DNA from: Propionibacteriaceae bacterium
Lineage (GTDB): Bacteria; Actinomycetota; Actinomycetes; Propionibacteriales; Propionibacteriaceae
Assembly: GCA_009782915.1 (NCBI GenBank)
Contig: WRIC01000019.1
Span: forward strand, 1-32,846
Length of the DNA: 32,846 nucleotides
Reading direction: 5' to 3'
Shown: positions 1 to 32,846 of the stretch, piece by piece
Layout of the letters: every line of letters starts with the position of its first letter
How positions within the stretch are numbered: the stretch's first letter is position 1
The notes under the pieces: generated by a model
The model's database searches: none
Told to the model about the DNA's origin: nothing
What the model saw: the letters and a program-made list of their open reading frames with translations, nothing else
Made by a program: the position numbers and the translations under genes

Positions 1-1383
1 CCACTCATCCCAATACGTGTAATCCCACTCAGTCACGGTTTGGGTCTCCGTCACCAACCCCAAAAACCTCTGCCTCACCTCATCAGTAAAATCCCTCGGA
101 GCCCCAGCATAACCAGCAGACGTAGTGACAGCCATCAACCCTGCAAAGGTTCCCCCACCCACACCAGAAATAAGAGCATTCAGGGCAGGATTCTCATCGT
201 ATGGGAAAAGAGCTTCCACGAATTCCTCGATGAACATCACCGTGTCATGCGCATCAAGCCCCTGTACCTCTAAATAGTTTTTCAGCAGAGGAAGCAAATG
301 CAGAAAGAACCCCAGTGGCATGGATACCGGGTCACCATAAGGTTCACTCGTATCCATAAGCTTAGACACCGCTCTATAACATAAAAAGGTGAAGTCTTTC
401 GCAGTCATGTGCCCACTAAGAAACCAAATCAACTCCTGCATCTGTGTCATAGCAGGGGTTTGTGTCGTAGCATCACGCTCCAAATCAAGAGACAAAGTTG
501 TGCCATCATTGTGGAAAATTGAATTAGGAATATGAGGTCGTTCGAATGTTACAGCGTCATCATAGTTTAAAGGAGCATCAACAAAATACTGGTTACTCCC
601 AAACACCTGCTGCAACAAAATATTCACATAATCATGCTGATGAGAAATATTAGTGATCTTCGAACCATGCGCTGCGATTTGGGGACCATACTTCAACATG
701 AAAATCCGGTTAAACCCCTGCCCATCAAACGACACCACCTGCTCCACCCGATCCCCAGCAACAATCCCAATATACTGCGCAGAATTCCCACCCTTAGAAT
801 GACCCGTCACCACAGCCCTAGCATCACCAGGAAAATCCTTCATCTGCTCAAGAAAACTATCCAAAGCCTGCTGCTGCCCGATCGTGTCCGCAACCGACAC
901 ATAGCCCCCCATCCCATTATCACGCCAATCAAAATCACCACTAGTGCCCTTCAACACAAACACCGGTGTCCCCCCATAATCAATCATCACCCTAGCACTC
1001 AAATGCTTCTCTGTTTCCTCACCCGGCTTCGGAGCACCACCCCATTGACCCGACAAATAACTAGTGGGACCCTGGTCCACACTCGTCACCTTCATCTGCC
1101 CATACACCCCCGGATTATCAACAATCTGATTGACCATCATCACGAACTCCTCCGGTGGCACATGCCCAGGACCACCACCCTTCGGACCCGACTCCGAAGC
1201 AGCCCTCAACTTCTCAGGATTCGCCTTCAAATCAACAGCCCACTTGTAGACCGTCTCGCCCTCTGGACCACCATACACAGTTCTAGGCTTCCCCGTATGA
1301 GGATCCGTGCCCACCTTGGTCGTATACACGATATTGCTGAGAATTAGGCACTCCTCCTCGGTTGGAGTCAACGGATCACCCAT
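1..1383 (-). CDS. DUF2974 (Mbeg1-like) alpha/beta-hydrolase, C-terminus cut by the window edge
   Basis: The frame is open from an ATG at 1383 to base 1, giving at least 461 residues (MGDPLTPTEEECLILSNIVY at the start) with no stop, so the C-terminus lies outside. A lipase-type nucleophile elbow GHSKGG is centred on Ser196. It is followed by SFDGQ (Asp near 219) and a HQHD segment (His248/His250), a plausible Ser-Asp-His triad. This arrangement is typical of DUF2974 proteins, which are predicted lipases or esterases. No signal peptide is visible. It is the last gene of a minus-strand operon and starts 3 nt after the stop of the single-TM gene. With two WXG100-sized proteins upstream, I infer a type VII-secreted effector; the substrate is unknown. 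An unrelated intracellular hydrolase is the alternative. Confidence 0.8.
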   Translation of the reverse strand, partial: MGDPLTPTEEECLILSNIVYTTKVGTDPHTGKPRTVYGGPEGETVYKWAVDLKANPEKLRAASESGPKGGGPGHVPPEEFVMMVNQIVDNPGVYGQMKVTSVDQGPTSYLSGQWGGAPKPGEETEKHLSARVMIDYGGTPVFVLKGTSGDFDWRDNGMGGYVSVADTIGQQQALDSFLEQMKDFPGDARAVVTGHSKGGNSAQYIGIVAGDRVEQVVSFDGQGFNRIFMLKYGPQIAAHGSKITNISHQHDYVNILLQQVFGSNQYFVDAPLNYDDAVTFERPHIPNSIFHNDGTTLSLDLERDATTQTPAMTQMQELIWFLSGHMTAKDFTFLCYRAVSKLMDTSEPYGDPVSMPLGFFLHLLPLLKNYLEVQGLDAHDTVMFIEEFVEALFPYDENPALNALISGVGGGTFAGLMAVTTSAGYAGAPRDFTDEVRQRFLGLVTETQTVTEWDYTYWDEW

Positions 1384-1386
1384 TAT

Positions 1387-2136
1387 TCACTCCTTCCACC
1401 ATTGATCAGACACCAAAAACTCTGCTACACTCGATAAAGGAAACCCTCTACCATACCGTAGTGAAGGATCACCATACACCGGCACAACACGCTCCTCAAA
1501 CATTTCAGGAGTATAACCCACGATGAATATATGCCCGTCTGAAGCTATCTCTGACAGCTCCTCTGTCAATGTTGGCATCAACTCCTCAACCGAGGCCTGT
1601 GTCACCACCTCAGACACCGGTAGATGAACAGTAAAATGAATCTCTTTCTCGTATCCTGGTGTTTCAATATGCTGCTTGAATTCTTCAAACGTGGTGGACG
1701 CATCCATCCATGTGGCGAAATCATGGTGCTGCCCTGGCGATTTTACCTCAATGAGACACCCGGGAAGATACGGCCACACAACATTCGCTGCTTTCTTCTC
1801 ATAGACCGGGCGCATCAAATTCCCCACATACCCATCAGAAAAATGCCACTCGCCCTTCAATATCATCGCCCGCGCGTAGACATAGTCTTCTGGGACACTC
1901 GACAATGCGTAAACCCCCTGAAAAGCACCCATCCTCGTCCGGGCGTATGCAAAAGGCTCCCCATACTTCTCCTCCAAATGCGCCAACATAGGCTTCTCCA
2001 CATCATCCCACGTAACAGGCGGCACACTACGACGAGAAAAATCCACCGAACACCTCCACAAACCCCCCACCACCAACAACACCACCACAAACACCACAAC
2101 AGAACGATGCCGAAAACCCTGCTGCGAACCCATCAC
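1387..2136 (-). CDS. Single-TM hypothetical protein of the hydrolase module
   Basis: The product is 249 residues from a GTG at 2136, or 248 from the ATG directly after it at 2133. A basic N-terminus (about 1-11) is followed by one strongly hydrophobic segment (about 12-28) rich in Val and Leu. A soluble domain of about 220 residues with many aromatic and acidic residues should lie outside the membrane. The Cys after the TM is not in a convincing lipobox, so a lipoprotein is unlikely. I do not recognise the soluble domain. The GTG overlaps the TAG of the upstream gene by one base, and the hydrolase gene begins 3 nt downstream, which implies translational coupling. A membrane-anchored immunity or accessory protein for the hydrolase is possible, but this is inference from context only. 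Confidence 0.75.
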   Translation of the reverse strand: MMGSQQGFRHRSVVVFVVVLLVVGGLWRCSVDFSRRSVPPVTWDDVEKPMLAHLEEKYGEPFAYARTRMGAFQGVYALSSVPEDYVYARAMILKGEWHFSDGYVGNLMRPVYEKKAANVVWPYLPGCLIEVKSPGQHHDFATWMDASTTFEEFKQHIETPGYEKEIHFTVHLPVSEVVTQASVEELMPTLTEELSEIASDGHIFIVGYTPEMFEERVVPVYGDPSLRYGRGFPLSSVAEFLVSDQWWKE

Positions 2137-2459
2137 TACTGCCCACCCTGTGCTGAACGATTCACATGAGTCACTCCCACACGCCCAGCCAACTCCTGAT
2201 CCGTGTAATCAAACCTATCAAGAATCAAAGACAAATATTCATAAAATCTGCTCGTACACTGCTGCATCGCCAAGGTAGCCCCCACAAACCCCTGAAGCGT
2301 CCCATCCATCGCCTCAGCAGAAACCGCATCCGACTCAACAAACATTGTATCAATAATATAAGCACCAGCAGCAATCTCACCCACAACCCTATCCAAATTA
2401 GCAACCGAAGCCCGGACAACCTCCAACTCCTCCTCATCAATCTCAATAGCATAACCCAT
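2136..2459 (-). CDS. Small helical WXG100/ESX-like protein
   Basis: This 107-residue protein is predicted to be almost entirely helical, with no TM segment or signal peptide. It is acidic at the N-terminus (IEIDEEELEVVR) and has a helix-break-helix outline like ESX/WXG100 proteins, although a clear WXG is missing from the turn. Near the C-terminus, FDYTDQELAGR contains Tyr85-x-x-x-Glu89, which matches the YxxxD/E export motif of type VII secretion substrates. It starts 8 nt after the stop of the 93-residue gene, with GGGG upstream of the ATG. The last base pairs overlap the start of the TM protein gene. A type VII partner or chaperone protein is my best reading; the family assignment is not secure. 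Confidence 0.7.
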   Translation of the reverse strand: MGYAIEIDEEELEVVRASVANLDRVVGEIAAGAYIIDTMFVESDAVSAEAMDGTLQGFVGATLAMQQCTSRFYEYLSLILDRFDYTDQELAGRVGVTHVNRSAQGGQ

Positions 2460-2467
2460 GCCAACCC

Positions 2468-2749
2468 CTAAAACTCGAACTGATCGATCTCGATAATTCC
2501 CTGAATGAAATCATCACTCTTACCCAGCATCTTCTCACTCACATCAGTTAATGCCCGACACACACCACCCATTTGCGTATCGAGATTCAGTATAGAACCA
2601 CGAATGACGCTCTGCATTAACGCGCGATCCAACACGAACTGACACAATTTCTGAAACTCTAACCCAGCCTCATTCAAATTCTCGGCATACACCCCAAGAA
2701 TCTGTTCAGCTATCAGAATCTCTGAATCGTCAACTACACACTTAGCCAC
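2468..2749 (-). CDS. Small helical protein, possible type VII secretion partner
   Basis: The product is 93 residues from a GTG at 2749, with a GGAAGG ribosome-binding site about 8 nt upstream. It is all-helical in appearance, without TM or signal peptide, and contains one Trp-free central region. Its size and position next to a second ESX-sized protein resemble the pairs of small helical LXG-accessory proteins that precede type VII effectors in other Gram-positives. No WXG motif is present and I cannot name a family. It sits 33 nt after the two-TM gene and 8 nt before the 107-residue gene, all on the minus strand. Confidence 0.65.
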   Translation of the reverse strand: MAKCVVDDSEILIAEQILGVYAENLNEAGLEFQKLCQFVLDRALMQSVIRGSILNLDTQMGGVCRALTDVSEKMLGKSDDFIQGIIEIDQFEF

Positions 2750-2782
2750 TTACTCAACCTTCCCGAGCACAAACGAATCATC

Positions 2783-3058
2783 CTATTCCTCCCCCTCTCG
2801 CTTACCACGAATCCAGGCAATCGTAGCTTTAATACTATAAACAACAGCCAGCAAGACACCAAAGAATCCAAGAGCATAAGGCACGGCATACAGGACCAGG
2901 TCTTTTGCCGTTCGTGGCAAGCCTGGCAGTAAATCAGACAGATAAAAAACTAAAAAAAATAGGGGGACGCCAACAATGATCAACACCAGGAAAAGTAAAA
3001 CAAGAAAGATATCTCCCGCCAATCCAAGAGACTCCCGAAAAATGTCATCATCGTCCAT
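2783..3058 (-). CDS. Two-TM hypothetical membrane protein, first gene of the module
   Basis: This 91-residue protein has an acidic N-terminus (MDDDDIF) and two long hydrophobic segments at about 14-42 and 53-78. It ends in a basic-acidic tail (IRGKREGEE). No enzyme motif is present. It is the promoter-proximal gene of the leftward operon and diverges from dnaK across about 225 bp. The ribosome-binding site is weak (AAGA just upstream of the ATG). Small two-TM proteins in such cassettes are often immunity or anchoring proteins, but nothing in the sequence proves that here. Confidence 0.65.
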   Translation of the reverse strand: MDDDDIFRESLGLAGDIFLVLLFLVLIIVGVPLFFLVFYLSDLLPGLPRTAKDLVLYAVPYALGFFGVLLAVVYSIKATIAWIRGKREGEE

Positions 3059-3177
3059 TCTTGCATTATTTCACATTGTTATCTGACAAGGAAATGAACC
3101 AACTATCGGAATTAAGCCGAGGAGCAAAGGGTTCAAACACGATTTATCTACTTAGAAATCACCCTAGAATTGACAAA

Positions 3178-3198
3178 CATGAGTCCGCTTCGCTCAGG
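3178..3198 (+). promoter_or_regulatory. HAIR-like HspR operator, distal copy
   Basis: The half-sites are CATGAGT and GCTCAGG, separated by 7 nt. The known HspR consensus is CTTGAGT-N7-ACTCAAG, so they match at 6/7 and 5/7 with the exact spacing. It lies upstream of the predicted dnaK -35 box and 38 bp from the proximal copy. Confidence 0.6.
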
Positions 3199-3203
3199 TT
3201 TAC

Positions 3204-3232
3204 TTGACTTGTAGACCTGAGTCCACTAGACT
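3204..3232 (+). promoter_or_regulatory. dnaK operon promoter (-35 and -10)
   Basis: A -35 box TTGACT (3204-3209) is separated by 17 nt from a -10 box TAGACT (3227-3232), which fits a housekeeping sigma factor. The start of transcription should fall near 3239, giving a leader of about 45 nt before dnaK. The -10 box lies inside the proximal HspR operator, so bound repressor would block polymerase. Confidence 0.6.
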
Positions 3233-3236
3233 CATG
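3216..3236 (+). promoter_or_regulatory. HAIR-like HspR operator, proximal copy
   Basis: The half-sites are CCTGAGT and ACTCATG with a 7-nt spacer, each 6/7 to the HspR consensus. It covers the -10 box of the dnaK promoter. Together with hspR as the last gene of the operon, this indicates the usual actinobacterial feedback loop in which HspR, helped by DnaK, represses its own operon. Confidence 0.75.
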
Positions 3237-3284
3237 TTTCCCGAGCGTACCGAGGGTGCGCAACCAGATCAATGGAGGAAAACA

Positions 3285-5129
3285 ATGGCTCGTGCAGTAG
3301 GAATCGACCTTGGCACCACAAATTCTGTGGTCGCCGTACTCGAAGGTGGAGAACCCACCGTTATCGCCAACGCTGAAGGTGCACGTACGACACCGTCGGT
3401 TGTCGCATTCGCTAAAGGCGGCGAAGTGCTCGTCGGTGAGGTCGCCAAAAGGCAGGCTGTCACCAACGTTGACCGTACGATTCGCTCCGTCAAGCGCCAT
3501 ATGGGAACTAACTGGTCAGTCGACATCGACGACAAGAACTACAAGCCACAACAGATTTCCGCTTTCGTCCTCCAGAAACTCAAAAGAGACGCTGAAGCAC
3601 ACCTCGGTGAACCCGTCACCAATGCAGTGATCACCGTGCCAGCGTACTTCTCTGATGCTGAACGCCAAGCAACCAAAGAAGCCGGCGAAATCGCTGGGCT
3701 GACCGTGGACCGCATCATCAACGAACCCACCGCTGCAGCGCTGGCCTATGGACTCGACAAAGGTGACAAAGAACAAACCGTTCTCGTTTTCGACCTGGGT
3801 GGTGGAACCTTCGACGTCTCCCTGCTCGAAATCTCTGATGGTGTCTTCGAGGTGAAAGCAACCAAAGGTGACAACCGCCTGGGTGGTGACGACTGGGATC
3901 AGTGCGTCGTCGATTGGATGGTCAAAGAATTCAAGAACTCCAACGGCATCGACCTCTCCAAAGACAAGATGGCTCGCCAGCGCCTCCAAGAAGCCGCCGA
4001 GCGCGCCAAGATCGAACTCAGCTCCGCACAAGAAACAGACATCAACCTGCCGTACATCACTGCTGGAGAAAACGGTGCCCTCCACCTGGAAGCCAAACTC
4101 ACCAGGGCAGAATTCCAGCGCATGACCCAGGATCTGTTGGATCGATGCCGTGCACCCTTCAACGCGGTGATCTCTGATGCTAAAACCTCGGTGGGCTCCA
4201 TCGATGAAGTCATCCTCGTTGGTGGATCCACACGCATGCCCGCCGTGGTGGACTTGGTGAAAGAACTCGCTGGGAAAGACGCCCACAAGGGTGTTAACCC
4301 CGATGAGGTTGTTGCCCTGGGTGCAGCCCTCCAAGCTGGCGTACTCAAAGGGGAAGTCAAGGATGTTCTCCTGCTGGATGTGACCCCACTCAGCCTCGGC
4401 ATCGAAACCAAAGGTGGAGTGATGTCGCGCATCATCGAACGCAACACCACCATCCCCACCAAGCGATCCGAGATCTTCACCACCGCTGATGACAACCAGC
4501 CCTCGGTGATGATCCAGGTTTATCAAGGTGAGCGCGAATTCGCCCGAGACAACAAGTCGTTGGGGAACTTCGAATTGACTGGCATCATGCCCGCTCCACG
4601 TGGGGTGCCCCAGATTGAGGTTGGTTTCGACATTGATGCCAACGGAATCGTGCACGTATCAGCCAAAGACCTCGCCACAGGTAAAGAACAATCCATGACC
4701 GTCACCGGTGGATCAGCGCTCAACAAAGACGAGATCGACAAGATGATGGCCGAAGCTGAATCACACGCCGAAGAAGACAAGAAGCGCCGCGAATCAGTGG
4801 AAATGCGCAACACCGCTGATGGGCTCGCCTTCTCCACCGAGAAACTACTCGACGAGCATGATGAAATCCTCACCGATGATGTGAAGAATCCTGTCAAAGA
4901 AGCTGTCGCTGCGTTGAAGACAGCCCTCGAAGGGACAGACAACGACGACGAGGTGAAAGCTGCCATGGAAGACCTCAACACCAAGGCAGCCGCTATGGGT
5001 CAAGCAGTCTATGCCGCTGCTCAGGAGCGTGAAGCCGCTGCTGGGGCCGGTGAAGGTGGCGAGGAAACCGCTTCCGGTGATGATGATGTTGTTGATGCTG
5101 AGATCGTGGATGAAGACGACCAGAAATGA
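3285..5129 (+). CDS. dnaK: Hsp70 chaperone DnaK
   Basis: This 614-residue cytosolic ATP-dependent chaperone folds and protects proteins together with DnaJ and GrpE. The start is the ATG at 3285 ([14 protein letters not shown]), behind GGAGG at 3274-3278. The frame is open 27 codons further upstream, but those codons cover the promoter. Visible signatures are IDLGTTNS near the N-terminus, [10 protein letters not shown] near residue 169 and VGGSTRMP near 309. The substrate-binding domain follows, with a helical lid and an acidic tail ending [13 protein letters not shown], typical of actinobacterial DnaK. Its TGA overlaps the grpE ATG by 4 nt, so the two are translationally coupled. Regulation by HspR is expected from the two operators upstream. 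Confidence 0.98.
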
Positions 5130-5899
5130 GCGAGACCGATCACGATTGGGATGAGGAACTCAACAACCTCATCAGCGGGATGGGAGCATCAGATGATGCT
5201 CCCTCCAACACCGGTGAAACTAGTGACGTACCCGTGGAAGAGGTTGCCGAGCCCAAGACGCCCGAGCAACTCCTGGAAGAACGCACCGCCGACCTTCAAC
5301 GCCTCCAAGCCGAGTACGTCAACTACAAACGACGCGTCGACCGTGACCGTGATTTGGCGCGAAGGCGAGGAATCGAAGCCGTACTCGTCGACCTGTTGCC
5401 CATGCTCGACGGGATCGATGCGGCGCGTGCCCACGACGAACTCACCGGTGGGGCGTTGATGCTGGCCGAAGAAGTAGCCAAAGTGGCCACTAAATATGGC
5501 CTCGAAGGGTTCGGAGCTGAAGGCGACGAATTCGATCCACACATCCATGAAGCGCTCATGCACATGGACAAGCCAGGGTACGCGGTCGACTCGGTTGCTG
5601 AAATCTTTCAGCGCGGGTACCGCATCGGCGACAGGATCGTACGCCCTGCGCGAGTCGGTGTTGCGAGCGCTGACGACAGCCTTGCCGCCCCAGACAAGAC
5701 CGACACCCCAACAGGTGAGGATTCGACAGAAAGGAAACCAGAGATGACCAAGAAATGTTGCTGCTGCGAGAACTGCGACTGCTGTTACAAAGACTCCGAA
5801 TGCTGTGAGAGCCCCGACAAATGTGTCGAATGTACCTGCGAATGTGCCGACTGTGAGCGCTGTCGCAAGAAAGACTGCTGCGGAGAATGCGGCTCATAG
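5126..5899 (+). CDS. grpE: GrpE nucleotide exchange factor with an extra cysteine-rich C-terminal tail
   Basis: The frame encodes 257 residues. Residues 1-50 are an acidic disordered leader, about 48-85 is the long dimerisation helix, and about 85-180 is the rest of GrpE, ending in the family's usual [10 protein letters not shown]. GrpE releases ADP from DnaK. Normal family members stop here. In this gene the frame continues through a polar linker (about 181-206) into a 51-residue tail starting MTKKCCCC that has 18 cysteines, at tail positions 5-8, 11, 13, 14, 20, 21, 27, 30, 32, 34, 37, 40, 45, 46 and 49. There is no stop or frameshift between the two parts. The tail resembles a small metallothionein or zinc-binding protein. 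An internal ATG with its own ribosome-binding site begins the tail, so it may also be made alone. Confidence 0.93.
5744..5899 (+). other. Possible internally initiated cysteine-rich mini-protein inside grpE
   Basis: An in-frame ATG at 5744 (codon 207 of grpE) is preceded at a spacing of 8 nt by AAAGGA (5730-5735). Starting there would give a 51-residue protein with 18 Cys, 9 Lys or Arg, and many Asp and Glu. It contains CxC, CC and CxxC patterns of the type that bind zinc, copper or cadmium in metallothioneins. There is no similarity to the GrpE fold. It could be an independent gene whose upstream stop was lost, a fusion domain only, or both. Confidence 0.45.
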
Positions 5900-5923
5900 A
5901 GACGCATGCGAGGTGAGCCCCGC

Positions 5924-5934
5924 AAGGAGGTGAT
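5924..5934 (+). promoter_or_regulatory. Very strong Shine-Dalgarno sequence of dnaJ
   Basis: AAGGAGGTGAT matches the full anti-Shine-Dalgarno end of 16S rRNA. The GGAGG core lies 7 nt before the dnaJ ATG at 5938. This lets dnaJ initiate independently after the 38-nt gap behind grpE. Confidence 0.8.
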
Positions 5935-5937
5935 GAG

Positions 5938-7065
5938 ATGAGCCAAAAAGACTGGCTAGAGAAAGACTATTACGCTGTCCTGGGCGTGAACAAAGACGCC
6001 ACCGACGACCAGATTAAAAAGGCTTTTCGCAAACTAGCGCGGAAATACCACCCCGATCAAAACAAAGACTCCAGCGCCGAAAAAAAATTCAAAGAAGTCA
6101 CTGAAGCCAACGATATTCTCTCCGATCCCAAACAGAGGGCAGAATACGACCAGGCTCGATCCCTGTTCGGCTCAGGATTCCGCTTCCCCGGATCAGGTCG
6201 CGGGCAAGGGTCCACCATGGGGTTCGAAGACATCTTCGCTTCGGGAGGGTCAGGGCTCGGGGACATCCTGGGAGGATTCTTTGGCGGTGGAGGAGGGCAA
6301 AACCCGCGGGCACCGCGTCGAGGAAGCGACGTCGAGACCGAAGTAAAAATCGGTTTCAAAGACGCCGCCCAAGGAACCATGGTGTCACTGCGGCTCAGCT
6401 CAGAAACCGCCTGCGACTCCTGCCGAGGAACCGGCGCGCGCGCAGGGACCACACCGAAAGCCTGCCCATCATGCCACGGCTCAGGAATGACCGCCCGCCA
6501 ATCCGGGGGCTTCGCTGTTTCCGAACCCTGTGGACTGTGCCACGGTCGCGGACTCACCATTGATGACCCCTGCCCCCAGTGCTCCGGGACCGGGCAAGGA
6601 CGATCCAACCGAACTATTCAAGTACGCATCCCCGCCGGAGTGAACGACCATCAGCGTATTCGAATCAAAGGAAAAGGCGCGCCCTCGCCTGGGGGAGGTG
6701 TGGCCGGTGACCTCTATGTCGTGGTGCACGTCAACCCCGATCCCCTCTTCACCCGCCAAGGCGACCACCTCGCCATCACCGTACCCGTCACCTATGTGGA
6801 AGCAGCACTCGGCGCGGAAATCGGCGTACCCACCCTCGATGGAGGCCAAGTACGACTCAAAATCCCCGCGGGAACCAAAACCGGGCGAACATTTAGGGCC
6901 AAAGGCAAAGGAATCCAACTCAAGAATGGTTCAACCGATCTGCTCGTGACCGTACAAGTTCAAGTCCCTGAACACCTGTCGGTGGCCGCCCAGGAAGCTC
7001 TGCGGGCCTACGAAGCCGTCGCCGGGGAACCCAATCCGAGGGCGGACCTGAGAGCAGGTGAGTGA
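5938..7065 (+). CDS. dnaJ: Hsp40 co-chaperone DnaJ
   Basis: This 375-residue protein delivers substrates to DnaK and stimulates its ATPase. The J domain (about 8-75) contains the essential HPD at 38-40. A Gly/Phe-rich region follows (about 80-125). Next come four CxxCxGxG-type zinc-binding repeats starting near Cys159 ([32 protein letters not shown]), then the C-terminal substrate-binding domains. This is a complete type I DnaJ. It lies 38 nt after grpE behind an ideal ribosome-binding site. Its stop overlaps the hspR start. Confidence 0.97.
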
Positions 7066-7475
7066 TGGCAGCATCAAAAAACCGGCTCCCACTCAAATTT
7101 GATACCCATGCGCCCTTGTTTCTCATCTCCACCGCTGCACGCCTAGCGGGGATGCACCCCCAAACCCTGCGCACCTATGATCGCATGGGGCTGGTGACCC
7201 CCCAGCGAACCGCTGGTCGAGGGCGACGCTATTCTATTGCTGACGTCGAACGGCTCCGATTGATTCACTATTTAACCCAAGATGAGGGCGTGAACCTCGT
7301 GGGTGTTCGCCAAATCCTGGACCTGCAATCGCAAGTGGATGCCCTCCAAGAAGAAGTAGTGCAACTCACCGAGCAGCTCCACCAGGCACGAACCACCACC
7401 CCCCGGTCGCGCCTATTCACCGCCTCCGCCGACGAGGTGTGGGTAAGAACCACCTCCCGGGCCATACTCCCGTGA
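7062..7475 (+). CDS. hspR: MerR-family heat-shock repressor HspR
   Basis: The product is 137 residues from a GTG at 7062 that overlaps the dnaJ TGA; an ATG at 7065 is the alternative. The winged helix-turn-helix spans about residues 20-85 ([20 protein letters not shown], then [15 protein letters not shown]). A C-terminal coiled coil follows ([19 protein letters not shown]). HspR represses the operon in which it is encoded, by binding HAIR inverted repeats. Two such repeats lie upstream of dnaK in this window. The gene is the last of the operon and is followed by a repeat element that could end transcription. Confidence 0.95.
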
Positions 7476-7510
7476 CAATTGTCCGCAGTCCGCGGAGCAC
7501 ACTCCCCACC

Positions 7511-7594
7511 GTCATTCTGCGCGAAGTCGCAGAATCCAGACTCCACAGTCGAACAACTGGGTAGTCTGGACCCTGCGACTTCGCGCAGGGTGAC
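7511..7594 (+). repeat. REP/BIME-like double-hairpin element, copy 1
   Basis: This is an 84-bp imperfect palindrome made of two inward-facing hairpins. The left stem is ATTCTGCG/CGCAGAAT with loop CGAAGT, and the right stem is ACCCTGCG/CGCAGGGT with loop ACTTCG. Between them is a CCAGACT...AGTCTGG pair. The two hairpins differ by TT versus CC at the same places. It lies between the convergent ends of hspR and the deaminase gene, so it may act as a two-way terminator. Confidence 0.9.
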
Positions 7595-7739
7595 AGAGGA
7601 TAAGAGTTACTGGGTGATGGAGGATAGCGGTTACTGGGTGACGGTGGATAGCGGTTACTGGGTGACGGTGGATAGGAGTCACTGGGTGTCGGAGGATAGG
7701 AGTCACTGGGTGACGGGGGATAGCAGTTATTGAGTGACA
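7588..7739 (+). repeat. Tandem array with an exact 24-bp period derived from the REP end
   Basis: The motif GGGTGAC (with small variants) recurs at 7588, 7612, 7636, 7660, 7684, 7708 and 7732, always 24 bp apart. It follows the right end of repeat copy 1 and runs into the last codons of the dCMP deaminase gene on the other strand. Confidence 0.88.
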
Positions 7740-8188
7740 GTGGGGATGTCCCAGTTGGTGAGTCCCTCGCGGTCAAGTTCGCCATCGGGCCACACTGCTC
7801 GGGTAATACCTGCTGCAGCGAGGGTTTTGCGGCATCCGGGGCAGGGAGGATCAGTGATGTATGCGGTCGCGCCCTTCGTGTCACGGGTGGCATAGAGGAC
7901 AGCATTCACCTCACCATGGATCGCAATGCAAAAACCCGGCGTACCCGGGCGATCATAGTCACCCAAACCAGGGACAACCGAATAGTCGAGCAGGCCGCGT
8001 GGACAAGCACCCTCCAAACAATCCGGCTCCCCCGACGGTGCGCCGTTATAACCAGTCGAAATAATCCGGCGGTCCAAAGTCAACACAGCCCCCACCTTGC
8101 GACGGCGGCATTTCGCACGAGTCGCCACAGCATGAGCAATCCCCAGGAAGTACTCATCCCAATCAGGTACGGTGTGCTGCTCGGTCAT
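7727..8188 (-). CDS. dCMP deaminase (ComEB-like zinc-dependent deaminase)
   Basis: The 153-residue product is predicted to convert dCMP to dUMP, feeding thymidylate synthesis in the cytosol. It has the cytidine/deoxycytidylate deaminase zinc signature: His91-Gly-Glu93 (HGEVNA, where most relatives have HAE) and PCPGC with Cys116 and Cys119. An N-terminal RRRKVGAVL segment and the YNGAPSG loop are also typical of dCMP deaminases. The ATG at 8188 follows AAGGAG. The gene faces hspR. Its last three or four codons are formed by the 24-bp repeat array, so the C-terminal end may vary between strains. It stands alone without an obvious operon partner. Confidence 0.9.
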   Translation of the reverse strand: MTEQHTVPDWDEYFLGIAHAVATRAKCRRRKVGAVLTLDRRIISTGYNGAPSGEPDCLEGACPRGLLDYSVVPGLGDYDRPGTPGFCIAIHGEVNAVLYATRDTKGATAYITDPPCPGCRKTLAAAGITRAVWPDGELDREGLTNWDIPTVTQ

Positions 8189-8210
8189 CGTTACTCCTTA
8201 GAATCTTGAC

Positions 8211-8320
8211 TGGGTTCCCATTGTGTCGCCCTGGGTTCCTGCTGAGTGGTCCTGGGTTCCTGTTGTGTCGCCCTGGGTTCCTGCTGAGTGGTCCTGGGTT
8301 CCTGTTGTGTCGCCCTGTGG
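8211..8320 (+). repeat. Tandem array with a 21-bp period
   Basis: The motif TGGGTTCC begins at 8211, 8232, 8253, 8274 and 8295, with a decayed copy (TGTGG) at 8316, exactly 21 bp apart. Two unit types alternate (one ending GCTGAGTGGTCC, the other GTTGTGTCGCCC), so a 42-bp dimer was also duplicated. It lies just upstream of the deaminase start, beginning about 23 bp before its ATG on the minus strand. It therefore occupies that gene's promoter region. Confidence 0.88.
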
Positions 8321-8350
8321 TCTCAATCCGTCTCCTTGCGCAACCCCATG

Positions 8351-8475
8351 CCGTCTCCCTGCGCGAAGTCGCAGGGTCCACACTAGTAGCTGGTCAATGG
8401 ATTCTGCGACTGACGCGCAGAAAGACGGGAAAGGGATGCGCAGAAATTCAGGGAAAGGAGTTGCAGAAAGACGGG
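8351..8475 (-). repeat. REP/BIME-like element copy 2 with decayed tail, reverse orientation
   Basis: The core at 8351-8429 is the same double hairpin in the opposite orientation: a CCCTGCG stem first, then an ATTCTGCG stem with a damaged loop. The centre has diverged. After it, GCAGAAA-type end fragments recur about every 23 bp to about 8475. It abuts the stop of the magnesium transporter gene and is a candidate terminator for it. The rest of the 290-bp gap between genes is taken up by this element and the 21-bp array. Confidence 0.8.
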
Positions 8476-8478
8476 AAC

Positions 8479-9426
8479 CTAAAACCATTTCTTGCGGAAG
8501 AACACCATGGTCACGCCGAGGGCGATGAGGAACGACAAACTCACCACAATAGCGAAACCCCAGATCGTTGCCGACAGGGGCATCCCATCCAGGTTGAGGT
8601 TCATGCCGTACGCCGAAAAGATCATCGTCGGGATCGACAGAACAATAGTGATCAAGGCCAGGGTTTTGATGATCACATTCTGGTTGTTGGCGATAACCGA
8701 CGCGTAGGCATCCATGGTTCCCGACAGAATCCCCGAGTAGATATTCGCCATTTCGACCGCTTGCTCGTTTTCGATGATCGTGTCCTGGAGAAGATCCTCA
8801 TCCTGGGGGTATTTCTTGATCGCTGAGGTACGCGCCACCGACTCCAACACCTTCTGATTCGACACCAACGACGTACTGATATAAACCAGTGATTTCTCCA
8901 GATTCAACATCTGCACCAACGACTCATTCGTCGTCGACTTACGCAAAGCAGCTTCCTGGCGGTCAATCATCTTCTCGATGTCCTTCAGCGCGACAATATA
9001 AGAACGCGCAGTCCTCATCAGCATCTGGAGAGTGAACCGAGTCTTCAACGAGGTGTCCAGATAACGTACCCTGCCTGCCTCCAGCTCAGCGAGAGCAGGA
9101 ACACGTTGGAGGGTGACCGTCACCACATTCTTTGCGGTGATTAGTATCCCAATAGGAATAGTAATGTGGCTCGGCCCGAGGTCGTCCTCATCCTCCGTGG
9201 TGGGCGCATCCACCAGGATCAACACACAACCACGTTCAGGGCTCACACGGGAATGCTCCTCAACATCCAAGGCGGCCGCGAGTTCCTCAACATCCACATC
9301 ACACGTGGAAGAAACAAGTCTCAACTCTTCCATCGTGGGGTTCGTCAACGAGATCCATGTGTCATCAGCAATCTCATCCAATTCAACAAGTTGCCCAGTC
9401 TCATTAGATTTAAAAACATTCAGCAT
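8479..9426 (-). CDS. corA: CorA-type magnesium/divalent cation channel
   Basis: The 315-residue product belongs to the CorA family of pentameric inner-membrane Mg2+ (or Co2+) channels. A long cytoplasmic helical domain is followed near the C-terminus by TM1. The signature YGMN has GMN at 274-276, a short loop NLDGMP follows, then TM2 and a basic end (FFRKKWF). The length is normal for the family. The ATG at 9426 follows AGGAGG with a suitable gap. The gene is monocistronic, with repeat elements on both sides. Transported ion specificity cannot be read from the sequence. Confidence 0.94.
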   Translation of the reverse strand: MLNVFKSNETGQLVELDEIADDTWISLTNPTMEELRLVSSTCDVDVEELAAALDVEEHSRVSPERGCVLILVDAPTTEDEDDLGPSHITIPIGILITAKNVVTVTLQRVPALAELEAGRVRYLDTSLKTRFTLQMLMRTARSYIVALKDIEKMIDRQEAALRKSTTNESLVQMLNLEKSLVYISTSLVSNQKVLESVARTSAIKKYPQDEDLLQDTIIENEQAVEMANIYSGILSGTMDAYASVIANNQNVIIKTLALITIVLSIPTMIFSAYGMNLNLDGMPLSATIWGFAIVVSLSFLIALGVTMVFFRKKWF

Positions 9427-9501
9427 GACGACCTCCTCATCGGAACTCTCAAATAACCCTGACCAACCCTACACTGCTCTTGTTGTTTGCTGTTAGTTGA
9501 G

Positions 9502-9536
9502 GAGTCTGGACCCTGCGACTTCGCGCAGGGAGACGG
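9502..9536 (+). repeat. Half REP element
   Basis: Only the right half of the double-hairpin family is present: AGTCTGGA followed by the CCCTGCG/CGCAGGG stem with loop ACTTCG, ending GGGAGACGG. It lies upstream of corA and next to the duplicated-arm hairpin. Confidence 0.85.
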
Positions 9537-9539
9537 AAA

Positions 9540-9625
9540 GGACGCAAAGGGGACGGGGCGTTTGTCACGGACGCAAAGGGGACGGGGCGTTTGTCACAGC
9601 GTGTGACAAACGCCCCGTCCCCTTT
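9540..9625. terminator. Perfect 24-bp hairpin with a duplicated left arm downstream of rarD
   Basis: A 24-nt arm at 9575-9598 (core GGGGACGGGGCGTTTGTCAC) pairs perfectly with 9602-9625 across a GCG loop. The left arm plus 5 nt also occurs as a direct copy at 9540-9568 (29-bp unit, second copy 9569-9597), so either left copy can pair with the right arm. The right arm overlaps the stop codon of rarD. It is a likely terminator for rarD on the minus strand, although no long T-run follows the stem. Confidence 0.75.
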
Positions 9626-10515
9626 TATCGCGCGCGGGCTTGGCGGACCAGGTCCCAGCTGAGGACCACTAGGGCAACCCAGATCAGGGCGAAACCGATC
9701 CAGCGCTCCAGGGGCATTGCTTCGCGGAAGAACAGTACGCCCACCAGGAACTGGCCGACAGGGGCCAAGTATTGGATGAACGCCAGTGACACCAAAGGCA
9801 GACGGGAAGCACCCACCGCGAACAAGAGCAGAGGAACAGCGGTCACCACACCCGTACCAATCAGCAACAGAGAATAAGGCAAAGATATCGTGGTGAAACT
9901 ACCGCGCCCACTGGCCTCCAAGAAAACCAAAAACCCAAGACTCAAAGGCGCCAACGCCAAAGTCTCCACACCAAGCCCCACAAAAGGGGTCACCCGATGG
10001 CCGACCTTAGATTTCACCAAAGAATAGAAGCCGAAACTAAACGCCAACCCCAAGCCAATCCAAGGAACCCGCCCCACACCAATCACCAACACCACCACAG
10101 CCACCACCCCGATCGCCAGTGCCACCATCTGCGCCGGGCGTACCCGCTCGTGAAGGAACAACACCGCCAAACCAACAGTCACCAGGGGGTTAATAAAATA
10201 GCCAAGAGCCCCATCAACCACGTGGTCGCTTTGCACTGCATATATATAGATGAGCCAATTGAGCGACACCAGTACGCCCGCAGCAAGCAGAATCCCCACC
10301 AGCTGGCGATCACGAAACGTGGCGCGAACCTTGTGCCAGCCGCCCAGCAGAGAAATCCCCACCACACAAAACACCAGCGACCAGACGATGCGATGGCCCA
10401 CCACCTCCACCGGCCCGCTACGAGCCAAAAGGAAGAAATACAGGGGAAACCCACCCCACAGCGCGTACGCGGAAACAGCCGCCACAAGCCCCCTGGTGTC
10501 GTTGTGTTTCATCAA
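9625..10515 (-). CDS. rarD: RarD-type EamA-family transporter
   Basis: The 296-residue product has about ten hydrophobic segments arranged as two EamA (DMT superfamily) repeats. The N-terminus, with AYALWGGFPLYFFLL and the EVVGHRIVWSL motif, is characteristic of RarD (predicted permease, often annotated as chloramphenicol-sensitive protein). The substrate is unknown. It starts 10 nt after the stop of the AI-2E-family gene on the same strand, so the two are probably one transcript. Its stop codon lies inside the arm of a perfect hairpin. Confidence 0.92.
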   Translation of the reverse strand: MMKHNDTRGLVAAVSAYALWGGFPLYFFLLARSGPVEVVGHRIVWSLVFCVVGISLLGGWHKVRATFRDRQLVGILLAAGVLVSLNWLIYIYAVQSDHVVDGALGYFINPLVTVGLAVLFLHERVRPAQMVALAIGVVAVVVLVIGVGRVPWIGLGLAFSFGFYSLVKSKVGHRVTPFVGLGVETLALAPLSLGFLVFLEASGRGSFTTISLPYSLLLIGTGVVTAVPLLLFAVGASRLPLVSLAFIQYLAPVGQFLVGVLFFREAMPLERWIGFALIWVALVVLSWDLVRQARAR

Positions 10516-10525
10516 ACCCCTGGTG

Positions 10526-11821
10526 TCACTGCTCTTGAGTGCTCACCGGAAGATCACCAAACTCTTCCGTATCAGCAGCATGGTCCACCTCCAGGGTGTC
10601 CAATTCTTTCTGCGCTGCTTCAGCGACCTCCGGGGCAACCGCTGGATCTTTCACCCGAGCAGTGAGCTTCCTGATCCTCTTCGAGCGCGCCAGAATATTG
10701 GACAACTTGATTGGGTCCTGGTCAGAGGTCCCCGGATTCGAAGCAATAAACGCATTCAACCATCGATTACGCGGATCAATATCAATGAAAAGGGTTTTCA
10801 CCAATAGGGTCGCTGGGATCGCAAGAACCGCACCCAAGGGCCCCAGGACGTACGCCCATAAGAACAGCGAGAGTACGGCGATTGTTGGTGTAATCCCCAC
10901 CGCATCCCCAGCGAACTTCGGCTGAACCAAATTCTGTATTGCTGTGAACACACAGTAGCCAACCACCACCCACAGGGCCGTCCACGGGTCTGTGGCGAGC
11001 AGGGCCATGAGGAACGGTGGTACGACACCAAGCACGAACCCAACATTCGGGATGTAATTGGTGACAAAACTAAACACCGCCCATACTCCAGCCATGGGTA
11101 CGCCCAGCGCCATGAGCAGAATCCAATTACAGATACCCACGATGATGCCGAAGATCGTCGACACCACCCAGTACTTGCGCGTACCAGCTGCAAAAGAAGA
11201 CAGAGCCCACGCCAACGTCGGATTGTGACGCTCCCCCAAGCGGTGCATTCTCTCCGAGAAACCCACCGAATCAATCACCATGAAAATCAACACCAAAGCG
11301 ATCATGAACAAAACACCCAAGAAACTCGTCAGTCCGGAGGTGATCCCCCCCAAAGTGGAGGTGATCGTCGACAACTCCAAACCCTGGAGTCTTTTAATAG
11401 CCTCCTCAGTGATGGCATCGCGATCAATGTTGTATTTCTCAGCGAACATCACGATCTCGTTGATCATCGCATTGAACTGAATGGAATACTTGGGCAACTC
11501 ACGAATAAGGCGAGCAATAGTCCACCCCACCGACCAGATCAAGGTCACCAGGATGCCGATCGCCACCAGGCCCGCCACCAGGGAAGCCAAGAAGCGCGGA
11601 ATATGTTTGGCCAAGGCGCGCTGGATCGGGAAAACCACGATGACAACATTGAGCGCCATGAATGTTGCTGCAAAAGTCGACTTCATGGGTTGAATCCCCT
11701 GGGCTGCCAGAACAACAGCCATCAGCCCGAGCAGTATCGCCAAAGCACGCGGAATCATCGACTGCGGTGCCGCAGGCAGGGATTCTTCTAAAGGAAGGTC
11801 TTCAGATTGAGCAAACGCCAT
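10526..11821 (-). CDS. AI-2E/PerM-family membrane permease
   Basis: The 431-residue product has the AI-2E transporter family layout: two TM segments near the N-terminus (about 25-65), a further helix pair, a long extracytoplasmic region (about 95-165), then a block of TM helices including NWILLMALGVPMAGVWAVFS. The conserved YIPNVGFVLGVVPP and the PLGAVLAIPATLL region near the end are typical. A polar tail of about 90 residues follows. I chose the ATG at 11821 (MAFAQSED). The frame is open 16 codons further, but those lie towards the repeat array. AGAGGA sits unusually close to the ATG. It is first in an operon with rarD and divergent from the fumarase gene. Confidence 0.88.
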   Translation of the reverse strand: MAFAQSEDLPLEESLPAAPQSMIPRALAILLGLMAVVLAAQGIQPMKSTFAATFMALNVVIVVFPIQRALAKHIPRFLASLVAGLVAIGILVTLIWSVGWTIARLIRELPKYSIQFNAMINEIVMFAEKYNIDRDAITEEAIKRLQGLELSTITSTLGGITSGLTSFLGVLFMIALVLIFMVIDSVGFSERMHRLGERHNPTLAWALSSFAAGTRKYWVVSTIFGIIVGICNWILLMALGVPMAGVWAVFSFVTNYIPNVGFVLGVVPPFLMALLATDPWTALWVVVGYCVFTAIQNLVQPKFAGDAVGITPTIAVLSLFLWAYVLGPLGAVLAIPATLLVKTLFIDIDPRNRWLNAFIASNPGTSDQDPIKLSNILARSKRIRKLTARVKDPAVAPEVAEAAQKELDTLEVDHAADTEEFGDLPVSTQEQ

Positions 11822-11852
11822 ATCCTCTAGTGTGCCACACCTGCACCCCGCC

Positions 11853-12015
11853 GTCATTCTGCAGAGCACACTCCCCCCCTGTCATTCTGCAGAGCACACT
11901 CCCCCCTGTCATTCTGCAGAGCACACTCTCCCCTGTCATTCTGCAGAGCACACTCTCCCCTGTCATTCTGCAGAGCACACTCTCCCCTGTCATTCTGCGG
12001 AATACACTCCCCCCT
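11853..12015 (+). repeat. Tandem array with a 27-bp period (six units) derived from a REP end
   Basis: GTCATTCTGC begins at 11853, 11881, 11908, 11935, 11962 and 11989, followed by the full element at 12016. Spacing is 27 bp except the first unit at 28 bp. Each unit continues AGAGCACACT and a C-rich run; the last has GGAATACACT. It starts 32 bp upstream of the permease ATG and lies in the shared divergent promoter region. Confidence 0.92.
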
Positions 12016-12106
12016 GTCATTCTGCGGAGCGGAGCGACTCGCAGAATCCAGAATCCACAGTTGAACGACTGCGTAGTCTGGACCCTGCGACTGCGCGCAG
12101 GGTGAC
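12016..12106 (+). repeat. REP/BIME-like element, copy 3
   Basis: This is the double-hairpin element with a longer first loop (the ATTCTGCG arm is followed by GAGCGGAGCGACT before CGCAGAAT) and a second stem CCCTGCG/CGCAGGG. It is the last unit of the 27-bp array. The array, this copy and a short promoter region fill the 368-bp gap between the permease and fumarase genes. Confidence 0.88.
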
Positions 12107-12153
12107 GGGAGTTGGGCCTCGGTTCCTGTCCCCACTGGGACAAAGGGGGCTAC

Positions 12154-12159
12154 GATAAT
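12154..12159 (+). promoter_or_regulatory. Candidate -10 box of the fumarase gene
   Basis: GATAAT matches the -10 consensus at 5/6 and lies 30 nt before the ATG. I see no good -35 at the right distance. A ribosome-binding site AAAGGA precedes the ATG. Confidence 0.35.
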
Positions 12160-12189
12160 CATGAGCCCCTCGAATCCGAAAGGACCACC

Positions 12190-13857
<1,668 letters not shown>

Positions 13858-13892
13858 GCCACCAACCCCGATATTCTGCGTGACCCACCCCT

Positions 13893-13964
13893 GTCATTCT
13901 GCACACCCCTAACCCCGTCATTCCGCGCACCCCTAACCCCGTCATTCTGCGCACCCCTAACCCC
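13893..13964 (+). repeat. Three 24-bp units derived from a REP left end
   Basis: GTCATTC/TGC units begin at 13893, 13917 and 13941, each followed by GCACCCCTAACCCC or a close variant. A full element begins at the next phase, 13965. The array starts 35 bp after the fumarase stop. Confidence 0.88.
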
Positions 13965-14048
13965 GTCATTCTGCGCGAAGTCGCAGAATCCAGACTCCAC
14001 AGTCGAACAACTGGGCAGTCTGGACCCTGCGACTTCGCACAGGGTGAC
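13965..14048 (+). repeat. REP/BIME-like element, copy 4
   Basis: This is a nearly exact copy of the element at 7511, with the same two 8-bp stems and central CCAGACT/AGTCTGG pair. The right loop region reads CGCACAGGG instead of CGCGCAGGG. Confidence 0.92.
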
Positions 14049-14098
14049 GGGAAGTGGAGCAGAGCAGGGTGACAGGAAGTGGAGTAGAGCAGGGTGAC
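14041..14098 (+). repeat. 25-bp tandem tail of copy 4
   Basis: AGGGTGAC recurs at 14041, 14066 and 14091 with spacer GGGAAGTGGAGCAGAGC or a close variant. It is an expansion of the element's right end. Confidence 0.85.
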
Positions 14099-14358
14099 GA
14101 GAGTTGGTCGTGACAGTTAATACCGACCACAACTGTCACAATCCGTCATTCTGCGCGTAGTCGCAGAATCCAGACTCCACAGTCGAACAACTGGGCAGTC
14201 TGGACCCTGCGACTTCGCGCAGGGTGACGAGAGTTGGTCGTGACAGTTAATGCCGACCACAACTGTCACAATCCGTCATTCTGCGCGTAGTCGCAGAATC
14301 CAGACTCCACAGTCGAACCACTGGGCAGTCTGGACCCTGCGACTTCGCGCAGGGTGAC
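14099..14358 (+). repeat. 130-bp tandem duplication containing REP copies 5 and 6
   Basis: The two units are 14099-14228 and 14229-14358. Each has a spacer with its own inverted repeat, GTGACAGTT/AACTGTCAC (14110-14118 with 14131-14139 in unit 1), and then a complete double-hairpin element (14145-14228 and 14275-14358). The units differ at only a few bases, so the duplication is recent. A competing TGGTCG/CGACCA pair overlaps the spacer hairpin. Confidence 0.92.
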
Positions 14359-14408
14359 GGGAAGTGGAGTAGAGCAGGGTGACGGGAAGTGGAGCAGAGC
14401 AGGGTGAC
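14351..14408 (+). repeat. 25-bp tandem tail of copy 6
   Basis: AGGGTGAC recurs at 14351, 14376 and 14401 with the same kind of 17-nt spacer as the tail of copy 4. It ends about 20 bp before the pyrophosphorylase start. The 571-bp gap between the two genes therefore consists almost wholly of repeats. Confidence 0.85.
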
Positions 14409-14420
14409 AGGAAAGCTAGA

Positions 14421-14432
14421 ATGGGGGCGTGA
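14421..14432 (+). other. Possible three-codon leader ORF coupled to the pyrophosphorylase start
   Basis: ATG-GGG-GCG-TGA lies 5 nt after AGGAAAG (14409-14415). Its TGA overlaps the GTG start codon at 14429. The ribosome-binding site is better placed for this mini-ORF than for the GTG, so reinitiation is plausible. Confidence 0.35.
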
Positions 14433-15823
14433 TCGAGCAACAAGCCCCAACACCGCTAGGGAGGGAGTTGGCGGTGGCGAAAATGACTGCCCGGGGAGTT
14501 TCACCAACAGCGATCTCGATTTTCGCTCATTATTGGGATCAGCTTGCCTCGGGCGCCACGGGGATGATCCCTGAGGACACGATTAGCCCACTGACCGACC
14601 CTGACATTCTCGATGATTTCACCGAGCAACCCGAGGATCGCGAAGCCCTCGCCGCGACAGCGATCATCAAACTCAACGGCGGTCTCGGCACCTCCATGGG
14701 GCTCAACAAGGCCAAGAGTCTTCTCCCGGTCACCGGCGACATGACCTTCCTGGACGTGATGGTACGCCAGGTGCTGTGGGCCCGCAGGCAGTACGACATC
14801 CGCCTTCCGCTGATTTTCTTGCACTCTTTCAACACCCAAAGCGATGTCCTCGAAGCACTCACCGCCTACCCAGAACTCCCAGTCGGCGATCTTCCCCTCG
14901 ATATGCGCCAATCGGAGGAACCCAAACTCCTGCAATCCGATCTCACCCCAGTCACTTGGCCAACAAACCCCCACCTGGAATGGTGTCCCCCCGGACATGG
15001 TGACATCTATCCGACGATGCTTGACTCAGGAATCCTCGACCAGCTCATCGACCAGGGTTTCCGATATGCCTCCATCTCAAACTCCGACAACTTGGGAGCT
15101 GCCCCATCCGCAGCACTCGCCGGATGGTTTGCCCGATCGGGAGCCCAGTTTGCCACCGAGATCACTGCGCGCACACCCATGGACCTCAAAGGAGGCCACA
15201 TCGCCATCCGCAAGTCCAACAACCGCCTCATCTTGCGTGAATCAGCCCAAACCCCGCCCGATGAGATGGTGTTCTTCACCAACCCTGACATTCACCCCTA
15301 CGCCCAATGCAATAATCTGTGGTTTGATCTCATCGCCTTGCGCCAGAAACTACGCGACACCCAGGGGATTCTCGGGCTCCCCCTGATTCGCAATTCCAAG
15401 ACTGTTGACCCCGCCGACCCCACCACCCCCCAGGTTTACCAGATTGAAACAGCAATGGGTGCAGCAATCGAATCTTTCGAACAAGCCAAAGCCATCGTCG
15501 TACCGCGGGGGCGTTTCCTTCCTGTGAAAACCACCAATGAACTTGCACTGTTGCGGAGCGACATCTTTGAAATGGGCGAGGATTTCGTCCCCCGTGCCTC
15601 AACCTCCCAGCTTCCCGTGGTGAGCTTCTCCAGCGCGTACGCCAGGGTCGCTGACTTCACTCAACGCCTCCCCCACGCGCTGGGTTTGAAGCATGCCACC
15701 TCACTGACAGTCCAGGGGGATTGGTCTTTTGGTCACAACATTCAGGTCATGGGCGACGTTGTTTTAGGTGATGAGGGTGGCCATATCACCGATGGTACGA
15801 ACCTTCGACGCTCACCGCTATAG
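14429..15823 (+). CDS. UTP-glucose-1-phosphate uridylyltransferase, eukaryote-type UDPGP family
   Basis: The 464-residue cytosolic enzyme makes UDP-glucose from UTP and glucose-1-phosphate, for glycolipid, polysaccharide and galactose metabolism. The nucleotide-binding loop LNGGLGTSMGLNKAKSL (about 74-90) is the UDPGP-family signature and differs from bacterial GalU. Further conserved pieces are PPGHGDIYP, SNSDNLGA and the FLPVKTTNEL substrate motif. A short left-handed beta-helix end follows (VMGDVVLGDEG). The start is a GTG at 14429. An internal ATG at codon 19 (KMTARGV) is possible because the upstream ribosome-binding site is 13 nt away. It appears to be monocistronic. Confidence 0.92.
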   Translation: MIEQQAPTPLGRELAVAKMTARGVSPTAISIFAHYWDQLASGATGMIPEDTISPLTDPDILDDFTEQPEDREALAATAIIKLNGGLGTSMGLNKAKSLLPVTGDMTFLDVMVRQVLWARRQYDIRLPLIFLHSFNTQSDVLEALTAYPELPVGDLPLDMRQSEEPKLLQSDLTPVTWPTNPHLEWCPPGHGDIYPTMLDSGILDQLIDQGFRYASISNSDNLGAAPSAALAGWFARSGAQFATEITARTPMDLKGGHIAIRKSNNRLILRESAQTPPDEMVFFTNPDIHPYAQCNNLWFDLIALRQKLRDTQGILGLPLIRNSKTVDPADPTTPQVYQIETAMGAAIESFEQAKAIVVPRGRFLPVKTTNELALLRSDIFEMGEDFVPRASTSQLPVVSFSSAYARVADFTQRLPHALGLKHATSLTVQGDWSFGHNIQVMGDVVLGDEGGHITDGTNLRRSPL

Positions 15824-15954
15824 AAGGGTTAGTCGCATATCCGACAAAGAACCGATCTTGATGCTGAACAGAGTGGTTTGTCTCACAGTGTGGGATAATT
15901 CCTCAATATTCCGCTTTTCCTTGGCCTTGACTGGCTGAAGAAACACCCAGATGG

Positions 15955-15960
15955 TATCTT
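15955..15960 (+). promoter_or_regulatory. Candidate -10 box for a leaderless iclR transcript
   Basis: TATCTT ends 7 nt before the ATG at 15968, and no ribosome-binding site precedes that ATG. This geometry places the transcription start at or next to the ATG. TTGACT at 15927-15932 is too far (22 nt) to be a normal -35 box. A second -10-like GATAAT lies at 15894-15899. Confidence 0.4.
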
Positions 15961-15967
15961 CACTTTC

Positions 15968-16780
15968 ATGACCGAAGGAGTTGGGGGTATTAGCGGTATT
16001 GCGCGCGCCCTGGCGGTTCTGTCTGCTTTTCACTCCCGTGATCGAGAATTGTCCGCTGCTGAGCTTGCTCGCCGCGTGGGGTTTCCACGCTCAACGGTCT
16101 ACCGCCTGGTGGGGGAACTCTCCGAATTGGGCGCACTAGAACAAACCCCAGATGGCCATTACCGCTTGGGTACGAAGGTGTTGGAGCTCGGTCACCAGGC
16201 CCAATACCAACGTGGACTTCGTGAGCTTGCTTCTCCTTTCCTTGCCGATCTTGCGATGACCACTCGACAGACCACCCACCTGGCTGTCCTCGACCACCAT
16301 GATGTGGTCTTTCTTGACCGCATCAGGCCAACCACTGTCCCCCAACGATGGACCCGCCCCGGTGGACGCCTACCCGCCAGTGTGACCGGTGCAGGTAAAG
16401 CGATCCTGGCTTTCTCCCCACCAGAGCTAGTGGAAGCGATTTTCGCCAAAGGATTGCCTGTTCTCACCCCACACACCATCACCGACGAGGAGCGCCTACG
16501 CCACGAACTCGCCCGTGCACGGCAAACCGGTATAGCTTTCTCTCGCCAAGAGCACGCCGTGGGCACGAGTTGTTGTGGGGCTCCCATTTTTGGCGACAAG
16601 CGACGAGTTCTCGGTGCTGTATCCGTCTCAGGCCCCACCTCCACGATTCGCCTCGACCTGATTGCTGTCGCCGTACAATCAGCTGCAGCAGGAATCTCCA
16701 GGCTCTACTCCCAAGGCATCGCAGCGGAAAACCGGCGTGCCGCAGCGTCCAACACTCCAGCCCAGCAAACCACAGCCTGA
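15968..16780 (+). CDS. IclR-family transcriptional regulator
   Basis: The 270-residue protein has an N-terminal winged HTH (about 8-68: ELSAAELARRVGFPRSTVYRLVGEL) and a C-terminal IclR effector-binding domain (about 80-250) with TGAGKAILAF and the Cys-containing GTSCCGAPIF region. Members repress or activate genes for carbon-source use. The effector and targets are unknown, and no catabolic operon adjoins it. It stands alone between the pyrophosphorylase gene and the fha cluster. The ATG at 15968 has no visible ribosome-binding site and may be translated leaderless. Confidence 0.92.
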   Translation: MTEGVGGISGIARALAVLSAFHSRDRELSAAELARRVGFPRSTVYRLVGELSELGALEQTPDGHYRLGTKVLELGHQAQYQRGLRELASPFLADLAMTTRQTTHLAVLDHHDVVFLDRIRPTTVPQRWTRPGGRLPASVTGAGKAILAFSPPELVEAIFAKGLPVLTPHTITDEERLRHELARARQTGIAFSRQEHAVGTSCCGAPIFGDKRRVLGAVSVSGPTSTIRLDLIAVAVQSAAAGISRLYSQGIAAENRRAAASNTPAQQTTA

Positions 16781-16806
16781 CACTCCACACAGGGGTTTGG
16801 TTTATT

Positions 16807-16820
16807 GAATCCTGGGATTC
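16807..16820. promoter_or_regulatory. 14-bp palindrome in the promoter region of the fha-pkn cluster
   Basis: GAATCC-TG-GGATTC is a perfect inverted repeat just upstream of a -10-like GATAAG/TAAGAT (16821-16828). A possible -35 TTGGTT lies at 16797-16802. It is well placed for an operator controlling fhaA and the genes after it. No known regulator is matched. Confidence 0.4.
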
Positions 16821-16874
16821 GATAAGATAGTTCACGCGTGATCTGTGCATACTTCCAGATAAGGAGGCCAGGCA

Positions 16875-17582
16875 ATGGGTATCTTCTCCCAAGCTGAGAA
16901 AAAACTTGAGGGTGCTGTGGGTGGCATTTTCGCTCGTGCATTCAAAGGTGATGTGCAACCTGTGGAAATCACTCACCGCATTTGCAAGGAACTCGATTCC
17001 CTCGCCCAAGTCATGGGTGATGACCGCTATCTTGTCCCCAATGACTTCCTGGTGTCGCTGTCCAAGCATGACTATTCCCGCCTCTTCCCGTACTCAAAAA
17101 CAATGACTGCGGAGATGATCGCTGATCTGCGGGAGTACGCCGCCGAAAACGACTACATCTTTAATGGGCCCATCACCATCAATCTCGACGAGCGCCCCGA
17201 TCTTCCCGTCGGCAGATTCAAAATCAACAGCCACACCGTTGCCGTCGTGGATGCTCCACGAAGCTCCCCTGGCGCTATGAAATCAGCCAACCTTGTTGTC
17301 GAAGTCAATGGCGTACGCCATCCACTGACCCCGCCAGGTTTCACTGTGGGTAGGGGAGGAGATGCTGACCTACGCATCAACGATCCAGGTATCTCCCGAG
17401 TTCACGCACAATTCGTTGTCACCGGGACAGGGCCCACTTTGTCTGTCCACATCCAAGACCTCAACTCCACCAACGGAATCCTTGTTGATGGTCGCAAAGT
17501 GAAAGAAGCAGAACTGTCCGACGGCTCAAGGATCGACATCGGCAAGACCCAGATGCTTGTCTATGCCCCCACCGGGAGCTGA
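16875..17582 (+). CDS. fhaA: FhaA: DUF3662 plus FHA-domain protein
   Basis: The 235-residue cytosolic protein has an N-terminal FhaA domain (DUF3662, about 1-120, MGIFSQAEKKLEGAV) and a C-terminal FHA domain (about 145-232). The FHA motifs are GRGGDADLRI, SRVHAQ and LNSTNG, which bind phosphothreonine. It is known in mycobacteria to bind the phosphorylated pseudokinase MviN and regulate peptidoglycan synthesis. It is shorter than the mycobacterial protein because the long Gln/Pro-rich linker is nearly absent. A strong AAGGAGG lies 7 nt before the ATG. It is the first gene of the division cluster. Confidence 0.95.
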   Translation: MGIFSQAEKKLEGAVGGIFARAFKGDVQPVEITHRICKELDSLAQVMGDDRYLVPNDFLVSLSKHDYSRLFPYSKTMTAEMIADLREYAAENDYIFNGPITINLDERPDLPVGRFKINSHTVAVVDAPRSSPGAMKSANLVVEVNGVRHPLTPPGFTVGRGGDADLRINDPGISRVHAQFVVTGTGPTLSVHIQDLNSTNGILVDGRKVKEAELSDGSRIDIGKTQMLVYAPTGS

Positions 17583-17583
17583 T

Positions 17584-18054
17584 GTGGCAGAGTTTACTGT
17601 TCTGGTGTTGAAGATCGCCTTCTTGGCGGTCTTGTGGCTCTTCATTCTCCTGGTTGCCGCAGTGGTGAACTCGGACATGATTGGTCGCCGCCAACGCAAA
17701 ACCCGTGACGTTGATCTTCCACCATCACCCGATGCACGCAAATCCATTCGCAAAGGAAAAAAAGAACCCTGGATTTTGGCGATCGACTCTGGGATCCATG
17801 CTGGGGATCGACTCCAGCTCGTACCCGAGGTTCGCATTGGACGATCAGAGACCTGTGAACTGGTTCTCGACGACGACTTTGTTTCCTCCACCCATGCCAA
17901 ACTCTCTCACCGGGAGGAAGGTGGCTGGTTCCTCAAAGACTTGGGAAGCACCAACGGCACCTTCGTTAATGCTGAAAGGATCTCGCACGCAACCGCAGTC
18001 ACGGTGAAAGATGTGATCCGCATCGGCGAGATACAGATGAGGTTGGAGATCTGA
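17584..18054 (+). CDS. fhaB: FhaB: membrane-anchored FHA-domain protein
   Basis: The 156-residue product has an N-terminal TM helix (about 4-27, VLVLKIAFLAVLWLFILLVA), a basic linker and a C-terminal FHA domain (about 70-154: RIGRSETCEL, SSTHAKLSH, LGSTNGTF). I chose the GTG at 17584, one base after the fhaA stop, with GGGAG 6 nt upstream. The alternative ATG at 17557 would add nine residues inside fhaA. FhaB/FipA orthologues read PknB phosphorylation and connect it to division proteins. Its stop overlaps the pstP ATG by one base. Confidence 0.92.
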   Translation: MAEFTVLVLKIAFLAVLWLFILLVAAVVNSDMIGRRQRKTRDVDLPPSPDARKSIRKGKKEPWILAIDSGIHAGDRLQLVPEVRIGRSETCELVLDDDFVSSTHAKLSHREEGGWFLKDLGSTNGTFVNAERISHATAVTVKDVIRIGEIQMRLEI

Positions 18055-19427
18055 TGACCCTCACTCTTCGGCCCATGGCCCACTGCGAGATTGGCTTGGT
18101 ACGCAAGTCCAACCAAGACTCAGGTTTCGTATCGAGCGCGATGCTCCTGGTCGCTGATGGCATGGGAGGTGCTGCTGCTGGGGATATTGCCTCCGCGGTG
18201 ACCGCACGGGATTTGAGAAAACTCGGCAACAATCCGGGAACCGGCCCAGAGGTTCTCGACAGTTGGCGCGAAGCACTCACCGAGGTGAACACCTCTGTTG
18301 CCGAGATGATTCTCGCCAATCCCCGACTCGACGGCATGGGTACGACCGTGTGTGGGGGAATCTTTGATGGCGAAGAACTCCACATTGCCCACATCGGTGA
18401 CTCCCGTGGCTATCTTTTCTCCCATGGGGAACTAACCCAACTCACCCACGACCACTCCTATGTGCAGTCCCTGGTCGATGATGGCAAAATCAAACCCGAA
18501 GAGGCCATGGTCCACCCCCATCGTTCCCTGCTGCTCAAGGTTCTCAATGGGCAACCAGAGATTGCACCAGATTTCTTCTCCCATGAACTCATCGCTGGGG
18601 ATCGGGTCATGTTTTGCTCCGATGGGTTGTGCGGGCTCGTACCAGATGAAGATATCGCCCAAGCGATGGCTTTACCTGACCTGTCGGAAACCCTGCTCAC
18701 CTTGACTGCTTTCGCTCACGCGGCTGGTGGGACAGACAACATCACAATCATTCTCGCTGACGTTGTTGAGGTGAAATCCCTGGCTGCTGGTGGAACACCC
18801 CCACCGAAAATCGGGGAAAACACGATCGCTTTTGATGCAGACCTGGCCCTTCTCGACCAAGACGCCCTGCCTGTTGTGGAGTTTCGTACCTCTGGTCTTC
18901 TGGGAGCGGCCGCCGATCCTAAGATTATTTCTCGGATCAAAGCAGGTCGCAAAGCCGCTGGGAAACTTCAACTTCCCCAAGCTAAGGCATCTGGGGGAAC
19001 ACCCCCGACAACCATCACCGAAACAGAGAAACACCGCTACTCTCTGCTGTCGAAAAAGAAATGGTGGCTTCAGGTGTTGATCACCTTGCTGATCATCCTG
19101 GGTTTGGCTGGTGGTGCTTGGGCGGTACGAAGCTATATCTACAATCAGTATTACATCGGCGAATATCAGGGTGTTGTTGCGATCTATCAGGGACTTCCTG
19201 GTGACATCGCTGGAGTCTCCACCTCGTGGCTCTATGAGGCCACCACGATCCGCCTAGCCGACCTTCCCTTGTCTTATCGTGACCGTGTCACCGATCACAT
19301 CACCACCTCTGGTGGACTCGACCAGGCCCACATCGCTGTTGCGCAATTGAAACAGACCTCACGCGACTGTGTCGAAGCACGATTACAAAGACCACCAGAA
19401 ACACCTCCACCATTGGATGGGTGTTGA
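18054..19427 (+). CDS. pstP: PP2C-type Ser/Thr phosphatase PstP
   Basis: The 457-residue product has a cytoplasmic PP2C domain (about 5-240). Metal-binding motifs are VADGMGG (Asp35), GDSRGY, CSDGLCG and GTDNIT. A linker of about 95 residues follows, then one TM helix (about 336-358) and an extracytoplasmic tail of about 100 residues. PstP dephosphorylates PknB and its substrates, so it is the counterpart of the kinase later in the cluster. Start and stop codons touch its neighbours, indicating coupled translation. Confidence 0.96.
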   Translation: MTLTLRPMAHCEIGLVRKSNQDSGFVSSAMLLVADGMGGAAAGDIASAVTARDLRKLGNNPGTGPEVLDSWREALTEVNTSVAEMILANPRLDGMGTTVCGGIFDGEELHIAHIGDSRGYLFSHGELTQLTHDHSYVQSLVDDGKIKPEEAMVHPHRSLLLKVLNGQPEIAPDFFSHELIAGDRVMFCSDGLCGLVPDEDIAQAMALPDLSETLLTLTAFAHAAGGTDNITIILADVVEVKSLAAGGTPPPKIGENTIAFDADLALLDQDALPVVEFRTSGLLGAAADPKIISRIKAGRKAAGKLQLPQAKASGGTPPTTITETEKHRYSLLSKKKWWLQVLITLLIILGLAGGAWAVRSYIYNQYYIGEYQGVVAIYQGLPGDIAGVSTSWLYEATTIRLADLPLSYRDRVTDHITTSGGLDQAHIAVAQLKQTSRDCVEARLQRPPETPPPLDGC

Positions 19428-19428
19428 C

Positions 19429-21108
19429 ATGGATGCTGAGATTCGCGGATACCGCAACCGCGGTGTGGTGCAACTCATTCTCATCCTTCTCGGCCAAGCC
19501 ATCGGTTTCGCCGGTTTCGTTCTCACCACCTTGTTCAAATACAACACTTTCCCAGTGGATCTGTCCATCTATGCTGCGGTGTGGTTTGGGTTGGGGTTGG
19601 TCATCTATCTGGGTGCCAGGATCGCCATCCCGTACGCAGACCCCGTCCTGATACCTCTCGTACTCACCTTGACCGGAATCGGACTAGCGACCATCAATCG
19701 CTATGACCTCAGTAGTGGCCAAGACCCCATGCTGTTCACGCAATTTGTTGCTGTGATCGTTGGGGTGGCGGCCATGCTCATCATTGTTTTCCTCATCAAG
19801 AATCCTAAAAAACTCAACGGTTATCCTTTCCTGTTGTCGGCCCTTGGTTTCCTGCTGCTCCTGATGCCTTTGGTGCCAGGAATCGGTTCGTCGAAGTACG
19901 GGTCGCAGATTTGGATTAATGTGGCAGGTTTCTCTTTCCAACCCGCTGAGATCGCCAAAATTGTGCTGGCCGCTTCCTTCGCGGCGTACCTCGCGGATAA
20001 GAGAGAGGTTCTGTCGAGTGCTGGTACGCGATTCCTGGGTCTCGACCTGCCCAGGATGCGTGACCTGGGGCCAGTCATGATCATGTGGGGGCTGTCCATG
20101 GCGATCATGGTTTTCGAAAATGATTTAGGGACCTCCCTGCTCTTCTTCGGTCTATTCATCATGATGATCTACTGCGCCACCGGGAAAACCTCCTGGGTGG
20201 TCATTGGTTTCCTTCTGTTCCTTGCTGGGGCGGCAGCAGTGGTCAAGTTCGCTTCCCACGTTCAACGCCGAATCGACTTCTGGTTGGAACCCTTCAACCA
20301 TCTCGACGACGCCACCCAGATCATTCAGGCACAATTCGGCCTCTCCCATGGGGGACTCTTCGGTTCCGGGTGGGGGCTGGGGAAACCACACCTTATTATT
20401 TTCGCTTATTCCGACATGATCCCCGCTGCCATCGGTGAAGAAATCGGTATCGTTGGGCTCATGGGGATCATCGTCATCTACGGAATCCTGGTGTTCCGTG
20501 GACTCAAAACATCACTCATCACTGTGGATCCTTTCACGAAACTTTTTGTGGCTGGTTTGAGCTTCGGTTTCATGCTGCAAACCTTCGCCATCATTGGTGG
20601 GGTCACACGCCTGCTCCCTCTCACCGGGCTCACCACCCCCTTCCTGTCCCAGGGGGGATCCTCCATGGTGGCCAACTGGATTCTGATCGCCTTCCTGCTG
20701 GTCGCCTCCCACCATGCACGCCGTCCGCAACCACAAACCTTGGAGGTGAACGCCTCCGGTATAACCACACTCAGTGAAGACAGCACCCAAGCCCTGTCCA
20801 CTCGCGAACTCGCCCAGGTTGGTGTGGGCGAAATCCATCCCATCTTGGCGATCGATGCTCAACAGGTTCGTCTGACCTTGGCTGGTCAACCCATCGGTGA
20901 GGACGCCCAAGATTTCTCTGGTGATGAGGAACTCACCCAAGGGATAACACCAGAGAAACTCCCTGATTCTTTCTTCACCTCCGGCTCTGCCCCCACCACA
21001 GGGCGGGTCTCCGACATCTTCGTTGAGGACTCCCTGCCGGCACCACCGAAACCACCGGCCACCATCGAGGATGAGGATGACGACTTCTTTGGTAGGGGAA
21101 CAGAATGA
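19429..21108 (+). CDS. rodA: SEDS-family peptidoglycan polymerase RodA/FtsW
   Basis: The 559-residue product has about 12 TM helices (about 10-425) and a polar cytoplasmic tail of about 130 residues that ends in an acidic patch. Conserved SEDS segments are GSSKYGSQIWINVAGFSFQP, GLSHGGLFGSGWG and SDMIPAAIGEEIG. It polymerises lipid II glycan strands and works with the class B transpeptidase encoded next to it. I chose the ATG at 19429, one base after the pstP stop. The frame is open 20 codons upstream inside pstP. The tail is long for RodA and may hold kinase sites, which is inference. Confidence 0.93.
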   Translation: MDAEIRGYRNRGVVQLILILLGQAIGFAGFVLTTLFKYNTFPVDLSIYAAVWFGLGLVIYLGARIAIPYADPVLIPLVLTLTGIGLATINRYDLSSGQDPMLFTQFVAVIVGVAAMLIIVFLIKNPKKLNGYPFLLSALGFLLLLMPLVPGIGSSKYGSQIWINVAGFSFQPAEIAKIVLAASFAAYLADKREVLSSAGTRFLGLDLPRMRDLGPVMIMWGLSMAIMVFENDLGTSLLFFGLFIMMIYCATGKTSWVVIGFLLFLAGAAAVVKFASHVQRRIDFWLEPFNHLDDATQIIQAQFGLSHGGLFGSGWGLGKPHLIIFAYSDMIPAAIGEEIGIVGLMGIIVIYGILVFRGLKTSLITVDPFTKLFVAGLSFGFMLQTFAIIGGVTRLLPLTGLTTPFLSQGGSSMVANWILIAFLLVASHHARRPQPQTLEVNASGITTLSEDSTQALSTRELAQVGVGEIHPILAIDAQQVRLTLAGQPIGEDAQDFSGDEELTQGITPEKLPDSFFTSGSAPTTGRVSDIFVEDSLPAPPKPPATIEDEDDDFFGRGTE

Positions 21109-22535
21109 ATCGCCAAATCCGTATCGTGAGCCTCGTGTCTGCTGTGATGGTTTTTGCTCTCTTAGCGAACCTGACGTACCTCAATATTGCTCGCGAGGAA
21201 GCCCTCGAAGCCCACCCGTCGAATCTTCGAGCCCGAGAAGCCGAATTCGATATTCATCGCGGGCAAATCCTCGCCGGAAACGTTGTCATCGCCGACTCGA
21301 TCGCCTCCGACCCGAATGATGATTTCCGCTATCAGCGGGTGTACGCCGACGGACCGATGTACGCCCACATCACTGGTTTCTATTCCTATGTTTATAGTTC
21401 TTCACGAGTCGAGCACTCCTATAATCGCTACCTCGTGGGCACCTCAGCCTCCCAGTGGATGCAAAGAATCGTGGACACCCTCTCGGGGAAAAGCCCGCAA
21501 GGAGCATCGGTTGTGACCACCATTGATCCGGGCCTCCAACAGGCATCCTGGGATGCTCTGCAAGGGTATTCGGGTGCCATTGTTGTCATGGACCCCCATT
21601 CGGGAGCTATCCTCGCTTTGGTATCCACCCCCAGTTATGACCCGAATCGACTGGCCTCCCACAATCAGGGAGCGGTCCAAGATGCCTGGAGTGAACTAGT
21701 CAATGCCAGCAGTGGTCCCATGCTCGATCGTGGCACTCGTGAAATCTATCCCCCCGGTTCGACCTTCAAATTGGTCGTGGCTGCTGCCGCCTTGGAGAAC
21801 GGTTACACCCCCTCCACCATGATCGCTACACCATCGCGCGTGAAACTTCCCGGAACCGAAGTGTGGTTGCCTAACTCCTCGAATTGTGGAAACACCGAGG
21901 TTACCTTGTCACGGGCCCTGCAATTGTCCTGCAACACTGCTTTCGCTAACCTCGGTCAGGCTGTGGGTGCCCAGACTCTGCGAGCCCAAGCTGAGAGTTT
22001 CGGATTCGGCCAAGAGTACCTCCCCGAATTGGGCGCTGCCACCTCCCGGTTCCCCGCGGTCCTCGACGAGCCACAGTTGATGATGAGTTCTATTGGTCAG
22101 TACGAGGTGGCCGCCAGCCCCCTCCAAATGGCGATGGTCACCTCCACTTTTGTTAACGGTGGACGTCTGGCGGAGCCGTACCTTGTTCAAGAGGTACGCG
22201 CCCCCGACCTGACCACACTGTATGAGCATCGAGTGAAATCCTCCCAGGCAGTCTCGGTGTCCACCGCCCAAGCCATGAGAGAAATGATGGTTGGTGTGGT
22301 CAACAATGGCACAGCCAAAGGAGCCAAGATTCCTGGTGTCACCATTGGTGGAAAGACTGGAACCTCCGAATCTGACCCTGATTCCCCCAATTATGCGTGG
22401 TTTGTTGCCTTTGCTGAAGACCCAGATGTGGTGGTCGCTGTCTTCCTCCAACGCAGTGATTCCACACCAGCGAACCTGTGGGGTGGCGGGGATGCTGCCC
22501 CGGTAGCTAAGAAAGTACTTCAGGCAACACGATGA
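21105..22535 (+). CDS. pbpA: Class B penicillin-binding protein PbpA
   Basis: The 476-residue protein has one N-terminal TM helix (about 6-26), a short linker domain and a transpeptidase domain. Active-site motifs are Ser219-T-F-Lys222 (SxxK), Ser275-C-N (SxN) and Lys417-T-G-T. It cross-links peptidoglycan outside the membrane, in partnership with RodA. Its ATG overlaps the rodA TGA by 4 nt. The protein is close to mycobacterial PbpA in size and lacks PASTA domains. Confidence 0.95.
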   Translation: MNRQIRIVSLVSAVMVFALLANLTYLNIAREEALEAHPSNLRAREAEFDIHRGQILAGNVVIADSIASDPNDDFRYQRVYADGPMYAHITGFYSYVYSSSRVEHSYNRYLVGTSASQWMQRIVDTLSGKSPQGASVVTTIDPGLQQASWDALQGYSGAIVVMDPHSGAILALVSTPSYDPNRLASHNQGAVQDAWSELVNASSGPMLDRGTREIYPPGSTFKLVVAAAALENGYTPSTMIATPSRVKLPGTEVWLPNSSNCGNTEVTLSRALQLSCNTAFANLGQAVGAQTLRAQAESFGFGQEYLPELGAATSRFPAVLDEPQLMMSSIGQYEVAASPLQMAMVTSTFVNGGRLAEPYLVQEVRAPDLTTLYEHRVKSSQAVSVSTAQAMREMMVGVVNNGTAKGAKIPGVTIGGKTGTSESDPDSPNYAWFVAFAEDPDVVVAVFLQRSDSTPANLWGGGDAAPVAKKVLQATR

Positions 22536-22558
22536 GTTTTCAGGTTCCTCTCAGCAAA

Positions 22559-22587
22559 ACACGCCAGAATAGACACACAAGGCGTGT
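22559..22587. promoter_or_regulatory. Inverted repeat between pbpA and pknB
   Basis: ACACGCC (22559-22565) and GGCGTGT (22581-22587) form a perfect 7-bp stem with a 15-nt loop. No T-run follows, so it is more likely an operator or an RNA element than a terminator. Confidence 0.35.
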
Positions 22588-22614
22588 GAGCTCATGGCCG
22601 AGGGAAGGATGGAT

Positions 22615-24381
22615 ATGACCGACAACATCATCCAGGATCGATATGTGCTCGGACCTGCGATTGGCCGTGGCGGTATGGCAGAGGTACGCCGTGCCCGCGA
22701 CACTCGGTTGGAGAGAGATGTCGCTATTAAACGGCTGAAACCCGATCTGGCGGGCGACCCCATCTTCCAGGAACGCTTCCGCCGCGAAGCCCACTCAGCT
22801 GCTGGGCTCAACCATCCCAATATCGTGTCTATCTATGACACCGGTGAATCCTGGGATGAAACCCACCAAGTGATGATCCCCTATATCGTGATGGAGCTCG
22901 TGGTGGGCCATACCCTGCGCGAGGTTCTCCATGACGGTCGCAAGATTCAACCCAACAAAGCACTCGAACTCACCCAATATGTTCTCGATGCTCTTGACTA
23001 CTCTCACCGCCATGGAATCGTCCACCGCGACATCAAACCAGCGAACGTTATGTTGACCTCCACCGGCCAGGTGAAAGTCATGGACTTTGGTATCGCCCGG
23101 GCTGTGTCCGATACAGCCGCTTCGATGACCCAAACAGCATCCGTCATCGGCACACCACAGTATCTCTCCCCCGAGCAGGTACGTGGTGAAACAGTCGATC
23201 GGCGATCCGACCTCTACTCCACTGGTGTCCTACTCTATGAGCTCCTCACCGGAAAACCGCCCTTCGAAGGTGACTCCCCGGTCTCGTTGGCTTACCAGCA
23301 TGTTCGCGCCACCCCCGTCTCACCATCGGAGGTTGACCCGATGGTCACCCCACAGATGGACAAGGTCACTCTCAAAGCACTCGCCAAGAATGTGACCGAC
23401 CGCTATCAGACCGCCCACGAAATGTACGAGGATATTGCTCGTCTGCTCGCTGGTCAAAAGGTGCAAGCTGTCATTCCGCCCTCCGTGGAAGATACTCCCA
23501 CCCAGATGGTCAACTATGAAGACCCCACGATGGTCATGGCCGCCGGTTCGGGTCCAGGGGAGGAGGACCCGGGCGAACCACCCAACAACATGGGCAAGAT
23601 CATCGCTATCGCTCTGGGTGGACTCGGGGTTGTTGCTCTGATTGTTCTTGCCCTCATTCTCATCTTCAATGGTCCACCCGGGGGCAAGAAAACTGTTGAC
23701 CCCTCCACCGGATTGGTCAGCGTACCCCGGGTGATCACCATGCAGGAAGCCGGTGCGATCGACACACTCGAAACCCGGGACCTCGAAGCCCAGGTGGTCA
23801 ATGTTTATGGTCCCGACGACAACACTGTTGGAACAGTGATCGAACAGAATCCACCCGAAGGTGCCCTGGTTGCTGCCGGTTCCACGGTGGCGATCAGCAT
23901 CAACCGCGGCCCAGAGATGTTCGAGGTTCCCGATGTTCGGGGCAAAGATGTTGAAGAGGCCCGGGCCATTATGGAGGCAACCTTCACTAATGTGGTGGTT
24001 GATGTCGCCAAAGAAGAAGGCCCCAACGCCAAAATCAACACGATTCTCACCACCGACCCGGCGCCTGGTGGCAAAGCCGCCAAAGACCAGCAGATCACCT
24101 TGTATTACGCCACCGGCAAGGTCAAGGTTCCCGACCTGATTGGCCGTAGCGCTGAGTCAGCCCTGGTCGTACTAGGAAACACAGGGTTTAGTCCCGGCAA
24201 TGTTAACTCTGTGCTGACAGTGTCGGATAAACCCGAGGGGACGGTCATCCGCATGGAACCACCGCCGGGATCTGAAGTCGCCAAGGACACCAAGATCACC
24301 TTGTATGTGGCCACCAAACCGGCGACCACCCAGCCTCCACCCACACCAACCACAGAATCAACTGATCCTGGTGGAGGGTAG
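22615..24381 (+). CDS. pknB: PASTA-domain Ser/Thr kinase PknB
   Basis: The 588-residue product has a cytoplasmic Hanks-type kinase domain (about 8-275), with a glycine loop GRGGMAEV, Lys39 in VAIKRLK, the catalytic HRDIKPAN with Asp139 and DFG Asp157. The activation segment contains several Thr before SPEQVRG. A juxtamembrane segment and one TM helix (about 326-350) follow, then three PASTA domains that bind muropeptide or lipid II. Mycobacterial PknB has four, so this one is shorter. I chose the ATG at 22615 with AGGGAAGG 6 nt upstream; ATGs at 22594 and 22609 are also in frame. No second kinase (pknA) is present in the cluster. Confidence 0.95.
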   Translation: MTDNIIQDRYVLGPAIGRGGMAEVRRARDTRLERDVAIKRLKPDLAGDPIFQERFRREAHSAAGLNHPNIVSIYDTGESWDETHQVMIPYIVMELVVGHTLREVLHDGRKIQPNKALELTQYVLDALDYSHRHGIVHRDIKPANVMLTSTGQVKVMDFGIARAVSDTAASMTQTASVIGTPQYLSPEQVRGETVDRRSDLYSTGVLLYELLTGKPPFEGDSPVSLAYQHVRATPVSPSEVDPMVTPQMDKVTLKALAKNVTDRYQTAHEMYEDIARLLAGQKVQAVIPPSVEDTPTQMVNYEDPTMVMAAGSGPGEEDPGEPPNNMGKIIAIALGGLGVVALIVLALILIFNGPPGGKKTVDPSTGLVSVPRVITMQEAGAIDTLETRDLEAQVVNVYGPDDNTVGTVIEQNPPEGALVAAGSTVAISINRGPEMFEVPDVRGKDVEEARAIMEATFTNVVVDVAKEEGPNAKINTILTTDPAPGGKAAKDQQITLYYATGKVKVPDLIGRSAESALVVLGNTGFSPGNVNSVLTVSDKPEGTVIRMEPPPGSEVAKDTKITLYVATKPATTQPPPTPTTESTDPGGG

Positions 24382-24395
24382 TATTCTTGTGACAC

Positions 24396-24416
24396 GTGGA
24401 CAAACCACCTGTCCAC
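24396..24416. promoter_or_regulatory. Inverted repeat between pknB and crgA
   Basis: GTGGACA (24396-24402) and TGTCCAC (24410-24416) pair perfectly around a 7-nt loop. There is no T-tract after it. It could be an operator for crgA or an RNA hairpin controlling expression after pknB. Confidence 0.35.
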
Positions 24417-24443
24417 TACTGACAAAGAAAGGCGGTACACCGA

Positions 24444-24731
24444 GTGCCCGAGTCTAAAGTACGCCCTGGAGCAGCTCAAAAGAGGAAGCTTCGCCGTCTC
24501 GAACAGGTCACTGAGGTACAGCGCGAGAAAGAACGCAAAGGTCTACCCGGTGAACGAGCCTGGGTGCCACCGCTGTTCATCGCCTGCCTCCTGGTGGGTG
24601 TTGCCTGGCTGGTGGTCGCCAATGTTGCAGCCGCCAGTATTCCTTTCATGATCAGTCTCGGCCAGTGGAACATCCTCATCGGCATGGTCCTGATCGCTAT
24701 GTCCTTCATTTTGATGACTCTGTGGAAATAA
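24444..24731 (+). CDS. crgA: Cell-division protein CrgA
   Basis: The 95-residue product has a basic N-terminus (MPESKVRPGAAQKRKLRRL) and two TM helices (about 39-61 and 72-92). The conserved WVPPLF precedes TM1. CrgA is an actinobacterial divisome protein that recruits FtsI and other division factors. It starts at a GTG at 24444 behind GAAAGGCGG. It is usually a neighbour of pknB in actinobacteria, although often on the opposite strand; here it follows pknB in the same direction. Confidence 0.93.
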   Translation: MPESKVRPGAAQKRKLRRLEQVTEVQREKERKGLPGERAWVPPLFIACLLVGVAWLVVANVAAASIPFMISLGQWNILIGMVLIAMSFILMTLWK

Positions 24732-26095
24732 ACAATCCTTTCGCCCGCGTACTGAACGATCTCGCTGTTCCACCATTGCCCATGCTCACCCGCCGACTCG
24801 GTGGTGGGCGAGGACAACACGCGGGATGGATATCTGTGGCCTGGGTTTATCTCCTGGCCACACTCACGTGGCTGATCGCGATGGTACGCCAAACACCCTG
24901 CCACCAAACACCCACCAATTCTTCGCCTGACCGACTCGGATGGATGTGCTACACCGATGTCACCAGTTTGTATTTCCGTGGCGACGCGCTCGCTGGCCAT
25001 CTCCCCCAAGCCAATGGGGGAATACCCTATATTGATGTGTTGTGGGAATACCCGGTTCTCACCGGCTATTTTGCAACACTCGCTAACTTTCTTTCCTCCC
25101 TGCTGGGTGCTGATCTTCGCCTGGGAATCAGTGGTGACCAGGGGTTGATCAATGCCAGTATCTATTTCTCTGTGACTGCGGTGGGGTTGTTCATTTGTTT
25201 CCTGTGGCTGATGTCGTCGATGATTCGAATAGCTGGGGACAATCCTCTGGTGATCTACGGGGTGGCATTGTCGCCGCTGGTGATGACCACCTCACTCATC
25301 AACTGGGATCTGCTCGTCGTGGCTCTCACCGCAGCAGGACTGGCGAGCTGGTTGGAGGGAAAACCCCTCTGGGCTGGAGTGTTCTGGGGTTTGGGTGTGG
25401 CAGCCAAGCTCTATCCACTGGTCATCATTGGTGCGCTAATGGTGTTGTGTTTCCGCCGTGGAGCGTGGACTACTCGGGTGACCCGCTCCTGGTTGGTGAT
25501 GGCGTCGGTAGGAGTCGCGGTGTGGTTGCTGGTCAACCTGCCCATGATGGTCACCCACCTGGAGGGGTGGTCGTACTTTTATACCTTCAACCTGGGGCAT
25601 CGTGGGGCCGACCTGGGTTCGATCTGGTTGGGTTTGAAACTGGTGGGTCTGCCGGTGGGGGATCCTGGGCTGTGGGCTCGCGTAGTGATGATGATCGGGT
25701 ACGGTGGACTGGCTTTGCTCATCTATTTTGCTCGACGTGCCCCATCAGCCCCACAAATCGCGTACCTCGCGGTGGCGGTCTTTGTCGTACCCAACCTTGT
25801 CTATTCACCCCAATATGTCCTGTGGATGCTTCCCCTTCTTCTGGTGGTACGCCCCCGCTTGCGCGATCTGGTGATCTTCACCCTCGGTGAGCTCTTCTAC
25901 TTCTGTACGATCTGGTGGTATCTGCGCAAAAACGACCTCACCTTAGGCCTCGGTGATGTTCCCTGGGTCTATGTCTTTGCGATCGTGACCCGCATCGGAA
26001 TCACCGTGTGGTTGATGGTTGTGGTTGTGCGTGATGTAGTCTCTGTGAAGGTGAACCATCTGCCCTCCAACAAGACACCAGCCACCAGGAACTAG
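24722..26095 (+). CDS. GT87/DUF2029-like membrane glycosyltransferase
   Basis: The 457-residue protein (from the GTG at 24722) has about ten TM helices. The first external loop contains CYTDVTSLYFRGD and IPYIDVLWEYPVLTGYF, typical of GT87 (C-type polyprenyl-phosphate-mannose-dependent) enzymes, where an Asp in this loop is catalytic. Members add mannose to lipoglycans or phosphatidylinositol mannosides, but the acceptor here is unknown. The GTG overlaps crgA by 10 nt with no clear ribosome-binding site. The frame is open up to 24665 inside crgA, and an ATG at 24782 is another possible start. It appears to be the last gene of the division cluster. Confidence 0.85.
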   Translation: MEINNPFARVLNDLAVPPLPMLTRRLGGGRGQHAGWISVAWVYLLATLTWLIAMVRQTPCHQTPTNSSPDRLGWMCYTDVTSLYFRGDALAGHLPQANGGIPYIDVLWEYPVLTGYFATLANFLSSLLGADLRLGISGDQGLINASIYFSVTAVGLFICFLWLMSSMIRIAGDNPLVIYGVALSPLVMTTSLINWDLLVVALTAAGLASWLEGKPLWAGVFWGLGVAAKLYPLVIIGALMVLCFRRGAWTTRVTRSWLVMASVGVAVWLLVNLPMMVTHLEGWSYFYTFNLGHRGADLGSIWLGLKLVGLPVGDPGLWARVVMMIGYGGLALLIYFARRAPSAPQIAYLAVAVFVVPNLVYSPQYVLWMLPLLLVVRPRLRDLVIFTLGELFYFCTIWWYLRKNDLTLGLGDVPWVYVFAIVTRIGITVWLMVVVVRDVVSVKVNHLPSNKTPATRN

Positions 26096-26120
26096 CTGAG
26101 ATGTTTCAATGAGTCCCTTC

Positions 26121-26134
26121 CAGGACGCTTCCTG
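26121..26134 (+). terminator. Weak hairpin after the glycosyltransferase gene
   Basis: CAGGA-CGCT-TCCTG is a 5-bp stem followed by TTTC. It sits between two genes that face each other. It is weak for an intrinsic terminator. Confidence 0.3.
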
Positions 26135-26160
26135 TTTCACACTCATGGCGGGAAGGAAGA

Positions 26161-26820
26161 TCATAAGTGAACCTCCATCATCATCTCTTTTACTCTGGCA
26201 TCTTCACGAGCCATACAATAGTCGGCGAGGTCTGCCATGACGAGACCAACACGCACAGGAGCGGGAGCAGGAAATAGATGCGGCTCATCTACAACATGGA
26301 GCACAACATTAGATGGGGATGCTGGCACAAGCAAGTAGTCAGCAATGATGGAACTGAGATGGTCCTGAGATACATAACCCTCGACTTGATGGGCGGCCGA
26401 AAGCCCTGATCGCTGATCCGAAACCCCCGACAAAACCAAACGAGGATCATTTCTAAGGTTTTCAAGCGCCACATTTTGAACATTGAAACAAAGACGCTCT
26501 GCTCGATTGCGTACCCAGGTCATTAACAGACCTGAAGGATCATTATCATTCAGTAACTGATGAAGATGCTGACGCAATCGGTATCGTTCGGTGGCACCCA
26601 ACACAGGATTATCGGTTCCTGACAATAGGCTAATGAACCCCCATGCCATCCGCTTGCTCATTGCTCTGCCACGAAACCTGCGCCGAGGTAAAAGTGACTC
26701 GTCAATAACATAGACTCCCGAGATTTTTTCAGCAGGTATTGTTCCCGCCTGGATCAACTGGAGTACCCTGCGTGAACTCGAATCAAGCCGCAGGGCTGCT
26801 TCACGGACTGAAATGGCCAT
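26161..26820 (-). CDS. Helix-turn-helix protein with AbiEi-like C-terminal region
   Basis: The 219-residue product has an N-terminal excisionase/MerR-like winged HTH (about 5-50: VREAALRLDSSSRRVLQLIQ). A middle region with many Arg and a C-terminal region follow. The C-terminus (VRVGLVMADLADYCMAREDARVKEMM) resembles the end of AbiEi-type antitoxins, but this is only a pattern match. No AbiEii-like nucleotidyltransferase toxin adjoins it. I chose the ATG at 26820; a GTG at 26826 is also in frame. The GC content is visibly lower than in the division cluster, as for the relaxase gene upstream. It may be a regulator of the mobile region or an orphan antitoxin. Confidence 0.65.
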   Translation of the reverse strand: MAISVREAALRLDSSSRRVLQLIQAGTIPAEKISGVYVIDESLLPRRRFRGRAMSKRMAWGFISLLSGTDNPVLGATERYRLRQHLHQLLNDNDPSGLLMTWVRNRAERLCFNVQNVALENLRNDPRLVLSGVSDQRSGLSAAHQVEGYVSQDHLSSIIADYLLVPASPSNVVLHVVDEPHLFPAPAPVRVGLVMADLADYCMAREDARVKEMMMEVHL

Positions 26821-26827
26821 GATCACT

Positions 26828-26857
26828 AGTATACTCTAGAAAGAAGATATGTGTGCA
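26828..26857 (-). promoter_or_regulatory. Promoter for a leaderless transcript of the HTH gene
   Basis: On the minus strand a -10 box TATACT (26833-26828) lies 7 nt before the ATG at 26820. A TGCACA (26857-26852), 4/6 to the -35 consensus, lies 18 nt further upstream. No ribosome-binding site precedes the ATG, so transcription probably starts at or beside the start codon. Confidence 0.55.
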
Positions 26858-26911
26858 TTAGTGCCACGGTTTACACAAATGCACAGGCAGTGTCGTAAAG
26901 GCCTCTGTCAC

Positions 26912-29900
26912 CTAGAAACCCAGCTCTGGCTCATCATTCCGAAGCAGCGATGGCTCATCGCCAGGGTTACCAAGGTCGAGATTCGCACCTTGAATTGCTT
27001 GAATAGCTGCAAGATCAAACGAAGGTGTCGCCTGGATTTGTTCTTCTGGGGCCGCCCACGGATCATTGGCTGAGTCATAGGAGCGAGACGGTACATAATC
27101 GAGGCGTATCTCCGACGCAATACTTGCGAGGTGCTTGGCCCATTCATCACTGCTCCGAACATAGTTGTGATATGGCGATGACTCGGTTACACGCTGGTCT
27201 AAGTCACTGAGTGTATTTGCGAAGTAGTGAACCTGTTCATCAATGGCAGCGGAGGGGAGACTGGCGATACGTTCCATGGTTGGATGCACTAGATGATTGA
27301 ACAGTAGATCGATGTGGCCGACTGCCTGGTAGTAGTTGCCGTTGGTCCTGTCAACAAGTCTGGCGATTTCTCTCTCAGTGAGGCTGACTGCTAGCCCTGG
27401 ATTGAGATCTGGGTATTGCAGGAATTGTGTGAACCATTCCCGCTCATTGGTGTACATGTCACCGGGGTCTTTGCACTCCCCCAGTATCCTCAGCCGATGC
27501 GGATCAGCACCACGGCTGGTGAGCATGTCGTGTGCCTTTTCTGCTGCTTTCCATCCGGCTTCATCATTATCCAGGGCCACCAGCGCTACTGGATCCTCCG
27601 CGAAATGGGGTTGGAGAATACTCACTTGGGTAGCTGTGAGAGCTGTCCCAGATGGTGCAACACCAACAGCGTGCCCATCTCCTGCGAGAGTAACAGCGAT
27701 CGCATCCATGGGGCCTTCAACAATGACTGGGGTGGTAGATGATGTGACCAGCTCAGCCCCAAAGAGGATCTCACCTTTCCTGTACGCACGGGTGCTAGGT
27801 GTGTTGATGTACTTCGGTGTGTGCTCGTTTTGGGTGGCAGGGTTAGCTCTGGCAATGAAACCAACGACGTCATTATTCTGATTGCGCACTTCGATGGTGA
27901 CCTGGTCGCGGAAGAAGTCACTAAAGAACGATTCACCTCTGCGATTGGTCCGCCATTTCGCCAATCCCGAATCCAGGAGTTCCTGATCCGTGACGTGGAG
28001 AGTACGCATGTGGTCAATGAGTGAGGTCCACTGCTGTGGTGCTCTACCGATCCCCCACCTGGTGTCATTGCTGAGATCAGTGTCGAACCTTGACTTGATG
28101 TACTGCGATGCCCATGAGTCTGCAAATAGATCACGATAGAACTCTGCTGCGATAGTGTTCAGCTCAATAATTCTCTTTTCACTCGTCGGACCATAGTCCT
28201 CTGTGATGCTGAAGAAGCGATCGTCGAATTCGTCAGCAGTGATCGGATCAGGCGGTGGCAATGCTACATGATCCTCTGCTGGTTCCTCGTTAATAGTTGA
28301 GTAGATGTCATTACGGCTGGTGGAATTTCCATGTTCGACGACATACCTGTTGAGGAATTCTTCATCTTCAACACTGTGGGCTATGTCGATGTCATCAGGT
28401 GGGAGTTCTTCATATGAGGCAATGCTGGCAAGCTCTTGGTCAAGAATTGTTTTAAGTGTAGAAGTCAGTATCGGGACAAGCCCCGTGACAGGAATATCTT
28501 GGCTGAGGACAAGACCCTGACACAGTTCAAGGTAGGCTTCCTGCTGGTTACTGGGGATGCTTCTCATCAAACTGACCAGGGCTGGCCATGACATGTCTGT
28601 GAGAATGACGGAGTGTTGGTCAGCTGGAATCCCCTGAAGTAGTTTCGGGGTCCACCCAGGTCGGAGAACGGAATGGGGGGCTTCTGGTAGGTCTTGCGGA
28701 ATGGGATCCAAATGGTCAACGACCCGATACCACAAGGCTGATGCAGGTTGATCGACAGGTAAAGCCCTGGCGGTATTCAACTCTTGGTTGATCCACTGTT
28801 CGAGTTGCTCCCGAGTTGCTCGTCCAGTGTGAATAGTGTCCTGCAGTCTGGTAATGATACTGGGCCACAGCGGATCTCTGGCCACGTTGTCAGGAACCAG
28901 TTCTGACCACTGGTGAGTGTGAAGAACCTGCTCGATTTGACCAGCGAGCTGCCGGTGGGCTTGCTTGAGTCGTACTGTCATAGCGGGAAGTTGGGTACCC
29001 AGTGGGTTGAGGTCACTATCGGGGATTTGGTTTGCTGCACGCCAGATAGCCACAGAAGCCACCAGTTCACGGTGACCAATCAAGACTGATGCCCACTGTG
29101 GGCAGGTAGACCTGGTCCACCCAGAAGTATCTACACTGATTTGATGCGCCTCAGAAACAATCAGATCACGATACGTCTCAATGAGGGTGTTCCATTGCTG
29201 AGGATCCTCAAACACATTGTTCTGTGATTTGGTAATAGTTGGTGGTGGGAGAAGCCAAGATAAGGGACCAGCAATATCCTGGTAAAGACGCAAACTGGGC
29301 AACCTCCATGACAACACTGCAGCATAGTCTCGCGCTTTTTCGATTCTATCTCTCTCATCGAGGGGACGCTCATCGATGCAACTGATCAACAACTCGTAGG
29401 GATCCTCGCCGGACATGACGTGGCGGTAGACTAATTCGTTGAGAAGGGTGTCCCAAGCTGGTTCATCTGAGAGCGGACGATACCCTCTCTCCTGCATCAC
29501 CTGGTCAGCAAACCTGGTGAACTCTTCAACCCTATCTTCCGTGAAGATCATGTGACACGCTCGCGCAATGGTTGACGTATATACACTCGCGTCTTGGAAG
29601 AGTTGCGTAAATGGGTTGACGTTCTCCCGTTTCACTGTGGTAGCAGACAATGATGTTGCGCTGCGGTTCATGATGTCGCGCAGGATTTCCACTGCTGTTT
29701 GTTGCCGGGCATCTTCCTCGAAAACTGATGTTTCCGGGTCGGTTTCTCCACCCGTGACCACATAGGCTTGATTCATAGAACGGCCGCGTGACATTCCTAC
29801 ATACAGGCCAGCGAGGTCTTCATTGCCACCGATGAGTACACGAGCAACATCAACAGTGGTGCCTTGCGCTGCGTGAATGGTTTGCGCATACCCCAGCTCC

Positions 29901-32716
29901 ACACTGCTTCTCACATACTCCGTTGAAAGAATGGTACGAAGCCTGGGATCATCGGCTCGCGTTACATCGAGAGACCCATCTGGTAGTACATTCCTAACGA
30001 TCCACCTGTCACGATTCTTGACACAATCAGTGCGTGACACTCGCATGGTGTAGTTGTTGACTCTGGTCACCACTACATCTCCCACCCCTGCGTAGTGCTC
30101 ATCACTCAGGGCAGTGGTCACCTGCGACTCAACAAAACCATGGTTGCGTCTCCACTGTTGAGCGACACTATTGAGGTCGTGGATTTGGTCGAGAGTGGCT
30201 GCTAGCATGATCGAGTCAGCGCCTGTTTCCTGATCGAAAACCCAGTCACGAAATACTGCGTCTACCGCGACTGGTTCTGTTACTGCGCGGATCCGATCAT
30301 GGTCTGTGTACCAACCCAGTGCATCATGGTTACCATTGCGCAAGGCAATGGTAGCTTCGCCCTCTGTTGGGTTGGTGAACCGCATCAATTCATTGAGAGT
30401 GACAGCACCATATTCTGCGCGAAGGTCCCGCAAAATGCCGCCCGACCCCACAGCTGCAAGTTGGCGATCATCCCCGACAAGGGTGATTGAAGCGCCACGA
30501 TCGAGACCGAACTCTACAAGCGCCGCAAGGTCCAGTGTTCCTGCCATCCCTGCTTCGTCAACAACGATCATCGTTGACTCGTTGATCTGATTCTTCCACC
30601 ACTCCAGAGACTCACTCCCCTCACCTGGTACTTCATTGTTTTGTTGACCAAGTTCAGGGTCTATTCCCCGCAGTTTGTAGGTGAGGGAAGCAAGAGTGCC
30701 CGTTGGGGAATCACCTAACGCTCCGCGAAGTTCCTGTGCTGCAATCGCCTGATGGGAGAAACCCACCACGTTGCCACCCGCTGATTTCCATGCGTCTGCG
30801 AAGACTCTCATAGCCGTGGTTTTCCCGGTTCCTGCTGGTGCAAGTGCTAACTGTAGGCGACGTCCTGACTGAGCCAGAGTGTCCACCATCATCGACTGGG
30901 ATCCATTCAGAGTGACCCCATCGGTACTTGCTTGGGTTCGCGCGATAAGAAGATCAACATCACGAACAGTGCGACCATCGAGACGCAGGCCAGCGTGAAT
31001 AATGGACTGTTCGGCATCGAGTACGGCTTGGGTGGTCCACAGATTTGCACGAGGGCGGGTGGAAGGTGAGTGTCCGTCTTGAAGTAGCTCGATTGGGGTG
31101 GTGGCAATGTCGCTCCTGCACAAGGAGACCGAGCGATCGAGCATTGCCTGAACCATGTCCTCAACAAGACCCAGTCGCTCAGTTTCTGTGAGATCCAAAT
31201 CCACAACCCTTCGAGCTGCCTCAGCATAGAGATGGTTGGACCGAAATTGGGCTGTTGATTCTGTGACCTTCAACAACCCATAGGTGGCATGGTAGTCAAC
31301 GAATCCGTCCTTGCCCAGCTGCTCGAATCGATCCCTATTCAGAGCGTGGATGGGGGAAACCTGATTGTTGTGGGTGAACTGGGACAGTCCTTCATGACCG
31401 AACACATGACTAGTTTCATCAGCCCAATACTGTCGCTGCTCCTTAAAAGACGCAGCCAATGTTTTCGCCGGCCGTGTCGCAAGAGTTGCTGTCTGAGCAA
31501 GTTTGGATGCTTCGATCGGTGTAGGGAAGCGCCCATGAGTGGCACGAAAATCCTCAACCAGTTCAGCTTCTTTTGTGGTAATCGCGGAACGCCGTTTAGA
31601 GAAATGACGGATCATTTCGTCACTGATTCCAGCGACCTCCCGTACCGGCCGACGACCCACATGGCGTGGAGTTCGGGCAGTGAACTCTAAACCAAGTTCA
31701 TCGTGCAACATGGACTCCATAGTTAGGGTATACCGTTCTGACGCTGCAACAATGGCTTGATAAATTCCCTCCCCATCAATGGTCAACCATTTACCCGTGT
31801 CTTTAGAATAGACACGGTTAGCAATCGCACAGTGAGTATGCAAATTCGGGTCACCAGCTCTTGACGTGCGATGAGTGAACAGCGCAGCAATCAGCCCAGT
31901 GGTTTTCGTGTGCAGTACACCATTGGTTCCTTCACGAGTGTAGAGGTGCTCGTCTTCGATCCATTCCAAGGTGGAAGCCACCGCACGATCATGAATGCTT
32001 TGGATGTGACGGGAGGTGTCAAGATCACTCAGCGCCCACATCAAAGAGACAGACTTCACTGGAGTGAAGGTCAGATCATACCCAGCACACGACTGCTTGG
32101 GCAGTCTCATCTGTTCAGCAATAAACCCACCCAGTTCACGTTCAGTGGGTAGGCGACCATGCTGTTCTTGGAAACTGTCAGTAGCGACCTGCGTGCGAAT
32201 CCGGGACTGCACCTCATCAGGCACTTCCCCACAATCATTCTCGATACGCCACCGATCGTAAGCAGCCCCGACCTTATTGAGGAAGTCCGATCTGGCAGAT
32301 CGTGGCATCTGTTGATCTTTCCCAGTTCCTGGAAGCCCTGGTTGCGGAATGATTTCATTACTGTAAGTGGCGTATTTCCTTCCCAATTTCACAGCTTTCA
32401 TTGCTTGGGCACCCGTATCCCCACGAGCGATCATCGCCCGCTGGATCACATCAGAATCAGGGTGCAACCCTTCACCAAACAGCGCACGCATCTGATCCTC
32501 AGACACCTGAGATCCAGCCCTAGTGTCGAGATGCATCCCCCCAAACGTTGGCAACGATTCCAAACCAGAACCCCACCACACTCCTGGCTGCTCACCTCTT
32601 TCAGAGTAATAGTCCGCTAAAGACTGCCGTCCCCGGTGCTCATCATTCGCAGCAACCTGCTTGGTGAGGTACGTGTAACCGTTCCCCGCAGAGACTTTAT
32701 GGATGCTGAGTGACAC
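26912..32716 (-). CDS. MobF relaxase-helicase fused to a DnaG-type primase core (conjugation)
   Basis: The 1934-residue product (from the GTG at 32716; a TTG at 32734 would add six residues) has four regions. (i) About 1-420 is the TrwC-type relaxase, with candidate catalytic Tyr in GNGYTYL near 14-16 and the HUH-type three-His motif (THRTSRAGDPNLHTH, His282, His293, His295). (ii) About 590-1000 is a RecD/TraI-like superfamily 1 helicase, with Walker A APAGTGKTT (Lys632), VVDEAGM near 716 and TIHAAQGTT near 940. (iii) About 1000-1510 is helical and unrecognised. (iv) About 1515-1790 is a Toprim_N plus TOPRIM DnaG core (AAEFYRDLF, VIVEGPMDAIAV, LDNDEAG) without the CHC2 zinc finger. It should nick oriT, unwind the strand and perhaps prime synthesis in the recipient. 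Lower GC suggests transferred DNA. Confidence 0.9.
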   Translation of the reverse strand: MSLSIHKVSAGNGYTYLTKQVAANDEHRGRQSLADYYSERGEQPGVWWGSGLESLPTFGGMHLDTRAGSQVSEDQMRALFGEGLHPDSDVIQRAMIARGDTGAQAMKAVKLGRKYATYSNEIIPQPGLPGTGKDQQMPRSARSDFLNKVGAAYDRWRIENDCGEVPDEVQSRIRTQVATDSFQEQHGRLPTERELGGFIAEQMRLPKQSCAGYDLTFTPVKSVSLMWALSDLDTSRHIQSIHDRAVASTLEWIEDEHLYTREGTNGVLHTKTTGLIAALFTHRTSRAGDPNLHTHCAIANRVYSKDTGKWLTIDGEGIYQAIVAASERYTLTMESMLHDELGLEFTARTPRHVGRRPVREVAGISDEMIRHFSKRRSAITTKEAELVEDFRATHGRFPTPIEASKLAQTATLATRPAKTLAASFKEQRQYWADETSHVFGHEGLSQFTHNNQVSPIHALNRDRFEQLGKDGFVDYHATYGLLKVTESTAQFRSNHLYAEAARRVVDLDLTETERLGLVEDMVQAMLDRSVSLCRSDIATTPIELLQDGHSPSTRPRANLWTTQAVLDAEQSIIHAGLRLDGRTVRDVDLLIARTQASTDGVTLNGSQSMMVDTLAQSGRRLQLALAPAGTGKTTAMRVFADAWKSAGGNVVGFSHQAIAAQELRGALGDSPTGTLASLTYKLRGIDPELGQQNNEVPGEGSESLEWWKNQINESTMIVVDEAGMAGTLDLAALVEFGLDRGASITLVGDDRQLAAVGSGGILRDLRAEYGAVTLNELMRFTNPTEGEATIALRNGNHDALGWYTDHDRIRAVTEPVAVDAVFRDWVFDQETGADSIMLAATLDQIHDLNSVAQQWRRNHGFVESQVTTALSDEHYAGVGDVVVTRVNNYTMRVSRTDCVKNRDRWIVRNVLPDGSLDVTRADDPRLRTILSTEYVRSSVELGYAQTIHAAQGTTVDVARVLIGGNEDLAGLYVGMSRGRSMNQAYVVTGGETDPETSVFEEDARQQTAVEILRDIMNRSATSLSATTVKRENVNPFTQLFQDASVYTSTIARACHMIFTEDRVEEFTRFADQVMQERGYRPLSDEPAWDTLLNELVYRHVMSGEDPYELLISCIDERPLDERDRIEKARDYAAVLSWRLPSLRLYQDIAGPLSWLLPPPTITKSQNNVFEDPQQWNTLIETYRDLIVSEAHQISVDTSGWTRSTCPQWASVLIGHRELVASVAIWRAANQIPDSDLNPLGTQLPAMTVRLKQAHRQLAGQIEQVLHTHQWSELVPDNVARDPLWPSIITRLQDTIHTGRATREQLEQWINQELNTARALPVDQPASALWYRVVDHLDPIPQDLPEAPHSVLRPGWTPKLLQGIPADQHSVILTDMSWPALVSLMRSIPSNQQEAYLELCQGLVLSQDIPVTGLVPILTSTLKTILDQELASIASYEELPPDDIDIAHSVEDEEFLNRYVVEHGNSTSRNDIYSTINEEPAEDHVALPPPDPITADEFDDRFFSITEDYGPTSEKRIIELNTIAAEFYRDLFADSWASQYIKSRFDTDLSNDTRWGIGRAPQQWTSLIDHMRTLHVTDQELLDSGLAKWRTNRRGESFFSDFFRDQVTIEVRNQNNDVVGFIARANPATQNEHTPKYINTPSTRAYRKGEILFGAELVTSSTTPVIVEGPMDAIAVTLAGDGHAVGVAPSGTALTATQVSILQPHFAEDPVALVALDNDEAGWKAAEKAHDMLTSRGADPHRLRILGECKDPGDMYTNEREWFTQFLQYPDLNPGLAVSLTEREIARLVDRTNGNYYQAVGHIDLLFNHLVHPTMERIASLPSAAIDEQVHYFANTLSDLDQRVTESSPYHNYVRSSDEWAKHLASIASEIRLDYVPSRSYDSANDPWAAPEEQIQATPSFDLAAIQAIQGANLDLGNPGDEPSLLRNDEPELGF

Positions 32717-32722
32717 ACAAAC

Positions 32723-32728
32723 AGCGTA
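32723..32728 (-). promoter_or_regulatory. Candidate -10 box for a leaderless relaxase transcript
   Basis: On the minus strand TACGCT ends 6 nt before the GTG at 32716, and no ribosome-binding site is visible. The -35 region is not convincing. The geometry matches the leaderless pattern seen for the neighbouring HTH gene. Confidence 0.35.
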
Positions 32729-32753
32729 GCACAACCGAAATGCAAAAGGTGTG

Positions 32754-32782
32754 TAGACTTTATGGGAATTTAGGAGTAATGT
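32754..32782 (+). promoter_or_regulatory. Candidate promoter of the rightmost gene
   Basis: TAGACT (32754-32759) and TAATGT (32777-32782) are separated by 17 nt. The first overlaps the second copy of an 11-bp direct repeat AGACTTTATGG (32692-32702 and 32755-32765). The 118-bp region between relaxase and this gene is also where an oriT could lie, but no nic site is recognised. Confidence 0.4.
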
Positions 32783-32834
32783 TCAGGGGTAGTTGAAGAA
32801 GTATGGGTAAGAAGGAATGGAAGGAGAGTGAATC

Positions 32835-32846
32835 ATGGAAGATGAG
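32835..32846 (+). CDS. Start of a gene running off the right edge
   Basis: Only four codons are visible (MEDE), starting at the ATG at 32835. A good ribosome-binding site GGAAGGAG lies about 8 nt upstream, and a promoter candidate precedes it. It diverges from the relaxase gene, so it may be another mobile-element gene. No function can be given. Confidence 0.5.

Follow-up and report, generated by a model that had tools for sequence, protein, structure and literature searches.

In the broad sense, metallothionein-like proteins are short, contain about 20–35% cysteine in CC, CxC and CxxC motifs, and use clusters of thiolates to coordinate several d10 metal ions. The bacterial SmtA/BmtA proteins and the mycobacterial MymT are small, very rich in cysteine and marked by CC, CxC and CxxC spacing. 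Genes of SmtA-type bacterial metallothioneins adjoin the gene of a metal-dependent repressor, in the smtA-smtB layout, according to the available text of PMC7387436. Among GrpE-type proteins, GrpEL2 is presented in the available text of PMC12987570 as a proposed redox-sensing exchange factor of vertebrates. No report of a Cys-rich tail on GrpE was found among the listed titles and abstract openings of the open-licence literature.

The stretch of DNA analysed here, which we call the window, is the whole of a 32,846-nt contig (C19) of a Propionibacteriaceae bacterium, whose draft genome has 1.64 Mb in 33 contigs and is estimated to be 93.5% complete and 0.11% contaminated. The list of open reading frames (ORFs) of the window places grpE at positions 5126-5899 of the plus strand, open for 257 aa, and confirms that in this assembly GrpE and a cysteine-rich module are fused in frame. 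An earlier reading of the sequence alone had reported a 51-residue, 18-Cys tail in frame on a GrpE whose fold ends normally before it, and both statements were borne out. The ORF stays open from the Cys-free GrpE part (5126..5665, plus strand, delimited by domain match and Cys count) through an acidic/polar linker (5666..5743, plus strand) into the module (5744..5896, plus strand; residues 207-257), which begins with its own ATG at 5744 and is followed by the stop at 5897-5899. That reading had let the feature start at 5666, a position that takes in the whole tail but is the start of the linker, not of the module. The GrpE domain is intact, since PF01025 matches residues 49-180 in Pfam with an E value of 1.5e-29 and near full length (103.2 bits, the cut-off being 25.8, over positions 26-164 of the 165 in the profile), and the normal end segment of GrpE begins at residue 171, ahead of the linker. 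The flanking dnaK and dnaJ genes likewise identify the gene as grpE, and a search of the whole genome returned the fused ORF as its single GrpE match. All 18 cysteines of the fused protein lie inside the 51-residue module, spaced as CC, CxC and CxxC and including a CCCC run. The runner-up among the stop-free 51-aa stretches of the window, in all six frames, has 7 cysteines, and the richest 51-aa stretch in 60 first-order Markov windows has 10.

The module had also been placed inside a chaperone operon, and the gene order agrees. The upstream gene is dnaK (3285..5129, plus strand; HSP70, PF00012, E value 2.8e-243), whose TGA overlaps the grpE ATG in an ATGA junction. The module is followed by dnaJ (5938..7065, plus strand), identified by domain search and gene order as a J protein with a CXXCXGXG domain, and by a MerR-family regulator in the hspR position (7062..7475, plus strand), recognized by domain search, which we take to be HspR from its family and the gene order. 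Upstream of dnaK there are two HAIR-like inverted repeats on the plus strand, one at 3178..3198 with 3 mismatches and one at 3216..3236, beginning 38 bp after the first, with 2 mismatches to what we assumed to be the consensus. The closest relative, described below, has two such sites before dnaK with the same 38-bp spacing (L048:3402-3422 and L048:3440-3460). A count as high as that of the window (4 matches) was reached in 4 of 100 shuffles, and one as high as that of the relative's locus (3 matches) in 10 of 200. The counts are thus modest evidence for such sites, and the position shared by both species is the stronger point. Downstream of the operon, the ORF list shows repetitive translations at around 7.5-8.4 kb (7479-7733 and 8206-8381), in which units such as 'HRHPVT' and 'GFLLSGPGFLLCRP' recur and which suggest short intergenic DNA repeats.

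The closest relative among the genomes searched is Propionibacteriaceae bacterium Nt197P3bin38 (G006, which we equate with contig WRIJ01000004.1), a metagenome-assembled genome (MAG) from a termite gut. The available text of PMC7024585, a study of 589 MAGs obtained by Illumina sequencing, gives Nt197 as the humus-feeding termite Neocapritermes taracua. Its GrpE is 75% identical to that of the window, and a module with 78% identity over 46 aa occupies the same position. There, however, the module is a separate gene of 69 aa, which shares an ATGA with the grpE stop at its start and follows a GrpE C-terminus that reads ...STEINDEGNQE*. The 69-aa gene is followed by dnaJ and then by the regulator gene. 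A tree of GrpE and DnaJ joined the two genomes as a sister pair with support of 100/98, one of the 3 well-supported branches among its 11 inner branches; 21 genomes were considered for this tree, and 7 lacking a GrpE or DnaJ extractable by motif search were left out, leaving 14 rows. In another genome of the genus (G014, locus L030) grpE ends in GGDQE, similar to the GNQE end of the sister, and runs directly into an overlap with the start of dnaJ; in the sister, the Cys gene sits between ends of this kind.

Searches with the module indicated a very narrow distribution. Within the genus it occurs in 2 of 19 genomes, the window and its sister. In the family, 22 of the 198 genomes matched at E values up to 0.1, but only these two gave strong scores and the next match had an E value of 0.0037. 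Among the genomes sampled at higher ranks, E values up to 0.01 were obtained in 2 of 391 for the order (the window and one at 0.006), 3 of 394 for the class (the window and two at 0.004 and 0.008) and 1 of 396 for the phylum, the window itself; these three samples overlap and include the window genome, and the sister is absent from them, presumably because it was not drawn. A convincing module beyond the pair was therefore found in none of the 19 genus, 198 family and 391, 394 and 396 sampled genomes, with the proviso that the low-complexity filter of BLAST may weaken a Cys-rich query and divergent members may be missed. A scan of the GTDB genome collection, leaving out the window genome, found 149 stretches that fit the pattern, of which one was confirmed, the sister locus; since the scan used two short peptide patterns, divergent members may escape it as well. 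No confirmed relative of the module was found among viral contigs (55 pattern matches), plasmids or phages.

The weaker matches were set aside. Those with E values from 0.004 to 10 in the module searches were taken as chance, mainly for their low scores, among them three in the genus (G011, E value 0.05; G001, E value 0.5; G016, E value 0.008); the frame of the G016 match is a 39-aa stretch interrupted by stops and lacking the Cys pattern. We read 24 weak-match loci and, in addition, L062 from the order sample, a set that excludes L065, L066 and the family matches without a locus, and found no Cys-dense small protein in the frames that were read; some minus-strand loci among the 24 were read in the wrong frame. 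The E value exceeded 0.01 in 22 of the 24, the lower two being L004, from the same genus (0.008), and L049 (0.0037), and several were stop-broken or rich in Arg and Ser.

The gap between grpE and dnaJ was then compared across relatives. A GrpE search of 57 related genomes gave a match in 53, and the best 30 of these were taken as loci. Apart from the window and its sister, all 28 related grpE loci that were read (15 from the genus and 13 from the family or order) lack the module ahead of dnaJ, whether fused or separate. In 27 of them, 20-170 nt separate the grpE stop from the DYY/DFY motif of DnaJ (longest in L038), and in G014 the two genes overlap. The tail stretch of GrpE contains no cysteine in 26 of these 27 loci and one in G004, and that of G014 contains none. 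Two other genomes of the genus (G016 and G018) gave no grpE match; they are 69% and 64% complete. The same comparison bears on the idea that the module stores zinc and donates it to DnaJ when heat shock calls for mass production of that protein. DnaJ carries a CXXCXGXG domain, which binds zinc, and the module directly precedes dnaJ in both species. The 28 loci in which dnaJ follows grpE with no module in between nevertheless argue that DnaJ is generally independent of it, and we regard a zinc donor as a poor prospect, with roughly one chance in its favour for many against.

The C-termini of GrpE in the genus (L016-L029) range from 16 to 150 residues and are mostly rich in Ala, Asp, Ser and Pro, and nearly free of Cys. 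Being so variable in length and almost without Cys, they suggest that the C-terminus of GrpE tolerates additions. They also bear on the main idea of the sequence-only reading, in which the tail would sense metals or thiols and directly alter GrpE dimerisation or nucleotide exchange on DnaK. GrpE is dimeric, and two 18-Cys tails would sit together on the dimer. A redox-responsive homologue has been reported, human GrpEL2 with its Cys87, but the available text of PMC12987570 locates this cysteine in the helical stalk and not in a tail. The sister module is unattached to GrpE, so the conserved role of the module would need no fusion, and the nearly Cys-free tails of the genus speak against a sensor too. 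Metal or redox control of GrpE by the tail is thus possible, but as an account of the module we consider the sensor improbable.

The origin of the fusion can be read from the DNA alignment of the two sisters. Directly before the junction the window lacks 11 nt relative to the sister: it reads TCGACAGA|AAGGAAACCAGAGATG, and the sister TCGACAGA|GATAAACGACG|AAGGGAACCAAGAATG. A second length difference, of 3 nt, follows the ATG and preserves the frame. In the +1 frame of the window the linker ends in ...KGNQR*, the counterpart of the grpE end ...EGNQE* of the sister, and it looks as if the old grpE stop were still there, one frame away. The 11-nt difference puts the window grpE outside the frame of this GNQR* stop and into the frame of the small gene. 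Since the sister and the 28 other loci have GrpE ends without a fused module, it is simplest to suppose that the split form came first and gave rise to the fusion, an order drawn from the grpE ends, the small gene itself having no outgroup. Outside the junction the linker is highly diverged, and a different history of insertions and deletions is possible.

The stop kept one frame away, matching the intact one of the sister, is also what would be expected if the fusion were an assembly or sequencing error and the true genome had separate genes for GrpE and the module, as the sister does. A single draft MAG assembly shows the fusion, and the divergence of the linker leaves room for a hidden 1-nt error. 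The best alignment, on the other hand, requires a difference of 11 nt, which is not a typical single-base slip. Moreover, 39 kb of the sister contig supplied 61 ORFs no shorter than 120 aa. Of these, 30 match the window (at about 3.3-23.7 kb) with at least 45% identity, each in one piece and one frame, revealing no other clear frame break; we consider 18 of the 30 to be genuine genes and the others shadow frames. Some matches are incomplete: that of GrpE spans 187 of 214 residues, and in a few further cases an end is missing. An error at this point is therefore rather unlikely. The retained stop would equally suit a ribosome that slips by +1 in the linker, so that most GrpE would end at the old TGA and the fusion would be a minor product; the reading in frame 0 is wholly open, and on general grounds only we rate such slippage as very improbable indeed.

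Several lines of evidence indicate that the module is a coding sequence. Over 45 aligned codons the window and the sister differ at 29 nucleotides (9, 2 and 18 at the first, second and third codon positions) and at 9 amino acids, and none of 20,000 neutral simulations gave so few amino acid differences. The two modules have 16 Cys positions in common and one unique to each, so that 16 of the 17 window cysteines within the aligned codons are kept in the sister; at least 16 were kept in 5 of the 20,000 simulations. Six Cys codons switch synonymously between TGC and TGT. Estimates of dN/dS were 0.07 by NG86 (dS 1.9, near saturation) and 0.79 by YN00 (dS 0.30), so the ratio is unreliable at 45 codons, whereas conservation of the Cys pattern is clear. 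Occurrence in the sister, the 16 shared Cys positions and the six TGC/TGT switches make the module very probably coding.

The module also appears to have its own start. The Shine-Dalgarno-like sequence before the ATG at 5744, AGAAAGGA, which lies in the linker, gives a duplex of -10.3 kcal/mol, among the best 1.5% of the 520 plus-strand ATGs of the window, compared with -9.5 kcal/mol for the small gene of the sister and -3.1 kcal/mol for the window grpE's own start, all calculated with the anti-Shine-Dalgarno letters that we presume to apply. The ATG of the small gene and its strong Shine-Dalgarno sequence are thus kept in both species. Their retention in the window makes internal initiation at 5744 likely, and a free module would then be made beside the fusion.

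No described family accounts for the module. Pfam, PF02069 included, gave no match at E values up to 1 for the window module and up to 0.001 for that of the sister, NCBIfam gave none in either species, and PDB sequences did not match a profile built from the two modules. None of the 19 genus genomes matched PF02069, and the control, Synechococcus elongatus, was positive. A search of the tail against the prokaryotic metallothionein family of Pfam, a check of the kind that the sequence-only reading had proposed, thus came back negative. The module does fit the broad compositional definition of metallothionein-like proteins, with 18 cysteines in 51 residues at positions conserved in the sister. 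It therefore looks like a metallothionein-like protein outside the described prokaryotic family PF02069, and its composition suggests that it probably binds metal.

The explanation that we favour, and consider somewhat better than even, is that a metallothionein-like small gene of the heat-shock operon was joined to GrpE in a single lineage and acts as a co-induced metal and thiol buffer. Two sister species within one Propionibacteriaceae genus carry this small gene, located after grpE and before dnaJ. In the sister it overlaps grpE in an ATGA arrangement, the layout of translational coupling, and may well be coupled in this way. In the lineage of the window, a net loss of 11 nt before the junction would have bypassed the grpE stop, and the ORF of the window now gives GrpE a C-terminal tail that consists of the linker and the module; free module would probably be made there too, from its own ATG and Shine-Dalgarno sequence. 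Heat or other protein damage would induce the operon, and the module would be produced in step with GrpE. Its thiolate clusters would most likely bind soft metals (Zn, Cu, Cd), and it would also scavenge oxidants, the metals buffered being those released from damaged proteins. The GrpE core would function as usual, with the tail held on a flexible linker.

Earlier claims are affected by this comparison to different degrees. A metal- or redox-sensing tail on GrpE had been proposed, to be abandoned if all relatives had two separate ORFs here. The fusion stands in the assembly, but the findings come close to that situation: the module is a separate ORF in its only other carrier, which suggests that it is primarily a small separate gene of the operon. 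The alternative named was a metallothionein of the heat-shock response, expressed together with the chaperones, and the separate small gene in the operon of the sister makes it the favoured first reading. In a bolder version, GrpE captured a metallothionein and one gene now has two products: a free heat-shock metallothionein, started at an internal ribosome site, and a fusion of GrpE with metallothionein, by which a metal/thiol cluster would reach the DnaK machine beside the zinc-finger protein DnaJ. We put this version forward tentatively and think it unlikely, though not negligible. If true, it would couple the cycling of the chaperones, or the metallation of DnaJ, to the metal or redox state.

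The more general discovery would be a metallothionein-like gene in a heat-shock operon, with the fusion as a lineage-specific variant of the overlapping two-gene state. The best-known bacterial metallothioneins stand alone under a metal-dependent repressor, whereas here the gene lies within a chaperone operon and, in one of the two species, is part of the only GrpE found. The split and fused sisters allow a gene fusion through a frame-changing length difference to be traced, and with this pair one could test whether a metal/thiol buffer made alongside it is of use to the Hsp70 system.

Compared with the known systems, the module resembles SmtA/BmtA (PF02069) and the mycobacterial MymT in being equally small and very high in Cys with CC, CxC and CxxC spacing, and differs from them in its CCCC run and in having no PF02069 match. 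Unlike the smtA-smtB arrangement, its operon neighbours are dnaK, dnaJ and a MerR-family gene, with no smtB-like regulator among them. The likeness to GrpEL2 is that of a GrpE-type protein with proposed thiol chemistry; according to the available text of PMC12987570, that chemistry involves a single stalk Cys and a disulfide between protomers, whereas the GrpE of the window has a Cys-rich tail. The nearest counterpart is the PF01025 GrpE of the actinobacterial dnaK-grpE-dnaJ-hspR operon, with which the window shares the complete domain, the gene order, candidate HAIR-like sites and a single match in the genome, and to which it adds a C-terminal module of 51 aa with 18 cysteines.
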